Positions 1 to 64,000 of a stretch of 64,000 bases of DNA are shown here, in pieces. The notes beneath the pieces are model-generated. The model was not told the DNA's origin. It was given only the letters and a program-made list of their open reading frames with translations, and did not search any database. The DNA comes from Ruegeria sp. R13_0 (GTDB taxonomy: Bacteria > Pseudomonadota > Alphaproteobacteria > Rhodobacterales > Rhodobacteraceae), in the NCBI RefSeq assembly GCF_017743995.1, contig NZ_JAGHRB010000001.1, positions 310,001-374,000 of the forward strand, given 5' to 3'. Each line of letters begins with the position of its first letter. The first letter of the stretch is position 1. Made by a program: the position numbers and the translations under genes.

Positions 1-377
1 AAGCCGTTACACTGTGCGGCCGCACGAGCTCGTGTCTCAATCAGCTGTTTAAGTAGATCCGAATTTCGCCGCAGACGTTGCGCCTCGGCATCGCGGTTGA
101 TTGGGATCGGAACTTCGGTCGTTTTCTTTCGTTCCTTTGTGCAGGCATATAAAACACCGTTTTTTACACATCTGTCCACGTATGTTTCAGTGAAGGAGTG
201 CTTCTTTATACTATAACCTCTGCTGAGGTTGGCGTGCGCCGCCTTAATCTCTTTTTGGGCGCTTGCTATCTGACCGTTATAGGCAAACCTCACTTGCTGA
301 ATGCAGGATTCATATGGGGAAACGGTACATGCAGACACAATTAAACCCGCCCCAAGGACGATGAATTTCCAACTCAT
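1..377 (-). CDS. Putative lipoprotein, C-terminus cut off by the window edge
   Basis: An uninterrupted frame reads leftward from an ATG at 377 and leaves the window after 125 codons, so its end is not visible. GGAG lies 7 bases before the ATG. The first 17 residues form a short hydrophobic leader ending in a lipobox (V-S-A-C, Cys17), so the protein should be lipid-anchored. Further cysteines lie at about 25, 70, 79 and 123, and the visible C-terminal part is Arg/Ala/Gln-rich and probably helical. I do not recognise a family. Codons such as TTA, ATA and AGA are common and the region is clearly AT-richer than its neighbours, which suggests recent acquisition. The frame and signal sequence are seen; periplasmic membrane anchoring is inferred. 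Confidence 0.7.
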   Translation of the reverse strand, partial: MSWKFIVLGAGLIVSACTVSPYESCIQQVRFAYNGQIASAQKEIKAAHANLSRGYSIKKHSFTETYVDRCVKNGVLYACTKERKKTTEVPIPINRDAEAQRLRRNSDLLKQLIETRARAAAQCNG

Positions 378-561
378 CCAAAATCTCCAGAGAAATGTAT
401 TTAAGCGGCGTTGCTGCCAGCAAGAATCGATTATACCTTAAGTTGAGCGGAGAAAAGGTGCAGTGGCAAAAAAATATATAAAATAATAGATTGCCGGACG
501 CTCGTCTGCAATCCAGCGGCGGCTTTAGCGAAATACCTTCCAGGTGGGAATGCGCATTACC

Positions 562-1251
562 TCACCGCTTGAACAGAACACTCTGCGCTTGCTTGCTGCT
601 GTGATCCCCGCGCAGTTCTGCATACAAGGCGCGTCCGGCTTGCACGCCCGGGCGGGCACTCACAGCCTCTAGCCAGCGGGCGAAGTGAGGCTTGTCGTCC
701 AGAACCTGCTGCTGACCCTCCCAAAGGCTCGCCCAGCCCCAGATAGACATATCGGCGATCGAGTAAAAATCACCCGCGACATACTCGTTCTCGGCCAGAC
801 GCCGATCCAGCACGCCGTAAAGCCGGGCGACTTCGGCTCGGTAGCGGTCTTTGGCATAGGGCAGGTCCTGAGGAGGCTCCAGGTTAGGGGCATATTTCAG
901 GAAGTGATGCGCCTGACCCGCCATCGGGCCAACGCCGCCCATCTGCCACATCAGCCACTCTTCTACCGCAACCCTGTCCCGTTCGGTCGCGCCGTAAAAC
1001 CGGCCGGTTTTACGGGCCAGATACATCAGGATCGCGCCACTTTCGAACACCGTGATAGGCGAACCATCAGGCCCGTCCGGATCGACTATGGCAGGCATGC
1101 GGTTATTGGGTGAGATCTTCAGAAACTCCGGATCGAACTGGTCGCCCTTGCCGATATTGATCAGATGGGTGGTGTAGGGCAGCTCCATCTCTTCCAGGGC
1201 GATGGAGGCTTTCCAACCGTTCGGGGTGGGCCAGAAATACAGGTCGATCAT
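562..1251 (-). CDS. yfcG: YfcG/YghU-type glutathione transferase (disulfide-bond oxidoreductase)
   Basis: 229 residues, the usual length of bacterial Nu-class glutathione transferases. The N-terminal thioredoxin-fold half has the YfcG signature around residues 8-12 (T-P-N-G), the cis-Pro loop N-R-M-P-A-I near 51-56 and the glutathione-binding F-E-S-G-A segment near 69-73. The C-terminal helical half has S-I-A-D-M, the usual N-capping motif. Family members use glutathione or two glutathiones to reduce small disulfides and have little classical transferase activity. A soluble cytoplasmic enzyme is expected. It lies just downstream of an alpha/beta hydrolase on the same strand with a 23-base gap, so the two may be co-transcribed. 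Confidence 0.85.
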   Translation of the reverse strand: MIDLYFWPTPNGWKASIALEEMELPYTTHLINIGKGDQFDPEFLKISPNNRMPAIVDPDGPDGSPITVFESGAILMYLARKTGRFYGATERDRVAVEEWLMWQMGGVGPMAGQAHHFLKYAPNLEPPQDLPYAKDRYRAEVARLYGVLDRRLAENEYVAGDFYSIADMSIWGWASLWEGQQQVLDDKPHFARWLEAVSARPGVQAGRALYAELRGDHSSKQAQSVLFKR

Positions 1252-1274
1252 GATGTCTCCTCAAGCTGGGGGGA

Positions 1275-2210
1275 TCATGAAGCTTTCTGAGCAAACGGCA
1301 AGAGGCCCTGTGGGCGGGGTAGGGCAAAAAACCGTGACCAGCGCCTGTGCGGTTTTTCGGGGATACCGCGTTTGAGCCTTTGCAGGCAGAGGCGCTCGGG
1401 GTCGCGCAGCAAGGCGTTGTAGACGCGCAGCACGCCGGGACGCGTGTAGCTGGACCAATGGCAGATACGCCGGTCGGGCGCAGCGAGAGGGAAGATCAGC
1501 GCCGACAGGTGATCCACCGTGTCTGGGCAATCGATCTGCAATGTGACCGAGTTTGGTGCCGTCAGGCCCGCGCCAATGCTGAGATCACCACGACGGGGTG
1601 GCTGGATGAATGTTTCATAAAGAAAGTCGAATAGATCGTTCTCGCGGCTGATGATGTTGATGAATTCAGCCGCGCGCCCGGCAGGTGTGGTCAGGGCCGC
1701 CACGGCGCGGGATTGATAGGCAGCCCCGGTGAGGGAAATGATCCGGCTGAGCGCGCCGGGTGGAATGTGATGCAGAGCCTCCAGCGCCAGTTCGATACCC
1801 ATGGAATGGCCGATGAAATGGATCGGACGCTTGGGGTTCAAATGATGTACTTTGCGGACGACTTCGGCCAGTACCTTGCCCGCTTCAACGGCACGACGTT
1901 GCGCTGACCAGAGCGGGCCCCGCGCGTCCCAGCCAATGGCAATGGCAAGACCTTCGTCCTCAAACCCGCTACCAAAGCCCAGATGTTGTGGCCAGCTGGG
2001 GCTGTACCAGGGCATCGCCTTGGGATGCAGCGACAGAATATGCCGGTGTGGGCAGGCACCTGCATCGTCGGGCCGATACTTGTATCCGTGGGTCATTATA
2101 ATGACTGGCCCGTCGGATTTCTGGGCCTCTTGCACAGCCTCGATCAAGGGTCGGGAACTACCATGCAACTCAGCACGTCCGTTGACAGCATTGATCCTGA
2201 TTACTGGCAT
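1275..2210 (-). CDS. Alpha/beta-hydrolase-fold protein
   Basis: 311 residues. The nucleophile elbow G-H-S-M-G (near residue 134) supplies the expected Ser, and an upstream M-T-H-G-Y segment near residue 40 fits the oxyanion strand. The remaining triad is plausible from His residues in the C-terminal third (for example V-D-H-L), but I cannot assign it firmly. There is no signal peptide or membrane segment. The last 60 residues are rich in Arg and Pro and look non-catalytic. Substrate is unknown; esterase or thioesterase activity is the generic expectation. No strong ribosome-binding site precedes the ATG at 2210. It is probably the first gene of a two-gene unit with the YfcG-like gene. Confidence 0.7.
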   Translation of the reverse strand: MPVIRINAVNGRAELHGSSRPLIEAVQEAQKSDGPVIIMTHGYKYRPDDAGACPHRHILSLHPKAMPWYSPSWPQHLGFGSGFEDEGLAIAIGWDARGPLWSAQRRAVEAGKVLAEVVRKVHHLNPKRPIHFIGHSMGIELALEALHHIPPGALSRIISLTGAAYQSRAVAALTTPAGRAAEFINIISRENDLFDFLYETFIQPPRRGDLSIGAGLTAPNSVTLQIDCPDTVDHLSALIFPLAAPDRRICHWSSYTRPGVLRVYNALLRDPERLCLQRLKRGIPEKPHRRWSRFFALPRPQGLLPFAQKAS

Positions 2211-2351
2211 AGCTCTGCCCCATACAAGATGTTGTGGTGCCGCTTTGTCATGACGCTATGACGTTTCCATGAATGAACGATTACAGAACCGTGACGTTGC
2301 AGGTGTCGGGCTTGACGAATTCGCAACTGCGGCGTAAGGGCAACAACACCA

Positions 2352-2405
2352 CGTGGCGATTTGTTACCGGATTGCGGGCCACGCTAAATAACACCGCTAA
2401 AAGGT
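2352..2405 (+). promoter_or_regulatory. SAM-II riboswitch upstream of metZ
   Basis: The sequence matches the SAM-II aptamer in order and spacing. A 6-bp P1 stem pairs CGTGGC (2352-2357) with GCCACG (2378-2383). Its loop carries GATTTGTT, then ACCGGATTGC, the conserved ACCG-ATTGC element. After the stem come CTAAATAA and the conserved GCTAAAAGG at 2396-2404. ACC (2366-2368) can pair with GGT (2403-2405), which would close the pseudoknot. SAM-II is known from alphaproteobacterial methionine genes, and the next gene is metZ. It should switch metZ off when S-adenosylmethionine is plentiful. Confidence 0.9.
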
Positions 2406-2414
2406 CAGGATGAA

Positions 2415-2450
2415 AGGCCCCTTTCGCTTGACCGCGTCTGGGGTTTTTTT
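2415..2450 (+). terminator. Likely terminator in the metZ leader (riboswitch expression platform)
   Basis: About 10 bases after the SAM-II aptamer, GGCCCC at 2416-2421 can pair with GGGGTT at 2440-2445, and flanking AAA/TTT extends the stem. CGC/GCG pairing fits inside the loop. A run of seven T follows the GGGG at 2444-2450. The shape is that of an intrinsic terminator placed 36 bases before the metZ start codon, so control by premature termination is the simplest reading. The stem contains G-T wobbles. Confidence 0.55.
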
Positions 2451-2485
2451 GATGCGCCTCGGGGATCGAGGCCGAAAGGAATGAC

Positions 2486-3676
2486 ATGAGCGAGAACTGG
2501 ACCAAACGCACCCAAGCCGTCCATGGCGGCATCCGTCGCAGTCAGTACAACGAGGTGAGCGAAGCGATCTTCCTGACCCAGGGCTTCGTATATGACACTG
2601 CCGAACAGGCCGAGGCCCGGTTCTTGGAATGTGGCCCGGATGAGTTCATCTATGCCCGCTACGGCAACCCGACTGTGTCGATGTTCGAACAGCGCATCGC
2701 CGCGCTGGAAGGGGCCGAGGATGCGTTTGCCACGGCGTCCGGCATGGCAGCTGTCAATGGTGCGTTGACCTCAATGCTGAAGGCGGGGGACCATGTGGTC
2801 TCGGCCAAGGCGCTGTTCGGGTCGTGCCTCTTCATTCTGGAAAACATCCTCACCCGCTATGGTGTCGAGGTGACGTTTGTCGATGGCACCGATCTTGACC
2901 AGTGGGAGGCGGCGATCCGCCCGGACACAAAGGCCGTGTTCTTCGAATCCATGTCGAACCCGACGCTCGAGGTGATCGACATTGCTGCCGTTGCGGAACT
3001 GGCCCATTCGGTCGGAGCTTTGGTTCTGGTGGATAACGTGTTCTCGACCCCGGTGTTCTCGCGCGCGGTCGAACAGGGCGCGGATGTGGTGATCTATTCG
3101 GCGACCAAACATATCGACGGGCAGGGCCGGGCGCTGGGCGGTGTGATCCTTGGCACCAAGGAGTTCATCCGCGGCACGGTCGAACCCTACATGAAACATA
3201 CCGGCGGCGCGCTCAGCCCGTTCAGCGCGTGGATCATGCTGAAGGGTCTTGAAACGATGGCCCTGCGGGTCAACGCGCAGGCCACAACAGCGCAGGCCGT
3301 GGCCGAGGCGCTGGAAGGCCACTCGGCGCTGGAGCGGACGCTGTATCCGGGCCTGAAAACCCATGCGCAGAATGCTCTGGTGCAGACGCAGCTGGGGGGC
3401 AAGGGCGGAACCGTGCTGTCGCTGGACATCAAGGGCGGCAAGGACGCAGCCTTTGCGTTTCTCAATGCGCTGACGATCCCGGTGATCTCGAACAATCTGG
3501 GGGATGCGAAATCCATCGCGACCCATCCGGCAACCACAACCCATCAACGTCTGAGCGACGAACAGAAAGATGAACTGGGCATCACACCCGGTCTGATCCG
3601 CCTGTCCATTGGTCTTGAGGATGCAAACGATCTGTTGGCCGATATCCAGCACGCATTGGACGTTTCGCAGGGCTAG
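2486..3676 (+). CDS. metZ: O-succinylhomoserine sulfhydrylase
   Basis: 396 residues, typical of the Cys/Met-metabolism PLP family. The PLP lysine is Lys208 in S-A-T-K-H-I-D-G-Q-G-R, a context characteristic of MetZ. The Y-A-R-Y-G-N-P-T segment near residues 56-63 is the family's phosphate and neighbouring-subunit motif. MetZ joins sulfide to O-succinylhomoserine to give homocysteine for methionine synthesis in the cytoplasm. Start at 2486 is supported by AAAGGA upstream; an ATG five bases earlier hits a stop at once. The SAM-II riboswitch in its leader supports the methionine role. The gene stands alone, with a candidate terminator about 60 bases downstream. Confidence 0.95.
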   Translation: MSENWTKRTQAVHGGIRRSQYNEVSEAIFLTQGFVYDTAEQAEARFLECGPDEFIYARYGNPTVSMFEQRIAALEGAEDAFATASGMAAVNGALTSMLKAGDHVVSAKALFGSCLFILENILTRYGVEVTFVDGTDLDQWEAAIRPDTKAVFFESMSNPTLEVIDIAAVAELAHSVGALVLVDNVFSTPVFSRAVEQGADVVIYSATKHIDGQGRALGGVILGTKEFIRGTVEPYMKHTGGALSPFSAWIMLKGLETMALRVNAQATTAQAVAEALEGHSALERTLYPGLKTHAQNALVQTQLGGKGGTVLSLDIKGGKDAAFAFLNALTIPVISNNLGDAKSIATHPATTTHQRLSDEQKDELGITPGLIRLSIGLEDANDLLADIQHALDVSQG

Positions 3677-3733
3677 CAGGTGTCGTTATAGACAGAGGGG
3701 CGGTGCAACCTGCCTCTCTGATCCACCGAGGTT

Positions 3734-3788
3734 AGCGTAAACTGTGTCGTTGCCGCGCGCAGAATGCCGGATTTACGCTGGGTTTTTT
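3734..3788 (+). terminator. Candidate terminator after metZ
   Basis: AGCGTAAA (3734-3741) and TTTACGCT (3772-3779) form a perfect 8-bp stem with a 30-base loop, followed by GGG and six T. The long loop lowers confidence, but position between metZ and folE2 fits. Confidence 0.45.
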
Positions 3789-3881
3789 CGATCCATCCTG
3801 TTAATTGGCCCGTATCGGGTTAAACTGGATACTGAACTTCAGCCGTCTTAATTTCGACGGCCAACCGAGGAACCTCAGCCT

Positions 3882-4985
3882 ATGAATGTTCACCCCCGTG
3901 ACATTGACGACGCCCCAAACCGGGAACAGGCCGCTGAAGCGCTGAAATTGCTACGGCAATGGGCCAAGACCGCGCCTGCGGCCGAGATCAGCCAGCTGGA
4001 CCCGTCCTTGGCGCGTCTCGTGCCCGGCATGTCGGCGGTGAACTATCCCGCGCTTTCGCGTGACTACCCCGAGGATTTTGTCGCGGATGAGGCGTACCGG
4101 GCCACATTGCCCGACCTGCAAAACGGCCCGTCCAGCCTGATCCGGGGGGCCAAGCAGCAGATCCAGCACGTGGGCATCTCGAACTTTCGCCTGCCGATCC
4201 GTTTTCATCGCAAGGATGGGGATGACCTGACGCTTGAGACTTCGGTCACCGGCACGGTGAGCCTTGAGGCCGAGAAGAAGGGCATCAACATGTCCCGCAT
4301 CATGCGGTCCTTCTACAAACATGCCGAGCGGACCTTCAGCTTTGAGGTGATGGAAGCGGCCCTGAGCGACTATCTGACTGATCTCGACAGTTTCGACGCG
4401 CGCCTGCAGATGCGCTTTTCCTATCCGGCCAAGGTTAAAAGCCTGCGCTCTGGCCTCGAGGGCTACCAGTATTACGACATCGCGCTGGAGCTGATCGAAC
4501 AGAACGGTGTGCGCCAGAAGATCATGCATCTGGACTATGTCTATTCCTCGACCTGCCCCTGCTCGCTGGAACTGAGCGAGCATGCCCGGTCGCAGCGCGG
4601 ACAGTTGGCGACGCCGCACTCGCAGCGCTCGGTCGCGCGGATTTCGGTGCTGGTGGATTGCGACGCTGATTGCCTGTGGTTCGAAGACCTGATCGAGCTG
4701 TGCCGCCGTGCCGTCCCGACCGAAACGCAGGTCATGGTCAAGCGTGAGGATGAACAGGCTTTTGCCGAGTTGAACGCGGCCAATCCGATCTTTGTCGAAG
4801 ATGCTGCGCGCCTGTTCTGTGCGGAACTGCTGGCCGATCATCACGTGGGCGATTTCCGTGTGATCGCCAGCCATCAGGAGAGCCTGCACAGCCATGATGC
4901 GGTCTCGATCCTGACGGAAGGGCCTACATTTGCGGCCTCCAGCCTTGATCCACGTCTGTTCACGACCTTATTCCACGTGGGCTAA
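3882..4985 (+). CDS. folE2: GTP cyclohydrolase FolE2 (type IB)
   Basis: 367 residues. Diagnostic features are E-A-E-K-K-G-I-N-M-S-R near residues 129-139, the S-T-C-P-C-S motif at 223-228 holding the catalytic/metal-binding Cys, and P-H-S-Q-R-S at 245-250. FolE2 converts GTP to dihydroneopterin triphosphate, the first step of folate synthesis, and is unrelated in sequence to FolE. It replaces or backs up the zinc enzyme in many bacteria. The start is preceded by GAGGAA at a slightly long spacing. FolB and FolP, later steps of the pathway, are encoded at about 20.3-22.2 kb. No convincing Zur box was seen in the upstream region. Confidence 0.95.
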   Translation: MNVHPRDIDDAPNREQAAEALKLLRQWAKTAPAAEISQLDPSLARLVPGMSAVNYPALSRDYPEDFVADEAYRATLPDLQNGPSSLIRGAKQQIQHVGISNFRLPIRFHRKDGDDLTLETSVTGTVSLEAEKKGINMSRIMRSFYKHAERTFSFEVMEAALSDYLTDLDSFDARLQMRFSYPAKVKSLRSGLEGYQYYDIALELIEQNGVRQKIMHLDYVYSSTCPCSLELSEHARSQRGQLATPHSQRSVARISVLVDCDADCLWFEDLIELCRRAVPTETQVMVKREDEQAFAELNAANPIFVEDAARLFCAELLADHHVGDFRVIASHQESLHSHDAVSILTEGPTFAASSLDPRLFTTLFHVG

Positions 4986-5047
4986 CCCTGCGGGGATGCG
5001 GAAAATTTAGCCGCGTCTTCTTCTAAACAGCGCTTTTTCGCCGCAAT

Positions 5048-5074
5048 GCAGCGAAATTTGCTGCGTTTGCGCAG
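5048..5074 (+). promoter_or_regulatory. Overlapping inverted repeats (possible operator)
   Basis: GCAGC (5048-5052) mirrors GCTGC (5060-5064), and CTGCG (5061-5065) mirrors CGCAG (5070-5074), so two dyads share the central CTGC. TGC/GCA-rich dyads of this kind precede phasin genes controlled by PhaR in related bacteria, but the spacing differs from what I remember of that site. The dyads are seen; the regulator is a guess. A further dyad, CCCGT-TTGT-ACGGG, lies at 5114-5127. Confidence 0.35.
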
Positions 5075-5265
5075 TAATTGGGCTATGAAGGCAGGGAATG
5101 CAGCTGCCGCTTGCCCGTTTGTACGGGTGTGCCGCCCCCGGAAGGAAGCCGAGACGTGCGACGCCTTGGACTGCAAGACCCCGCCAACCGCCCGAGTGAT
5201 CGGCGCGGGCTGGGCATCCCTCTCTCAGAGTTCCGGCTGCATCGCATTTACAGGAGAGACATGTC

Positions 5266-6033
5266 ATGAACCCAATTTCCCAACCGTTGGAGCTGCAGGC
5301 GGCTGCAATGCGCGTGGCTGGATACGCCGTGGTCAGCCAGATGAAGATTATGCAGATCATGGCCCGGTCGGCCATGGAACTGCCGATGGCGCCCTTGCAC
5401 GCGCTGCGCAATACAGCATCGGAGCCGGCGCCGGCCAAACCTGCAGCAAAACGTGCGACGGCACCTAAACCTGTTGCCAAACAGGCTGCAAAACCTGCTC
5501 CGGCCAAGCGGGCCTCGACTGCCAAGAAGGCGCAGCCCAAACCCGCTGCATCGAAGCCCAAGGCGGAACCGGTTGCAAAATTCACCGCTAAACCACGCAC
5601 GGCGACGAAACCAGAAGCCGCCAAAGCTGCCCCCGCACCGGCGACGCCTAAACCTGCGGCTAAGGCAGCCCCGGCTGTAGCAAAGCCCAAAACGGCTGAT
5701 AAGACGACCCCGGCAACAGCAAAGACAAAACCAGCGGCCAAGGCAGTGCCTACACCGGCGACATCCAAACCCGCGGCCAAGGCTGCCCCTGCGTCCGCAA
5801 CACCTAAACCTGCGGCCAAGGCAACTCCGAAACAGACCGTGGCTAAAAAGGCGGCACCGGCCAAAGCTCCGGCGACCCCAAAGCCTGCGCCGAAAACGGC
5901 CGCCAAGACGCCAAGTGCACCGGCCAAAGCGGCTGTAGCCACGACAGAGGCCCCTAAACCGGCCCCTCGCAAGACGCGTGCGCCATCTAAACCGCCGGCG
6001 ATGCCAAAGGTTGCTGCGAAAACCGACGAGTAA
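5266..6033 (+). CDS. Lys/Pro/Ala-rich, histone-H1-like protein
   Basis: 255 residues in two parts. Residues 1-48 form a probable amphipathic helix with many Met and Ala and no signal peptide. From about residue 50 to the end it is almost wholly Lys, Pro, Ala and Thr, with K-P-A-A-K-A type repeats, like bacterial histone-H1-type or Ala/Lys-rich nucleoid proteins. The N-terminal helix could also be a short phasin-like module, which would fit the upstream dyads. The tail should be unfolded and strongly basic, suited to binding DNA or polyphosphate. The start at 5266 has AGGAGA upstream, and an ATG six bases earlier terminates at once. Function is unproven. Confidence 0.7.
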   Translation: MNPISQPLELQAAAMRVAGYAVVSQMKIMQIMARSAMELPMAPLHALRNTASEPAPAKPAAKRATAPKPVAKQAAKPAPAKRASTAKKAQPKPAASKPKAEPVAKFTAKPRTATKPEAAKAAPAPATPKPAAKAAPAVAKPKTADKTTPATAKTKPAAKAVPTPATSKPAAKAAPASATPKPAAKATPKQTVAKKAAPAKAPATPKPAPKTAAKTPSAPAKAAVATTEAPKPAPRKTRAPSKPPAMPKVAAKTDE

Positions 6034-6084
6034 TCGGGGTCATCTGCTTGACACGGTCGGGCTGGCGCGCCAACGCTGCGCGTC

Positions 6085-7533
6085 ATGATGGATCTTCGCC
6101 CGGTCGGATATGTGATTGGCATGCTGGTCGCCATTCTGGGGGCGACCATGCTGCTGCCTATGCTTGCCGACATGATCGAGGGGCGAGGCGAGTGGCATGT
6201 CTTTCTTGAAAGCGCGATCATCACCGTACTGACCGGCGTTGTCCTTGCGCTGAGCTGCGCCAATGGCGTGGGCGAAGGTCTGACCATCCGCCAGACCTTT
6301 TTGCTGACCTCGGGTGTCTGGGTGGCGCTGCCGGTGTTCGGAGCAATTCCGTTTCTGTTTGGCGAGACCGAGCTGCGCTTTGTCGACGCCTATTTTGAGG
6401 CGATGTCAGGCCTGACCACCACCGGATCGACCGTGATTTCGGGTCTGGATGACCTGCCGCAGGGCCTGCTGCTGTGGCGAGGAATCCTGCAATGGCTGGG
6501 CGGCATCGGGATCATCGTTGTCGCTATGGTTTTCCTGCCTGAGCTGCGGGTCGGTGGTATGCAAATCTTCCGCTCGGAAGGGTTTGAAACCATGGGGAAA
6601 ATCCTTCCCCGCGCACAGGAGATCGCGGGCCAGATCTCATTAATCTATGTGTTTCTGACGCTAGCCTGCGGCCTTGTCTATGCGGCCGTCGGGATGGGGT
6701 TCTTTGACGCGACGGTCCACGCCATGACGACCATCGCAACGGGCGGATTTTCGAACTACGACAGCTCATTTGGAACCTTCAGCGGCCCGGCGGAATACGC
6801 GGCCTCGGTCTTCATGATCCTCGCGGCATTGCCGTTCGTGCGCTATGTGCAACTGGCCAATGGCAACACCTCGTCGCTATGGCGGGACAGTCAGATCCGC
6901 GCCTTTCTGGCAACCATTCTGGTACTGGTCGTGGTGATGTCGGTGTTCCTGACTTCGGTCTTCCCGCACCATTGGGAAAGTGCCCTGCGCGAGTCGTTGT
7001 TCAACATCACCTCAATCATCTCAGGCACTGGCTATGCGAGTGTCGACTACATGCTCTGGGGCAGCTTCCCGATCATGCTGTTCTTCCTGATCGGTCTGAT
7101 CGGAGGCTGCGCCGGATCGACCGCCTGTTCGATCAAGGTGTTCCGCTATCAGCTTCTGTTTGCATCGATCAAAACGCAGATCCGGCGCATTCGATCACCG
7201 CATGGGGTGTTCGTACCGCTTTATGACGGGAGGCCCGTCAGCCGGGACGTTCTGACCTCGGTCATGAGCTTTTTCATGTTCTTCGTCCTGTCGATGGGGA
7301 TTTTGTCCTGGGCGCTGGCGCTGACCGGGCTGGACTTCATCACATCCGTTTCAGGTGCCGCGACAGCGCTGGCCAATGTCGGACCGGGCCTAGGGAACCA
7401 AATTGGCCCGGCGGGTAATTTTGCCGGTCTAAACGACACCGCAAAATGGTTGTTGACCGCAGGCATGCTGGTCGGCCGGCTCGAGTTGCTGGCCGTCTAC
7501 GCAATCTTTACCGTCCAATTCTGGAGAGACTGA
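6085..7533 (+). CDS. trkH: TrkH-family potassium uptake protein
   Basis: 482 residues with many hydrophobic helices, the usual TrkH length. The four pore-loop signatures are visible: T-T-T-G-S-T near residues 111-116, T-G-G-F-S-N, S-G-T-G-Y-A and the last V-G-P-G-L-G. These form the K+ filter in the inner membrane. TrkH normally works with a cytoplasmic TrkA regulatory subunit, which is not in this window. A perfect TTGACA lies at 6048-6053, but I cannot pair it with a good -10. The stop codon overlaps the next gene's start as TGATG, so the two should be translationally coupled although their functions look unrelated. Confidence 0.92.
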   Translation: MMDLRPVGYVIGMLVAILGATMLLPMLADMIEGRGEWHVFLESAIITVLTGVVLALSCANGVGEGLTIRQTFLLTSGVWVALPVFGAIPFLFGETELRFVDAYFEAMSGLTTTGSTVISGLDDLPQGLLLWRGILQWLGGIGIIVVAMVFLPELRVGGMQIFRSEGFETMGKILPRAQEIAGQISLIYVFLTLACGLVYAAVGMGFFDATVHAMTTIATGGFSNYDSSFGTFSGPAEYAASVFMILAALPFVRYVQLANGNTSSLWRDSQIRAFLATILVLVVVMSVFLTSVFPHHWESALRESLFNITSIISGTGYASVDYMLWGSFPIMLFFLIGLIGGCAGSTACSIKVFRYQLLFASIKTQIRRIRSPHGVFVPLYDGRPVSRDVLTSVMSFFMFFVLSMGILSWALALTGLDFITSVSGAATALANVGPGLGNQIGPAGNFAGLNDTAKWLLTAGMLVGRLELLAVYAIFTVQFWRD

Positions 7534-9107
7534 TGAAAAGACCCCTTGGCGCGCAAATCTCCCATATGCTGAGGGATCGCGGCGTGGATGTGATTTTCGG
7601 CATTCCAGGCGTCCACAACCAAGAAATGTATCGCGGCATTGAAGAGGCCGGGATCACACACGTGTTGGCTCGGCACGAGCAGGGCGCCGGGTTCATGGCC
7701 GATGGCTACGCGCGGGCGACAGGTAAGCCGGGCGTTGCCTATGTCATCACCGGTCCCGGGCTGTGCAACATCATGACGCCGATGGGGCAGGCCTATAGCG
7801 ACTCGGTCCCGATGCTGGTGCTGTCATCCTGTCTTGATGAGACGCAGGCGCAGCGCGGTCAGTTGCATCAGATGAAGGACCAGCAAGGGGCGGCGGGCAC
7901 GGTTGCGGATTGGTCGGCGCAAGCGAACACCGCTCGGTCTGCCTACGGTCTGGTCGAGCGCGCGTTTGAGGAATTCGAACTCTCGCGCCCGCGGCCAAAG
8001 CACATACAGGTGCCGATTGCTCAGCTTGAGGGCGATGCCGATCCCGCGCCATTCCCGAACCAACCGGCCTTGCGCCCCAAGGTGTTTGCACCGGATGTTG
8101 CGCCGGTTGTGTCCTTGCTGAACATCTCCAAACGGCCTTTGTTCATTCTGGGTGGTGGCTGCAAATCGAACGAATGGCGGCAAATCCTGACCCAACTGGG
8201 TGCGGCCTGTTTCACGACTTACGCAGGGCGGGGAATGGTCGGTGTGAACTATCCGCTGGATTTCGGGGCGATGCTGCCTCGGCCCGGCAGCGCCGAGGTG
8301 ATCGCCTCAGCCGATCTGGTGATCGCCGTTGGGGCCGAGCTGGGTGAGGTTGATCTCTGGCGGGAAGAGCTTGGTCATTCGGCGCATCTGGTCCGCGTCG
8401 ATCTGGACACCGAGGTGCTGTCAGACCGCCATCGCGCCGCTGTCAAAATTCAGGCCGATAGCGCCAGCTTTGCCCGCGCTCTGTGGGCCGTTACAGAAAG
8501 CGCCAAACCTGCGGCAGGCTGGAACGCTGAGGAAGTTGCCGAGACCCGCACCCGCTGGCGGGCCGAGGTTGATGCAGAGCGCCCAGGTATCGTTCCGGTC
8601 GCAGACGCGCTGCGCGCCGCGATGCCCGCCGACACCATGATCTATTCGGATATGACCCAATTCGCCTATGCCGCGAAAGAGGTCTGGGACATGGCCTATC
8701 CCCACCATTGGCACCATCCGACCGGCTTTGGCACTTTGGGCTATGCTCTGCCCGCTGGCATCGGTGGGGCAGTGGCGCGGCGCGGGCGGCCAACGGCGGT
8801 GATCGCAGGGGACTATGGGTTCCAGTACACGATGCAAGAACTGGGCGTGGCGGTGGAGCTTGGCCTGCCGTTGCCGATTATCCTCTGGGACAACGGCAAG
8901 CTGAAAGAGATAGAGGACAGCATGGTCCGCAGTCAGATTGCACCTAACGCCGTTGTAGCGCGTAATCCTGATTTCTGCAAACTGGCCGAGGCGTTCGGGG
9001 CGCTGTCCAGTGCGCCCAAAACTCTGGATGAGATGCAGGAGGCGGTCAAAGCCGCGTTTCAGGCCTCGGGGCCGACATTGATCTATGTGACGCCGGACAT
9101 TCTGTAG
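7533..9107 (+). CDS. ThDP-dependent decarboxylase/acetolactate-synthase-family enzyme (AruI-like)
   Basis: 524 residues when started at the ATG in the TGATG overlap with trkH. A longer in-frame start at 7446 lies inside trkH and is less likely. The three-domain ThDP fold is present: PYR domain with the activating Glu49 (R-H-E-Q-G-A), a central domain, and the PP domain with G-D-Y-G-F-Q at 426-431 and W-D-N-G about 25 residues on. The usual G-D-G is G-D-Y here; the metal-binding Asp is kept. Overall it resembles 5-guanidino-2-oxopentanoate decarboxylase (AruI) of arginine catabolism more than true acetolactate synthase, and no small regulatory subunit follows. The substrate is inferred only. 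Confidence 0.75.
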   Translation: MKRPLGAQISHMLRDRGVDVIFGIPGVHNQEMYRGIEEAGITHVLARHEQGAGFMADGYARATGKPGVAYVITGPGLCNIMTPMGQAYSDSVPMLVLSSCLDETQAQRGQLHQMKDQQGAAGTVADWSAQANTARSAYGLVERAFEEFELSRPRPKHIQVPIAQLEGDADPAPFPNQPALRPKVFAPDVAPVVSLLNISKRPLFILGGGCKSNEWRQILTQLGAACFTTYAGRGMVGVNYPLDFGAMLPRPGSAEVIASADLVIAVGAELGEVDLWREELGHSAHLVRVDLDTEVLSDRHRAAVKIQADSASFARALWAVTESAKPAAGWNAEEVAETRTRWRAEVDAERPGIVPVADALRAAMPADTMIYSDMTQFAYAAKEVWDMAYPHHWHHPTGFGTLGYALPAGIGGAVARRGRPTAVIAGDYGFQYTMQELGVAVELGLPLPIILWDNGKLKEIEDSMVRSQIAPNAVVARNPDFCKLAEAFGALSSAPKTLDEMQEAVKAAFQASGPTLIYVTPDIL

Positions 9108-9123
9108 TCAAGAAACGAGAAAG

Positions 9124-9151
9124 CCGCCGCGCAGATGCGCAGCGGTTTTTT
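9124..9151 (+). terminator. Intrinsic terminator
   Basis: CCGC-c-GCGC (9124-9132), loop AGAT, GCGC-a-GCGG (9137-9145), then six T. One mismatch interrupts the stem. It ends the trkH/decarboxylase unit and sits before the convergent gene at 9168. Confidence 0.8.
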
Positions 9152-9167
9152 CAGTTTTGGGGCATTG

Positions 9168-10907
9168 TTAGTCCCAGCAATGCACCAGAACAGTCATCCC
9201 ATTGGCGCGGCGGCTCAGTTCATTGGGTGAGATTTCGGTCGTCTCTTGCGCCGCTTGGCCCGAGATGCCCGCTTGCGTCAGGACATCATTCAGCCCTTGG
9301 GTCGAAACCGCCAGACTGACCGAGCCGGGCAGGGTGCGACCCTCGGACGGGGTGGGCAGAAGCATGCCGACAACGCTGCCGCTGTCGTCAAAGACCGGAC
9401 CACCGGCATCGCCCGGTTGGGCAGCCAGAGCGAGGCGCTTTACAACGGATTCACCGTTCAGGCCGCGCACGTCCGCGATCTGGCCGAAGGTCAGCGTCGG
9501 TGCCCCCAAAGCCCCTTCGTAAGAGAAACCTGAGACCGCGACCTCTGATTGAATACGCGGCTGGTCTGAGCGGAACTCGGCCACGTTGATCGGTGCCAAA
9601 GACTTGCGCGGGCGCAGGACAGACACGCCCAGATCGGCATCCGTCCAGGCCACTTGAAGCTCCTGATCGCCATCCAGCGTCACACGGCTGCAGCTGTCGG
9701 CGGCCTCGGATACGGTCAGGACAGTGCCGGACGCATCCGCAAAGAAGCCTGAACGGGACAGGCGCGGTTTGCGAACCTGAAGACCCGAGACCAGATCGAC
9801 GCGCTGCTCAGCATCTGCGCCTGCGCTGGAATCCAGAACCGCGTCGGTGGTGGCAAAGCTGGCCTTCATCGCAGCCAGAACACGGGCGCGGCGAGCCTCA
9901 TCACCCTCGGGCCAGACCAGCGTGAAGCCTTTGATCTTGCCATCTTTCAGCGCCGCTTCGGTGTAAGAGACGATGCCTTTGCCGCGCCCTTCCAGAGTAA
10001 AGCGATCACCGCGCAGCTCTCGCGGGCCGTCCAGCGGCACGATTTCCAGCGACTGCATCACCTCATAGAGCGCGCGCAGGGTGGATTTGCCGCCCTCCTG
10101 ACTGATCAGCAGCGCCTGTGCGTTCAGGTCAGAGGTGCTTTGGAAATGCGCAAAAGGGGCCTCATAGCGATCAAAGGCGATGGCCTCCAGCGGCAGACCA
10201 ACTGTGATCCCGGCCTGCTCGTCAGTGTATCGTGCCATTCCGACGCTGATTAGCGGCGCGTTATAGTCCTCAATCAATGCGGCGCGTTGGACAGTGGTCA
10301 GAACGCCGGTCGCCTCATATCCGTTGAAGCTTTGCCAGTCGGCCATGGAACGGCGCGTGCCTTGGCCGAAGGCTCCGTCTATGGTCGAGTTATAGAACCC
10401 CGCGGCCTGAAGGGCTGTCTGCAGGTCCTTGCGTTCCTGCGACGTCAGCAAACGCTCAGATTGAAGCGCCTGGGCACGGGTTTCATCCGAAGGCTGCGGG
10501 GTTGCGCCTGACAGCGTGTCAATAGTGGGTTGTTCGGGTTCTACCGGCGGGGCAATGGTGCCCCGGTTCAACACATTCGCCCCGATCGGCCAGTACTGCT
10601 GGCCTAGGGAACTTGAGAAGGTGATGAAACTGTCGCGAGGAATTTGTCCTTCGGCGCGGTAAACCCGCAGCACCTGTTCTGCGTCGCTGCGCAGATAGGG
10701 GCCGATCACAATGGCGTACCAACCGCTGCCCAGGCGAAAGCCGTTCACGTCGGGAAGCGCGCGGGCATAAACCTGCGCACGATCCTGCGCCTCACGCAGG
10801 GATGGCTGCGCTTCGACTTGAACCCAGACGCCCTGATCTTGCTGGGCGGTTGCGGCGCGCAGGCCGACCAAAAGAAACAATAAAATTGCCGTAAATACTC
10901 GTGTCAT
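9168..10907 (-). CDS. Secreted SPOR / peptidoglycan-binding / trypsin-fold protein, predicted catalytically dead
   Basis: 579 residues. Residues 1-21 are a signal peptide ending A-T-A-Q. Residues 26-95 look like a SPOR domain, with W-Y-A-I-V-I-G-P near 63-70. Residues 155-212 match a PG_binding_1 repeat (D-G-A-F-G-Q-G-T-R). A middle region (about 213-375) is unassigned. Residues 380-545 look like a trypsin/HtrA fold, but the Ser position reads P-G-D-A-G-G-P with Ala501 instead of Ser, and the T-x-x-H block reads L-T-V-S-E-A-A-D with no His. The Asp region T-D-A-D-L-G-V is kept. I infer a periplasmic wall-binding pseudoprotease. Substrate or partner is unknown. The gene is monocistronic. Confidence 0.8.
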   Translation of the reverse strand: MTRVFTAILLFLLVGLRAATAQQDQGVWVQVEAQPSLREAQDRAQVYARALPDVNGFRLGSGWYAIVIGPYLRSDAEQVLRVYRAEGQIPRDSFITFSSSLGQQYWPIGANVLNRGTIAPPVEPEQPTIDTLSGATPQPSDETRAQALQSERLLTSQERKDLQTALQAAGFYNSTIDGAFGQGTRRSMADWQSFNGYEATGVLTTVQRAALIEDYNAPLISVGMARYTDEQAGITVGLPLEAIAFDRYEAPFAHFQSTSDLNAQALLISQEGGKSTLRALYEVMQSLEIVPLDGPRELRGDRFTLEGRGKGIVSYTEAALKDGKIKGFTLVWPEGDEARRARVLAAMKASFATTDAVLDSSAGADAEQRVDLVSGLQVRKPRLSRSGFFADASGTVLTVSEAADSCSRVTLDGDQELQVAWTDADLGVSVLRPRKSLAPINVAEFRSDQPRIQSEVAVSGFSYEGALGAPTLTFGQIADVRGLNGESVVKRLALAAQPGDAGGPVFDDSGSVVGMLLPTPSEGRTLPGSVSLAVSTQGLNDVLTQAGISGQAAQETTEISPNELSRRANGMTVLVHCWD

Positions 10908-11035
10908 TTTCTGCCCGTTTATGCAGTTTTGATGCTTTTGCTCAGAATACCCGATTTCGGGTGGCGAAAGCCATGGCGAGAATGCGGGGAATTTGCGGTG
11001 TGGCAGCGCAGATACAGCAGGGACCTATTGGCCCG

Positions 11036-11064
11036 TTGACGCCCCTCGGCCCCTTGCATAGGAA
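11036..11064 (+). promoter_or_regulatory. Candidate glyQ promoter
   Basis: TTGACG at 11036-11041, a 17-base spacer, then TAGGAA at 11059-11064, about 50 bases before the glyQ start. The -35 is good and the -10 is weak. Confidence 0.35.
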
Positions 11065-11112
11065 GGGCCAAACCCATCGGAACCGGGCGCAGGCGCGCCC
11101 AAAGGGAATGTC

Positions 11113-12042
11113 ATGACCGATCAGTCCAGCGCACCTCGTTCTTTTCAGGAGATCATCCTGCGGCTTCAGACCTATTGGGCCTCGAAAGGCTGTGCGATTC
11201 TGCAGCCTTATGACATGGAGGTGGGCGCTGGCACGTTCCACCCGGCGACCACCTTGCGGGCTCTTGGGTCCAAAGCTTGGGCCGCGGCTTATGTCCAACC
11301 CTCGCGCCGTCCGACCGATGGGCGCTATGGTGAGAACCCGAACCGTTTGCAGCACTACTATCAGTATCAGGTTCTGATCAAACCCAGCCCGCCAAACCTG
11401 CAAGAGCTGTATCTGGGCAGCCTCGAGGCCATCGGCATCGACATGGAGCTGCACGACATCCGTTTTGTCGAGGACGACTGGGAAAGCCCGACCCTCGGCG
11501 CGTGGGGCCTAGGGTGGGAGGTCTGGTGCGACGGTATGGAAGTCAGTCAGTTCACCTATTTCCAGCAGGTCGGTGGTCATGACTGCGCGCCGGTCTCCGG
11601 CGAGCTGACTTATGGTCTGGAGCGTCTGGCGATGTATGTGCTGGGCATTGACCACGTGATGGACATGCCGTTCAACGACCCTCAGTCCCCAAGCCCGCTG
11701 ACATACGGTGATATCTTCAAGCAGACCGAAGAGGAATACGCCCGTTGGAATTTTGATGTGGCGAATACTGAGGTTCTGCTTCGTCATTTCGAAGAGGCCG
11801 AGGCTGAATGCGCCACCATTCTGGCGCAAGAGCATGATGATCCTAAGTCAGGCAAGCGCATCGTGATGGCGCACCCGGCCTATGATCAGTGCATTAAGGC
11901 CAGCCACATATTCAACCTGCTGGACGCGCGCGGGGTGATCTCGGTAACCGAACGCCAGGCGTATATAGGCCGTGTCCGGGCGCTGGCCAAGCAGTGTGCG
12001 GATGCGTTTGTCCTGACCAAGGCCGCCGGGTACGAGGCCTGA
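11113..12042 (+). CDS. glyQ: Glycyl-tRNA synthetase alpha subunit
   Basis: 309 residues, the standard length for the catalytic alpha chain of the bacterial alpha2beta2 enzyme. The opening F-Q-E-I-I-L-R-L-Q and [13 protein letters not shown], and the [13 protein letters not shown] motif near residues 66-78, are diagnostic for GlyQ. It activates glycine with ATP and charges tRNA-Gly together with GlyS. Start is supported by AAAGGGA upstream. The beta-subunit gene lies 2.5 kb downstream on the same strand, separated by marC on the opposite strand and two transport/unknown genes, rather than directly adjacent. Confidence 0.97.
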
Positions 12043-12050
12043 TGCAGCGT

Positions 12051-12683
12051 TCAGGCCAATCCGGGCAGCAATGCCTTGAGGCCGTCAGAAATCATGCCGA
12101 TAGCGATGGCCGACAGGATCATGCCCATGAAGCGGCTCATGATGACGCGCGCGTTGCTCGAAAGACGTTTGGACAGCCAAGGGGCATTCCAGAAGGTGAG
12201 CAGAAGCAAGGCAACGACTGTCAGGAATACACCCGCAAAAACAACAGCTTCAAGTGGTTTGTTGACGTGATGCGCGTACAGGATCAGGGTCGTGATCGTG
12301 CCCGGACCAACCAGAATGGGAAAGGCCAGCGGGTAGAACGCGACCGTGTCGGGCGCAGGATAGGCCTCTTTTTCGCCGTCCGTCCCGTGATGCGAGGTGC
12401 TTTCGTTGCCGTTCAGCATATTCAGGCCGATCATCAGCACAACCAAGCCTCCGGCGACGCGCAGATGGTCCACGCTGATTCCGAACAGGCTCAGCGTCTG
12501 ACTGCCAATGGCCGCGAACGCGCCGCCCAAGACCAGGCAGTAGAGCGCCGTTTTAACTGCGACTTTGCGTTGATCCGCAGGGGGCAGGTCCTGCGTAACA
12601 CTCAGGAACACAGGCAGGTTGGTTATCGGGTTCATGATCGCAAACAGCGCACCAAAGAACCCAACAGCGAGGGTCGATTCCAT
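12051..12683 (-). CDS. MarC-family integral membrane protein
   Basis: 210 residues when started at the ATG at 12683, which has AAGGG upstream. A longer frame to 12824 would add a 47-residue non-hydrophobic leader and run into the divergent gene. About six hydrophobic helices are visible. The family signatures are I-M-N-P-I-T-N-L-P-V-F near residues 16-26 and F-P-I-L-V-G-P-G-T-I-T near 130-140. The transported substrate of MarC proteins is not known, and the old link to multiple antibiotic resistance was withdrawn. It is convergent with glyQ (8-base gap) and divergent from the DUF6446-like gene. Confidence 0.88.
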   Translation of the reverse strand: MESTLAVGFFGALFAIMNPITNLPVFLSVTQDLPPADQRKVAVKTALYCLVLGGAFAAIGSQTLSLFGISVDHLRVAGGLVVLMIGLNMLNGNESTSHHGTDGEKEAYPAPDTVAFYPLAFPILVGPGTITTLILYAHHVNKPLEAVVFAGVFLTVVALLLLTFWNAPWLSKRLSSNARVIMSRFMGMILSAIAIGMISDGLKALLPGLA

Positions 12684-12762
12684 GAAAACACCCTTGTGGT
12701 TTCCAGTTTCCACCCGAAACCTGTCCGATTTTTCAGGAACTTGAAAGAGGCAGCCTAAGACA

Positions 12763-13293
12763 ATGACGGGAAAATTGCTTGCGATCATTCTGGGGCTTTC
12801 GGCCGTGCTTGCCGGGGCGGGCATGTATTACCTGCAAGTCTACGGCTTTTACTATGAGGTCGAACCCAAGCCCGGACAGGACGTCGCCCTCTTGCCCGTG
12901 GGCGGTGAGGCTCCGCAGCCAATTGCCTATTCTTCGTTTCAGGCAATTGATGCCGATAGCTCTCCGATCCGGTATCGGGCTTGTTTCAACACGGATATCT
13001 CTAAGGAACAGCTGTCCGGCTTCATACCGGTCGAGAATGCCGAGCCCCTGACCGCTCCGGGTTGGTTCGATTGCTATGATGCAGTCGCCGTGGCCGAAGC
13101 GTTGAAGACGGGGCAGGCGCAGGCCTTCATGAGCGCGAAGAATATCCACTACGGGGTCGACCGCATAGTTGCCATCACGCTGGACGGAAAGGGCTATGTC
13201 TGGCATGCACTGAACAATTGTGGTGAGAAAGCCTATGACGGCACTGTCGTTGGCGAGGAATGTCCGCCGAGGCCGGAGGAGACAGATCAGTGA
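12763..13293 (+). CDS. Conserved Rhodobacterales protein (DUF6446-like)
   Basis: 176 residues with an uncleaved N-terminal membrane anchor (about 5-27) followed by a soluble domain that should face the periplasm. Conserved-looking features are R-Y-R-A-C-F-N near 67-73, W-F-D-C-Y-D-A near 102-108 and the final N-N-C-G-E-K. I believe it is DUF6446, a family restricted to this order and sometimes mis-named histidine kinase; no kinase motif is present. Its TGA overlaps the GTG start of gltS, and it heads a run continuing into glyS. Function is unknown. Confidence 0.75.
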   Translation: MTGKLLAIILGLSAVLAGAGMYYLQVYGFYYEVEPKPGQDVALLPVGGEAPQPIAYSSFQAIDADSSPIRYRACFNTDISKEQLSGFIPVENAEPLTAPGWFDCYDAVAVAEALKTGQAQAFMSAKNIHYGVDRIVAITLDGKGYVWHALNNCGEKAYDGTVVGEECPPRPEETDQ

Positions 13294-14504
13294 TCGAGGA
13301 AATGCTGCAAATTCCCGATTTTCTAACAGCGACAATGGGATTTGCGGTGTACCTCATCGGCGCCGAGATCAACGCAAGGGTGGCGGTTCTGCGCCAGTTC
13401 AACATCCCCGAACCGGTGACCGGGGGCCTGCTTGCCTCGGTGTTCTTGCTGATGCTGTACCTGGTTTTCGGCATCGAGATGAGTTTTGGCCTGGCCGCGC
13501 GTGATTTCCTGCTGGTGGTGTTCTTCGCAGGGATCGGGCTGAATGCGCGGTTGTCTGATCTGATAGCAGGTGGCAAGCCTTTATTTCTGTTGTTGGTTTT
13601 GACCCTCGTCACGATCGTTCTGCAAAATGGGGTAGGTGCGGCCGGGGCTGTGGTCTTTGGCTACCCTGCGCAGGCCGGGGTTCTGTTCGGATCCGCCGCT
13701 TTGATCGGTGGGCACGGCACGGCGATTGCCTGGGCTCCGGAAGTTGGCGAAGTCACCGGACTGGTTGGTGCGACCGAACTGGGCGTCGCTGTGGCGACGC
13801 TGGGTCTGGTGCTGGCAGCTTTGGTCGGGGGACCCATTGCACGGTTCCTGGTTGAGGGAAAAGACCTCACCCCTGAACGGCCGGAAGAAGAACACACGGT
13901 TGGTTTGCCCGACAAGCCAAGCGAAGCCGCCGCGAAAGTGGATCATCTGACCATCATGCGGGTGATGTTGTATCTCAACGTCGCGATTGTTGCGGGTTAC
14001 TTTCTGCATCAGGTGATTGCAGCCGCCGGGTTGAAGCTGCCATTGTTCGTGCCCTGCCTGATCATGGGGATCGTCATTGCCAACCTGCGGGCCGCGCTGT
14101 TTCCCAAAGCCCCTCCTGTTGCGCGGACGCCCTCATTGGCGCTGATATCCGAGTTCTCTCTGGGCGCGTTCCTGGCAATGTCTCTCATGAGCTTGCAACT
14201 GTGGACCATCGCCGAACTCGGGATGGCCATCGTTGTCATCATGACCGCGCAAACCCTGCTGACCGTTGTGTTTGTCATCTGGATTTTGTTCCCCGTTATG
14301 GGTTCAAACTATCGGGCCGCGGTGCTGGCTGCGGGGTTCGGAGGCTTCGCCTTGGGCGCAACCCCCACCGCTATCGCGAATATGACGGCGGTAACCAAGC
14401 GATATGGTCCATCGCCTATTGCCTTTATCGTGCTGCCCCTTGTATCCGCATTCTTTGTGGATATCGCCAATGCCATCGTCATCCAGACGATCGTAAATTT
14501 CTAA
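13290..14504 (+). CDS. gltS: Sodium/glutamate symporter GltS
   Basis: 404 residues from a GTG at 13290 that overlaps the previous stop (GTGA). GGAGGA at 13275-13280 gives 9-base spacing and decides this start over an in-frame ATG at 13260, which lies before that site. Two inverted halves each carry the pore signature: G-G-H-G-T-A-I-A-W near residue 150 and, in the second half, G-A-T-P-T-A-I-A-N-M. I-P-E-P-V-T-G-G near the N-terminus is also diagnostic. GltS brings glutamate into the cell with Na+, which fits a marine organism. It lies between the DUF6446-like gene and glyS, with 9 bases to glyS. Confidence 0.9.
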   Translation: MIEEMLQIPDFLTATMGFAVYLIGAEINARVAVLRQFNIPEPVTGGLLASVFLLMLYLVFGIEMSFGLAARDFLLVVFFAGIGLNARLSDLIAGGKPLFLLLVLTLVTIVLQNGVGAAGAVVFGYPAQAGVLFGSAALIGGHGTAIAWAPEVGEVTGLVGATELGVAVATLGLVLAALVGGPIARFLVEGKDLTPERPEEEHTVGLPDKPSEAAAKVDHLTIMRVMLYLNVAIVAGYFLHQVIAAAGLKLPLFVPCLIMGIVIANLRAALFPKAPPVARTPSLALISEFSLGAFLAMSLMSLQLWTIAELGMAIVVIMTAQTLLTVVFVIWILFPVMGSNYRAAVLAAGFGGFALGATPTAIANMTAVTKRYGPSPIAFIVLPLVSAFFVDIANAIVIQTIVNF

Positions 14505-14513
14505 GGACCGAAA

Positions 14514-16685
14514 ATGCCCGACCTGCTGATCGAATTGTTTTCCGAGGAGATCCCCGCGCGTATGCAGACCCGCGCGGTTGAGGACCTGAAAAAGCGGATC
14601 ACCGATGGTTTGGTCGAGGCCGGTTTGACCTATGCCTCCGCCGCCGCCCTGACGACGCCGCGCCGTCTGACCTTGGCGGTCGAAGGCCTGCTGGCCGAGA
14701 GCCCCACGATCCGCGAGGAACGCAAAGGTCCCAAGGTCGGCGCGCCGGACAAAGCCATCGAAGGCTTCCTGCGCGGCGCTGGTCTGACCCGCGACCAGCT
14801 AGAGGAACGCGACACCCCCAAAGGCGCGGTCTATTTCGCCCAGATCGAAAAGCCCGGACGCCCGGCGGCTGCGATCGTGGCCGAAGTGCTTGAGGCCACG
14901 ATCCGCAACTTCCCATGGCCCAAGTCGATGCGCTGGGGTTCCGGCCCGATGCGGTGGGTGCGGCCTCTGCACTCGATCCTGTGCATTCTGACCGATGAGG
15001 CCGGCGCGCAAGTCGTTCCGCTTGAGGTCGAAGGCATCACCTCTGGCGACACGACCGAGGGCCACCGGTTCATGGCCCCGAACCGCTTTGCCGTCACCTC
15101 GTTCGAGGATTATGCCGCCAAGCTGAAACGTGCCTTTGTGGTCCTGTCGCCCGAGGAACGCGCCGAACATATCTGGAACGATGCCCAGAACATGGCCTTT
15201 GCCGCCGGTCTGGAAGTTGTCGATGACAAAGGCTTGCTGGCCGAGGTCGCTGGTCTGGTTGAATGGCCCGTGGTGCTGATGGGGCAGATCGACGAGGAGT
15301 TTCTGGAACTGCCGCCCGAGGTGCTGCAGACCTCTATGAAAGAGCATCAGAAGTTCTTTTCCGTGAAGAACCCCAAAACCGGCCGGATCGAGCGTTTCAT
15401 CACCGTCGCCAACCGCGAAACCGCTGACAATGGCGCGACCATTCTGGCGGGGAACCAGAAGGTCCTCTCGGCCCGTCTGGCGGATGCGAAGTTCTTTTGG
15501 GAGAATGACCTGCGCATCGTCAAATCCGACGGGTTCGAGCCGTGGGTCGAGCGTCTGAACACGGTGACTTTCCACGCCAAGCTTGGCTCTCAGGGCGAAC
15601 GGGTGGAACGTATCGCCGCCCTCGCGCATGAACTGGCCCCGGCGGTCGGGGCGACTCCGGCCTTGGCGATGATGGCCGCACAGGCCTGCAAGGCCGATCT
15701 GTCCTCCGAGATGGTGTTCGAATTCCCTGAGCTGCAAGGCCTCATGGGCCGCTACTATGCCGAGGCCGCCGAGTTGCCGCCCGAGGTGGGGCAAGCGAGT
15801 GAAGAGCATTATTCGCCCCTTGGCCCGTCCGACGATGTGCCCACCGCGCCGGTTTCGGTGGCCGTGGCTTTGGCCGACAAGCTGGATACGCTGACCGGGT
15901 TCTGGGTCATTGATGAGAAACCGACCGGCTCGAAAGACCCGTTCGCGCTGCGACGTGCTGCGTTGGGGGTTATTCGGTTGACTTTGGAGAATGATATTCG
16001 GGTTAGCTTGTTAGATTTTGCTTCAATACAAATCGAACGCCATTCGGAGCAACATGCCGAAAGGAAAAAGCAAGAAGCAAGCCTCTCTGGTGGCGTTAAT
16101 GTGCTCGGTGCCGGGCTCGTCCTTGCCAAGATAGGCGGTCGCGACGTGGTAAGACCTGCTCCTGAGTTATTGGAGTTCTTCCACGACCGCCTCAAAGTCT
16201 TCCTCCGCGACGAGGGCATCCGCCACGACATCATCGACGCCTGTATAGCGATGGAGGGGAATGACGACCTCAACCTGCTGGTCAAACGCGCTCGCGCACT
16301 GAACGCGGTGATCGCGACCGAGGATGGGGAAAACCTCGTGCAGGGGTTCAAGCGCGCCAACAACATCCTGACGCAGGCCGAAGAGAAGGACGGGGTCGAA
16401 TACTCCTACGGAGCGGATGTGAAATTCGCCGAGACCGACAGCGAAAAGGCTCTGTTCGCGGCGCTTGATGCGGCGCAGGCGCAGATTGATCCGGCGCTCA
16501 AGGCCGAAGATTTCCCGACTGCGATGGCGGCCATGGCCGCGCTGCGCGGGCCGGTGGATGCGTTCTTTGAGGATGTGCAGGTTAACACTGACAATGACAT
16601 CCTGCGTCGCAACCGTCTGAACCTGCTCAGCCAGATCCGCTCGGTCTGTTCCAGCGTTGCCGATCTGACAAAGATCGAAGGCTAA
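14514..16685 (+). CDS. glyS: Glycyl-tRNA synthetase beta subunit
   Basis: 723 residues. The N-terminus M-P-D-L-L-I-E-L-F-S-E-E-I-P-A-R-M is the GlyS hallmark, followed by the HD-type and tRNA-binding regions and an anticodon-binding C-terminus. GlyS positions tRNA-Gly for charging by GlyQ. Residues of about 485-545 (15970-16150) use strikingly different codons, with TTA, ATA and AT-ending third positions, and encode a hydrophilic Glu/Lys/Arg/Ser stretch before the normal sequence resumes at E-F-F-H-D-R-L. The frame stays open, so the gene should be functional. This looks like a locally inserted or recombined segment in a variable loop. Confidence 0.95.
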   Translation: MPDLLIELFSEEIPARMQTRAVEDLKKRITDGLVEAGLTYASAAALTTPRRLTLAVEGLLAESPTIREERKGPKVGAPDKAIEGFLRGAGLTRDQLEERDTPKGAVYFAQIEKPGRPAAAIVAEVLEATIRNFPWPKSMRWGSGPMRWVRPLHSILCILTDEAGAQVVPLEVEGITSGDTTEGHRFMAPNRFAVTSFEDYAAKLKRAFVVLSPEERAEHIWNDAQNMAFAAGLEVVDDKGLLAEVAGLVEWPVVLMGQIDEEFLELPPEVLQTSMKEHQKFFSVKNPKTGRIERFITVANRETADNGATILAGNQKVLSARLADAKFFWENDLRIVKSDGFEPWVERLNTVTFHAKLGSQGERVERIAALAHELAPAVGATPALAMMAAQACKADLSSEMVFEFPELQGLMGRYYAEAAELPPEVGQASEEHYSPLGPSDDVPTAPVSVAVALADKLDTLTGFWVIDEKPTGSKDPFALRRAALGVIRLTLENDIRVSLLDFASIQIERHSEQHAERKKQEASLSGGVNVLGAGLVLAKIGGRDVVRPAPELLEFFHDRLKVFLRDEGIRHDIIDACIAMEGNDDLNLLVKRARALNAVIATEDGENLVQGFKRANNILTQAEEKDGVEYSYGADVKFAETDSEKALFAALDAAQAQIDPALKAEDFPTAMAAMAALRGPVDAFFEDVQVNTDNDILRRNRLNLLSQIRSVCSSVADLTKIEG

Positions 16686-16774
16686 AGCTCCGGGCGCGCG
16701 GATTTGCGTGCCCAGATCACCCTTGCGTGACCGGCGCAGGGGCCTATGCTGCGGTGAAACCAAAAGGTGCCGCA

Positions 16775-19315
16775 GTGCAGAATAATCCGCATACCACGCT
16801 CATCACACCCACCGCACCCGTTGCCCCGCACACCCATGGGGGGCGGGCAAAGTGCCTGCAACGTCTGGTCCGGTTGGAGATGCCGGTGCCGCGCACGGTC
16901 GCGTTGTCGTTTGACGCAGTGCAGCGCATCGCCGAGGGACAAATCCCCGATCTGGCCGCAATCCTTGAGCAATTCGAGCCGACGGCCTTGTTGTGTGTGC
17001 GCCCCAGTTCCGAGGACCCCGATTGGGGCGGCCCCGGCGCGGTTCTGAATATCGGAATGAACGAAGCGCGGTTTGCCGAGCTGTCGAACTCGATGGGTGA
17101 TGAGCCTGCCGCAGCCATGTATCTGCGCTTTGTGCAAAGCTATGCGATCCATGTGGCGCGTCTGGATGCGGATGTGTTTGACGAGATCGACGAGGATGGT
17201 GTCGTAGGTCTCAAGCGCACTCTGCACGCCTATGAGGATGAGACCGATGAGGTTTTCCCCGAGGATCGTGGTGAGCAGCTGATTGGCGTTCTGCGCTCGA
17301 TGGCGCGGGCGTGGGATGGCACCTCAGCGCGCCTGTTGCGTCAGGCCAAGGGCGCTCCGGCCGATGCGGGGCTGGGGCTTGTCATCCAAGAGATGATCCC
17401 GGGCGTCGGGCAGGGCGAATGCGGCTCGGGTGTGTTACAACTGGTGGATCCGACAACCGGTATGCCTCAGATCACCGGACGGTACCTGAGCCAGAGCCAG
17501 GGGCGGGATGCGTTGGGTGAAGACGTCTCGGCGCTGTATCTTGAGAAAGACCCGCGAGGGCCGTCTCTGGAAGAAGTGGCGCCCAGTGCTTTTGCCGATC
17601 TGAAGGCTCAGGCCGCTTTGATGCGCGAGAAGCTGCGCGAGGAAATGCAGGTCGAATTCGTGATCCAGAACGGCAATGTGCATATTCTGGACGGTGTGCG
17701 CGTTCAGCGGACCTCGCGCGCGGCGATGCGAATTGCGGTGCGGTTGGCTGAAGACGGTATCATCCCGCCGCAAGAGGCGGTGATGCGCGTGGACCCTCAT
17801 GCATTGAACGAACTGCTGCACCGGCAGGTCCATCCTGAAGCAGAGCGAGATGTGCTGACCACCGCAATCGGCGCAAGTCCGGGGGCATCGACCGGCAAGA
17901 TCGTGTTTACGGCCGCCGAGGCGCAAGCCAGCGCCGCGCGGGGTGAGGCCTGTGTACTGGTGCGCCGTGAAACCTCGCCCGAGGATGTGCGGGGTATGCA
18001 TGCCGCCGTTGCCGTTCTGACCGAAAAGGGCGGGATGACCAGCCATGCCGCCGTGATCGGGCGGGGTTTGGGTCTGCCCTGTATCGTCGGCGCGTCCGAG
18101 ATGCGGTTCCAGACCAAGAAGAAAATGCTGACAACCCCGGATGGACGGGTGTTCAAGACCGGTGACATTCTGACGATCGACGGAAGCTCGGGGCAGGTTC
18201 TGGCGGGGCAGCCCGAGATGCTCGAGGCCGCGCTGGACGACTGTTTCCAGACTCTTATGGGCTGGGCGGATGCCGAGCGGGACATCGAAATCCGCGCCAA
18301 TGCCGATACCCCTGCGGATGCGCAAACCGCGCGGAATTTTCAGGCGCAGGGCATCGGCCTATGCCGGACCGAGCATATGTTCTTTGACCCCGGTCGCCTG
18401 ATCGTGATGCGCGAGATGATCTTTGCCCAGACCTCATCCGGTCGAGCGGCCGTGTTGGAGCGTTTGCTGCCCATGCAGCGCGACGACTTTGTGCAGCTTT
18501 TCCGTATCATGGAGGGGCAACCGGTCTGTATTCGCCTGTTTGACCCGCCGCTGCACGAATTCCTGCCCACCACCCGCGGCGGCCAACGCGAATTGGCCGA
18601 AGCACTGGATCTGCCTGTTTCGGATGTGGAGCGTCGCGTCTCCGCAATGACCGAATACAACCCGATGCTGGGTCTGCGCGGCGTTCGCCTGGGCGTTACG
18701 GTCCCGGAAATCTACGACATGCAGGCTCGCGCGATTTTTGAAGCCACGCTTGAGGCCCGCAAGAACGGCGCGCCGGTCGTGCCCGAGGTGATGATCCCTC
18801 TGGTTTCGGCCAAGCGAGAGGTCGAGTTGGTAAAGTCCCGCATCGACTCGGTGGCGGCCGCTGTCGCAGCGGAAAAGGGGCAAGAGTTTGAATACCGCCT
18901 CGGCGTGATGGTCGAAACACCACGTGCTTGCCTGCGCGCTGAAGAGATTGCACCAAACACCGCTTTCTTAAGCTTCGGAACCAATGACTTGACTCAGATG
19001 ACTTATGGTCTGTCACGCGATGACGCGGGGCGTTTCATGTCGGCCTATGTTCGGCAGGGCGTGTTTACCGAGGACCCGTTCCATGTTCTGGACGCGGACG
19101 GGGTTGGCGAATTGCTCAAGCTCGGGTCTGAAAGGGGGCGCGCGGCACAGCCCGATGTGACCCTTTCGGTCTGCGGCGAACACGGCGGAAACCCCGAATC
19201 AATCGCTATTTGTCGCGATCTGGGTTTTGACTACGTGTCCTGTTCTCCGTTCCGGGTACCGGTCGCTCGGCTGGCTGCCGCTCAACTGGCGATTTCGTCC
19301 AGACTTGGGGGTTGA
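16775..19315 (+). CDS. PPDK-like PEP-utilising protein with a degenerate ATP-grasp half
   Basis: 846 residues from a GTG at 16775, chosen because AAAAGG lies 7 bases upstream; in-frame starts back to 16727 are possible. The central phosphohistidine domain is intact (G-G-M-T-S-H-A-A-V, His424), as is the C-terminal PEP/pyruvate barrel, with G-L-C-R-T-E-H-M-F-F, G-T-N-D-L-T-Q-M and catalytic Cys in V-C-G-E-H-G-G. The N-terminal nucleotide half is divergent. Where classical PPDK has F-T-R-N-P-x-T-G this has Q-L-V-D-P-T-T-G, and G-E-Y-L-x-x-A-Q-G-E-D reads G-R-Y-L-S-Q-S-Q-G-R-D. It is either an unusual pyruvate phosphate dikinase or a paralogue that takes phosphate in another way. Confidence 0.75.
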   Translation: MQNNPHTTLITPTAPVAPHTHGGRAKCLQRLVRLEMPVPRTVALSFDAVQRIAEGQIPDLAAILEQFEPTALLCVRPSSEDPDWGGPGAVLNIGMNEARFAELSNSMGDEPAAAMYLRFVQSYAIHVARLDADVFDEIDEDGVVGLKRTLHAYEDETDEVFPEDRGEQLIGVLRSMARAWDGTSARLLRQAKGAPADAGLGLVIQEMIPGVGQGECGSGVLQLVDPTTGMPQITGRYLSQSQGRDALGEDVSALYLEKDPRGPSLEEVAPSAFADLKAQAALMREKLREEMQVEFVIQNGNVHILDGVRVQRTSRAAMRIAVRLAEDGIIPPQEAVMRVDPHALNELLHRQVHPEAERDVLTTAIGASPGASTGKIVFTAAEAQASAARGEACVLVRRETSPEDVRGMHAAVAVLTEKGGMTSHAAVIGRGLGLPCIVGASEMRFQTKKKMLTTPDGRVFKTGDILTIDGSSGQVLAGQPEMLEAALDDCFQTLMGWADAERDIEIRANADTPADAQTARNFQAQGIGLCRTEHMFFDPGRLIVMREMIFAQTSSGRAAVLERLLPMQRDDFVQLFRIMEGQPVCIRLFDPPLHEFLPTTRGGQRELAEALDLPVSDVERRVSAMTEYNPMLGLRGVRLGVTVPEIYDMQARAIFEATLEARKNGAPVVPEVMIPLVSAKREVELVKSRIDSVAAAVAAEKGQEFEYRLGVMVETPRACLRAEEIAPNTAFLSFGTNDLTQMTYGLSRDDAGRFMSAYVRQGVFTEDPFHVLDADGVGELLKLGSERGRAAQPDVTLSVCGEHGGNPESIAICRDLGFDYVSCSPFRVPVARLAAAQLAISSRLGG

Positions 19316-19501
19316 CAGCAGCCTGAAACCCCATGATTAGTGGTCAATAAGCGAACTTGTGGCGGAATTGTTTTTCCCTACGAGCGATTTTCCACTTGTA
19401 TTTGCCTCTGATCTGGACCTTTGCGCAAGACTGCGCTAAATGCCTCGTCGCGCCCGCCGGGGGAGGGTTTGGCGCGTGAAGTGCCTGTGCGAGGTTATCT
19501 G

Positions 19502-20143
19502 ATGCTACGTTACATAATGGCTGTTGCCACATTGGCAGCAACCGTGCTGCCGAGTGCGTCCTATTCTGAGAGGGAAGCCACGGATACCGCCAAGAAAGAA
19601 CTGGTTGCCCGCAATGAGTTGCCGGGTCAGAGCTTTCGGGACTATCTGAAATTGTTCCAGCCGCGCAAAGTGGCTGAACCGATCAAAGTGTCCTATTCCA
19701 AGGACTGGCTGGATCAACAGCCAAAAGCGACCGGGGATGAAGGCTGGAAATGCCTGTCCGAGGCGCTGTATTTTGAAGCCCGTGGTGAAAGCGTGCGCGG
19801 CCAGTTCGCCGTGGCCGAGGTCATCCTGAACCGGGTCAAAAGCAGCCGCTTTCCCGATAGCCTTTGCGGTGTGATCCGTCAGGGGACCGGTAAAAAGTAC
19901 CAGTGCCAGTTCACCTATACATGTGATGGCCGCAAGGAAGTGATCCACGAGAAGAAAGCATTTGAGCGTGTCTCGAAAGTCGCCCGCGCGGCGATGGATG
20001 GTGTTGCCAAAGAGCTGACTGAAGGGGCGACCCACTATCACACCACTGCGGTCCGCCCGTCCTGGGCGCGGGTCTATAAACAGACGGCGCAGATTGGTGT
20101 TCACATCTTCTACCGTCACAATTACCGCACTGCGAGCAACTGA
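19502..20143 (+). CDS. SleB-like cell wall hydrolase (Hydrolase_2)
   Basis: 213 residues from the ATG at 19502, with GAGG upstream. A longer frame from 19421 has no signal peptide and is rejected. The first 20 or so residues form a signal peptide (A-T-V-L-P-S-A-S-Y). The catalytic domain, about residues 80-210, contains C-L-S-E-A-L-Y-F-E-A-R-G-E-S with the acidic residue typical of SleB/CwlJ hydrolases, then V-I-L-N-R-V and C-Q-F-T-Y. In non-sporulating bacteria these are periplasmic muralytic enzymes for cell-wall remodelling. Downstream a 14-bp hairpin follows. It appears to be a single gene. Confidence 0.85.
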   Translation: MLRYIMAVATLAATVLPSASYSEREATDTAKKELVARNELPGQSFRDYLKLFQPRKVAEPIKVSYSKDWLDQQPKATGDEGWKCLSEALYFEARGESVRGQFAVAEVILNRVKSSRFPDSLCGVIRQGTGKKYQCQFTYTCDGRKEVIHEKKAFERVSKVARAAMDGVAKELTEGATHYHTTAVRPSWARVYKQTAQIGVHIFYRHNYRTASN

Positions 20144-20155
20144 GGCAGGTCTGGC

Positions 20156-20183
20156 GCTGCGTCTTGAATTCAAGGCGCAGCGT
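20156..20183 (+). repeat. Long hairpin after the SleB-like gene
   Basis: CGCTGCG-T-CTTG, loop AATT, CAAG-G-CGCAGCG: a 12-bp stem with one T-G wobble. No T run follows, so it may stabilise the mRNA end rather than terminate by itself. Confidence 0.5.
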
Positions 20184-20306
20184 ATACCATTGCACGCAGA
20201 AAAAGCGTCGAAATCAGCGGTTGGAATGGCGTTTGTATGAATGCTATAGGCCCTCGAAACGCCTAGATTGGGCGAAAGTTTCACCGAGCCCAAGAAGGCC
20301 TGCTCC

Positions 20307-21227
20307 ATGAGTTCTGAAATCCGCCTCGCTTTTGCGCACCCCTCTGAACGGTCCGAGGCGACTTCGCCCAGAGGGCCTTTGGATCGCATCTCGCTCCGTG
20401 ATCATACTGTCGAGGTTGAGATCGGTGCCTTTCAGGCAGAACGCGGCACGACCCAGCGTATCTGCTTCAATATCGTGGTCGAGGTGCGCCCGCTGACCTC
20501 GGATATCGACGACGACGTGGATCGTATCCTGTCCTATGACCGCGTGACCGAGGCGATTGCCTATGAACTGGCGGCCGAGCGTCTGAACCTGTTGGAAACA
20601 CTGGCCGAACGCGTGGCCGAACGTATCCTGCTGGAGCCGCAAGCAGTTCGCGTTTTTGTTCGGATCGAAAAGCTGGATCGCGGCCCCGGTGCGCTCGGGG
20701 TCGAGATCGTGCGCGGCAAGGACGCCGTGCACCACGACGTCGTCGAAGAGGAACGCCCGCATCCACGTCTTGTTTATCTATCGAATGAGGCGATGGCCTC
20801 GGATAACCTGACCGGCTGGATCGATCAGTTGGAAAACCGTCAGCGTCCCTTGATCCTGTGTGTTGGGGCCTCGGACCTTCCAGTACCGCAGACGGGTCAC
20901 GCCATGACCCAGCGCCGAATCGACCTTTTGTCGATCGAACAGAACGCGTGGGTTCTGGCCGCGCGCGATCATCGCTGCGTGGTCGTTTCGACCCGGACCG
21001 AACTGGATTGGGCGATGAAGAACGGCCAGATTTGCGTTTGGGCCCCGTCAAAGATCGTTCTGGATGCCGTTGATGGCCCCTCTGCCGCGCCATCCGACGC
21101 AGTTGCGCTGGCGGCATGGTTTGCCGCCACCTTTGAGGCCAGCGAGATGATGGTGATCGGAGGCGCATTGCCGAAAGAGCCGAAAACGCCCCTGCGCGCC
21201 GTGGCCATTGATCAGGCACAATTGTGA
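20307..21227 (+). CDS. folB: Dihydroneopterin aldolase fused to an amino-acid-kinase-like domain
   Basis: 306 residues from the ATG at 20307, where AAGAAGG gives 8-base spacing. Residues 26-130 are a FolB domain, with D-x-I-x-L-R-D near its start, a G-A-F-Q-A-E-R active-site strand, and S-Y-D-R-V-T-E-A-I followed by N-L-L-E-T-L-A-E-R. FolB cleaves dihydroneopterin to 6-hydroxymethyl-dihydropterin. Residues 150-306 are extra. They contain L-I-L-C-V-G-A-S-D-L, a C-terminal P-S-D-A-V-A-L-A-A-W and M-V-I-G-G, which resemble an aspartate/uridylate-kinase fold rather than FolK. The GTGA overlap with folP supports a folate role. The tail's activity is unknown. Confidence 0.82.
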   Translation: MSSEIRLAFAHPSERSEATSPRGPLDRISLRDHTVEVEIGAFQAERGTTQRICFNIVVEVRPLTSDIDDDVDRILSYDRVTEAIAYELAAERLNLLETLAERVAERILLEPQAVRVFVRIEKLDRGPGALGVEIVRGKDAVHHDVVEEERPHPRLVYLSNEAMASDNLTGWIDQLENRQRPLILCVGASDLPVPQTGHAMTQRRIDLLSIEQNAWVLAARDHRCVVVSTRTELDWAMKNGQICVWAPSKIVLDAVDGPSAAPSDAVALAAWFAATFEASEMMVIGGALPKEPKTPLRAVAIDQAQL

Positions 21228-22222
21228 GCCGCTACTACCGACCGTTGGTACAGCACGGTACTGCTCGTCCGGATGGAGCCGTGCCTTTGGCCGGGCAGTC
21301 GCTGTGGTTCACCCATGCCGAAGCGCTTTCGCGCGATGGAGCGTCTCAGGTCGTAGCTGCAGCGGATATCCCCGCGGATGTGCTACAGCGCCTCAGCCGC
21401 CCGCGCGCGGCGCTGTCCGGTTTGGATATAGCGCGTCCACATATCATGGGCATCCTGAACACAACGCCTGACAGCTTCTCGGACGGTGGCATCCACAGTT
21501 CGGTCGAGGCCGCGCGGGCAGGGGCCCTTGAGATGGTCTCGCGCGGTGCCACGATTCTGGATATCGGCGGAGAATCCACGCGTCCCGGAGCAGATTTTGT
21601 GCCCGCAGACGAAGAGATCACCCGGACCCGCCCGGTGATCGAAGCGATCCGGGCTGAGACCAACGCCCTGATCTCAATCGACACACGCAAGACCGCTGTA
21701 GCGAAAGCGGCCTGCGAGGCCGGGGCGGGGCTGGTCAATGATGTCTCGGGCTTCACCTTCGACCCGGAGCTTGCGCCGTTCTGCGCAGGGCTGGGCGCGC
21801 CGGTCTGTGTCATGCATATGCAGGGCGATCCCGCGACAATGCAGGACAATCCGGTCTATGAAAACGTGGTGCTGGACGTCTATGATTTTCTAGCAGGCCA
21901 GATCGAACGGCTTGAGGCGTTGGGCTTGAACCGGGATCTGATCATCGTCGATCCCGGCATTGGTTTCGGCAAGACCGAGGACCACAATCTGGTCCTCCTG
22001 CGCAACTTAAGCCTGTTCCACGGGCTGGGTTGCCCGATTCTACTGGGCGTCTCGCGCAAGGGCTTTATCGGCTCCATCGGGCAGGAGCCGCGAAAAACCG
22101 CGCGCGCGCCGGGGTCAATCGCGGTTGCTCTGGACGGATTGTCCCAGGGCGTGCAGATCATTCGGGTCCATGACGTGGCCGAGACAGCTCAGGCCTTGCG
22201 CCTATGGGCTGCCGTCCGTTAA
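21224..22222 (+). CDS. folP: Dihydropteroate synthase
   Basis: 332 residues from a GTG that overlaps the folB stop. The DHPS signatures are clear: [16 protein letters not shown] near residues 73-87, [11 protein letters not shown] near 110-120, and D-P-G-I-G-F-G-K with S-R-K-G-F-I-G later. It condenses hydroxymethyl-dihydropterin pyrophosphate with p-aminobenzoate and is the sulfonamide target. About 70 residues precede the TIM barrel, longer than in most bacteria. FolK is not in the window. glmM follows after 34 bases, a common folP-glmM pairing. Confidence 0.96.
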
Positions 22223-22256
22223 TCCGGTCACAGGCAGATTTTACGGAGAGTCAACT

Positions 22257-23600
22257 ATGCGCAAGCTGTTCGGAACTGATGGTGTGCGAGGCACAGCCAA
22301 TACGCATCCGATGACAGCAGACATGGCCTTGCGCATAGGTGCGGCGGTCGGGCGCTATTTTCGCCGCGACACGTCTGGCGTTCACCGCGTGGTCATCGGC
22401 AAGGACACGCGCCTGTCTGGCTACATGCTGGAAAACGCGCTAACGGCGGGTTTGACCTCGACCGGTATGAACGTTTTGCTGCTGGGACCGGTTCCGACCC
22501 CTGCGGTGGGTCTGATGACCCAATCCATGCGCGCGGATCTGGGAGTTATGATCTCGGCCAGCCACAATCCGGCGGAAGATAACGGCATCAAGTTCTTTGG
22601 GCCTGATGGCTATAAACTCTCGGATCAGGCCGAGCTTGAGATTGAGCGTTTGATCGAAGAGGGCGTCAGCCCCGCTCAGGCCCAGAATATCGGGCGGGCC
22701 CGCCGGGTTGATGATGCGCGATTCCGTTATGGCGAGCGGGTCAAATCCTCGCTTCCGCGCGATGTGCGTCTGGATGGTTTGAAAGTGGTGATCGACTGCG
22801 CCAATGGTGCCGCCCACCGCACGGCGCCCGAGGTCCTGTGGGAGCTTGGTGCCGAAGTAATCCCGATGGGCGTGTCGCCCAACGGTAAGAATATCAATCT
22901 CGAATGTGGTTCGACCAAGCCGCGCGTGGCTGCGGAAACCGTTGTCTCGCATGGCGCGGATGTTGGTATCTGCCTCGATGGAGATGCGGATCGGGTCGTC
23001 GTGATTGACGAAAACGGTAAGGTTGCTGATGGCGATCAACTGATGGCCCTGTTGGCCGGGGCTTGGGCTCGGGCCGAGCAACTGCGTGGTGGTGCCTTGG
23101 TGGCGACGGTCATGTCTAACCTCGGGTTGGAGCGCCATCTGCAAGGGCAGGGCCTGCGGCTGGAGCGGACGGCAGTTGGCGATCGCTATGTCGTGGAACG
23201 GATGCGCCAGGGTGGCTTCAACCTTGGCGGCGAACAATCCGGCCATATCGTCATGAGCGACTACGCGACGACTGGCGACGGCCTGATGGCTGGGCTGCAT
23301 TTCCTGTCGGAGATGGTTCTGAGCGGACGCAAAGCCTCGGAGCTTGCGCAGCAGTTTGAAACGGTCCCTCAGCTGTTGAAAAACGTACGCTACCAGCAGG
23401 GTCAACTGCCGCTTGAGGTCGCCAGTGTTCAAGCCGCGATTGCCGATGCCGAAGCGCGCCTGAACGGGCAGGGTCGTCTGCTGATCCGCAAGTCAGGGAC
23501 CGAGCCTCTGATCCGTGTCATGGCTGAATGCGAGGATGCTGCCCTGTTGACGCAGGTGGTTGATGGCATCGTGGCCGAGGTCGAGGCAGCGGCGTCCTAG
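22257..23600 (+). CDS. glmM: Phosphoglucosamine mutase
   Basis: 447 residues from the ATG at 22257, with CGGAGAG upstream; an earlier in-frame start lies in folP. The N-terminus [10 protein letters not shown] and the phosphoserine loop [11 protein letters not shown] near residue 100 identify GlmM. The metal loop D-G-D-A-D-R and the sugar loop G-E-Q-S-G-H are present. It converts glucosamine 6-phosphate to glucosamine 1-phosphate for UDP-GlcNAc, the precursor of peptidoglycan and LPS. It ends the folB-folP-glmM unit and overlaps the convergent transporter gene by 4 bases. Confidence 0.97.
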
Positions 23601-24499
23601 CGCCCGATCAGGGCTTTGCGCAGGCTGAACCACTGGCTGATAGCCATGCCCGTCAGGATCAGGGTCAGTGCGATGTAGAATCGCAGGGGCAGGGCCTCGG
23701 ATAGAATCCACGCTCCGAAAACCATCGACCAGACGGGGACCTGATAGTTCACGAGGGTCAGAAATACCGACCCCGCGCTGCGCGTGATCGAGACACGCAA
23801 GAGGTTCGCCAAGGCTGTCGGCACCAGGCCCAGTGCGATCAGCGCAAGAGTAGGGCGGGTGCCTTGCCATTCGGGCAACCCCTCGGTCATCAGCATGATC
23901 GGCAGCAGCAGCGCCGCTCCCACCAGCAATGTCAGGGCCGCCAGTGCAACCGGATCAACCGGGGGGCACCGTCGCGTCAGAATGGAGGAAACCGCGTAGC
24001 ATAAGGCGGCTGTGATACAGGCCATCTGCGCAAGTGGCTCGGTTCCTTGGCCCAGTTGCAAAAGCCCCGGACCTATCAATACCAATGCTCCGGAAAACCC
24101 AAGGCACACCCCCAGAAATCGACGCAGGTTGAGCGGTTCGTCCGAGAAGAAATGCGCCAGTGGCAACACCATCAAGGGGATGGCCGCCATCGACAGGCCT
24201 GCAAAGGCCGAAGGCACGAATTGTTGCCCCCAACTGAGCAGTATGAACGGTATCGCCGTGGACAGCAGGCCGATCAGGATGATTGAGCCGCCAAGTGCCG
24301 GGGTGAGGGTCGGAAACCGACGTCCGGTGATCCGCATCAGCAAAAGCAGCGTCAAAGCGCCGAGCGTGGTGCGAGATGTGGCAACCGTGATCGGGCCATA
24401 CCCCTCCAGCGCCATGGCCACGACCATGAATGTACCGCCCCAGATAAGGCCTAGCGAGAAGACGCCTATCCAATCCTGATTTGTGGGCTGGGACACCAT
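23597..24499 (-). CDS. EamA/DMT-family transporter
   Basis: 300 residues with about ten hydrophobic helices arranged as two EamA repeats, beginning G-L-I-W-G-G-T-F near residue 17 and again around A-L-C-Y-A-V-S-S near residue 167. It is an inner-membrane exporter or importer of small metabolites; amino acids or nucleotides are common for the family, but the substrate cannot be read from sequence. It is convergent with glmM (4-base overlap) and lies downstream of ilvC on the same strand behind a strong terminator, so it should have its own promoter in the 24500-24570 region. Confidence 0.85.
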
Positions 24500-24574
24500 A
24501 GTAGAACCTGTGGGTTGGGGGAAAATCGCTTTTGATCAGACGTTTATGGGGCGAGTTTAGCGCGGGTGCAAATG

Positions 24575-24603
24575 AAAAAGGGCGGCCACACGGGCCGCCC
24601 TTT
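24575..24603 (-). terminator. Intrinsic terminator of ilvC
   Basis: Perfect 11-bp stem AAAGGGCGGCC/GGCCGCCCTTT with a 5-base loop (24577-24603), and on the minus strand a T-rich tail from 24579 to 24575. It lies 19 bases after the ilvC stop. Confidence 0.9.
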
Positions 24604-24621
24604 CACCGACGGATGCCGGGC

Positions 24622-25773
<1,152 letters not shown>

Positions 25774-25775
25774 TC

Positions 25776-26231
25776 ATGCTTGATGATGTTGATCGGCGGA
25801 TATTGCGCCATTTTCAGGCGGAGCCAAGCCTGACAACGGCCGAACTTGCCGAACGGTGCCGTATCAGTTCGGGCGTTTGCTGGAGGCGGATCGAAAAGAT
25901 GCAGGCGGTAGGGGTGATCGAAGGACAAGAGGCCGTGATCAACTGGGCTGCTTTGGGCTACGCGGTTGAGGTCTCTTTGCGGATCACGCTGGACAAGACA
26001 CAGGCGCGGGCGTTTGACGAGTTCACCGCGGCCGCACGCGAGGTCGCCGAGGTGATCGAAATTCAGACCTTCCTTGGCCGCGTGGATGTGCGCCTGTCGG
26101 TGCTGGCGCGAGACATGGCCCACTATCAGGTAGTTTATCGGGACCGCATTCTGACCCTGCCGCATATCGCTGACATCGAGGCCCTGATGCACATCGCGCG
26201 CCTTAAACGGGACGAGGTGCTGCCCGTATGA
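25776..26231 (+). CDS. Lrp/AsnC-family regulator, first of a tandem pair
   Basis: 151 residues from the ATG at 25776. An in-frame TTG at 25755 is possible but gives an untypical N-terminus. An N-terminal winged HTH (about 1-55, with C-W-R-R-I-E-K-M as part of the recognition region) precedes the RAM ligand-binding and oligomerisation domain (about 65-145). No strong ribosome-binding site is visible. Lrp proteins respond to amino acids. It overlaps the next gene by ATGA and faces ilvC, so control of branched-chain synthesis is the leading guess. The two tandem proteins may form mixed oligomers. Confidence 0.85.
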   Translation: MLDDVDRRILRHFQAEPSLTTAELAERCRISSGVCWRRIEKMQAVGVIEGQEAVINWAALGYAVEVSLRITLDKTQARAFDEFTAAAREVAEVIEIQTFLGRVDVRLSVLARDMAHYQVVYRDRILTLPHIADIEALMHIARLKRDEVLPV

Positions 26232-26686
26232 TCGAGTTGGATGAAATCGACCGCAAGATCCTGCGCGCTCTGGTGCAGGACGCAACCCAAAGTGCCGGTG
26301 CGATCGGGCGTCGCTTGGACCTGTCGCAGCCTGCCACATGGCGGCGCATTCGAAGGCTGGAAGAGGCGGGTGTGATCAAGGGCCGTCGTCTACGCCTGAA
26401 TGCCGAGGCTTTGGGGTTCGGCGTCACCGTCTTCCTAGGAGTCAAACTGGCGCGCAAGGGGCAGGTGAGCCTTGAGGATTTCGAGCGCGCCGTCAGCGCC
26501 ATCCCCGAGGTACAGACGGTCGAGCATGTTCTGGGGCTATACGACTACCGTCTGCGTGTGGTGGCACGAGATTTGTCGGATTTCGAACGGGTCCTGCGGC
26601 GACGGATCATGACCCTTCCCGGTGCTGGCGATGTCGAGGCGAATGTCTTGCTCAGCGAAGAGCGTTTGCCCGGACCGATTGGCTGA
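26228..26686 (+). CDS. Lrp/AsnC-family regulator, second of a tandem pair
   Basis: 152 residues. The start codon overlaps the stop of the preceding Lrp gene (ATGA), so the two are coupled. The HTH (A-T-W-R-R-I-R-R-L-E-E-A-G-V-I near residues 35-49) and the RAM domain (from about 65) are complete. It is clearly related to its neighbour but not a recent duplicate: the helix-turn-helix and ligand-pocket residues differ throughout. Cognate ligand unknown. It ends 6 bases from the convergent GntR gene. Confidence 0.87.
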   Translation: MIELDEIDRKILRALVQDATQSAGAIGRRLDLSQPATWRRIRRLEEAGVIKGRRLRLNAEALGFGVTVFLGVKLARKGQVSLEDFERAVSAIPEVQTVEHVLGLYDYRLRVVARDLSDFERVLRRRIMTLPGAGDVEANVLLSEERLPGPIG

Positions 26687-26692
26687 ACCGGA

Positions 26693-27394
26693 TCAGTATT
26701 TGGTGCGAATGTAGAAGCCTGGATGATGTGTCATTCGCGCAAAGGTCAGGGGTTTTTCATCCTTCCAAGTTGTGCGCTCTAATTGAATCATCGATGTGCC
26801 TGCGGTGGTGCCCATGAACTCGGCCAACCGGCTGTCGGCGGACACGGCGCAAAAGGCGACCTCGGCATCGGTGAACGGTGCGGCATTCAGCAGCCATTCA
26901 TGTGGGCCATTGTCGCTCAGGTCGGCCTCTTCGACTTCGGGGACGGTATCCAGGTTGATCCAGCGCTCTTCCAGCTGAAACGGCCTGTTGTCGGCGTAGT
27001 GCATGCAAATGACGTGCAGCACACGCGCATTTGGCGCGACGCTCAGCTGCGAGGCCAGCCAGCCGGGGCTTGTGACAACGTTGCGCTCGACCAGAGCGTA
27101 ACGATACGTCGCGTTCTGGTTTTCAACCACCTGGCGGGTCAGCGAAAACTCCAGCTTGGCATGTTTGCTGGGCTCTTTCTTGACGCGGGTTCCGCTTTTG
27201 CGTTTGCGTTCGACGACCCCCTGATCGGCCAGTTCGCGCAGGGCGCGGTTCACGGTCGCGCGGGCGCAATTGAACTCTTCCGCCAGTTGGGTCTCGGTAG
27301 GCAGCAATGATCCCTGAGGCCAAATTCGGCTTTCGATCCTGCGCTTTACCTCATCTCGGACACTCTGAAAGCTGATCCGCTTATGTGCAGTCAC
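26693..27394 (-). CDS. GntR-family regulator with UTRA domain (HutC subgroup)
   Basis: 233 residues from a GTG at 27394. The N-terminal GntR winged HTH (about 8-72) has L-P-T-E-T-Q-L-A-E-E-F-N and A-T-V-N-R-A-L-R-E-L. The C-terminal UTRA effector domain (about 85-230) has F-Q-L-E-E-R-W-I-N near residue 140. HutC-type proteins are usually repressors released by a small metabolite, urocanate in the case of HutC. No hut gene is nearby, so the specific HutC role is not supported. It is divergent from the class V aminotransferase at 27627 and probably controls it. Confidence 0.87.
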   Translation of the reverse strand: MTAHKRISFQSVRDEVKRRIESRIWPQGSLLPTETQLAEEFNCARATVNRALRELADQGVVERKRKSGTRVKKEPSKHAKLEFSLTRQVVENQNATYRYALVERNVVTSPGWLASQLSVAPNARVLHVICMHYADNRPFQLEERWINLDTVPEVEEADLSDNGPHEWLLNAAPFTDAEVAFCAVSADSRLAEFMGTTAGTSMIQLERTTWKDEKPLTFARMTHHPGFYIRTKY

Positions 27395-27530
27395 GGGTTT
27401 TAATTTCCCTTCGTTTTAAAAGTGTATGCATCTGGGCAGAAGCACGCAGAAGTGTAAAGGGCATGTGACACTAGTTGGCGTCAATACTAAAATATTGGTG
27501 CGTTTGAGGGTTAATTTTTACTAAAAAAGC

Positions 27531-27554
27531 AAAGGTGACTTTGCGTCACCTTTT
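27531..27554. repeat. Perfect hairpin in the GntR/aminotransferase divergent region
   Basis: AAAGGTGAC (27531-27539), loop TTTGC, GTCACCTTT (27545-27553). It is 73 bases before the aminotransferase start, with only four T after it. It could be an operator for the adjacent GntR protein or a leader hairpin. Confidence 0.5.
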
Positions 27555-27626
27555 CGTCGGAAATGCGCTTTACCCGCAATGATAATGTGTTGAAGGTGCC
27601 GTCAACATTGATCGAAAGGACATAAA

Positions 27627-28754
27627 ATGCCCGCCTTGCTGGATTCCATCGACCCAAATGGCCTCGAAGAATTTTCGGTTGTGTTCACGGACCGATCCCT
27701 GAATCACATGTCTGCAAGCTTTCAGCAGGTGATGCGCGATATCTCGGGCATGCTGAAACAGGTCTACAATGCGGACGGCGTTGCCATCATCCCCGGTGGT
27801 GGCACCTATGGGATGGAGGCCGTGGCCCGTCAATTTGCCCGTGATGCCAATGTCTTGGTGGTGCGCAACGGGTGGTTTTCCTACCGTTGGAGCCAGATTA
27901 TCGAAAACGGCGCGCTGACTGGGTCGGTGACTGTGATGAAGGCGCGTGAAACCGGCAATGACAGCCCGTCGCCGTTTACACCCGCACCGATTGACGATGT
28001 GGTTGCAAAGATCCGCGAACAGCGTCCGGATGTGGTGTTTGCCCCGCATGTGGAAACCTCGGCCGGGGTGATTCTTCCCGATGACTATGTCTCGGCCATG
28101 GCTGCAGCTGCGCATGAGGTCGGCGCGCTGATGGTTCTGGATTGCATTGCGTCGGGCTGCGTGTGGGTCGACATGAAGGCAACCGGTGTGGACGTGCTGA
28201 TCTCGGCCCCGCAAAAAGGGTGGAGCGCGTCGCCTTGTGCCGGTCTGGTCATGCTCTCGGACCGGGCCGAGGCGCGGCTGCAGGACACTCAGTCCGACAG
28301 CTTTGCCATTGATCTCAAGAAGTGGCGGCAAATCATGCAAGCCTATGAGGATGGCGGTCACGCCTATCACGCGACTATGCCAACCGACGCGCTGCGCGCA
28401 TTCCGCGATACGATGGCCGAGACACAGGACTACGGCTTTGAAAAACTGTGCGAGGCGCAATGGACTTTAGGCAATGGCGTGCGCGCGATGCTAAAGGACA
28501 AGGGCATCGTTTCGGTCGCTGCTGAAGGCTTTGGCGCTCCGGGCGTTGTGGTCAGCTATACCGCCGATCCCGAGATTCAGAACGGCAAGAAATTCGCCGC
28601 TTTGGGGATGCAGATCGCGGCTGGCGTGCCTCTGCAATGTGATGAGCCTGCCGGTTTCAGCACGTTCCGGTTGGGTCTGTTCGGTCTTGATAAGCTCTAT
28701 GACGTTGATGGCACGATTGCGCGTTTGAAGCGCGTGTTGGATCAGGTTCTGTAA
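27627..28754 (+). CDS. Class V PLP-dependent aminotransferase (alanine-glyoxylate aminotransferase-like)
   Basis: 375 residues. The PLP lysine is Lys197 in S-A-P-Q-K-G-W-S, preceded by the cofactor-binding Asp172 (L-D-C-I-A-S) and an I-P-G-G-G-T segment near 55-60 that binds the phosphate. The fold is that of alanine-glyoxylate or serine-pyruvate aminotransferases, but the usual N-P-G-P start is missing and the N-terminus differs. The amino donor is unknown. AAAGGA lies upstream. A HutC-type repressor gene is divergent, so induction by a catabolic substrate is likely. It is a stand-alone gene. Confidence 0.8.
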   Translation: MPALLDSIDPNGLEEFSVVFTDRSLNHMSASFQQVMRDISGMLKQVYNADGVAIIPGGGTYGMEAVARQFARDANVLVVRNGWFSYRWSQIIENGALTGSVTVMKARETGNDSPSPFTPAPIDDVVAKIREQRPDVVFAPHVETSAGVILPDDYVSAMAAAAHEVGALMVLDCIASGCVWVDMKATGVDVLISAPQKGWSASPCAGLVMLSDRAEARLQDTQSDSFAIDLKKWRQIMQAYEDGGHAYHATMPTDALRAFRDTMAETQDYGFEKLCEAQWTLGNGVRAMLKDKGIVSVAAEGFGAPGVVVSYTADPEIQNGKKFAALGMQIAAGVPLQCDEPAGFSTFRLGLFGLDKLYDVDGTIARLKRVLDQVL

Positions 28755-28760
28755 GCCACT

Positions 28761-28786
28761 TGGGCCTCAGCGCATGCCGAGGCCCA
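28761..28786. terminator. Hairpin between convergent genes
   Basis: TGGGCCTC (28761-28768) and GAGGCCCA (28779-28786) form a perfect 8-bp stem across the end of the UbiH-type gene, just past the aminotransferase stop. There is no T run on either side, so terminator function is tentative. Confidence 0.35.
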
Positions 28787-29963
28787 TCTGCATCAACGTC
28801 TTGCGCACTGGCGCCATGGAATAAAGCGCGTTGAGGCCCATGGCGCGCGCGTCCCTCAGGGGCCGCGCTTCAAGCATTGAGGTGCGGTTCAGAAGGTCGA
28901 TCCCTTTCACGCGCAGCTCGATCTCTGCATGGCGGGCCTTGTGGTAGGCCTCAAGCATCTGTGTGTCGCCCAGACCATCGGGGCGGGCCTGTGCAAGGTC
29001 CAGCAGAGTCCGCAGATCGCCCAATGACATGTTCAGACCCTGCGCGCCGATGGGCGGCACGACATGGGCGGCTTCGGCCATCAGGGCAATACGCTCGCCC
29101 GACAATCGTTCGGCGGATTGGCTGATGATCGGCCAGATCGTGCGACGTGAAGCCAGCTTCAAAGGCCCGAACAACCCGCAGGAGCGTTCTGTCATCGCGG
29201 CCTCAAAAGCCTCGGCGTCGAGGTTCAGCAGTTCGACCGCGCGCGGACCACGCTCCATCCAGACAATGGCCGACGACGGCTGACCCTGCCAATCGGGCAA
29301 GGGCACCAGCGTGAACGGCCCGCCAGAGCGGTGAATCTCGGTTGAGACATTCTCATGCGCGATGGGGTGTGTCACGGCAAAGGCCAGGGCCTTTTGACCG
29401 TAACGCGTGGTGTGAACGGCTATCCCGGCGGCTTCGCGCATCGGTGAGTTGCGCCCGTCCGCGGCGATCACCAGCTTGCAGCGGATACGGCTGCCGTCAC
29501 TCAGCCCCACGCGGGCCTCGGCGGTGCGAGTGAACAGGCTGACCGTCGCGGTGCCGGGGCGGAAATCGACATTGGGCAGTTCCGACAGGCGCGCGACCAT
29601 CTCGCGCCGCAGCAGCCAGTTGGGCAGGTTCCAGCCAAAAGGTTGCTCGGAAATATCCGAGGCGTTGAAGTCCCGCACAACACGCGGTTCGGGAATTTCG
29701 CCGCCTGCATCAACGATCCGCATAACTTGCAGCGGTGCGGCGTGGCTGTCCAGCCGGTCCCACACTCCGCATTGTTCCAGCAAAATGCGCGAGGGTTGCA
29801 GAAACGCTGTGGTCCGCAGGTCGGATCCATCCACGTCGCGTTCGGTGATCGGCGGTGTTGGGTCCACGCAGACCACGTTGAACCCAGCGGCGCCGAATGC
29901 GGCGGCAGCGGTCAGACCAGCGATGCCGCCGCCGGAAATCAGGATATCACAGCTGTCAGTCAT
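28767..29963 (-). CDS. UbiH/UbiF-family FAD-dependent monooxygenase
   Basis: 398 residues. The FAD-binding G-G-G-I-A-G-L-T-A near residues 11-19, the central A-D-G-R-N-S near 169-174 and the C-terminal A-E-A-A-H-V-V-P-P-I-G-A-Q-G-L-N near 293-308 define the ubiquinone-hydroxylase family. The usual G-D-A-A-H is A-E-A-A-H here. The enzyme hydroxylates the quinone ring in ubiquinone synthesis at the inner membrane; which carbon it oxidises cannot be told, since alphaproteobacteria use several such enzymes with broad regioselectivity. A small membrane-protein gene lies 73 bases upstream on the same strand. Confidence 0.85.
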   Translation of the reverse strand: MTDSCDILISGGGIAGLTAAAAFGAAGFNVVCVDPTPPITERDVDGSDLRTTAFLQPSRILLEQCGVWDRLDSHAAPLQVMRIVDAGGEIPEPRVVRDFNASDISEQPFGWNLPNWLLRREMVARLSELPNVDFRPGTATVSLFTRTAEARVGLSDGSRIRCKLVIAADGRNSPMREAAGIAVHTTRYGQKALAFAVTHPIAHENVSTEIHRSGGPFTLVPLPDWQGQPSSAIVWMERGPRAVELLNLDAEAFEAAMTERSCGLFGPLKLASRRTIWPIISQSAERLSGERIALMAEAAHVVPPIGAQGLNMSLGDLRTLLDLAQARPDGLGDTQMLEAYHKARHAEIELRVKGIDLLNRTSMLEARPLRDARAMGLNALYSMAPVRKTLMQMGLGMR

Positions 29964-30036
29964 GGCGCATTCTCCGTTCCCGGCAAAACCTAGTTCGGTT
30001 CATGCCTCTGCGCCAAGCGACATCCTGTCCCGCGTG

Positions 30037-30285
30037 TCAGCCCCGCGAAATCAGGATGAGGACCAGAAACATCACCGGAACCATCATCAATGCGGGGATG
30101 TATAGGCCCGGCAGACCAAACAGCAATGCCGAACAGCCCCACATGCTGACAATCGCAGCGGCGGTATAGCCCAGATCTTCGGGGCGGCCATCGGCCACGT
30201 CGCGGGCCATCCGGCCAAAGAGGGGAATTGCAAAAAGGAGGCGCTGCCAAATCGGCAGGCGCTGCGGCATCATTGTCGCGGTCAT
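30037..30285 (-). CDS. Small membrane protein, two helices
   Basis: 82 residues with two hydrophobic stretches in the C-terminal half (about 39-58 and 62-80) after a basic, amphipathic N-terminal part. The reading frame, length and coding-type codon bias suggest a real gene. It lies between the UbiH-type monooxygenase and the HAD phosphatase, all on the minus strand. I do not recognise the family. Overlapping frames on the other strand are AT/GC shadows. Confidence 0.55.
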   Translation of the reverse strand: MTATMMPQRLPIWQRLLFAIPLFGRMARDVADGRPEDLGYTAAAIVSMWGCSALLFGLPGLYIPALMMVPVMFLVLILISRG

Positions 30286-30371
30286 CGGGGTCTCCGTTCT
30301 GTTCGTCGCAGCCCGGCATATAGGGATGATTTTGCAGCTGCAGAATATGCAGATCGTCGCAGTGTGACAGC

Positions 30372-31016
30372 CTATCGCAGGCGGGCGAGGAAGGCGGTCA
30401 GATCGTCGGTGTGGTGGTGGATATGATCGGCGTCATGAGGGTCGGGCGCGACATGAACCGTGCGCATTCCCATCTCATGCGGGGCGGCCAGATTGCGCGG
30501 GTCGTCTTCGAACATCGCGGCCGTTTCGGTTGTGATTCCGTCCTGCGCAAAGATCGCCTCGAACGCGGCCTTTTCGGGTTTGGGCCGATATCCGGCATGC
30601 TCGACCCCGTAGATGGCATCGAACAGACCGGTCAGCCCACGCGCCTCAAGGACACGCTCGGCATAAGGCGCGCTGCCATTGGTGTAGACGATGCGGCGAC
30701 CGGGCAGCGCGCGTATGTGGTCGGCCAGTTCGGCGTCCGCGTCCATGTGGCTCAGGTCGACTTGGTGAACCGCATGCAGGTAAGGGTCGGGATCCAGATT
30801 ATGCTCGGCCATCAAACCGGCCAGAGTCGTCCCGTACTCGCGCCAGTAATGCCCCCGCAGCCGGTCAGCCTCGGCCCGGTCGACACCGATGGCTTGCACG
30901 ACATAATCCGTCATCAACACCTCGATCTGATCGAACAGGCGCATCTGCGGCGGGTAGAGGGTGTTGTCCAGATCGAACACCCATTGCGTGACGTGGCTGA
31001 AGGACGGTTTGACCAT
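30372..31016 (-). CDS. HAD-superfamily pyrimidine 5'-nucleotidase-type phosphatase
   Basis: 214 residues. Motif I is F-D-L-D-N-T-L-Y-P near residues 14-22, motif II is Y-T-N-G-S near 111-115, and the metal-binding motif IV is F-E-D-D-P-R-N near 168-174. The F-D-L-D-N-T-L-Y start and helical cap match the Sdt1/pyrimidine nucleotidase subgroup, which removes phosphate from UMP or CMP and sometimes other small phosphates. A soluble cytoplasmic enzyme. The substrate is inferred from the subgroup. It is divergent from the FCD-type GntR gene. Confidence 0.82.
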   Translation of the reverse strand: MVKPSFSHVTQWVFDLDNTLYPPQMRLFDQIEVLMTDYVVQAIGVDRAEADRLRGHYWREYGTTLAGLMAEHNLDPDPYLHAVHQVDLSHMDADAELADHIRALPGRRIVYTNGSAPYAERVLEARGLTGLFDAIYGVEHAGYRPKPEKAAFEAIFAQDGITTETAAMFEDDPRNLAAPHEMGMRTVHVAPDPHDADHIHHHTDDLTAFLARLR

Positions 31017-31116
31017 GCCTTGGGTGTAGGGCGCTGCGGGCGGGTTTTCAATGCCGCACTTGATTGCAGGCGGTTAGGACGGATAGACAGGTTCGAACGA
31101 GGAGACCAATCGCCCC

Positions 31117-31764
31117 ATGCCCCAATCCAGACACCCCAGCAAAGACGCGTATACGCTGATACTCGACGCCATTGATGTCGGTATCTACAAGCCCGGAGAT
31201 CGTCTGGTTGAAAGCGAATTGGCCGAACGGTTCGGCGTATCCCGCACCCCCATTCGCGAGGCGTTGCAACGTCTGGAAACGCAGTCTCTGTTGGAACGGG
31301 ACGGGCGATCGCTGATCGTGGCTTCCCTGAACCACAACCAAATGGCCGAACTTTACATCGTGCGGCGCGAGTTAGAGGGGTTGGCCGCAAGCCTCGCGGC
31401 CAAACATGCGACCGAGGAAGAAATTCGCGTATTGCAGGAGATGGTGGCCGAGGATGATGCGCTGGTCGATGATCCGGCGGCACTTTCGCGGGCGAATCGA
31501 CGGTTTCATGAGCAGATCCATCTGGCCTCGCACAACCGATATCTAGTGCAGCAACTGGACCTTGTGCATCGGACCATGGCGTTGATGGCAACCACGTCTC
31601 TGGCGGCGCAAGGGCGCAGTGAAATCGCGCAGAGCGAACATAAGGGCATCGTCGAAGCCATCGCCGCGCGGGACGAAGAGGGCGCGGCGAAAGCGCTGAA
31701 AGAGCATATCTCGGTCGCGTTCATGACCCGTCTGAAGCAGGACGCGATCCGGCGCGACGGCTAG
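31117..31764 (+). CDS. GntR-family regulator with FCD domain (FadR subgroup)
   Basis: 215 residues. The N-terminal winged HTH (about 10-75) contains R-L-V-E-S-E-L-A-E-R-F-G-V-S-R-T-P-I-R-E-A. The FCD domain (about 85-205) contains the metal/ligand-binding pattern N-R-R-F-H near residue 130, then H-R-T and S-E-H-K-G-I-V-E-A. FCD regulators usually sense organic acids and repress catabolic operons. The target is not visible: the divergent neighbour is the HAD phosphatase and the convergent neighbour the glycosyltransferase (4-base overlap at its stop). Confidence 0.85.
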   Translation: MPQSRHPSKDAYTLILDAIDVGIYKPGDRLVESELAERFGVSRTPIREALQRLETQSLLERDGRSLIVASLNHNQMAELYIVRRELEGLAASLAAKHATEEEIRVLQEMVAEDDALVDDPAALSRANRRFHEQIHLASHNRYLVQQLDLVHRTMALMATTSLAAQGRSEIAQSEHKGIVEAIAARDEEGAAKALKEHISVAFMTRLKQDAIRRDG

Positions 31765-33644
31765 GTGTCCTGCAGCGGTAGGTCCTCAGATGCTTGCCCG
31801 TGTTGGGTTTTGTCCCAGAAGAAGGGTTTGGCGGCCAGTTCCCACAGCGCTTTGTAGGCCGCCACGACCCCGAGCGGGAAATATAGGATCATCGTAGGCA
31901 CCCACGGAAGTAGAAAGCGCCGCTCTTTCGCCCAGACGGCGATGACGCCGATGATGAAGTTTAACGCTTCTGCGGCCAGAAACAGCCAGATCAGGGTTTT
32001 GAAGGTCTGCATCGGGATCACCTGGAGGAACGGGTTGTTCAGCCCCAGCGTGGTCAGCCAGAACATCCACAGGACAGGGGCCAGCAAAAACTGCCCGACC
32101 GTACCCATGAAAAACGCCTGAATGCCGATGAATTTAAGCGGCCCCAGATCCCGCAGCAGGCGCAATGGCGCACGCATATGGACAAGATAGGTGACCATGA
32201 ACCCCTTGAGCCAGCGCGAGCGTTGCTTGACCCAAGGCCAGGCGCGAAAGTTGGCCTCTTCAAAAGTAGTGGTGTTCACGATCTCGGTCCGGTAGCCGGC
32301 GCGGCAGAGGCGCACGCCCAGATCGGCGTCCTCGGTCACGTTATGGGCGTCCCATCCGCCAAGCTCCAGCAGTTTATCGCGGCGAAAGAAGAAGGTCGTG
32401 CCGCCCAGAGGAACCACGAAGCCCAGTTTGGCGATCCCCGGAAGAATGACACGGAACCAGCTGTTGTATTCGATGGTAAAGCAGCGAGAGCGCCAATTGG
32501 TGCGCGGGTTATAGTAGTCCAGCGCACCCTGCAGGCAGACGACTTCGGGTGCAGCCTGTGTGAAATGATCAACGACCCGCTCAATCTGGTCGGGTTGTGG
32601 GGCGTCTTCGGCATCCCAGACCCCCAGAATGTCGCCGCGACAGAAATCCAAAGCGTAGTTCATGGCGCGGGGTTTGGTGGTCAGGCCGTTCAACTCGGGC
32701 ACTTCGATGGTTCGGATCCAGCTGGGCAGGTCGACCTTTGACAATGTGTCCCGCGTGACATCGTCTTTTTCCTCCAGCACCAAAATCACATCCAGCAGCG
32801 CCTTGGGGTAGGTCAGGCGCTGCAGGCGCCGGATCAGCGCGCCTGCGATCTCGCGCTCTTTGTACAAAGGTACCATGATCGACACGCAGGGCTGCCGCAG
32901 AGCGGTCACCGGCGAGGAGGGGGCTGGCTGTGGGCGCAAGTTTTGGTGGGCAAAAGCCAAGAGGCCCGAGAACCTCATGATCATGAACAGCAGAAGCGAC
33001 ACCACTGCCGCCGTCGCCAGAACGGCCATCCCCGTCAGCGGAAACGAGACGAAGGCCAGTAGCGCCAGCGCCACAATGCTCGCGCTGCGGGTCCGACTCC
33101 AGGCGGTCCAGGTGCGGCAGCTTTGATCTTCGGTCACGCGGGCCTCGGCGTTTTCGGCCAACTGATCCGAGAAGATCTGCGCAATCGAGCGGTCGATCTG
33201 ATCGGCGGCCGCGACAACCGGTACGATGGTCAAGTCGCAGCCCGCCATTTCGGCCGACACCGTGGCAAAGCGATCCGGGCGCGCGGTGGCGACAAACAGA
33301 AACGGACCGATCCGCAGCCACGGGATCACATTGTGCCGCAGCCAGAACTCCATGGGTTTGAGAGCGCTTAGCTCAGCAGAAGGCGGGGTTTGCACCAGAT
33401 CGGCGATCTGCAGGTTGGTTTGCGCGGACAAAGCGGCCAGAACATCTTTGCGGCTGGCCCAGCCTTCACTCACCAGAATTTCTCCGAGCGGAGCATTCTG
33501 ACGGGCCTGAAGGTCCAGCGCACGATCCAGCTGGTCCTGCGTGATCACTCCGGCATCAACCAGACATGCACCTACGGGTTTGCGAAGCTCAGAAGACGGG
33601 ATCGGATGTGTTGCAGCGGCTTTTTGTGCGTTCAAATCAACCAT
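31761..33644 (-). CDS. Membrane glycosyltransferase family 2 with an N-terminal MshEN (GspE-N) domain
   Basis: 627 residues. Residues 22-165 match a MshEN/GspE N-terminal module, the kind that binds c-di-GMP in type II secretion and pilus ATPases. A hairpin of two membrane helices (about 189-231) leads to a GT2 catalytic domain (250-450), with D-A-E-D at 344-347, T-E-D-A-D-L-G at 437-443 and Q-R-S-R-W at 474-478, the pattern of processive polysaccharide synthases. C-terminal membrane helices follow. It probably polymerises or exports a sugar polymer. The ATG directly follows the carA terminator and has no visible ribosome-binding site. Possible c-di-GMP control is inferred from the domain only. 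Confidence 0.82.
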   Translation of the reverse strand: MVDLNAQKAAATHPIPSSELRKPVGACLVDAGVITQDQLDRALDLQARQNAPLGEILVSEGWASRKDVLAALSAQTNLQIADLVQTPPSAELSALKPMEFWLRHNVIPWLRIGPFLFVATARPDRFATVSAEMAGCDLTIVPVVAAADQIDRSIAQIFSDQLAENAEARVTEDQSCRTWTAWSRTRSASIVALALLAFVSFPLTGMAVLATAAVVSLLLFMIMRFSGLLAFAHQNLRPQPAPSSPVTALRQPCVSIMVPLYKEREIAGALIRRLQRLTYPKALLDVILVLEEKDDVTRDTLSKVDLPSWIRTIEVPELNGLTTKPRAMNYALDFCRGDILGVWDAEDAPQPDQIERVVDHFTQAAPEVVCLQGALDYYNPRTNWRSRCFTIEYNSWFRVILPGIAKLGFVVPLGGTTFFFRRDKLLELGGWDAHNVTEDADLGVRLCRAGYRTEIVNTTTFEEANFRAWPWVKQRSRWLKGFMVTYLVHMRAPLRLLRDLGPLKFIGIQAFFMGTVGQFLLAPVLWMFWLTTLGLNNPFLQVIPMQTFKTLIWLFLAAEALNFIIGVIAVWAKERRFLLPWVPTMILYFPLGVVAAYKALWELAAKPFFWDKTQHGQASEDLPLQDT

Positions 33645-33647
33645 AAA

Positions 33648-33684
33648 AGAAAAAACCCCGACGCCTTTTGTTGGCGTCAGGGTT
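33648..33684 (-). terminator. Intrinsic terminator of carA
   Basis: On the minus strand a 12-bp stem with one mismatch (33654-33665 with 33673-33684), a 7-base loop, and a T-rich tail running to 33648. It ends 4 bases before the ATG of the glycosyltransferase. Confidence 0.85.
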
Positions 33685-33740
33685 GAACGACTAAGGTTAA
33701 CGCGCGGTTAACTCTGATAAACACACAGGAATTTTGGTGT

Positions 33741-34907
33741 TTATGCCTGTGCTTTTGTATCCGCCATCGCGCTGGAAAAGCGCTCGAACAGGTAGAAACT
33801 GTCCTGCGGTCCGGGGGACGCCTCGGGGTGGTATTGAACCGAATACACCGGGCGGTCGGTCATGCGGATGCCGCAGTTGGAGCCGTCAAACAACGAGCGG
33901 TGCGTTTCCACAACGCCGTCGGGCAGCGACTGCGCATCGACCGCAAAGCCATGGTTCATCGAGGTGATCTCGACCTTACCGGTTTCCAGATCCTTGACCG
34001 GGTGGTTTGCGCCATGGTGGCCGTGGTTCATCTTGACGGTCTGCCCGCCAAGCGCCAAGGCCAGCATCTGGTGACCAAGGCAAATGCCAAAAACCGGCAG
34101 CTTGGTGGTGTCGAGTATCTCCTTGATCATCGGCACGGCATATTCGCCTGTAGCCGCCGGATCGCCGGGGCCGTTGGACAGAAAGACGCCGTCGGGCTCA
34201 TGGGCCAGAACCTCGGCCGCTGTCGCGGTTGCGGGCAGAACGGTCACGTCGCATCCGGCCGACGCCAGGCAGCGTAGGATGTTGCGCTTGGCGCCGAAAT
34301 CAAGGGCGACAACCTTGTGGGCAGGGGCCTCTTGCCGTTGATAGCCGTCTGGCCAGGCCCAACGCATCTCATCCCAGCGGTAGCTTTGGGCGCAGGTGAC
34401 GTCTTTCGCGAGATCCATCCCTTCAAGCCCGGCAAAGCCGCGTGCGGCGGACACCAGCGCTTCGATATCGAAGTTACCTTCGGGGTCGTGGGCCAATGCG
34501 ACATGCGGCGCACCCTGCTGGCGGATTGCGCGGGTAAGGCGGCGGGTGTCGATGCCACCGATCGCGATACGGCCACGACGCTCCAGCCAGCCCTTCAGCT
34601 CTTCAGCCGAGCGCCAGTTTGACGGCTCTGTCGGGTCCCATTTGACGACCATGCCCGCAGCTACTGGATCACCGGTTTCATCGTCTTCAGGGTTCACACC
34701 GACATTGCCGATATGCGGGAAGGTGAAGGTAACGATCTGCCCGGCATAAGAGGGGTCGGTCATGATCTCTTGATAACCGGTCATGGCGGTGTTGAAGCAC
34801 AGCTCGGCCACGGTCTGTCCGGTGGCGCCGAAGCCCATTCCGTAGAACAAAGTTCCGTCGGCCAAAGCCAGACATGCGGTGGGCTTGGACGGGGCGTTCT
34901 GGGCCAT
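33741..34907 (-). CDS. carA: Carbamoyl-phosphate synthase small subunit
   Basis: 388 residues from the ATG at 34907, where AGGAGAG gives a 7-base spacing; a frame to 34967 is longer but lacks this. The class I glutamine amidotransferase half is clear: G-P-G-D-P-A near residue 225, F-G-I-C-L-G-H-Q with the catalytic Cys near 250, and Q-Y-H-P-E-A near 360. CarA supplies ammonia to CarB for carbamoyl phosphate, used for arginine and pyrimidines. carB is not in the window. It is divergent from the YqeY gene. Confidence 0.96.
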   Translation of the reverse strand: MAQNAPSKPTACLALADGTLFYGMGFGATGQTVAELCFNTAMTGYQEIMTDPSYAGQIVTFTFPHIGNVGVNPEDDETGDPVAAGMVVKWDPTEPSNWRSAEELKGWLERRGRIAIGGIDTRRLTRAIRQQGAPHVALAHDPEGNFDIEALVSAARGFAGLEGMDLAKDVTCAQSYRWDEMRWAWPDGYQRQEAPAHKVVALDFGAKRNILRCLASAGCDVTVLPATATAAEVLAHEPDGVFLSNGPGDPAATGEYAVPMIKEILDTTKLPVFGICLGHQMLALALGGQTVKMNHGHHGANHPVKDLETGKVEITSMNHGFAVDAQSLPDGVVETHRSLFDGSNCGIRMTDRPVYSVQYHPEASPGPQDSFYLFERFSSAMADTKAQA

Positions 34908-35089
34908 GGCGCAACTCTCCTGCAGGTAAATCGGCGCATACCTAAGGGGGTTATACGTTCGGGTCAAGTCTGATCATTTTTTAGGCTATCTTTGTTTTTC
35001 AATAGGTTAGCGGTATTCACCCCCTGTTGTGTCACGCTTTTTGTTTGGATATGTTCGGGGTTCCTTTGTCATGGGGATGGACAAACCAT

Positions 35090-35575
35090 ATGGACATGCG
35101 ATCACGGGTGAATGCCGCCCTGAAGCAAGCGATGAAAGACAAGGCGGCCGAGAGGCTGTCGACTCTGCGGTTGATTAATGCTGCGATCAAGGATCGCGAT
35201 ATCGCCGCGCGCGGCTCGCAAAACGAAGAGGCCAAGGGCTGCGGTGATGCCGAGGTTCTTGAAATTCTTGGTAAAATGACCAAGCAGCGCAAGGAAAGCG
35301 CCCGAGCCTATGAAGAGGGCGGACGTCTGGATCTGGCGGAACGGGAATTGCTGGAAGTCTCGGTGATCGAGGAGTTCCTGCCCAAGCAGCTGGATGAAGA
35401 TGAGGTCTCGAAAGCGATTCAGACCGCTATCACTGCGACTGGCGCGGGCTCGATCCGCGATATGGGCAAGGTGATGGGCGAGTTGAAGACGCGATACACC
35501 GGTCAGATGGATTTCGGTAAGGTCGGCCCAATGGTCAAAGACCATCTGTGCGCCGCCTCAAACGGAGACTGCTGA
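35090..35575 (+). CDS. GatB/YqeY-family protein
   Basis: 161 residues from an ATG at 35090, chosen because family members begin M-D-x-R-S-R-x-x-x-A-L-K. An in-frame start at 35027 would add 21 non-conserved residues. The helical YqeY domain, similar to the tail of the GatB subunit, contains R-L-I-N-A-A-I-K near residue 28 and I-E-E-F-L-P-K-Q-L near 98. Function unproven; it is assumed to aid tRNA-dependent amidation or tRNA handling. It lies between carA and the cox region. Confidence 0.82.
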   Translation: MDMRSRVNAALKQAMKDKAAERLSTLRLINAAIKDRDIAARGSQNEEAKGCGDAEVLEILGKMTKQRKESARAYEEGGRLDLAERELLEVSVIEEFLPKQLDEDEVSKAIQTAITATGAGSIRDMGKVMGELKTRYTGQMDFGKVGPMVKDHLCAASNGDC

Positions 35576-35585
35576 GGCTGAACCT

Positions 35586-36077
35586 CTACTGCGCGGCCGG
35601 TCCGCGCAGTTTTGCGATCAGGTCGTCATAGAGGGTGATCCGTTCATCCTCGGACAGAAACGCGCCAATTTCGACTTCGCGACCGGCTCCGATCAGGGTC
35701 ACGTAGTGCGGCACTGGCCCACCGGTTTCGTGCATTTCGGGGCGCGCCCAATACCTGTTGCAAGACCATTCCTGCCGCTGTTTTCCCGGAGACTGATGGA
35801 CCAGTCGCGCCTGTGAGCCGCTGAGGGTCAGAATCTCGACCGCGCTGCGCGCGCGGTAGTTCGTCTGGATCGCGAGCCACAGGCCCAGAACTGTCAGCAA
35901 CAGGAAGGGCAGCAACCCCCACAGGACAACCGAGCCCAGCATGGCCAGAATGGGAATAAGGCCGAACGTGAAGACCGACAGGATCACGATCATCGCGCCG
36001 CGCGGGGGCAATGAGTTATGCGGCCAGAGGCGCAATTCCTGTTCGGTGTCCGAGGTATGATTCCATTGATAGGGCAT
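35586..36077 (-). CDS. DUF2244 membrane protein
   Basis: 163 residues. Two hydrophobic helices (about 27-48 and 50-70) are followed by a soluble C-terminal domain. The W-P-H-N-S-L near residue 18 and E-W-S-C-N-R-Y-W-A near 103 are typical of DUF2244. In alphaproteobacteria this family is often found near cytochrome oxidase genes, and ctaD lies just upstream on the same strand. A role in oxidase assembly is a suggestion from neighbourhood only. Confidence 0.8.
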   Translation of the reverse strand: MPYQWNHTSDTEQELRLWPHNSLPPRGAMIVILSVFTFGLIPILAMLGSVVLWGLLPFLLLTVLGLWLAIQTNYRARSAVEILTLSGSQARLVHQSPGKQRQEWSCNRYWARPEMHETGGPVPHYVTLIGAGREVEIGAFLSEDERITLYDDLIAKLRGPAAQ

Positions 36078-36121
36078 AGTGGAAAACTAGCGCAAAGTTA
36101 TGTGCTGTCTAAGGTTAAAGA

Positions 36122-36721
36122 TCACACCACGTGGCCAACCCGGACCCAGGACAGCGCATCGTCTAATCTGTCATCGCCCCAGAAAACCTCGCCCCTGACG
36201 ACAAGGCTGGGCGCGCCAAAAACCCCGAGGCGTTTTGCGTGTTCGGTCTCTGCCTCTAACGCCGCAACGGCATCAGGGCTGCGCGCGCGGGAAAGGACAA
36301 GGCGGGGATCTTGCTGGCACCGCAATAGGGCCTCGGACAGTGCGGTCTCACTGCCTGCTTCGACACCGTCTTCGAACCAGATCCGATAGAGGTTCTGGGT
36401 GAAATCCTTGCCCCAACCTTCACTCATCCCGAGTAGAGCGATCTGATTGGCCAGAGGCAGGTCCGAAATTGGGTAAGGCGCAGGCAGCGTGGCATGGATA
36501 TGATACTTGGCGGCCCGGCGCTCGATATCACGCCACATATAGGCAGATTTCACAGGCTTGCCGGCGAAGGGTACGTTCTGCTGTTCGGACATCACGCTGC
36601 GCACGTTGAACGGACGCCAGCGCACTGAGGTATCGTTTTCGGCGCACCAATCATCAAGGCGCATGATCGTCAGAAAGCTGTATGTGCTGCCGATCGAATA
36701 CCAAAAGTCAATTTCGGGCAT
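36122..36721 (-). CDS. DsbA-fold protein, 2-hydroxychromene-2-carboxylate isomerase type
   Basis: 199 residues. A thioredoxin-like fold interrupted by a helical domain. The active-site region reads Y-S-I-G-S-T-Y-S (residues 8-15), with Ser in place of the catalytic Cys of DsbA. This is the HCCA-isomerase (kappa-GST) pattern, and the family uses glutathione. F-G-A-P-S near residue 168 gives the cis-Pro loop. The true substrate here is unknown since no naphthalene pathway is nearby. It lies downstream of ctaD behind a terminator and upstream of DUF2244. Confidence 0.85.
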   Translation of the reverse strand: MPEIDFWYSIGSTYSFLTIMRLDDWCAENDTSVRWRPFNVRSVMSEQQNVPFAGKPVKSAYMWRDIERRAAKYHIHATLPAPYPISDLPLANQIALLGMSEGWGKDFTQNLYRIWFEDGVEAGSETALSEALLRCQQDPRLVLSRARSPDAVAALEAETEHAKRLGVFGAPSLVVRGEVFWGDDRLDDALSWVRVGHVV

Positions 36722-36820
36722 CTGGACCCTCCCCGGATTGCCGGATGAGTTTCCCTTACCAGAATAGCCTATTTTGCCCGATCTGGCGATGTGTTGTTAG
36801 AAAAGGTGAGAGCGCAAAGA

Positions 36821-36847
36821 AAAACCCCGCCGGGATGGCGGGGTTTT
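36821..36847 (-). terminator. Intrinsic terminator of ctaD
   Basis: Perfect 11-bp stem AAAACCCCGCC/GGCGGGGTTTT with a 5-base loop. It sits 20 bases after the ctaD stop and is T-rich on both strands, so it may act in both directions. Confidence 0.9.
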
Positions 36848-36867
36848 CTTGGTTTCTCAGCCGGGGC

Positions 36868-38544
36868 TTAGTGCGCGTGGCCTTTGTCCCAGTCTTCCTG
36901 CTTTGGCAGCTGCTCGAACGTGTGTTCGGGCGGCGGGGTCGGCAGGGTCCATTCCAGTGTATCCGCGTATTCGTTCCACGGGTTCGGACGTGTCTCTTTC
37001 GCGCCACGCAGCAGGGCGTAGATCACGATGCCGAAGAACAGCAGGAACGAAGCGAAGGACACGAATGCACCGATCGACGAAACAAAGTTCCACTGAGCGA
37101 ACGCCTCAGGGTAGTCGATATAGCGGCGCGGCATGCCCTGGCGGCCCAGGAAGTGCTGCGGGAAGAAGGTCAGGTTCGCGCCGATGAAGAACATCCAGAA
37201 GTGGATCTTGCCCCAGAACTCGGAATACTGACGACCGGTCATCTTCGAGAAGTAGAAGTAGACGCCAGCGAAGATCGCGAAGACGGCACCCAAGCTCATC
37301 ACATAGTGGAAGTGCGCCACAACGTAGTAGGTGTCGTGATAGGCACGGTCGATACCGGCCTGCGACAGAACCACACCGGTCACACCACCAACGGTGAACA
37401 GGAACAGGAAGCCGAAGGCGAACAGCATCGGTGTCTTGAACTCGATCGAGCCGCCCCACATGGTCGCAATCCACGAGAAGACCTTAACACCAGTTGGAAC
37501 CGCGATGACCATCGTGGCCAGCATGAAGTAGGCCTGCTGACGAAGCGACATGCCAACGGTGTACATGTGGTGCGCCCACACGACGAAGCCCAGCACACCG
37601 ATCGCGATGATCGCCCAGACCATCGGCAGGTAACCGAAGATCGGCTTGCGTGCGAAGGTCGCAATCACGTGGCTGATGATGCCGAAACCGGGCAGGATCA
37701 CGATATACACTTCCGGGTGGCCGAAGAACCATAGGATGTGCTGATACAGGATCGGATCGCCGCCACCGGCCGGATCAAAGAAGGTGAAGCCAAAGTTGCG
37801 GTCCATCAGCAGCATGGTGATCGCGCCCGCCAGAACCGGCAGCGACAGCAGAATCAGCCACGAGGTGACGAAGATCGACCAGCTGAACAGCGGCACCTTG
37901 AACAGGGTCATGCCCGGGGCACGCATGTTCAGGAAGGTGGTGATCATGTTGATCGCGCCGAGGATCGAGGAGGCACCCGATACGTGCACGGCAAAGATCG
38001 CAAGGTCCATGGACATGCCGCTTTCGGTTGTTGACAGCGGTGGGTAGAGGACCCAACCAACTCCCGAGCCGGGTTGAACCGAACCATCGGGATAAGTTCC
38101 CCCACCTGGAGCCAGCAGCGAGGCCACACCCAGCGAGGTACCAGCGACATACAGCCAGAAGGACAGGTTGTTCATCCGCGGGAACGCCATATCCGGCGCG
38201 CCGATCTGCAACGGCATGAAATAGTTGCCAAATCCGCCAAACAGGGCAGGGATGACAACGAAGAACATCATCAGAACACCGTGATAGGTGATCATCACGT
38301 TCCACAGGTGTCCGTTGGGGGTACATGGATCGGCCATGAAGCCTTCCAGGCACATGTACTGAACACCGGGGTGCATCAGCTCAAGCCGCATGTAAACGGT
38401 CATCGCCACCGAGATGAACCCGGCGATAGCCGAGAAGATCAGGTAGAGAATCCCGATGTCCTTGTGGTTGGTCGACATGAACCAGCGCTGAAAGAACGAG
38501 CGCTCGTCTTCATGATCGTGGCCATGAATGGCTGCGTCTGCCAT
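36868..38544 (-). CDS. ctaD: Cytochrome c oxidase subunit I (aa3 type)
   Basis: 558 residues from the ATG at 38544, which has CAGGAGG 8 bases upstream; a start at 38565 adds seven residues without support. Twelve hydrophobic helices are visible. Haem and copper ligands lie in the usual contexts: M-I-T-Y-H-G-V (haem a His), W-F-F-G-H-P-E-V-Y (the His-Tyr pair near CuB), V-W-A-H-H-M-Y and V-A-H-F-H-Y-V. It reduces oxygen to water and pumps protons in the inner membrane. An FNR-type box lies about 105 bases upstream. Subunits II and III are not in the window. Confidence 0.97.
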
Positions 38545-38648
38545 TTTAGGTGCCTCCTGTTGCAACTACGCCGCGCAACCAGACCTCTCCGGTGCGCAGG
38601 ATTACTGCTGGTTTTAGATTGCGTTGAGGTTGCCTTCAATGGCCGAGT

Positions 38649-38662
38649 TTGATCTGGATCAA
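38649..38662. promoter_or_regulatory. FNR/FixK-type binding site
   Basis: TTGAT-CTGG-ATCAA matches the TTGATnnnnATCAA consensus exactly. It lies about 105 bases before the ctaD start and 190 bases before the HIT gene start. Oxygen-responsive control of ctaD is the likely role; whether it activates or represses depends on the promoter start, which I cannot place. Confidence 0.75.
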
Positions 38663-38851
38663 GAATAATTGTCGCGGGCAGGGGGCTGCGCCGCGAATTC
38701 AGATCATCAATGGGTCGAATCTGGCTATTTCATCCCAGCTTTCAAGAGGTCACGCAGGTTCGTCAGCCTGAATCGGCCGAGTTCCGCCTTGACCGACGCA
38801 CGTTCGAACCGCAGAACTCCTTTGAACCCATTGCAAATTCAGAGGCCCGAC

Positions 38852-39268
38852 ATGTCAGCATATGATCCGGAGAACATCTTCGCCAAAATCCTGCGCGGAG
38901 AAATCCCCTCGACCCGCGTATACGAAGATGATGAGACGCTGGCGTTCATGGACATCATGCCGCGCGCCGATGGTCATCTGCTGGTCATCCCGAAAACCCC
39001 GTGCCGCAATGTGCTGGACGCCACTCCCGAGCAGTTGAATGCCGTTATGGCGACCGTTCAGAAACTGGCCCGCGCTGCCAAGCGGGCGTTTGACGCCGGT
39101 GGGGTGACCATTCAGCAGTTCAACGAAGCCGCAGGCGGGCAGGAGGTCTTCCACCTGCATTTCCACATTCTGCCCCGGCATGAAGGCGAGGCCCTGCGTG
39201 CGCCCGGAAAGATGGGGGATTTCGAAGAGATCGCCAAACACGCCGAACAGATCAAGGCTGCGCTATAG
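38852..39268 (+). CDS. HIT-family nucleotide-binding protein
   Basis: 138 residues from the ATG at 38852, with AGAGG 6 bases upstream; a longer frame from 38669 lacks domain support. The HIT motif H-L-H-F-H-I-L-P near residues 97-104 holds the catalytic central His, and the N-terminal I-F-A-K-I-L-R-G-E-I-P and D-I-M-P-R-A-D-G-H motifs are typical of the HINT branch. These proteins hydrolyse purine nucleoside phosphoramidates. It stands alone, divergent from ctaD. Confidence 0.88.
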   Translation: MSAYDPENIFAKILRGEIPSTRVYEDDETLAFMDIMPRADGHLLVIPKTPCRNVLDATPEQLNAVMATVQKLARAAKRAFDAGGVTIQQFNEAAGGQEVFHLHFHILPRHEGEALRAPGKMGDFEEIAKHAEQIKAAL

Positions 39269-39948
39269 GCTTCTCGGCTGTATGAAATCGTGTATTGGCT
39301 CGTCCGAACCGCTTGAAGCATAGTCAGGAAACGAAATTGCCGTTCCGATTTGGGGTCGGAACGGCAGACTCGTACCCATACACTTCACGGGTCACCGGAG
39401 CAGATCCGGGTTACCGGTTAACATACCACTCACTCAAGACTGGTAGGACAATGTTACTCTGTAACCGGGCGAATGTATGCCGGTTTAGTGAAATTTGGTT
39501 AAGCTTTTACTTAAATGGCCACAATTGCTGTCGAATATTGCAGGGTTGAAATGACCTATGGCTGCAGCTTGGAAACAGAGGGGCGCGTGCGTAGGGATTG
39601 TACGTGGATTTGGGCGACTCGGCGATTCGATCAGGGCATTTGACGCGCTAGGCTCAAGAGCAATAGCCAATAGGAAAAGAGTGCGACGAATGCGATTGCG
39701 AACAGGAACGTCTTGGGGCGCTTGATGTACCTTATTACCACGCGCTGCCAGTCATTCAGCCTGCCAAACAAGATCGCTTTTCGAGGCGAACAAAACAACC
39801 TTCTTGGCGCACAAGTGGTTCTCATTTGCAAAAGGTAGAAAGCTTGGGCACGGTAATGCTGTTCCGTCAAAGACCGAGGAAAAGCTGCTCTTCAGTTGCT
39901 TAGAATAGTCGCGGCATTGAGGGTAAATAGCCAAGCTATTGTTTTTGT
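39269..39948. other. 680-base gene-poor stretch between the HIT gene and tRNA-Leu
   Basis: No convincing protein gene was found. The stretch is AT-richer than its surroundings and holds one strong perfect hairpin (39338-39366), plus related GGTTACCGG and GTAACCGGG words near 39400-39470. A minus-strand frame of 79 codons at 39631-39870 ends in a hydrophobic helix but has no recognisable family or ribosome-binding site. A small RNA could lie here. Confidence 0.5.
39338..39366. repeat. Perfect 11-bp hairpin in the gap after the HIT gene
   Basis: TGCCGTTCCGA (39338-39348), loop TTTGGGG, TCGGAACGGCA (39356-39366). There is no T tract, so it is not a classical terminator. Confidence 0.6.
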
Positions 39949-40035
39949 TGGTGCGGTCGAGAAGACTCGAACTTCCACGGGAGTTACCCCACAGCGACCT
40001 CAACGCTGCGCGTCTACCAATTCCGCCACGACCGC
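39949..40035 (-). tRNA. tRNA-Leu (anticodon GAG)
   Basis: The minus strand folds as a class II tRNA of 87 bases. The acceptor stem is GCGGTCG/CGACCGC. The anticodon stem is CAGCG/CGCTG with a 7-base loop TTGAGGT, so the anticodon is GAG. A long variable arm follows, as expected for leucine, then a T-loop with GTTCGAGTC. CCA is encoded. It reads CTC/CTT codons. Confidence 0.95.
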
Positions 40036-40165
40036 ACTGCCAATGACTTGGTAGCGCGGCGTATAGACCCTTAAAACCCGGATGTGAAGAGGCAAAAGCG
40101 CGTCGGTTTAAATTCAGCACCGGCATTCATATCTTTAGCAGCCAACCACCCTGTAGGAGCCCCCG

Positions 40166-40825
40166 ATGACCACCCCGGATACCCGTCCCGTTGTTCAGAT
40201 TGATGTTGTCTCTGATGTCGTATGCCCTTGGTGTATCGTTGGCTTCAAACAGCTTGATCAGGCGTTGCAGCAGCAAAACGTGCTGGCGCGGCTCAGGTGG
40301 CATCCGTTCGAGCTGAACCCGCAGATGCCAGCCGAGGGGCAGAACCTGCGCGAACACATCATGGAGAAATACGGCAGCACCGCCGAACAAAGCGCACAGG
40401 CGCGCGAGAGGCTGACCTCGATTGGGGCAGAGCTTGGCTTTGCTTTCAATTTCACAGACGACAGCCGCATGGTGAATACGTTCCAGGCGCATCAGTTGTT
40501 GGACTGGGCCGAGGGTCAAGGGCGGCAGCATCCCCTGAAGCTTGCGCTTTTCCAGGCTTATTTTACGGATCAAAAGGATGCTTCTGACATCGATGTACTG
40601 GCAGACGCGGCTGAGGCGGTAGGGTTGGACCCGCAAGCCGCGCGGGCGGCTTTGGCATCCGGGGATCATCAGGCCTCGGTGCGGGAGAAACAGCAATTCT
40701 GGACCAGTCGCGGGATCTCCGGCGTGCCTTCGATGGTGTTCGCCGGGAAATACCTGACCACAGGAGCGCAAGGGGTCGAGACATACGCCAATGTCCTCAA
40801 GCAATGCCTGGAAGAGGCCGCGTGA
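40166..40825 (+). CDS. FrnE-like DsbA-family oxidoreductase
   Basis: 219 residues, no signal peptide, so cytoplasmic. The thioredoxin-like active site is C-P-W-C at residues 20-23, with the DsbA-type helical insert and a G-V-P-S-M cis-Pro loop near residue 190. FrnE-type proteins catalyse thiol-disulfide exchange and are linked to stress or polyketide tailoring in other bacteria. Its role here is unknown. It lies 39 bases before lipB on the same strand, so co-transcription is possible. GAGG-type ribosome binding is weak (AGGAGC). Confidence 0.87.
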   Translation: MTTPDTRPVVQIDVVSDVVCPWCIVGFKQLDQALQQQNVLARLRWHPFELNPQMPAEGQNLREHIMEKYGSTAEQSAQARERLTSIGAELGFAFNFTDDSRMVNTFQAHQLLDWAEGQGRQHPLKLALFQAYFTDQKDASDIDVLADAAEAVGLDPQAARAALASGDHQASVREKQQFWTSRGISGVPSMVFAGKYLTTGAQGVETYANVLKQCLEEAA

Positions 40826-40864
40826 CCTCTTTCCCCCAACCGACCGGCACGGTATGAGGCAAGC

Positions 40865-41521
40865 ATGGAATGGAAGATCTCAGACGGGCTGACTGACTAC
40901 CAAGAGGCCGTCGCCTTTATGGAGGCGCGCGTGGCGGCTATTGCGGCAGGCGAGGCCGATGAATGCGTCTGGCTGTTGGAACACCCGCCCCTTTACACGG
41001 CAGGGACGTCTGCGCGACCCGAGGATCTGACTGACCCTGACCGGTTCCCTGTCTATGAGAGCAAGCGCGGCGGGGAATACACCTATCACGGCCCCGGTCA
41101 GCGCGTCGCCTACGTCATGCTCGACTTGAACAAGCGAGGCCGCGATGTGCGCCTATTCGTTAAACAGCTCGAAACCTGGGTGATCGCCGCATTGGATGAG
41201 TTCAACGTCAAAGGAGAGATTCGCGACGGGCGCGTTGGTGTGTGGGTGCAACGAGACGACAAACCGCTGACAATCACCGGACAACCCGCGGAAGACAAGA
41301 TCGCCGCTATCGGCCTGCGCCTGCGCAAATGGGTCAGCTTTCACGGCATCTCGATCAATGTTGAGCCTGACTTGGACCATTTCTCGGGCATTGTGCCCTG
41401 CGGCATTCGGGAGCACGGGGTGACATCGCTGGTTGACTTGGGGTTGCCGGTGACCATGGCAAATGTGGATACTGCCCTGCAAAAGACCTTTGCGGAAGTC
41501 TTCGAACAAGCCAACGCCTAG
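40865..41521 (+). CDS. lipB: Octanoyl-[acyl-carrier-protein]-protein N-octanoyltransferase
   Basis: 218 residues. Signatures are Y-H-G-P-G-Q near residues 77-82, the catalytic-Lys segment K-I-A-A-I-G-L-R near 144-151, and the catalytic Cys in I-V-P-C-G-I near 175-180. LipB moves octanoate from ACP to the lipoyl domains of pyruvate and 2-oxoglutarate dehydrogenases; LipA then inserts sulfur. Start has GAGG 5 bases upstream. It overlaps the convergent small membrane gene by 4 bases. Confidence 0.96.
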
Positions 41522-41826
41522 GGTTCCAGCACTATTTCTTGCCGCAGTTTCGCGGTGGTTTTGTCGAAGATCAGGATGCGGTTGTCGTCAGTGACGACGG
41601 CGTACCAGTTGTTCCCGATCGTCACAGCCTGTGCTTTTGCGCCATCCGGCAGCTCGATCTGATCGGGCAGGGTTGGGGTTCGGTCCGATAGCCGGATGAC
41701 AATCAGTGCGAATGTCACTAGAACCCCGCCAATCATCACCGCGGTCAGTAGCATGACCATGCGCCGAAGCAGCCTCAGCTGCGGCGTTTCCTGCGGTTCT
41801 TCTTGGGGTTCGGAAGGGACAGTCAT
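41518..41826 (-). CDS. DUF6476-like small membrane protein
   Basis: 102 residues from an ATG at 41826; a GTG two codons earlier is an alternative. A short Glu/Pro-rich cytoplasmic N-terminus, one membrane helix (about 22-45), then a roughly 55-residue domain rich in beta strands (W-Y-A-V-V-T-D-D and I-L-I-F-D). It resembles the DUF6476 family of this order; function is unknown. Its start codon shares CATG with the rluD start on the other strand, so its promoter and ribosome-binding site must lie inside rluD. The upstream GGGTG is a weak Shine-Dalgarno. Confidence 0.72.
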
Positions 41827-42859
41827 GGGCACCCGACAGGTTGAGTTTCAGATCGCGGCCGCTCCGCCGCCTCGCCTTGATAAGGCGCTTTCGCGGGATG
41901 TGCCAGCCGAGGAAAACCTGTCACGCACCCGTTTGGCGCGTTTGATCGAAGAGGGCTCGGTTCTGGTCGAGGGCGCTGAGGTGCGCGATCCGAAGGCCAA
42001 GGTGGCGGAAGGCGCCACGGTGGTCATCATGGTCGCTGAGGCTGAAGACAGCCATATCGGCCCCGAGGATATCCCGCTGGACGTGGTCTTCGAGGATGAC
42101 AACCTGATTGTGGTGAACAAACCTGCGGGGATGGTCGTGCATCCTGCGCCGGGCTCGCCGAGTGGAACGCTCGTGAATGCGCTGCTTCATCATTGCGGGG
42201 CAGACTTGTCCGGGGTTGGCGGGGTTAAACGACCCGGCATTGTCCACCGGATCGACAAGGAAACCAGTGGGCTTCTAGTAGTCGCCAAGTCGGATGCAGC
42301 TCACCACGGGCTTGCGGCGCAATTCGAGGCGCATAGTGTTGAACGCTACTACCGAGCGGTTTGCTACGGGGTGCCGGATGCCAATGATCCGCGCTTGCGG
42401 GGTGTCAAAGGTGTCAGTTTCGAGCCGGGCAACATCATGCGCCTGACCACTCAGCTTGCTCGGCATAAGACCGACCGTCAGAAACAGGCGGTTCTGTTTC
42501 ACGGAGGGCGGCACGCGGTGACGCGAGCGCGTGTGGTTGAAACATTCGGTGCCCCGGCTGGGCTGGCATTGATCGAATGCTGGCTGGAAACAGGGCGCAC
42601 CCATCAGATTCGCGTGCATATGGCCCATGCAGGTCATGGTCTGGTGGGCGATCCGGTCTATGGCGGCAAACGTAAATTGGCAGCGAAAGCGTTCAGTGCG
42701 GCAACCTCCGAGGCGGTGCGTGTGTTTCCGCGTCAAGCGTTACATGCCGCCGTTTTGGGCTTTGAACACCCGGTAACCGGCGAAAACCTTCGATTTGAAG
42801 CGGATCTGCCGCAGGACATGCAGGACCTGATTGAAACGCTGCGCACCCCTCTGTCATAA
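41825..42859 (+). CDS. rluD: Ribosomal large subunit pseudouridine synthase D family
   Basis: 344 residues from the ATG at 41825, supported by GGAAGGGA about 6 bases upstream. An S4 RNA-binding domain (about 17-75) precedes the pseudouridine synthase domain. Catalytic Asp144 lies in H-R-I-D-K-E-T-S-G, with the later G-R-T-H-Q-I-R-V-H signature near residue 258. RluD-type enzymes modify 23S rRNA helix 69 uridines. In this genome it could be RluD or RluC by function; sequence order favours RluD. The ATG shares four bases with the divergent membrane gene. Confidence 0.92.
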   Translation: MGTRQVEFQIAAAPPPRLDKALSRDVPAEENLSRTRLARLIEEGSVLVEGAEVRDPKAKVAEGATVVIMVAEAEDSHIGPEDIPLDVVFEDDNLIVVNKPAGMVVHPAPGSPSGTLVNALLHHCGADLSGVGGVKRPGIVHRIDKETSGLLVVAKSDAAHHGLAAQFEAHSVERYYRAVCYGVPDANDPRLRGVKGVSFEPGNIMRLTTQLARHKTDRQKQAVLFHGGRHAVTRARVVETFGAPAGLALIECWLETGRTHQIRVHMAHAGHGLVGDPVYGGKRKLAAKAFSAATSEAVRVFPRQALHAAVLGFEHPVTGENLRFEADLPQDMQDLIETLRTPLS

Positions 42860-42934
42860 TACGCAAACTCCTGTGAGTAAGAGATTCTTAGCTTTCCTTT
42901 ACCCAAGCTTAATTTCAAACTGTTAACGGTACCT

Positions 42935-42963
42935 CTTGAAAGGGATGGGTTCCTTACCCATAT
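42935..42963 (+). promoter_or_regulatory. Heat-shock-type (sigma-32) promoter of rpoH
   Basis: CTTGAAA at 42935-42941, a 15-base spacer and CCCATAT at 42957-42963 match the RpoH consensus (CTTGAAA...CCCATnT). A 6-bp dyad, ATGGGT/ACCCAT, spans 42945-42961. It lies about 42 bases before the start codon, so rpoH probably activates itself. Confidence 0.65.
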
Positions 42964-43004
42964 CGTATGTTAAAGAGCTAAACATTTGTCGGAGGGACAT
43001 CAAA

Positions 43005-43901
43005 ATGGCAAATTACGCAAATCTCCCCGCGCCGACGCCTGAGGGCGGCCTCAACCGCTATATGCAGGAAATTCGCAAGTTTCCTCTGCTGGAGCCGGAA
43101 GAAGAATACATGCTGGCCAAGCGCTGGGTCGAAGAGCAGGACACCGAGGCCGCTCATAAGATGGTCACGTCGCATCTGCGTCTGGCGGCCAAAATTGCCA
43201 TGGGCTATCGCGGCTACGGTCTGCCGCAGGCCGAGGTTATTTCCGAGGCCAATGTGGGCCTGATGCAGGCGGTCAAACGGTTCGACCCGGAAAAGGGCTT
43301 CCGTCTGGCGACCTATGCAATGTGGTGGATTCGCGCCTCGATCCAGGAATACATCCTGCGGTCTTGGTCGCTGGTGAAGCTGGGCACGACCTCGGCGCAG
43401 AAAAAGCTGTTCTTCAACCTACGCAAGGCCAAGGCCCGTATTGGTGCGCTGGAAGAGGGCGACCTGCGCCCTGAAAACGTCACTCAGATCGCCAATGACC
43501 TTGGCGTGACCGAGGAAGAAGTCATCAGCATGAACCGCCGTATGTCGGGTGGCGATGCTTCGCTGAACGCGACCGTCGGGTCCGAGGGCGAAGGCACCAT
43601 GCAATGGCAGGACTGGCTTGAGGATGAAGACGCCGATCAGGCGGGTGACTACGAAGCTCGTGATGAACTGGACGCTCGGCGTGAGTTGCTGGCCGCTGCG
43701 CTTGAGGTGCTGAATGACCGCGAGAAGGACATCCTGACCCAGCGCCGCTTGATGGATCAGCCGGTGACTTTGGAAGAGCTCAGCACGCAATATAATGTGA
43801 GCCGCGAGCGTATTCGTCAGATCGAGGTCCGCGCTTTTGAGAAACTTCAAAAGAAAATGCGCGATCTGGCCCGTGAAAAGGGAATGCTTGCAACCCGCTA
43901 G
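43005..43901 (+). CDS. rpoH: RNA polymerase sigma-32 (heat-shock) factor
   Basis: 298 residues from the ATG at 43005, which has CGGAGGGAC upstream; a start at 42936 would overlap the promoter. Sigma region 2 holds R-L-A-A-K-I-A-M-G-Y-R-G-Y-G and F-D-P-E-K-G-F-R-L-A-T-Y-A-M-W-W-I-R. The RpoH box Q-K-K-L-F-F-N-L-R lies near residues 130-138. Region 4 has the HTH V-S-R-E-R-I-R-Q-I-E. It directs RNA polymerase to chaperone and protease genes. The CTTGAAA promoter implies autoregulation, and a strong terminator follows. Confidence 0.96.
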   Translation: MANYANLPAPTPEGGLNRYMQEIRKFPLLEPEEEYMLAKRWVEEQDTEAAHKMVTSHLRLAAKIAMGYRGYGLPQAEVISEANVGLMQAVKRFDPEKGFRLATYAMWWIRASIQEYILRSWSLVKLGTTSAQKKLFFNLRKAKARIGALEEGDLRPENVTQIANDLGVTEEEVISMNRRMSGGDASLNATVGSEGEGTMQWQDWLEDEDADQAGDYEARDELDARRELLAAALEVLNDREKDILTQRRLMDQPVTLEELSTQYNVSRERIRQIEVRAFEKLQKKMRDLAREKGMLATR

Positions 43902-43918
43902 ATCCAAGGAACGCACAG

Positions 43919-43944
43919 CCCGCAGATATTTGCGGGCTTTTTTC
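43919..43944 (+). terminator. Intrinsic terminator of rpoH
   Basis: GCCCGCA (43919-43925), loop of 6, TGCGGGC (43932-43938), six T. Ends 17-43 bases after the rpoH stop. Confidence 0.9.
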
Positions 43945-44062
43945 GATAGTAATCAGCGCACTGCGCCGGATACCTCATCCTCCTTTCATCGTGTGTTGAC
44001 ACTTGCCTCGCCTGCGTCTTGAGTCTGCGTCACATCTAAATGGCCTGATCAGGGAGAGAGCG

Positions 44063-45037
44063 ATGCAGAAACCGGTTCAATTTGGTGTTCTGGGGGCCGC
44101 CAAATTTGCGCGGCAATATATGGCTCCGGCGATCCATGCGGCAGACGGGGCACGTTTGGCGGGGCTTGCGACTTCGAACGCGGTGAAGGCCGAGCCGTTT
44201 CAGGCCTTCTGCCCGGATCTGACGGTCTATGATAGCTACGACGCGCTGCTGGACGATCCCGAGATCGAGGCGGTCTATATCCCTCTGCCAAATCACCTGC
44301 ATGTCGAATGGAGCCTGAAGGCGCTCGACGCGGGCAAACATGTGCTGTGTGAAAAGCCCATGACGATGCAGGCAGCTGAGTTCGACGCGCTGATCGAAAA
44401 GCGCGATCAGACAGGTTTGCTGGCGGCTGAGGCCTATATGATCGTGCATCACCCTCAATGGCAGTTCGTACAGAAACTCATCGCCGATGGTGCGATTGGC
44501 AAGCTGGTCCATGTGACAGGCGCGTTCAGTTTCGACAATCGTGAGGAAACCACGAACATTCGCAATCGCGCAGAAACCGGCGGGGGCGGGCTGCGAGATA
44601 TCGGGGTATATGTCATCGGTAGCGCGCGGTTCGCCACAGGGCAGGAGCCGTCTGAAGTGCAGTCCGCGATCCGTTGGCAGGACGGCATCGACACGTTCAC
44701 CGAAATTCGCGCGCAATTTCCGGGTTTTACCTATTCGGCCTATGTCTCGATCCGAATGCATCCGCATCAAGAGATGGTGTTTCACGGCGAAGGCGGTGTC
44801 ATCCGCCTGACCGCTCCGTTCAACGCGCGGGTGTTCGGCGAGGCGCGGGTCGAGCTGCATCGACCGGGGCTTGAGGTTCAGGTGACCCGCTTCCCCGGCG
44901 ACGATCACTACAAACTGCAGGTTGAGGCCTTCTGCCGCTCGGTTCGCAACGGGGCGGCTTATCCTTGCCCGCTGGAGTTTTCGCGCGGGACGCAAGAGAT
45001 GATTGATCGCGTGTTTGCGGATGCCGTTCCTCTCTGA
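44063..45037 (+). CDS. Gfo/Idh/MocA-family NAD(P)-dependent oxidoreductase
   Basis: 324 residues from the ATG at 44063, with AGGGAGAG upstream. The N-terminal Rossmann fold begins G-V-L-G-A-A-K-F-A near residues 8-16, and the family marker C-E-K-P-M-T lies near residues 95-100. The C-terminal half is the dimer/substrate domain, with G-G-G-L-R-D-I-G-V-Y near residue 175. The substrate is probably a sugar, polyol or myo-inositol derivative; it cannot be named. A small DksA-type gene follows on the same strand after 60 bases. Confidence 0.87.
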   Translation: MQKPVQFGVLGAAKFARQYMAPAIHAADGARLAGLATSNAVKAEPFQAFCPDLTVYDSYDALLDDPEIEAVYIPLPNHLHVEWSLKALDAGKHVLCEKPMTMQAAEFDALIEKRDQTGLLAAEAYMIVHHPQWQFVQKLIADGAIGKLVHVTGAFSFDNREETTNIRNRAETGGGGLRDIGVYVIGSARFATGQEPSEVQSAIRWQDGIDTFTEIRAQFPGFTYSAYVSIRMHPHQEMVFHGEGGVIRLTAPFNARVFGEARVELHRPGLEVQVTRFPGDDHYKLQVEAFCRSVRNGAAYPCPLEFSRGTQEMIDRVFADAVPL

Positions 45038-45097
45038 CTTGCCAGCAGTCGCCCGGCGCGCGTATTCTGTGCTGCATCCATAAAAGGGAGAGGTATC

Positions 45098-45367
45098 ATG
45101 GCCGGAGGTTGGGCCCGCGATGGTGCGGTCAGCGAACAGATCGAGGCGTCGATTTCCGACGAACTGGCCCGCATGCAGGCGCAAAAACGCCCCGTAGGCG
45201 AAAGCCTGACCCATTGCGCGGAATGCGAGGAACCCATCCCCGAAAAACGCCGCCAAGCGCTGCCCGGCGTCAAGCTGTGTCTGGACTGCCAGCAAGACAG
45301 GGACGGGACGTATCAGCAACGGGCAGGCATCAACCGGCGCGGTTCAAAAGACAGCCAGTTGAAGTGA
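45098..45367 (+). CDS. Small DksA/TraR-type zinc-finger protein (YbiI-like)
   Basis: 89 residues. A C4 zinc finger is formed by C-A-E-C near residue 41 and C-L-D-C near residue 62, with E-P-I-P-E-K-R-R between. The long N-terminal coiled-coil of true DksA is cut down to about 35 residues, as in YbiI. Such proteins may bind the RNA polymerase secondary channel; whether this one does is unknown. A 10-bp hairpin lies just downstream. Confidence 0.85.
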   Translation: MAGGWARDGAVSEQIEASISDELARMQAQKRPVGESLTHCAECEEPIPEKRRQALPGVKLCLDCQQDRDGTYQQRAGINRRGSKDSQLK

Positions 45368-45374
45368 TTGCACT

Positions 45375-45403
45375 CGGTTTTGGCCAAAAACTTGCCAAAA
45401 CCG
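45375..45403. repeat. Perfect 10-bp inverted repeat
   Basis: CGGTTTTGGC (45375-45384) and GCCAAAACCG (45394-45403) with a 9-base loop lie 8 bases after the DksA-type gene and 63 bases before the next start. It may be a weak terminator or an operator for the downstream gene; no T run follows. Confidence 0.5.
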
Positions 45404-45465
45404 TCAAGAATAGGCACCCTAAACCGCATTGATCTGTTCGAAATTGGTTTAAAAGGTGCATTCAG

Positions 45466-46095
45466 ATGGCTGTTTTGAAAAAGGGCTCCAAGGGAAAAGA
45501 CGTCGCCGAGGCGCAGAAGCTGCTGAATAAAGCGGGCGCAAAACCCAAGCTGGAAGAGGACGGCGATTTTGGTCCTCTGACCGAAAAACAAGCGCGCGCG
45601 TTCCAGAAAAAGGCCAAGCTGTCGGCTGATGGCAAAATCGGAGACAATACTTGGGCGGCTTTGAAATTTGGTGGCCCGCTGCCGAAACGGCCCGAGATTA
45701 TGTTTGAAGAGGACGTCAAATTCGATGTCAGAGGCGGGGCCCGTAAGCCAGCGTTGGCCAAAGACGTGAATCAGGCCATCGCGCAGTTCGAAGGGGTGGT
45801 CACTTCTGCAAACAAGAAGTTTGCGTCAACCCGAAAGGCGCTTGAGGTCGATGTGAAGGCCGCGCATCAACGGGTGGAGGTCGCCAAGAAACTCGCCGCG
45901 CAGATCGAGCTGTTCGATAAGTCTGTAAAAACGGACCCAGCGAAAGCGAAAAAGCTGGTCCCGCAGATCGAAAGCCTGAACAAACAGTGGGAGAAACTGT
46001 ATCTGGGCTACAATGGCGGCGATTGGCGTGGAAAATATCTGGATGTGGCGATCAAAGACATAGAGCGGAGCCTGAAGGCCCTGAAAGGCGTTTGA
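45466..46095 (+). CDS. PG_binding_1 domain protein with a helical C-terminal region
   Basis: 209 residues. Residues 6-67 form a peptidoglycan-binding-like repeat (D-G-D-F-G-P-L-T-E and D-G-K-I-G-D-N-T-W near 33-63). Residues 90-209 are a Lys/Ala/Glu-rich helical region that may form coiled coils. There is no signal peptide, so either it acts in the cytoplasm, is released by another route, or the PG repeat serves as a generic binding module. A 10-bp hairpin lies in the upstream region. Function unknown; it is convergent with pepF. Confidence 0.7.
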   Translation: MAVLKKGSKGKDVAEAQKLLNKAGAKPKLEEDGDFGPLTEKQARAFQKKAKLSADGKIGDNTWAALKFGGPLPKRPEIMFEEDVKFDVRGGARKPALAKDVNQAIAQFEGVVTSANKKFASTRKALEVDVKAAHQRVEVAKKLAAQIELFDKSVKTDPAKAKKLVPQIESLNKQWEKLYLGYNGGDWRGKYLDVAIKDIERSLKALKGV

Positions 46096-46110
46096 CGCCC
46101 TTAGGTGAAG

Positions 46111-46134
46111 GCCCGGGCCGTAGCCAGCCCGGGC
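46111..46134. terminator. Hairpin between convergent genes
   Basis: GCCCGGGC (46111-46118) and GCCCGGGC (46127-46134), each self-complementary and pairing with the other, with an 8-base loop. The tail is not T-rich on either strand, so function is tentative. Confidence 0.45.
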
Positions 46135-46141
46135 GCTCTTG

Positions 46142-47962
46142 TTAGTCTTCCATCGCTTCCAACTCGTCTATGAAGCCCGAGATCATCGACAGGCCTTTGT
46201 CCCAGAACTTGGGGTCGCTGGCATCTAGGCCAAACGGGGCGAGCAGGTCTTTGTGGTGTTTCGATCCACCGGCGCGCAGCATCTCGAAATACTTGTCCTC
46301 GAACCCCTCTGCACCGCTCTCGTAGACAGAATAGAGCGCGTTCACGAGGCCGTCTCCGAACGCATAGGCGTAGACGTAGAAGGGGGAATGCACGAAATGG
46401 GGGATGTAGGCCCAGAACGTTTCATACCCTTCCATGAACTCGAATGACGGCCCAAGGCTTTCTGCCTGAACGCTCATCCACAGGGCGTTGATGTCATCCG
46501 GGGTCAGTTCGCCCTCGCGGCGGGCGGCGTGCAGCTTGCATTCGAAATCGTAGAAGGCGATCTGGCGGACGACCGTGTTGATCATGTCTTCGACCTTGCC
46601 AGCCAGTAGGACTTTGCGCTGTTCCTTGGTTTCGGCCTTGTCCAGCATTTTGCGGAAAGTCAGCATTTCACCAAACACGCTAGCGGTCTCGGCCAGTGTC
46701 AGCGGGGTCGAGGACAGCATCTCGCCCTGGTCTGCCGCCAGTACCTGATGAACACCGTGGCCAAGTTCGTGTGCCAGGGTCATCACGTCGCGTGGTTTGC
46801 CCAGATAGTTGAGCATCACGTAAGGATGGACATCGGTGACGGTTGGATGGGCGAACGCACCCGGTGCCTTGCCCGGCTTCACCGCCGCGTCGATCCAACC
46901 TTGCGAGAAGAAGGGCGAGGCGATCTCACCCATGCGCGGATCAAACGCGTTATAGGCATCCATAACCGTCTTTTCGGCCTCGTCCCAGCCGACGATGCGG
47001 GTGTCTTCCATGGGCAGCGGCGCGTTGCGGTCCCAGACCTGCATCACGTCCAGACCCAGCCATTTACGTTTGAGTTCGTAGTACCGGTGGCTCAGCTTGG
47101 GGTAGGCGGCGACCACTGCTTCGCGCAGGGCTTCGACCACTTCGGGCTCGACGTCGTTCGACAGGTGGCGACCGGTCTGAGCGGTTGGCATGTTGCGCCA
47201 GCGGTCGACGATTTCCTTTTCCTTGGCCTGCGTGTTGTGAACGCGGGCGAAGGTTTTGATGTTCTCCTGAAACACTGAGGCTAACTCGCGCGAGGCCGCC
47301 TCGCGTTTGCTGCGGTCCTGTTCGGTCAGCAGGTTCAGGGTGCCTTCGATGTTCAGCTCTTCGCCGTCGACGGTGAAGGTCAGGCCCGCGATGGTTTCGT
47401 CGAACAAACGCTCCCACGCGTCACCAACAACGCCCAGGTCATGGAGGAATTTCTCAAGCTCGTCAGACAGTTGATAGGGTTTCATCGCGCGAATGCGGCG
47501 GAAGACGGGCTCATAACGCGCAAGATCAGCATTGGCCGCAAAATGCGCCTGCAGAACGTCGTCTTCGATGCGGTTGATCTCGAGCGTGAAAAACACCAGA
47601 GGGGTGGTGAAGACGGTGATCTTTTCCTGCATGTCCGACAGGAATTTGGCGCGATCGGCGTCAGTGGTCAGTTGGTAGTAGCGCAGACCGGCGAAGGACA
47701 TGATCCGACCGGCGATGGCGTTGATCTTCTCGTTGCGATGCACGCAGGTCAGCAGGCCTTCGGCGTCCAGATCGGCCAGTTTGCCTTCGTAGTCCGCCGC
47801 GAATGACGCGCATTCGCCCTCAAGCCAGTCCAGATCCCGCGTCAGCTCGGCCGCCTCTTCCGAGGCATAAAGGTCGGTCAGGTCCCATTCGGGCAGGTTG
47901 CCAAGGTTATCGGAACCGCCGACTGCATTTGCATCACGGACGGGAAAGGGCAGGTCGCGCAT
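46142..47962 (-). CDS. pepF: Oligoendopeptidase F (M3 family)
   Basis: 606 residues from the ATG at 47962, with AGAGGTG upstream; a longer start at 47995 is possible but unsupported. The zinc-binding H-E-L-G-H lies at residues 398-402, followed by further conserved E-T-A-S-V-F-G-E with the third ligand. The overall length fits PepF. It degrades short cytoplasmic peptides. It appears as a single gene upstream of a convergent PG-binding gene and downstream (in the same direction) of the lysophospholipase gene. Confidence 0.93.
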   Translation of the reverse strand: MRDLPFPVRDANAVGGSDNLGNLPEWDLTDLYASEEAAELTRDLDWLEGECASFAADYEGKLADLDAEGLLTCVHRNEKINAIAGRIMSFAGLRYYQLTTDADRAKFLSDMQEKITVFTTPLVFFTLEINRIEDDVLQAHFAANADLARYEPVFRRIRAMKPYQLSDELEKFLHDLGVVGDAWERLFDETIAGLTFTVDGEELNIEGTLNLLTEQDRSKREAASRELASVFQENIKTFARVHNTQAKEKEIVDRWRNMPTAQTGRHLSNDVEPEVVEALREAVVAAYPKLSHRYYELKRKWLGLDVMQVWDRNAPLPMEDTRIVGWDEAEKTVMDAYNAFDPRMGEIASPFFSQGWIDAAVKPGKAPGAFAHPTVTDVHPYVMLNYLGKPRDVMTLAHELGHGVHQVLAADQGEMLSSTPLTLAETASVFGEMLTFRKMLDKAETKEQRKVLLAGKVEDMINTVVRQIAFYDFECKLHAARREGELTPDDINALWMSVQAESLGPSFEFMEGYETFWAYIPHFVHSPFYVYAYAFGDGLVNALYSVYESGAEGFEDKYFEMLRAGGSKHHKDLLAPFGLDASDPKFWDKGLSMISGFIDELEAMED

Positions 47963-48054
47963 GGAACACCTCTGATTAGCTTTGTTGCCAAACATCTAGG
48001 GCTGGCGCGCCCGGATCACAAGCCACCAGTCAAGATCAGTGCCGTGCGGACGTC

Positions 48055-49002
48055 CTAGGGGCGATTTGCCAGGAAATGCGCGGTCAACTCGTCCATAACC
48101 GGGTTGCGAACCTCGGGGGCCTCCATCAGCACCTCATGCTCACCATCGGGGATCTCGACCAGGCGACCATTGGGCCAGTTGGCCATCCGTGCGCGGATCG
48201 CCTTGCGGTCAACGATCTGCTCGTGGCTGCCCAGATAGGTCAGGCACGCGGTGTCCGGCGCAGGTTGCTCCATCAGCCATTCACATTCGCTGAGTGCCTC
48301 ACGCAACCACTGGTTGGACGGGGCTCCAAGGGCCAGTTCGGGGTGCGCCTTCAATTGATCCTGCATCATCTTGAACATGTCCGGGTCACGCGTCAGCGAG
48401 TTGCCCTCGAACGGTTCCGCCAGAACATAGCTGGTCAAAGAAGTGGTCGGCGGGGTGCGTTCCCCCAATCCAAGCGCCGTGCCCCAATAGGCGGTCAGAC
48501 GGCTGAGGGGCTTCATGATAGGGACAAAGAAAATGCCCCACATCGGCCCGGTAAATGCACAGGCAGCAAAACAATCGTTCTGGATGACCGCGCGCAGGCC
48601 GATGGCACCGCCCATCGAATGCCCGATCACATACCACGGGCGTGGAAGGTCCAGTGTCTCAGCCAGCTCCAGCACCACTGCGACGTCATGCTGATAGTCG
48701 GTGAATTTATCGACATGCCCGATGCGGGGTTCGTCCAGCAGGCGCTCGGCCAAGCCCTGTCCGCGCCAGTCGACGGCGAGGGCGGCAAATCCGCGATTCA
48801 GGAATTCCCCTGCGGTGCTCGCGTATTTCTCGATATATTCGGTACGGCCCGGAAACAGGAAGACCGTGCCGTTCTTTGCATCCTCGGGCAGCCAATGCCC
48901 GACACGGATGCGTTTGCCGTCGGCGGTGTGGAGCCAATGGGCTGTACCGCCGGCAGGGTCGCCGGCCACGTCATCATAGAAGGGGGCCGGCGAGTACTCC
49001 AT
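48055..49002 (-). CDS. pldB: Lysophospholipase/monoacylglycerol-lipase-type alpha/beta hydrolase
   Basis: 315 residues. The nucleophile elbow is G-H-S-M-G-G near residues 127-132, with the N-terminal F-P-G-R-T-E-Y-I-E-K-Y and D-W-R-G-Q-G of the PldB/Serine-aminopeptidase S33 group. The C-terminal G-S-H-E-Q and D-G-E-H-E-V supply the Asp/His region. It should release fatty acid from lysophospholipids at the inner membrane. Its ATG shares a base with the stop of the SCP2 gene (TGATG), so the two are coupled, which fits a lipid-handling pair. Confidence 0.8.
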   Translation of the reverse strand: MEYSPAPFYDDVAGDPAGGTAHWLHTADGKRIRVGHWLPEDAKNGTVFLFPGRTEYIEKYASTAGEFLNRGFAALAVDWRGQGLAERLLDEPRIGHVDKFTDYQHDVAVVLELAETLDLPRPWYVIGHSMGGAIGLRAVIQNDCFAACAFTGPMWGIFFVPIMKPLSRLTAYWGTALGLGERTPPTTSLTSYVLAEPFEGNSLTRDPDMFKMMQDQLKAHPELALGAPSNQWLREALSECEWLMEQPAPDTACLTYLGSHEQIVDRKAIRARMANWPNGRLVEIPDGEHEVLMEAPEVRNPVMDELTAHFLANRP

Positions 49003-49292
49003 CAGGCCAGAACCGATGCAAGCTGCATGGCGATTCCCATGTCACCGTCAACGCTGAGCTTGCCGGACATGAACGCGCCGGTCGGGTTCAGATCGCCGCT
49101 GAGAATCTGTTCGAACGTATCCGCATCCGCGCTGAGTGTCACGTCTGCGTCGTCATCACTGACGCGGGCGCCGTCTCCGTCCAGAACAATTGCGCCCAGA
49201 TCGGCGATTGCAAACTTGGCGGACGCATCAAAGCCACCGCCGGCCAGCTTTTCGTTCAGCGCGGCCGCAGCCTTTTCAAGAATCTCGCTCAT
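49002..49292 (-). CDS. SCP2 sterol-binding domain protein
   Basis: 96 residues from the ATG at 49292; GAGGA lies 6-10 bases upstream, which favours it over the ATG at 49304. The whole protein is an SCP2 domain, with D-L-G-A-I-V-L-D near residues 32-39 and a hydrophobic C-terminal helix. Such stand-alone bacterial domains bind lipids, fatty acids or quinones. It is coupled to the lysophospholipase gene, so a lipid-carrier role is the natural inference. Confidence 0.88.
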   Translation of the reverse strand: MSEILEKAAAALNEKLAGGGFDASAKFAIADLGAIVLDGDGARVSDDDADVTLSADADTFEQILSGDLNPTGAFMSGKLSVDGDMGIAMQLASVLA

Positions 49293-49361
49293 GCTTTTCC
49301 TCATATTGTTAACGCGCCGTGAATGGACATCCCCGGTCGCTACGCTACACTGACCATTGTT

Positions 49362-49931
49362 ATGCGTATTGCAATCAACAATCTCAAAGGTACCGTCGCG
49401 GCAATTGCCGTTCTAGTCATGTTTTCCACCAGTGGTGGAGCGCAACAAGCGGATTCCCGCGACGAAGATGCGCTGTTGCGGCAACTTGCGCAGGCATCGC
49501 CAGAACAAGCCGTCGGTCTGGATCGACAGTTGCAGGCGCTCTGGTCGCAATCGGGCTCAGCCTCGGCGGATCTTTTGCTTGAGCGGGGGCGCGAAGCGCT
49601 GGATGACGGCGATATCGAGGCCGCGATCGAACACCTTACGGCGTTGACCGATCACGCGCCCGAGTTTGCCGAAGGATGGCACGCGCGGGCCTCGGCCTTT
49701 TTCGTCATCGACCGGTTTGGAATGGCAGCGGCTGATCTGGAACACGCGCTGACCCTCAACCCGAACAACTATCAGGCTATTTACGGCCTGGCTCTGATCT
49801 TCGAGGTGGTCGGCAAACCCGATCAGGCGCTTGAGGCCTATTCCCGCGCGTTGGCTATACATCCCCATCATGAAGAAGTAACCAATGCCGTGAATCGGCT
49901 GAAGCCTCAGGTTGAAGGCAAGGCGCTGTAA
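49362..49931 (+). CDS. Secreted TPR-repeat protein
   Basis: 189 residues from an ATG at 49362, chosen because residues 1-29 then form a signal peptide ending S-G-G-A before Q-Q. A frame from 49323 would mask the signal. TPR repeats fill about residues 65-170, with A-I-Y-G-L-A-L-I-F-E and A-L-E-A-Y-S-R-A-L-A-I-H-P as clear units. It is probably a periplasmic protein that scaffolds other proteins. No ribosome-binding site is evident. The helicase gene starts 24 bases after its stop. Confidence 0.82.
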   Translation: MRIAINNLKGTVAAIAVLVMFSTSGGAQQADSRDEDALLRQLAQASPEQAVGLDRQLQALWSQSGSASADLLLERGREALDDGDIEAAIEHLTALTDHAPEFAEGWHARASAFFVIDRFGMAAADLEHALTLNPNNYQAIYGLALIFEVVGKPDQALEAYSRALAIHPHHEEVTNAVNRLKPQVEGKAL

Positions 49932-49954
49932 GTCGGAAGGCGCAGGGGGCAAAG

Positions 49955-52765
49955 GTGAGCGGGTCATCCCGAGTAGTGGCCGTACTTGGCCCAACGAACA
50001 CAGGTAAAACTCACTACGCGATCGAACGCATGCTGGGGTACCGGACCGGTGTTATCGGCCTGCCTCTGCGGCTGCTCGCGCGTGAGGTTTACGACAAGAT
50101 CGTCGCCATTCGCGGCCCCTCGGTCGTGGCGCTGGTGACGGGCGAGGAACGGATCGTACCACCGCGCACGCAGTATTGGGTCTGCACGGTCGAGGCGATG
50201 CCCGAAGGCATGGGCGCCGATTTCGTCGCGATTGATGAAATTCAGCTTTGCGTGGATCCCGAACGCGGACACGTCTTCACCGACCGGCTGCTGCGGTCGC
50301 GGGGAACGAGCGAGACGCTGTTCATGGGGTCCGACACCATGCGCGGCCCGATTGCGGCACTGGTGCCCGAGGCGCAGTTTGTCCGGCGCGAGAGGATGTC
50401 TCAGCTGGTGTATTCGGGGTCGAAAAAGATCAGCCGAATGCCCCCGCGCAGCGCCATTGTCGGGTTCTCGGTCGAAAACGTCTATGCCATCGCCGAGCTG
50501 CTGCGGCGTCAAAAGGGTGGGGCGGCCGTGGTGATGGGCGCGCTCAGCCCGCGCACGCGGAACGCGCAGGTCGACCTGTATCAAAATGGAGAGGTCGACT
50601 ATCTGGTGGCCACCGATGCTATCGGGATGGGCCTGAACCTGGATGTGAACCACGTGGCGTTTTCGTCCCTGACCAAATTCGACGGCCGTCGGATGCGCCC
50701 CTTGGCCCCGAATGAGCTGGCCCAGATCGCGGGCAGGGCAGGCCGGGGCATGTCGGATGGCACCTTCGGAGTGACCGGCGAGGCCCCGCCGTTGGACGAA
50801 GGCGTTGCGCAGGCCATCATGGACAGCCGCTTTACGCCGATGAAAAAGCTGAACTGGCGGAATGCCGCCCTTCGCTTCGGCTCGGTGGATGCGCTGATCG
50901 ACTCGCTAGAAGTCAGTCCGAATGATGAACATCTGACCAAGGCCCGCCCTGCAGACGACCTGAACGTGTTGAAATCGCTGTCCCAGGTGACTGAGGTCGC
51001 AGCCCGCGCCAGCGATGGCCCGTCGATCCGTTTGCTATGGGACGTGTGCCGAATTCCTGATTTTCGGGGCATTAGCCATTCGGAACATGCCAATCTGCTC
51101 GAGGTGATCTACGGCCACCTGCACGAACGCGGCGCGATCCCGGACGACTTCATGGCGCGGCAAATCCGCCGGATCGACCGCACGGACGGAGATATTGATG
51201 CGCTGTCCAAAAGGTTGGCTTATATTCGCACCTGGACATATGTTGCGCAACGAAACGGCTGGGTCCGTGACGAATCGCATTGGCGTGAGGAAACGCGCAC
51301 TGTAGAAGACAGGTTGTCGGACGCTCTGCATGATCGTCTGACTCAAAGATTTGTGGACCGGCGCACCTCGGTGTTGTTGCGCCGGCTCAAACAGAAGGAG
51401 GCCCTTTTGGCCGAAGTAAATGACAAGGGTGAAGTGACCGTCGAAGGCGAATTCGTCGGTCGTCTGGAAGGGTTCCGGTTTACACCGGACAAAAGCGCGC
51501 AAGGGGCTGAGGCGAAAGCACTCAAGTCGGCCTCGCTGCAAGCCCTCGCGCCGCAATTCCATCTGCGTGCCGATCGTTTCTACAATGCACCCGATACCGA
51601 AATTGATTTCACTGATCAGGGCGGCCTGATGTGGGGCGAATACGCTGTCGGCAAACTGGTTGCCGGGGCCGAGCCCCTCAAGCCGATGGTCGAAGTTTTC
51701 GTGGATGAGGCCGCGGGACCGGACGTCGAACAGAAGGTGCAGCGCCGTTTGCAACACTTCATCGACCGCAAAGTGGCCGCGCTTTTTGAGCCGCTGCTGA
51801 ACCTGTCGCGGGACGAGGAACTGTCCGGTCTGGCCAAGGGCTTTGCCTTCCGCATGGTCGAGGCGCTGGGCGTGCTGCCCCGCGCGCAGGTCGCGCAAGA
51901 GGTCAAGGATCTGGATCAGGACGCTCGCGGCGCGCTGCGCAAGCACGGCATTCGTTTTGGTCAGTTCACGATTTTCATGCCGCTGCTGCTGAAACCCGCT
52001 CCGACACGTTTGCGTCTGGTGCTGTGGGCGCTGTCCAGTGGTCTGCAGGAGTTCCCCGAGGCACCGCCTCCGGGTCTGGTCACTGTGCCGGTCGCAAAGG
52101 ATGCGCCGCAGGGCTATGACACGATGTGTGGCTACCGCGATGCGGGCGAACGCTCGATCCGCATCGACATGCTGGAACGTCTGGCCGATATGCTGCGCTC
52201 TGAGGACAGCCGGGGCGGCTTTGAAGCGAAACCTGACATGCTTTCGATCACAGGCATGACGTTGGATCAGTTCGCGGACCTGATGCAGGGTCTGGGCTAC
52301 AAGGCCGAACGCGGCGAGCGTGAAAAGGTCAAAGCCGTACCGGCTGAGGCACCTGCGATTGAAGCGGCAGAACAACCCGCCACCGAAGAAACCCCGGTAG
52401 CTGAGGTTCCGACCGATGAGGTCGGAGCACCCGCCGAGGCGTCAGCCGAGGCCACCGAAAGCACCGAGGCGGCAGCCGAGGCTCCGGCCGCCGAGCCCGC
52501 AAATGACGAACCCGAGGTCGAGGTGTTCTACACCTTCACATGGGGCCGTCAGCGCCAGCAAAATCGCGGCCCGCGCCGCGAGCAGGGGCAGGGCAAAGGC
52601 AAGCCGCGTGGGAAACCTCAGGACGGTCGCAAGCCGCAAGGCAAGAAGGGCGGCAAGCCGCAGGGCGCAAAGTCCTTCTCGTCCCGGCCTCCGAAAAAGG
52701 AAAAGGCGATCGACCCCGACAACCCGTTTGCAGCAGCGCTGATGGGTTTGAAGGGCGGCAACTGA
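49955..52765 (+). CDS. Suv3-like ATP-dependent RNA helicase
   Basis: 936 residues from a GTG with AGGGGG upstream. Motif I is G-P-T-N-T-G-K-T at residues 12-19, motif II reads D-E-I-Q near residue 93, and motif VI is Q-I-A-G-R-A-G-R-G near 253-261. The layout matches mitochondrial SUV3, the degradosome helicase, and is common in alphaproteobacteria. The last 100 or so residues are an acidic Ala/Glu-rich linker and a basic Lys/Gly/Gln/Arg tail likely to bind RNA. It is followed after 6 bases by an S4 gene, a typical alphaproteobacterial pairing. Confidence 0.92.
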   Translation: MSGSSRVVAVLGPTNTGKTHYAIERMLGYRTGVIGLPLRLLAREVYDKIVAIRGPSVVALVTGEERIVPPRTQYWVCTVEAMPEGMGADFVAIDEIQLCVDPERGHVFTDRLLRSRGTSETLFMGSDTMRGPIAALVPEAQFVRRERMSQLVYSGSKKISRMPPRSAIVGFSVENVYAIAELLRRQKGGAAVVMGALSPRTRNAQVDLYQNGEVDYLVATDAIGMGLNLDVNHVAFSSLTKFDGRRMRPLAPNELAQIAGRAGRGMSDGTFGVTGEAPPLDEGVAQAIMDSRFTPMKKLNWRNAALRFGSVDALIDSLEVSPNDEHLTKARPADDLNVLKSLSQVTEVAARASDGPSIRLLWDVCRIPDFRGISHSEHANLLEVIYGHLHERGAIPDDFMARQIRRIDRTDGDIDALSKRLAYIRTWTYVAQRNGWVRDESHWREETRTVEDRLSDALHDRLTQRFVDRRTSVLLRRLKQKEALLAEVNDKGEVTVEGEFVGRLEGFRFTPDKSAQGAEAKALKSASLQALAPQFHLRADRFYNAPDTEIDFTDQGGLMWGEYAVGKLVAGAEPLKPMVEVFVDEAAGPDVEQKVQRRLQHFIDRKVAALFEPLLNLSRDEELSGLAKGFAFRMVEALGVLPRAQVAQEVKDLDQDARGALRKHGIRFGQFTIFMPLLLKPAPTRLRLVLWALSSGLQEFPEAPPPGLVTVPVAKDAPQGYDTMCGYRDAGERSIRIDMLERLADMLRSEDSRGGFEAKPDMLSITGMTLDQFADLMQGLGYKAERGEREKVKAVPAEAPAIEAAEQPATEETPVAEVPTDEVGAPAEASAEATESTEAAAEAPAAEPANDEPEVEVFYTFTWGRQRQQNRGPRREQGQGKGKPRGKPQDGRKPQGKKGGKPQGAKSFSSRPPKKEKAIDPDNPFAAALMGLKGGN

Positions 52766-52771
52766 TCCGTC

Positions 52772-53146
52772 ATGGATCAGGCCAAGCTGCGGATCGACAA
52801 ATGGCTCTGGCAGGCGCGGTTCTTCAAGACCCGTAGCCTGTCGGCGAAACAGGTCAGCAGCGGCCATGTCAGGCTGAACGGCAACCGGGTTCTGAAACCT
52901 GCCCAGACGGTAGCCCCAGGCGACGTTCTGACCTTTCCACAGGGCAAAATCATCCGCGTCGTGCGCGTTGAAAAACTCGGCGAGCGCCGCGGTCCGGCCC
53001 CCGAAGCGCAAACATTGTACTTCGATATGACGGAAAAGAAGGACATACCGCCCAAAAACCCGTCATATGAGGGAAAAGGTCGCCCAACCAAGAAAGATCG
53101 GCGCGCGCTTGATCTTTCTCGCACGCCAAACGGCCCCACATCTTGA
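52772..53146 (+). CDS. S4-domain RNA-binding protein (HslR/Hsp15-like)
   Basis: 124 residues. The S4 domain (about 6-65) opens L-R-I-D-K-W-L-W-Q-A-R-F-F-K-T-R-S, the Hsp15 signature, and the C-terminus is Lys/Pro-rich. Hsp15 binds stalled 50S subunits carrying peptidyl-tRNA. It lies 6 bases after the helicase and 53 before fdxA. Confidence 0.9.
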   Translation: MDQAKLRIDKWLWQARFFKTRSLSAKQVSSGHVRLNGNRVLKPAQTVAPGDVLTFPQGKIIRVVRVEKLGERRGPAPEAQTLYFDMTEKKDIPPKNPSYEGKGRPTKKDRRALDLSRTPNGPTS

Positions 53147-53199
53147 AGCCAAACCCGGACTGAACTAGCTAGACGCCAAACCTGAATGGGATTCTGAAC

Positions 53200-53538
53200 A
53201 TGACCTACGTCGTTACCGAAAACTGCATCGGCTGCAAATACACCGACTGTGTGGAAGTGTGCCCTGTGGACTGTTTCTACGAAGGTGAAAACACACTGGT
53301 CATCCACCCCGACGAATGCATCGACTGCGGTGTCTGTGAACCCGAATGCCCGGCTGATGCAATCCGTCCCGACACCGAGCCGGGCATGGAAACGTGGGTC
53401 GAGTTCAACCGCAAATACTCGGAAATGTGGCCGGTCATTGTCACCAAAAAAGACCCGTTGCCCGAGGCGGAAGAGCGCGATGGCGAGGAAGGCAAAATGG
53501 AGAAGTATTTCTCCGAAGCTCCGGGTGAAGGCGGGTAA
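53200..53538 (+). CDS. fdxA: 7Fe ferredoxin
   Basis: 112 residues. Two Cys clusters are present. C-I-G-C-K-Y-T-D-C with C-P near residues 9-21 fits a [3Fe-4S] cluster. [12 protein letters not shown] near 40-51 fits a [4Fe-4S] cluster. This is the Azotobacter FdI type, with a C-terminal extension of about 50 residues. It carries electrons in the cytoplasm; the partner is unknown. It follows the S4 gene in a block common to alphaproteobacteria. Confidence 0.96.
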
Positions 53539-53636
53539 GTGATTCGCACCCCATTTGGATGGCAAAGAAAAGCGGTCTTCAAAGACTAATCCCTTGATTG
53601 CAGGCCGTTTATAAAAAAATTCCCCTAGGGAAACTT

Positions 53637-53663
53637 TTGAGTGTCTCATTTTTGTGATATACT
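53637..53663 (+). promoter_or_regulatory. Candidate carD promoter with extended -10
   Basis: TTGAGT at 53637-53642 and TATACT at 53658-53663 with a 15-base spacer. TG at 53655-53656 gives an extended -10, which would offset the short spacer. The implied carD leader is about 155 bases. Confidence 0.5.
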
Positions 53664-53824
53664 CTATCCCTACATGATGACTGAGATTGGGATGTACTCC
53701 GTAAGTATGCTCGCTTTGGAGTTCTGAATTTGCGACAAACAGACCGCCTGCCGGGGCCACAATAGGCACCGAGCGTGGTTTTTTTGTTGTTCGCGTCCCG
53801 GTCCAAAACCAAGGAATGAATTGA

Positions 53825-54340
53825 ATGTCGAAGTCGAAAAAGCTTGAGTTCCGCCCGAACGACTATGTTGTCTACCCCGCCCATGGTGTGGGTCAGATCA
53901 TCTCGATCGAAGAGCAGGACGTCGCTGGATTTTCGCTCGAATTGTTCGTCATCTCATTTGAGAAAGACAAGATGACCCTTCGCGTGCCGACAAACAAGGT
54001 GACCGAATCCGGTCTGCGTTCGCTCAGCTCGCCGGATGTGATCTCTCAGGCGATGAAGACGCTGAAGGGCAAGGCCAAGGTCAAACGGGCTATGTGGTCG
54101 CGCCGGGCGCAGGAATATGAACAGAAGATCAACTCGGGTGATCTGATCTCGATCGCCGAAGTGGTTCGCGACCTGCACCGCACCGATGACCAGCGCGAGC
54201 AAAGCTATTCCGAACGTCAGCTGTATGAAGCCGCGCTGGAGCGCCTGACCCGCGAAGTTGCCGCCGTGTCCGGAGACGGAGAGATTTCTGCCGCCAAGCA
54301 GGTCGATGATGTTCTGACCTCACGCGCCGCCGCCGCTTGA
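53825..54340 (+). CDS. carD: CarD/CdnL-type RNA polymerase-binding regulator
   Basis: 171 residues. The N-terminal Tudor-like RNAP-interaction domain (about 8-60) begins F-R-P-N-D-Y-V-V-Y-P-A-H-G-V-G-Q, and a helical DNA-binding C-terminal domain follows, with the conserved W-S-R-R-A-Q-E-Y near 91-98. CarD binds the RNAP beta subunit and stabilises open promoter complexes, and it affects rRNA transcription. The leader is unusually long, with a hairpin followed by T7 at 53757-53785. The gene ends in a strong terminator. Confidence 0.94.
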   Translation: MSKSKKLEFRPNDYVVYPAHGVGQIISIEEQDVAGFSLELFVISFEKDKMTLRVPTNKVTESGLRSLSSPDVISQAMKTLKGKAKVKRAMWSRRAQEYEQKINSGDLISIAEVVRDLHRTDDQREQSYSERQLYEAALERLTREVAAVSGDGEISAAKQVDDVLTSRAAAA

Positions 54341-54361
54341 GGGCGCGACGATTGAAATAGC

Positions 54362-54392
54362 AAGGCCGCTCCGGCATCGGGGCGGCCTTTTT
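54362..54392 (+). terminator. Intrinsic terminator of carD
   Basis: A 12-bp stem from 54362-54373 to 54378-54389 (AAGGCCGC and partners), loop GCAT, then a T tract to 54392. One G-T wobble in the stem. Confidence 0.9.
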
Positions 54393-54458
54393 CGTTGTTT
54401 GGTGGATTGGCGAAAACCGGTTAGTTTTGCTGTAGATGCAAGCAGATACCGGTTCGGC

Positions 54459-55220
54459 ATGAAGAAGGCGGTCAAGTTCCTCTATATCGGCAAAGACCCG
54501 ATTTCGGTCTGGTTCCGCTATGGGTTGATCCTGTTCGATGTGGTCACGATCATCTTCTTTGTCGCCACCGCGCATTTTCCGCATGGCCCATGGGTGACAG
54601 GGATCAGTTGGGTGGTTGGCTTTCTGATCCTTCTGGATTTTTCGGCCAGAATGTGGATCGCCAAAGATCGTTGGAAGCTGTTGCGCAAGATTTACACGCT
54701 GGCGGATATCGTGGTGATCGTGTCGCTGATCCTCGACCCGTTTTTAACCGGCAATCTCGCGTTCCTGCGTATCCTGCGCGCCCTTCGGCTGATCCACTCG
54801 TACCATCTGCTCTGGGACTTGCGGCGCGACAGTACCTTTTTCCGCACACACGAAGATGCGGTCATCGCAGCCATCAATCTGCTGGTCTTTGTGTTCGCAA
54901 CTTCGACAGCGGTTCTTGTCTTTTTCATCCCCGAAGATGCTAAGAACCCCTATATTGACGCGCTGTATTTCACCATGGCGACCCTGACAACGACGGGATT
55001 TGGCGACATCACCCTGTCGACGCCGTGGGGCAAGCTGTTTTCGGTGTTTATCATGGTGGTCGGAGTTGCCTTGTTCGTGCGCCTCGCGCAGGCGATTTTT
55101 ATGCCGCAGAAAGTGCGCCACAAATGCCCCAGCTGCGGGCTGTTCCGGCATGATCCGGACGCGGTGCATTGCAAGCATTGCGGCTGCACTCTACGGATCG
55201 AGACGGGTGGTGTGTCTTAA
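54459..55220 (+). CDS. Voltage-gated-type potassium channel with a C-terminal zinc ribbon
   Basis: 253 residues from an ATG at 54459, since in-frame TTG/GTG codons earlier give an untypical N-terminus. Six helices are visible. S4 carries regularly spaced Arg (F-L-R-I-L-R-A-L-R-L), and the pore loop reads T-T-T-G-F-G-D-I near residue 180, a variant of T-V-G-Y-G-D. After S6 comes C-P-S-C with C-K-H-C-G, a 4-Cys zinc ribbon of about 22 residues that is unusual for such channels. The membrane protein should pass K+. It overlaps the convergent cobS by 4 bases. Confidence 0.85.
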   Translation: MKKAVKFLYIGKDPISVWFRYGLILFDVVTIIFFVATAHFPHGPWVTGISWVVGFLILLDFSARMWIAKDRWKLLRKIYTLADIVVIVSLILDPFLTGNLAFLRILRALRLIHSYHLLWDLRRDSTFFRTHEDAVIAAINLLVFVFATSTAVLVFFIPEDAKNPYIDALYFTMATLTTTGFGDITLSTPWGKLFSVFIMVVGVALFVRLAQAIFMPQKVRHKCPSCGLFRHDPDAVHCKHCGCTLRIETGGVS

Positions 55221-55981
55221 AGCTGCGCTGCCATTGCGATCAAAAAGGTGATCTCAGCCAATTGCTGAGAAGCGCCTAGGATATCTCCGGTCTGGCCGCC
55301 GATCTTGGTCTTTGCCACGAGGGCCAGAGCACCCACAACGAGCGCGGCGCATAGGGCGGGCAAAATGACCTGCCCACCGAGCAGCAATACTCCCGTCAAG
55401 CCAGCCAGAGCGAGCGAAACCGCGACAGGACCCACTGGCGGAGCACCAACAGAATGGCTGAGACCCGATTTACGCGCATTGGGCAATGCAGCCATTAGCA
55501 AGGGCATGAACGCGCGTGACACCACGCAGGCGGCAATGATCGCCAGAAACGCACCGGCTGACAAAAGGGTCGCGACGGCTGTCACCCGCATCAGCTGCGA
55601 CGCAATCAGGGACAGCACGCCGTAGGTGCCGATGTGGCTATCCTTCATGATCTCCATCCGGCGTTCCCGCGTGAACCCGCCCCATAGGCCGTCAAACGTA
55701 TCGGCCAACCCGTCCTCATGCATTGCGCCCGTTGTCATGGTCATGGTCGCCACGAGTAAAACGGCGCACACGAAAGGCGGAACCGATAATGTCAGTGCAA
55801 GCCACCCGATGACGCAAGCCAATGTACCAATCACCAGGCCGACCACCGGAAAGGCCCAAGCCGCCTGCGCCTGCCGGGCAAAGACCTTCTCAGGCAAACG
55901 GGGCAGGGGCAGGCGCGTCAACAGGACCAGAGCCAGCGGGATATCCCATGCGGAAACCGGATTGGTGTCGTTTTTTTGCAC
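55217..55981 (-). CDS. cobS: Adenosylcobinamide-GDP ribazoletransferase
   Basis: 254 residues from a GTG at 55981, with GAAAGGCG upstream; a longer open frame to 56698 is an antisense shadow of cobT. About seven hydrophobic helices. The signature H-E-D-G-L-A-D-T-F-D-G-L-W-G-G near residues 89-103 is diagnostic of CobS/CobV. It joins adenosylcobinamide-GDP to alpha-ribazole or its phosphate, the last step of cobalamin assembly, at the inner membrane. It is divergent from cobT, 78 bases away. No cobalamin riboswitch fits this gap. Confidence 0.95.
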   Translation of the reverse strand: MQKNDTNPVSAWDIPLALVLLTRLPLPRLPEKVFARQAQAAWAFPVVGLVIGTLACVIGWLALTLSVPPFVCAVLLVATMTMTTGAMHEDGLADTFDGLWGGFTRERRMEIMKDSHIGTYGVLSLIASQLMRVTAVATLLSAGAFLAIIAACVVSRAFMPLLMAALPNARKSGLSHSVGAPPVGPVAVSLALAGLTGVLLLGGQVILPALCAALVVGALALVAKTKIGGQTGDILGASQQLAEITFLIAMAAQL

Positions 55982-56059
55982 TTCAGCGCCTTTCGAGGCC
56001 TTGTTGGTTTCAGTGCTTCGGTTAAACACACAGGACCACTCTGATGCAATGAGGCTTTG

Positions 56060-57070
56060 ATGCTGCCTGAACTGAATGATTTGAACACGTTCCGCGACGC
56101 GTTGACCGGCGCCGAAGGGCCGGACATGGCGGCGGCGGATGGCGCGGCTGAACGCAACGGTCAGTTGACCAAACCTCCGGGCGCGCTGGGGCGGCTGGAG
56201 GATCTGGCGATCTGGTACGCGGCGTGGCGTGGGGACGCGCGACCGCAGGTTGCGGCCCCTCAGGTCATTGTCTTTGCGGGCAACCATGGGGTCACGGCGC
56301 AGGGCGTTTCGGCCTTTCCGCCCGAAGTGACCGTTCAGATGGTGATGAATTTTGAACATGGCGGCGCGGCGATCAACCAGCTGGCCAAGGCGGCTGGCGC
56401 AAAGATGGATGTCCACGCGCTGGATCTGGATCATCCAACGGCAGATTTCACCCAAGCCCCGGCCATGAGTGAAGCCGAGTTGCTGAGCGCACTGCAAACT
56501 GGCTGGCAGGCTGTGGATCCTAAGTCCGACCTGCTGGTGGTCGGCGAGATGGGGATCGGCAACACTACGCCCGCTGCTGCCATCGCCTGCGCCCTTTTCG
56601 GAGGTGAGGCCGCCGATTGGACCGGACGCGGTACAGGGGTCGACGATGCGGGCCTTGCAAACAAGACCCGCGTGGTCGCCGAAGGTGTTGCGCTGCATGG
56701 CAGTGAAGACGGGTTGGAGGTTTTGCGCTGCCTCGGCGGGCGCGAGATCGCGGCCATGGCCGGAGCGATTGCGGCGGCCCGTATGTTACGCATTCCCGTC
56801 ATTCTGGATGGCTTCATCTGTACATCGGCCGCGGCCTGTCTGGCGCGTATCTCGCCCTCAGCTCTGGATCATACCGTTGCGGGGCACCAAAGCGCAGAAG
56901 GCGCGCATGCTGCGATGCTGTCAAAACTGGGCAAGGAGCCGCTGCTGAGCCTCGGCCTGCGTCTGGGTGAGGGATCCGGCGGTGCGCTTGCGATCAACAT
57001 TCTCAAAAGTGCAGTTGCCTGCCACTCGGGCATGGCAACCTTTGCCGAGGCGGGCGTCTCGGACGGGTAA
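56060..57070 (+). CDS. cobT: Nicotinate-nucleotide-dimethylbenzimidazole phosphoribosyltransferase
   Basis: 336 residues from the ATG at 56060, with TGAGG upstream; a TTG one codon earlier is weaker. The family motifs [12 protein letters not shown] near 37-48, F-A-G-N-H-G-V-T near 73-80, and the catalytic-Glu region [10 protein letters not shown] near 308-317 are present. It makes alpha-ribazole phosphate, which CobS then attaches to cobinamide. The two genes are divergent from one 78-base promoter region. Confidence 0.95.
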
Positions 57071-57202
57071 CCTAAGCGCCTGACCGGGGCGAGGTCGCTT
57101 TGCGTTTGATTTGAAACGAAATACGCTGCCTCTTCCTATGGTCGAACACGCATTTCGATAACTTTACCTCAGATAAAACGCAAAACGCTTTAATTGCTTC
57201 GG

Positions 57203-59083
57203 TCAGGCGGAATCCTTGGCGTGCTGCTCCGCCAGTTCCAGCAAAGCGGTTTCCAGATCCTTCTCAAGCTTTTGCGCGCGTTCGATGTATTTCGTGTTTT
57301 CGGACGTGGGCATGCCGGGAATCCACAACTCCGCCAAATCGCGCACGGACGTCCTGTCATGGTGATAGAAGGTCTGCTCGGCTTGCGCGGCCTCGTATTC
57401 GCTCAGCCCGATATTCTCCAGCACATAGCGGCCCGCGCGCAGAGAGCTGTCGAACATTTCGCGCACGATGTCATTGGCCCCGGCTTGATACAGCTCATAC
57501 ACATGCGTCCGATCATGCGCCCGTGCGATGATATGCAGATCGGGGCGCTGGCGACGGGCGTATCCGACCAAGCGGGTCACCGTCTTTCGATCATCCATCG
57601 CGGCCACCAGCACCGAGGCTTTTTCAAGCCCCGCAGCGCGCAGCAGCTCTGGCCGAGTCGGGTCACCCAGAAAGCCTTTGACGCCAAACCGGCGCATCAG
57701 CTGAATCGTCTCGATATCGTGGTCCAGAACAACGGTTTTGAAGCCGCTGGCGCGAACCAGCCGGTTGACGATCTGACCAAACCGACCGATCCCAGCGATG
57801 ATTACAGGGCCTTTTTCGTCGATCTCATCGGGTTCTGGCGTAGCGCTGGTGTCGGCCATCTTGCGGGACAGAAGGTCGTAGATGATGAACAAAAGCGGGG
57901 TGATCAGCATGGTCAGCGCAATGATCATCAGCAACTTTTGCGACAGGTCCGGCGGGATGACATTCTGCTGCGTCGAAAACGCCAGAAGGACAAAGCCGAA
58001 CTCACCCGCTTGGGCCAGTCCAAGGGTGAACAGCCAGTGATCCCGGCCCTTGAGCTTGAAGGCCTTGCCAACGAGATAGAGGATGACGCCTTTAACGAGG
58101 ATGACCAGCAGGGCCAGACCGATCAAGTCGAATGGGTCGTTGAAGAAATAGCCAACGTTGATCCCGGCTCCGACCGTAATGAAGAACAGCCCCAGAAACA
58201 GGCCCTTGAACGGCTCAAGGTCGCTTTCCATTTCATGACGGAATTCCGAGCTGGCCAATACCACGCCCGCCAGAAACGCCCCCAGGGCGGGGGACAGGCC
58301 CACCAGTGTCATCAGGAACGAAATCCCGACCACGATCATCAGCGCCAGCGCGGTATACATCTCACGCAGGCGGGTTGCGTGAATGAACCGAAACAGCGGC
58401 CGGGTCAGGTAGACGCCGGCCAGAATGACAAAGGCAATCGCGCCGATGGTGACCAGAGTGACAGCCCAGCCCGGCAGCCCTTCGACCAGAGACAGGCTGT
58501 GATGCCCGGCGTCATGCAAGTGCTCTGCGCCGCGGTCGATGGAGCCGTCCGCCTCAATATGCGGCGTGGCAGGCAGCGCGAGCAGCGGCAGCAGGGCCAG
58601 AATCGGGATGACGGCAATGTCCTGCGTCAGCAGAACTGAGAACGTCGCGCGGCCTCCGTTCGTTTGCATCAAGCCCTTCTCAGACAGGGTTTGCAGCACG
58701 ATCGCGGTCGAGGACAAACACAGGGTCAAACCGACCGCCAGTGCGACGGACCAAGGATGGTTCGCGTACATCGCGACACCGGCAATCACGGCGGTAGACA
58801 ACAGAACCTGAAGCCCGCCAAGACCCAACAGCTTGTCGCGCATATCCCACAGGGCGCGCGGCTCCAACTCGAGTCCAATGAGGAACAGCATCATGACCAC
58901 GCCGAACTCGGCGACATGTTGCAGGTCTTCGGTCTCGGCGCCAACAAGGCCGAGGACGGGGCCGATGATCAGGCCCGCCGCCAGGTATCCAAGAACCGAG
59001 CCAAGGCCCAACCGCGCCGACAAGGGCACGGCAATCACGGCCGCAGCCAGATAAATAGAAGCCTGGTAAAGGAAATCGTCCAT
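57203..59083 (-). CDS. Kef-type monovalent cation:proton antiporter (CPA2)
   Basis: 626 residues. The N-terminal half has about 12-13 membrane helices with G-Y-L-A-A-G near residue 32, a long CPA2 core and a conserved T-Q-D segment. From about residue 410 a RCK_N nucleotide-binding domain begins with I-A-G-I-G-R-F-G-Q-I. KefB/KefC are K+ efflux systems gated by glutathione adducts and NADH; which of the two this is cannot be settled, and KefF/KefG partners are not seen nearby. It is tail-to-tail with cobT. Confidence 0.88.
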   Translation of the reverse strand: MDDFLYQASIYLAAAVIAVPLSARLGLGSVLGYLAAGLIIGPVLGLVGAETEDLQHVAEFGVVMMLFLIGLELEPRALWDMRDKLLGLGGLQVLLSTAVIAGVAMYANHPWSVALAVGLTLCLSSTAIVLQTLSEKGLMQTNGGRATFSVLLTQDIAVIPILALLPLLALPATPHIEADGSIDRGAEHLHDAGHHSLSLVEGLPGWAVTLVTIGAIAFVILAGVYLTRPLFRFIHATRLREMYTALALMIVVGISFLMTLVGLSPALGAFLAGVVLASSEFRHEMESDLEPFKGLFLGLFFITVGAGINVGYFFNDPFDLIGLALLVILVKGVILYLVGKAFKLKGRDHWLFTLGLAQAGEFGFVLLAFSTQQNVIPPDLSQKLLMIIALTMLITPLLFIIYDLLSRKMADTSATPEPDEIDEKGPVIIAGIGRFGQIVNRLVRASGFKTVVLDHDIETIQLMRRFGVKGFLGDPTRPELLRAAGLEKASVLVAAMDDRKTVTRLVGYARRQRPDLHIIARAHDRTHVYELYQAGANDIVREMFDSSLRAGRYVLENIGLSEYEAAQAEQTFYHHDRTSVRDLAELWIPGMPTSENTKYIERAQKLEKDLETALLELAEQHAKDSA

Positions 59084-59102
59084 CTATGTCCTCGTTGCCC
59101 GC

Positions 59103-59558
59103 TCAGGTTGGCAGGGGTGCGTCGCGTTTGAGTTGGTCCATCACGATCTGACTTTGTACCCGTGCCACTGCAGGATGCGGCAGGATCACCTCGTGAAGCA
59201 AGCTGTTGAGTGCAGAAAGATCGTCACAATAGACGTGAAGCAGGTAGTCCGCCTCGCCCGTCATTGTCCAAGCGCTTGTGATCTCGGGCTGAGTGTCGAC
59301 CATCCGGGCAAAGCTGGCGGATTGATCGGGGCCGTGTGTGCCAAGATGGACCTGAACGAAGCCCTGAACCTGCAAGCCCAGTTTCAGCGGATCCAACCGG
59401 GCCGCGTAGCCGGTGATGTAACCCTCGGTCTCAAGGCGCTGACGGCGGCGGCCTGCCTGACTGGGGGAGAGGTTCAGCAGCTCACCCAATTGATGCGCGG
59501 TCAGATGCGCGTTCTTTTGCAGCGCTGAGAGCAGGCGTGTATCGGTTGCATCAAGCAT
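59103..59558 (-). CDS. Lrp/AsnC-family regulator next to hpd
   Basis: 151 residues from an ATG at 59558, giving the family-typical M-L-D-A-T-D-x-R-L-L; an ATG 11 codons earlier is possible. HTH at about 15-50 (L-S-P-S-Q-A-G-R-R-R-Q-R-L) and RAM domain from about 68. It is divergent from hpd, and the gap between the two contains three GCGTAT words (about 59592, 59603 and 59658). Regulation of tyrosine breakdown by an aromatic amino acid or homogentisate is a good inference, not proven. Confidence 0.85.
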   Translation of the reverse strand: MLDATDTRLLSALQKNAHLTAHQLGELLNLSPSQAGRRRQRLETEGYITGYAARLDPLKLGLQVQGFVQVHLGTHGPDQSASFARMVDTQPEITSAWTMTGEADYLLHVYCDDLSALNSLLHEVILPHPAVARVQSQIVMDQLKRDAPLPT

Positions 59559-59705
59559 ATGCGGCAAGATCTCATATTTTAGGTTATTCATGCGTATATT
59601 GCGCGTATTTATGAAGTTTACATGAAAACAATGCGCGGAAACAGCACTGCTTAAGGCGTATTTTGGAATCAGCAAAGAAATTCCTGTTTTCGAAGGAGAC
59701 GCGCC

Positions 59706-60803
59706 ATGGGTCCTTTCCCGCACAACGCCCCGAAATCTGTCATCAGCCCTGAAAACCCGGCAGGTACCGACGGGTTTGAGTTTGTCGAGTTCGCGCATCC
59801 CGAACCGCAGGAGCTGCGTGATCTGTTCGCAAAAATGGGCTTCGATCTGGTGGCCCGCCACAAAATCAAACCGCTGGTCGAGCTGTGGCAGCAGGGCGAT
59901 GTCACCTATATCCTGAACGCTGATCCCGAAAGCTATGCCGACAAGTTCGTCGCGGAACACGGCCCCTGTGCGCCCTCGATGGGCTGGCGCGTTGTGGACG
60001 CGCAGAAAGCCTACGACCATGCCGTCGCAAAAGGCGCAGAGCCGTATGACGGTGCGGATAAGACGATGAATGTCCCGGCCATAAAGGGGATTGGCGGATC
60101 GCTGATCTACTTCATCGACCAGTATTACGATACCTCGCCCTACAATGAGGAATTTGCGTGGATCAAGGAATCCAAACCGCGCGGCGAGGGATTCTACTAT
60201 CTCGATCACCTCACCCACAATGTCTACCGGGGCAATATGGACAAGTGGTTCAAGTTCTATGGCGACCTGTTCAACTTCCGTGAAATCCGGTTCTTTGATA
60301 TTCAGGGCAAGTTCACCGGTCTCTATAGCCGCGCGCTGACATCGCCCTGTGGCCGCATCCGCATCCCCATCAACGAGGATCGGGGCGAAACGGGTCAGAT
60401 CGTCTCTTACCTCAAAAAGTACAAGGGCGAGGGCATTCAGCATATCGCGGTGGGCAGCGAGGACATCTATGCCTCGACCGACGCCATTGCCGAGAACGGG
60501 TTGAAGTTCATGCCGGGTCCGAACCAATCCTACTATGACATGTCCAAAGACCGTGTAACGGACCACGATGAGCCGCTGGATCGGATGATGAAGCACGGCA
60601 TTCTGATCGACGGCGAAGGCGTTGTGGATGGGGGTGAGACACGGATTCTGCTGCAGATCTTCTCAAAAACCGTGATCGGCCCGATCTTTTTCGAGTTCAT
60701 CCAGCGCAAAGGGGATGATGGGTTCGGTGAGGGTAACTTCCAGGCCCTGTTCGAATCCATCGAACGCGAGCAGATCGAAAGCGGTGAGATTTCGGCGGCT
60801 TAG
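59706..60803 (+). CDS. hpd: 4-Hydroxyphenylpyruvate dioxygenase
   Basis: 365 residues. The three iron ligands are all present: His168 in L-D-H-L-T-H-N, His246 in I-Q-H-I-A-V and Glu330 in F-F-E-F-I-Q. The enzyme converts 4-hydroxyphenylpyruvate to homogentisate in tyrosine degradation and in some bacteria starts pyomelanin formation. GAAGGAG-type ribosome binding is visible upstream. It is divergent from an Lrp-type gene. The next genes of the homogentisate pathway are not in the window. It overlaps the convergent methyltransferase gene by 4 bases. Confidence 0.97.
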   Translation: MGPFPHNAPKSVISPENPAGTDGFEFVEFAHPEPQELRDLFAKMGFDLVARHKIKPLVELWQQGDVTYILNADPESYADKFVAEHGPCAPSMGWRVVDAQKAYDHAVAKGAEPYDGADKTMNVPAIKGIGGSLIYFIDQYYDTSPYNEEFAWIKESKPRGEGFYYLDHLTHNVYRGNMDKWFKFYGDLFNFREIRFFDIQGKFTGLYSRALTSPCGRIRIPINEDRGETGQIVSYLKKYKGEGIQHIAVGSEDIYASTDAIAENGLKFMPGPNQSYYDMSKDRVTDHDEPLDRMMKHGILIDGEGVVDGGETRILLQIFSKTVIGPIFFEFIQRKGDDGFGEGNFQALFESIEREQIESGEISAA

Positions 60804-61420
60804 GCTGTGCCGAAAACAAGCCAAGTCCATGTCACACCAGCGCGCTGGTTGGCTGGTTGTATCGAGTTGGCTCGGGACCTGTGGTGCACCTGCAGGCCCG
60901 AGCTTACAGCTTGATCAACGATGGCGTCGTCCGAAATCTTAAAACCGGGTCGGTCCGGCGGGCAAGGGCCATGTCTGAGCGACAAAATCATCTGCCCTTG
61001 CGGCCGCAAGCGTTCAGACAGAACACTGATCGCCGCGTGTTGATCGCGCGGGGGAAGATGGTGCAGGACGCCGACGACCAGAATGGTGTCGAATGCGGCA
61101 CCGTCTGGCAGGGCGCTTGGTCTGGGCAGACAAGCATCAAGCCATTTGACGGATAGCGCGCCATCACCGCGCATCGCGTGGTTGCGAAAGGCGTCGACTG
61201 GCTCGATCGCCGTCACGTCGCAGCCTCGTTTGGCCAGCCATCGCGCCACCGTTCCAGTGCCCGCGCCTACGTCCAGAACGCTCGCCCCGGTATCCGGCAA
61301 GTGATCCAAAACGGGGCGCAGGACATCGGTAGGAGAAAGGCTGTCATAGGCCGGGATCAAGTGGGTGGCCGCGTGTTCGTACCCAGCTTTGACTGTCTGA
61401 AAATACAGGTCCTCAGCCAC
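60800..61420 (-). CDS. Class I SAM-dependent methyltransferase
   Basis: 206 residues. The SAM-binding motif is V-L-D-V-G-A-G-T-G-T-V near residues 48-58, motif II is the acidic A-I-E-P near 72-75, and D-T-I-L-V-V-G-V-L-H-H-L-P near 111-123 is the post-II segment. The substrate is unknown; a small molecule is more likely than DNA. It overlaps the upstream fusion-protein gene by 8 bases, so the two may be co-expressed, though a functional link is not evident. Confidence 0.85.
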   Translation of the reverse strand: MAEDLYFQTVKAGYEHAATHLIPAYDSLSPTDVLRPVLDHLPDTGASVLDVGAGTGTVARWLAKRGCDVTAIEPVDAFRNHAMRGDGALSVKWLDACLPRPSALPDGAAFDTILVVGVLHHLPPRDQHAAISVLSERLRPQGQMILSLRHGPCPPDRPGFKISDDAIVDQAVSSGLQVHHRSRANSIQPANQRAGVTWTWLVFGTA

Positions 61421-63284
61421 GCGGCATTTTCAAAGTCAGGTTGCGACCCTTCTTCTCATACCGCAATTCGCTGTCGCTGATGGCGATTACCTTGCCGCCG
61501 TCAATCCGGTCTCCGATCTTGAGCTTTTTGTACCGACCACTCGGAAGCCGGACGAGGGCACGGCGATTTGCGGGTGTGCCGTAGACGCCGATCAGGTTCA
61601 GCTTGCGCAGGTTCAGGGCATTGTCGATTGTGGCCTGCCGCGCGACCGAGGCCGTTGTCGGAATTTTCGGGGCCACGGATTTCGGCTGGAAGGATCCGGC
61701 GTCGTCATTGTTGGACGCGACTGCTGCGGTGGATCCCAGATTTGATCCGCTCGCGCTGGCCGAGGCCACGGCCCGCGCAGGCCGCAATTTGGGGCGCGGG
61801 ACGCGAACAACGGCCAAGGCGGTGGGCGTGTCGTCGACCTCGGGCGCTACCTGTAGGCTTTCGGGCCGCAATTTGGGTCGTACGACCGCAAGCTCTTCAA
61901 GACTGCGCCCACCCAATTGCGTGCGTTCGAAATTCTCGACCAGATTGCCGGGGCGGGACCGGGGGCGGAGTTCGGCCAGCCTCTGGTTGACCTCATCGAC
62001 CACGGGTTCTTCCTCGAACCGCACCGGTACTTCGGGCGGGACTTTGGAGGGGCGACCCAAATAGACCACGACCCCTTCGGGCGACAACGCGCCTTCTGCG
62101 GTCGGTACGACCAACCCGCGTTCGTCCAGCTCGTATTGCGCGCCTGCGATTGCGGGGCCGGGAATGCGCTCAAAGGCGGCATCTGTGTCGAAACTGCTTT
62201 GGTCGGGCAGGGCGATCGCGTCGCTGGACAGATCCGAGTTGTGAATAGACGCGAGGTAGAGGTCATCTTCGGAAATCAATGCCGGGGTAATCGGCGCTTC
62301 GGGGGGCTCCACTAGGGTGCCCGCGACCTCTTCGACGTCGCTTTGGGCCTCGGGGTCCTGTGCAATCTGCTCCACAGGCGTCGGCGCGACTTTCAGCGCT
62401 TCGAGAATGGCCGCATCTGTCGGGGACAATTCTGGCTGGGCTTCAGGTTCTGGTACTTCTTCCGCTGCCGGTGCCACCGCGATTTCGGTTTCAGGCTCTG
62501 GATCCGTATCAGGCGGTGAAGCGTCCTGAGACTGCGGTGCAGACAGTTCGGCCGTATCGTTTTCGGTAGACGTGTCGTTGTCTGGGCCTGCCCCGATCAG
62601 AGACCACGCCCATACACCTACCCCAACGCAGATCAGCGCGGCAATCGCGGGAAACGCCCAACGTTGTCCCTTGTTCGATGCGGGAGGCAACGAGATTGCG
62701 GTCGTAGCAGGTTCGGGAGAGCGGAACGCCGTAGGCGCCGCGTCATCCGCTATGGCGTGAACCGGGGGGCTTTCTAGCTCGGGCTCGGGTGAAGGCGCAG
62801 CGACCTGCGGCTCGCTGGTCAGGTCAAATACAGGCTCGCGCGGAAATTCGGCCTCAGTCGTGGCTGCACTATATGTGACCGGCAGGAACCCGTGCTGCGC
62901 GGCAAAGGCCTGCGCTTCATCCAGCGTCTCGCGCGCGACGGCGGCGACAAAGGTGGTCGACCCCTCGGTTGCGCTGTCGTAGGACAGATCGGCCAACTCA
63001 TAGGGCGTAGCCTCGGCGACTGCGGCTTGAACTTCGGACGCGATCTGATCTTCGCTTTGGCCTTCCGTGGGCAGGGCAAGATACCGCACCTGATCTGCGG
63101 GCAGCACCAGTTTGCAGCTCAGGTCGTTTTCCAGTGCAAACGCCTTGTCGTGCAGGGCTTTGATCTGGTCACTCAGATCCGGGGCCGACAAAGGCACTTC
63201 GCCAATATCGTACCATTCACCATCCGAATGGTGTTGAAGGGAAATTCCGGTCGCAGAAAAGGTCAGCGCAAAAGCGGGTTTCAT
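61413..63284 (-). CDS. PilM/GspL-like to PilP/GspC-like fusion membrane protein
   Basis: 623 residues. Residues 1-150 resemble the cytoplasmic actin-like part of PilM or GspL, with F-S-A-T-G-I-S-L-Q at the start and R-Y-L-A-L-P then Q-I-A-S-E-V-Q-A near 67-86. Residues 209-231 are one membrane helix. A long Glu/Pro/Ala/Asp-rich linker (about 232-545) should cross the periplasm. Residues 549-623 resemble the PilP/GspC homology region, with L-N-L-I-G-V-Y-G-T and R-Y-K-K-L-K-I-G-D-R-I. In pili and type II secretion these parts sit in separate proteins. No pilus or secretin gene lies nearby. No ribosome-binding site is evident. Function unknown. Confidence 0.7.
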   Translation of the reverse strand: MKPAFALTFSATGISLQHHSDGEWYDIGEVPLSAPDLSDQIKALHDKAFALENDLSCKLVLPADQVRYLALPTEGQSEDQIASEVQAAVAEATPYELADLSYDSATEGSTTFVAAVARETLDEAQAFAAQHGFLPVTYSAATTEAEFPREPVFDLTSEPQVAAPSPEPELESPPVHAIADDAAPTAFRSPEPATTAISLPPASNKGQRWAFPAIAALICVGVGVWAWSLIGAGPDNDTSTENDTAELSAPQSQDASPPDTDPEPETEIAVAPAAEEVPEPEAQPELSPTDAAILEALKVAPTPVEQIAQDPEAQSDVEEVAGTLVEPPEAPITPALISEDDLYLASIHNSDLSSDAIALPDQSSFDTDAAFERIPGPAIAGAQYELDERGLVVPTAEGALSPEGVVVYLGRPSKVPPEVPVRFEEEPVVDEVNQRLAELRPRSRPGNLVENFERTQLGGRSLEELAVVRPKLRPESLQVAPEVDDTPTALAVVRVPRPKLRPARAVASASASGSNLGSTAAVASNNDDAGSFQPKSVAPKIPTTASVARQATIDNALNLRKLNLIGVYGTPANRRALVRLPSGRYKKLKIGDRIDGGKVIAISDSELRYEKKGRNLTLKMPRG

Positions 63285-63448
63285 AATCCGGAGGAACCAC
63301 AGTTAACCATATCAACGCAAATACCTTTGTATTCGCAGGGTGATACTAAAGCAGGAACCCGCCGAGGGAAAGAAAAAGCCGGGACTTCCCCTTGTGCGTG
63401 TATGCCCCTCGGACCCATGTTGAGGCAGAGTAAGTTGGAGGGATCACC

Positions 63449-64000
63449 TTGAAGACATTCGCTTTTCTGGCCGCGATGATGGCCGCAACTACCGCCGGGC
63501 TGGCACATGCGGAAGAACGTCGCATCAACGTGGATGCCACCGGAACCGTTCAGGTTGCCCCCGATATGGCGACGATCACCCTGGGTGTGACACATCAAAA
63601 CCCCGAGGCAACCGAGGCCATGAAAGCCACCTCGGACGCTGTGGCGCAAGTGCTTGCGCGGTTGGGTGAAATGGGCATCGACGAGCGGGATTTGCAAACC
63701 CGTGACCTGTCTTTGTCGCCCATCTGGTCGAATCGAAACCAGCAAAACGGGGAACCACCTGAGATCACCGGATTTGTCGCCTCGAACCGAGTGTTCGTGC
63801 GGGTGCGTGATCTGACGCAACTGGGTGAGGTCATGGATGCGGTCATTCAGGATGGGGCCAACGATTTCAGCGGGTTGAGCTTTGGTCTGCAAGACCCTGA
63901 ACCGATTGAGGTTCAGGCCCGTGCAAAAGCTGTGAGCGAAGCAACTGCAAAGGCCGAGCAACTTGCCCAAGCCGCCAATGTCACGTTGGGGCCAGTTCAG
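63449..64000 (+). CDS. SIMPL-domain (DUF541) secreted protein, C-terminus cut off by the window edge
   Basis: An open frame runs from a TTG at 63449 to the right edge (184 codons), with GGAGGG 7 bases upstream, which makes TTG the most likely start. Residues 1-21 are a signal peptide ending L-A-H-A. The rest begins R-I-N-V-D-A-T-G-T-V-Q-V-A-P-D-M-A near 25-41, the SIMPL signature. These are periplasmic or outer-membrane-associated proteins of uncertain function, linked to oxidative stress in some bacteria. It is divergent from the fusion protein. Confidence 0.9.
   Translation, partial: MKTFAFLAAMMAATTAGLAHAEERRINVDATGTVQVAPDMATITLGVTHQNPEATEAMKATSDAVAQVLARLGEMGIDERDLQTRDLSLSPIWSNRNQQNGEPPEITGFVASNRVFVRVRDLTQLGEVMDAVIQDGANDFSGLSFGLQDPEPIEVQARAKAVSEATAKAEQLAQAANVTLGPVQ

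Follow-up and report, generated by a model that had tools for sequence, protein, structure and literature searches.

The window, a stretch of 64,000 nt from Ruegeria sp. R13_0, holds on its reverse strand an open reading frame of 623 aa that starts with ATG and whose parts are listed in Table 1. The gene contains no internal stop in any of the 25 genomes of the genus, the source genome included. Against four relatives from the same genus the differences at codon positions 1/2/3 amount to 159/117/371, 193/133/368, 192/150/365 and 200/136/375. With 365–375 differences at third positions versus 117–150 at second positions, selection at the protein level is clear and, judged by this codon pattern, the gene is real. 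Scans for promoters and terminators gave nothing above chance. A preliminary description had proposed one chain that joins a GspL/PilM-like part to a PilP/GspC-like part through a membrane helix (placed at residues 209–231) and a spacer. The reading frame, the N-terminal domain (residues 1–152), one hydrophobic segment (209–233), a linker of 315 aa and an all-beta C-terminal domain were all located as proposed there.

Table 1. Parts of the gene and their positions in the window
Feature	Position	Strand	Evidence
Whole gene, 623 aa: PilM/GspL-like cytoplasmic domain, transmembrane helix, linker, PilP/GspC HR domain (topology predicted)	61413..63284	-	ORF, codon-position constraint, homologues
N-terminal domain, residues 1-152, first half of the PilM/GspL fold	62829..63284	-	AlphaFold, Foldseek, VIA, hhalign
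Single predicted transmembrane helix, residues 209-233, N-in/C-out by charge	62586..62660	-	Hydropathy
Pro/Glu/Ala-rich linker with conserved patches, presumed periplasmic, residues 234-548	61641..62585	-	Composition, alignment of 26 homologues
RPxxRP motifs, starts at residues 440, 469 and 497	61779..61967	-	Motif positions
C-terminal HR domain, about residues 562-623	61416..61601	-	AlphaFold strands, VIA, TIGR03021, hhalign

The N-terminal domain was modelled with AlphaFold from an alignment of 37 N-domains, with a mean pLDDT of 93.3 over residues 1–152. When this part was compared with solved structures by Foldseek, the top match was PilM of Pseudomonas (E 3.6e-8), followed by GspL/EpsL (4.4e-8 and 4.7e-8) and then FtsA. 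With VIA-align 2, for which Z values below 8 are frequent among unrelated models, the domain reached Z 11.8 with the PilM:PilN complex 5eou (146 residues, 3.0 A) and 11.7 with EpsL 1yf5 (142 residues, 3.2 A); the remaining PilM and GspL entries scored 11.1 to 7.7, the cell-division protein 3wt0, which we take to be FtsA, 8.9, FtsA 8.6, and Hsp70 and others at most 7.2. The proposal of a GspL/PilM-like N-terminus (residues 1–150) therefore finds its structural match.

At the level of single sequences the relationship is barely visible. PilM_2 was the commonest Pfam match among the N-domains, although it reached no more than 4 of the 37, with 0.062 as the lowest E; the window's own N-domain gave no match to it. 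The T2SSL family had no match in the source genome at E 0.001 and one at 0.19 among the 37 members, and a phmmer search of the protein against solved structures found nothing. The source genome has four PilM_2 matches at two genes with frames of 450 and 370 aa, whose alignments are confined to the middle or the end of that model and which are probably FtsA and MreB; none lies at this gene. An hmmsearch of the N-domain profile against solved structures was set aside, as its matches were at chance level only (centromere protein S, 0.028; a GspL fragment, 1.3). Profile-profile comparison by hhalign was more informative: a profile of 142 distinct N-domains aligned with one built from 30 PilMs along 133 collinear columns (E 2.9e-5), and with a second set of 20 PilMs, from genomes overlapping the first, at E 3.7e-5. 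The best of 18 other profiles (PilN, PilO, PilP, PilQ and 14 neighbour clusters) reached 0.07. Since the probability of the PilM sequence match is 74%, the fold match bears most of the weight.

Together, these results show that the N-terminal module is homologous to the first half of PilM/GspL, corresponding to subdomains 1A/1C of PilM. The profile alignment spans PilM residues 14–171 of about 355. As it stops at residue 171 and the 56 residues left before the helix at residue 209 are too few, the ATP-binding second half of PilM is absent, and the PilM/GspL likeness holds for residues 1–152 and not for that half. At the position of the GxDxSS...K motif, D is present in 29 of 30 PilMs versus 6 of 142 N-domains, 117 of which have S or T instead.

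Hydrophobic segments were scored with a hydropathy threshold of 1.7, the best segment being sought between residue 150 and 150 residues from the end. Exactly one segment lies above the threshold in 55 of 56 distinct homologues, and the exception (L018) peaks at 1.62. In all 56 the N-terminal side of the best segment is the richer in Lys and Arg. By the positive-inside rule this points to an N-in/C-out topology in which the PilM-like part would be cytoplasmic and the linker and HR domain periplasmic. Among twelve diverged regions, the homologue of G048 (L247) peaks at 1.48 with nothing above threshold and, by this measure, may lack the membrane helix, and those of G046 and G130 have two hydrophobic segments. 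Between about 206 and 626 residues precede the helix in the homologues; the part that follows it is less variable in length (349 to 488, median 408). Hydropathy gave no N-terminal lipoprotein signal; the chain starts with the folded domain, and residues 209–233 are the sole segment above the threshold.

The linker consists of 13% Pro, 18% Asp plus Glu and 14% Ala, which agrees with the Glu/Pro-rich spacer described before. It is not random filler, since the alignment of 26 homologues shows conserved blocks, the RPxxRP motifs among them. Three copies of this motif occur in 33 of 56 homologues and two in the other 23, with an exact spacing of 29 residues between the first two in 52 of the 56. 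As a control, 204 frames of ten neighbour clusters (69,721 residues) contained none. The ferredoxin-like domain of GspL was sought by Pfam search alone, with no match above cut-off in the linker. A DprA winged helix at residues 278–325 (Pfam 0.009, below cut-off) was rejected as low complexity.

For the C-terminus the last 110 residues were modelled (model residue 1 is residue 514). AlphaFold places the strands of an all-beta domain at about residues 563–619, with a pLDDT of about 94 over this domain and low confidence before about model residue 42. Foldseek ranks 1–8 were PilP structures, one GspC-GspD complex and one chain, taken here as PilP, from 3jc8, a model of the type IVa pilus machine. 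VIA-align 2 gave Z 10.2 with the HR domain of GspC (3oss; 60 residues, 1.5 A), 9.7 with 3jc8, 9.1 with PilP 2lc4 and 2y4y, 7.7 with a Dot/Icm chain, 6.5 with GspB and 5.4 with GspC-HR 2lnv, and the first unrelated row followed at 4.5. Furthermore, when matches were accepted at E up to 1, the PilP family TIGR03021 matched 38 of 38 C-termini (lowest E 6.9e-8, and 1.2e-5 for the domain in the window), the GspC model 31 of 38 (best 0.003) and the type III secretion SctD model 9 of 38 (best 0.0013). The scores of the window's own domain are below the curated cut-offs (26.3 bits versus 34.65 for TIGR03021; 12.9 versus 25.6 for PF04351). A profile of 137 C-termini matched one of 14 PilPs at E 2.6e-8 with a probability of 95% (hhalign), the best of 19 other profiles reaching 0.064. 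The C-terminal HR domain is homologous to PilP/GspC, as had been suggested for residues 549–623. The last 110 residues of 38 proteins, part of which come from one genus, have a mean column identity of 72%. An hmmsearch of a C-domain profile against solved structures returned a single chance match (0.77) and was discarded.

Short paralogues consisting of the HR domain only were also seen. One of 82 aa lies at G000:C56:179016-179261 (L058 9020-9268), others in L116, L117, L119 and L141, and outside G000 their open frames measure 95 to 146 aa. The gene adjoins a short-chain dehydrogenase gene and lies downstream of a glutamine amidotransferase/phosphoribosyltransferase gene, probably purF. Its Pfam matches are sub-threshold (PilP 0.0059; ribosomal L2 C-terminal 0.00041). 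Inspection by eye shows neither a signal nor a membrane helix in these paralogues, and HR-like domains may therefore have a cytoplasmic role in these bacteria.

The protein was found in 25 of 25 genomes of the genus and in none of 16 from other families of the class. Among 148 genomes of Rhodobacterales 146 had a match, which may in some be to the short HR-only paralogue alone, and the two others (G062 and G178) were both recovered by the C-terminal profile. The N-terminal profile found 14 of the 15 genomes tried; it missed G178, yet both ends are present in frames there. Where the DNA itself was inspected, in 89 members of the order, the two ends share a frame in 86. One exception is a frame break (G093); in G140 and G149 an apparent split of the protein was traced to contig ends. 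In a class-wide sample of 289 genomes the C-terminal profile matched only the four of this family, the 285 others consisting of 20 that are listed, all of other families, and 265 that are not listed. A collection of named genomes yielded 588 stretches, of which 566 were confirmed. The best 80 of these all carry both ends in one frame and come from bacteria that bear names of Rhodobacterales genera or from unnamed alphaproteobacterial MAGs. Among the matches listed, the closest named relatives are mostly Ruegeria species, which points to this genus as the most likely source of the window. The protein is thus present throughout the Rhodobacterales sampled.

The gene neighbourhood was compared in 45 regions from 44 genomes. 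The gene itself was clustered in 37 of these regions; in seven of the other eight it is an ungrouped frame of fitting length and place, and in the region L063 it is masked by an antisense frame. A PLP enzyme of Cys/Met metabolism recurs in 32 of the 45, a SIMPL-domain protein in 27 and a cation/proton exchanger in 26, among others. When the 17 other clusters that recur most were each run through Pfam with one representative, 12 gave a family, namely PLP enzyme, SIMPL, exchanger, HPPD, CobS, Lrp/AsnC, phosphoribosyltransferase, CarD, S4, ferredoxin, MgtE and ion channel, and no pilus or secretion family is among these 12. The other five representatives are without a Pfam family and may be wrong frames. 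The context of a pilMNOPQ cluster is absent from this recurrent neighbourhood.

That no secretin gene is close agrees with the preliminary description. In the source genome the secretin and T2SSF matches occur only on contig C2, not on the gene's contig; C2 also carries the single RcpC, and the T2SSF genes number two. A secretin family was detected in 144 of the 148 genomes of the order. The four others (G062, G093, G094 and G176; genera g23, g23, g50 and g82) are 99–100% complete. Denise et al. (PMC6668835) name the inner-membrane platform protein, whose domain is T2SSF, as a key component of the type IV filament superfamily. Neither T2SSF nor RcpC matched in the four genomes, nor did STN there or in the window's genome, with models that matched 13 (T2SSF), 1 (RcpC, Caulobacter) and 5 (STN) of 14 control genomes. 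We take STN as the Pfam model of the N0-type domain. The protein is intact in G062 (994 aa), G094 (879 aa) and G176 (1107 aa); in G093 (L241) both ends are present in different frames, which was not counted as intact. As four genomes keep the protein, three of them intact and one frame-broken, while secretin, T2SSF, RcpC and STN are not detectable, it is, as far as tested and as judged by these four families, independent of a secretin-type or Tad machine. Together with its occurrence throughout the order, this makes the finding stronger than first described.

The protein shares the fold of its N-terminal 152 residues with PilM and GspL/EpsL. It differs from PilM by the missing ATP-site half, the replaced GxDxSS...K motif and a membrane helix in the same chain. 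GspL, which is not known to bind ATP either, likewise combines a cytoplasmic actin-like part with one helix. The fold of the C-terminal approximately 62 residues is that of PilP and GspC-HR. In contrast to PilP, the protein stays under the curated cut-off, has no N-terminal signal and has a PilM-like domain first. Many GspC proteins have a PDZ domain, whereas this chain ends with the HR domain. One helix and an HR domain are features of both GspC and GspB, but the cognate secretin with its N0/STN domain is not matched here (4 of 148 genomes without secretin, no STN in five genomes). GspB/OutB has one membrane helix and a periplasmic HR domain too, and the structure of the latter gave the Z of 6.5 mentioned above. 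GspB works with the secretin GspD and peptidoglycan, however, and the protein described here does not require a secretin; moreover, the extra cytoplasmic domain of GspB is DUF3391 and not a PilM-like part. In PMC9239104 such an additional cytoplasmic domain is described for GspBs of Alteromonas, and the HR domain of GspB is known there as a tether. GspB is the nearest working model; by analogy the protein would be a tether that grips through a PilM-like part in the cytoplasm and works without a secretin. For PilP joined to an inner-membrane neighbour there is a precedent in the PilO-PilP fusions of type IV pili (PMC3169554); these belong to a pilus system, whereas here the PilM half is fused. 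A literature search for PilM/PilP and GspL/GspC fusions or orphans, Rhodobacterales included, found no such protein, and no link to this gene could be made from the accessible part of a Tn-seq paper on R. sphaeroides (PMC5513736).

We consider it somewhat more probable than not that the protein is an orphan bitopic inner-membrane tether across the envelope, built from two modules of type IV filament machines. According to PDB entry titles and PMC8389850, the tail at the N-terminus of PilN is held by PilM, while GspL contacts the motor ATPase GspE at the latter's N-terminal domain. In a similar way the cytoplasmic module would hold a cytoplasmic protein or peptide. The linker would cross the periplasm and the cell wall, and the HR domain may dock by beta-strand pairing on a non-secretin partner in the periplasm or outer membrane. 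A cytoplasmic component would in this way be coupled to the outer envelope with no need of a pilus or a secretion machine. We infer topology, grip, docking and linking function alike. According to PMC3169554 and PMC9239104, the secretin N0 domain is the reported partner of the HR domains of GspC, PilP and GspB, GspC binding through pairing of the first strand; PilP of Myxococcus, however, is reported to have bound the Secretin_N region (PMC3724824). As STN had no match in five genomes, that of the window included, the docking step is without a candidate partner; neither side of the protein yielded a binding partner. The earlier idea of an orphan linker used by another machine is strengthened by the four genomes in which the protein persists although secretin, T2SSF and RcpC are not detectable, while physical linking on behalf of another machine can be suggested and not more. 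A bolder form of the same thought, to which we give slightly less than an even chance, is that a PilM and a PilP module became joined and left the type IV filament world for a trans-envelope linker that needs no machine and is universal in one order. Its HR domain would bind a non-secretin partner, and its RPxxRP repeats would bind the cell wall or some other protein of the envelope. Counting against the tether are the HR-only paralogues without visible signal or helix, the weak helix in L018 and G048, the two segments in G046 and G130 and the 74% probability of the PilM profile match.

In a rival reading the protein serves signalling or as a scaffold at the inner membrane, its HR domain reaches no outer partner, and the RPxxRP motifs are the real interaction sites. 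These motifs are present in all 56 homologues, mostly with the constant spacing of the first two, the paralogues are without a visible export signal, and the helix is weak in two homologues. However, the charge distribution around the best segment, identical in direction in 56 of 56, would place linker and HR domain outside, and we regard such a scaffold as unlikely. Slightly less likely still is an auxiliary part of the Tad pilus. In this case the HR domain would dock on the Tad secretin and the cytoplasmic part would attach to a Tad motor protein, so that the protein stands in for the PilMNOP chain, which Tad does not have. The wide occurrence of secretin in the order (144 of 148) would fit, as would the RcpC and two T2SSF genes that share a contig with the secretin in this genome. 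But the gene lies on a different contig from these, the secretin of this genome has no STN match, and the four genomes that keep the protein without secretin, RcpC or T2SSF match belong to three genera.

Another alternative is that the protein is a fossil of an ancestral type II secretion system or type IV pilus and is being lost; both modules descend from such systems. This reading is largely refuted by conservation and has very little probability: 146 of 148 genomes of the order match and profiles recover the other two, the constraint at the codon level is strong, and the mean column identity at the C-terminus is 72% in proteins partly of one genus. Just as improbable is a chance resemblance to PilM and PilP that arises because small folds of this sort are common. 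All Pfam matches of the protein are sub-threshold, hmmsearch against solved structures stayed at chance level and Z values below 8 are common for unrelated models. Yet two independent ends point to the same kind of machine with profiles tested against 18 and 19 controls, the PilM match is collinear over its 133 columns, and TIGR03021 was matched by every one of the 38 C-termini.

The role known for PilM and PilP is that of alignment parts in pilus and secretion machines. If the protein is indeed kept without a machine, the two modules would be able to act more generally as a linker across the envelope. A core gene of marine Roseobacter bacteria that has no annotation would gain a testable role, and it might allow the PilM and HR domains to be studied by themselves in a minimal system provided by nature.

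Two frames flank the gene in the window. A SAM-dependent methyltransferase frame (60800–61420) overlaps its end by 8 bases and may be translationally coupled to it; upstream and divergent lies the gene for a SIMPL-domain (DUF541) protein (63449–64000).
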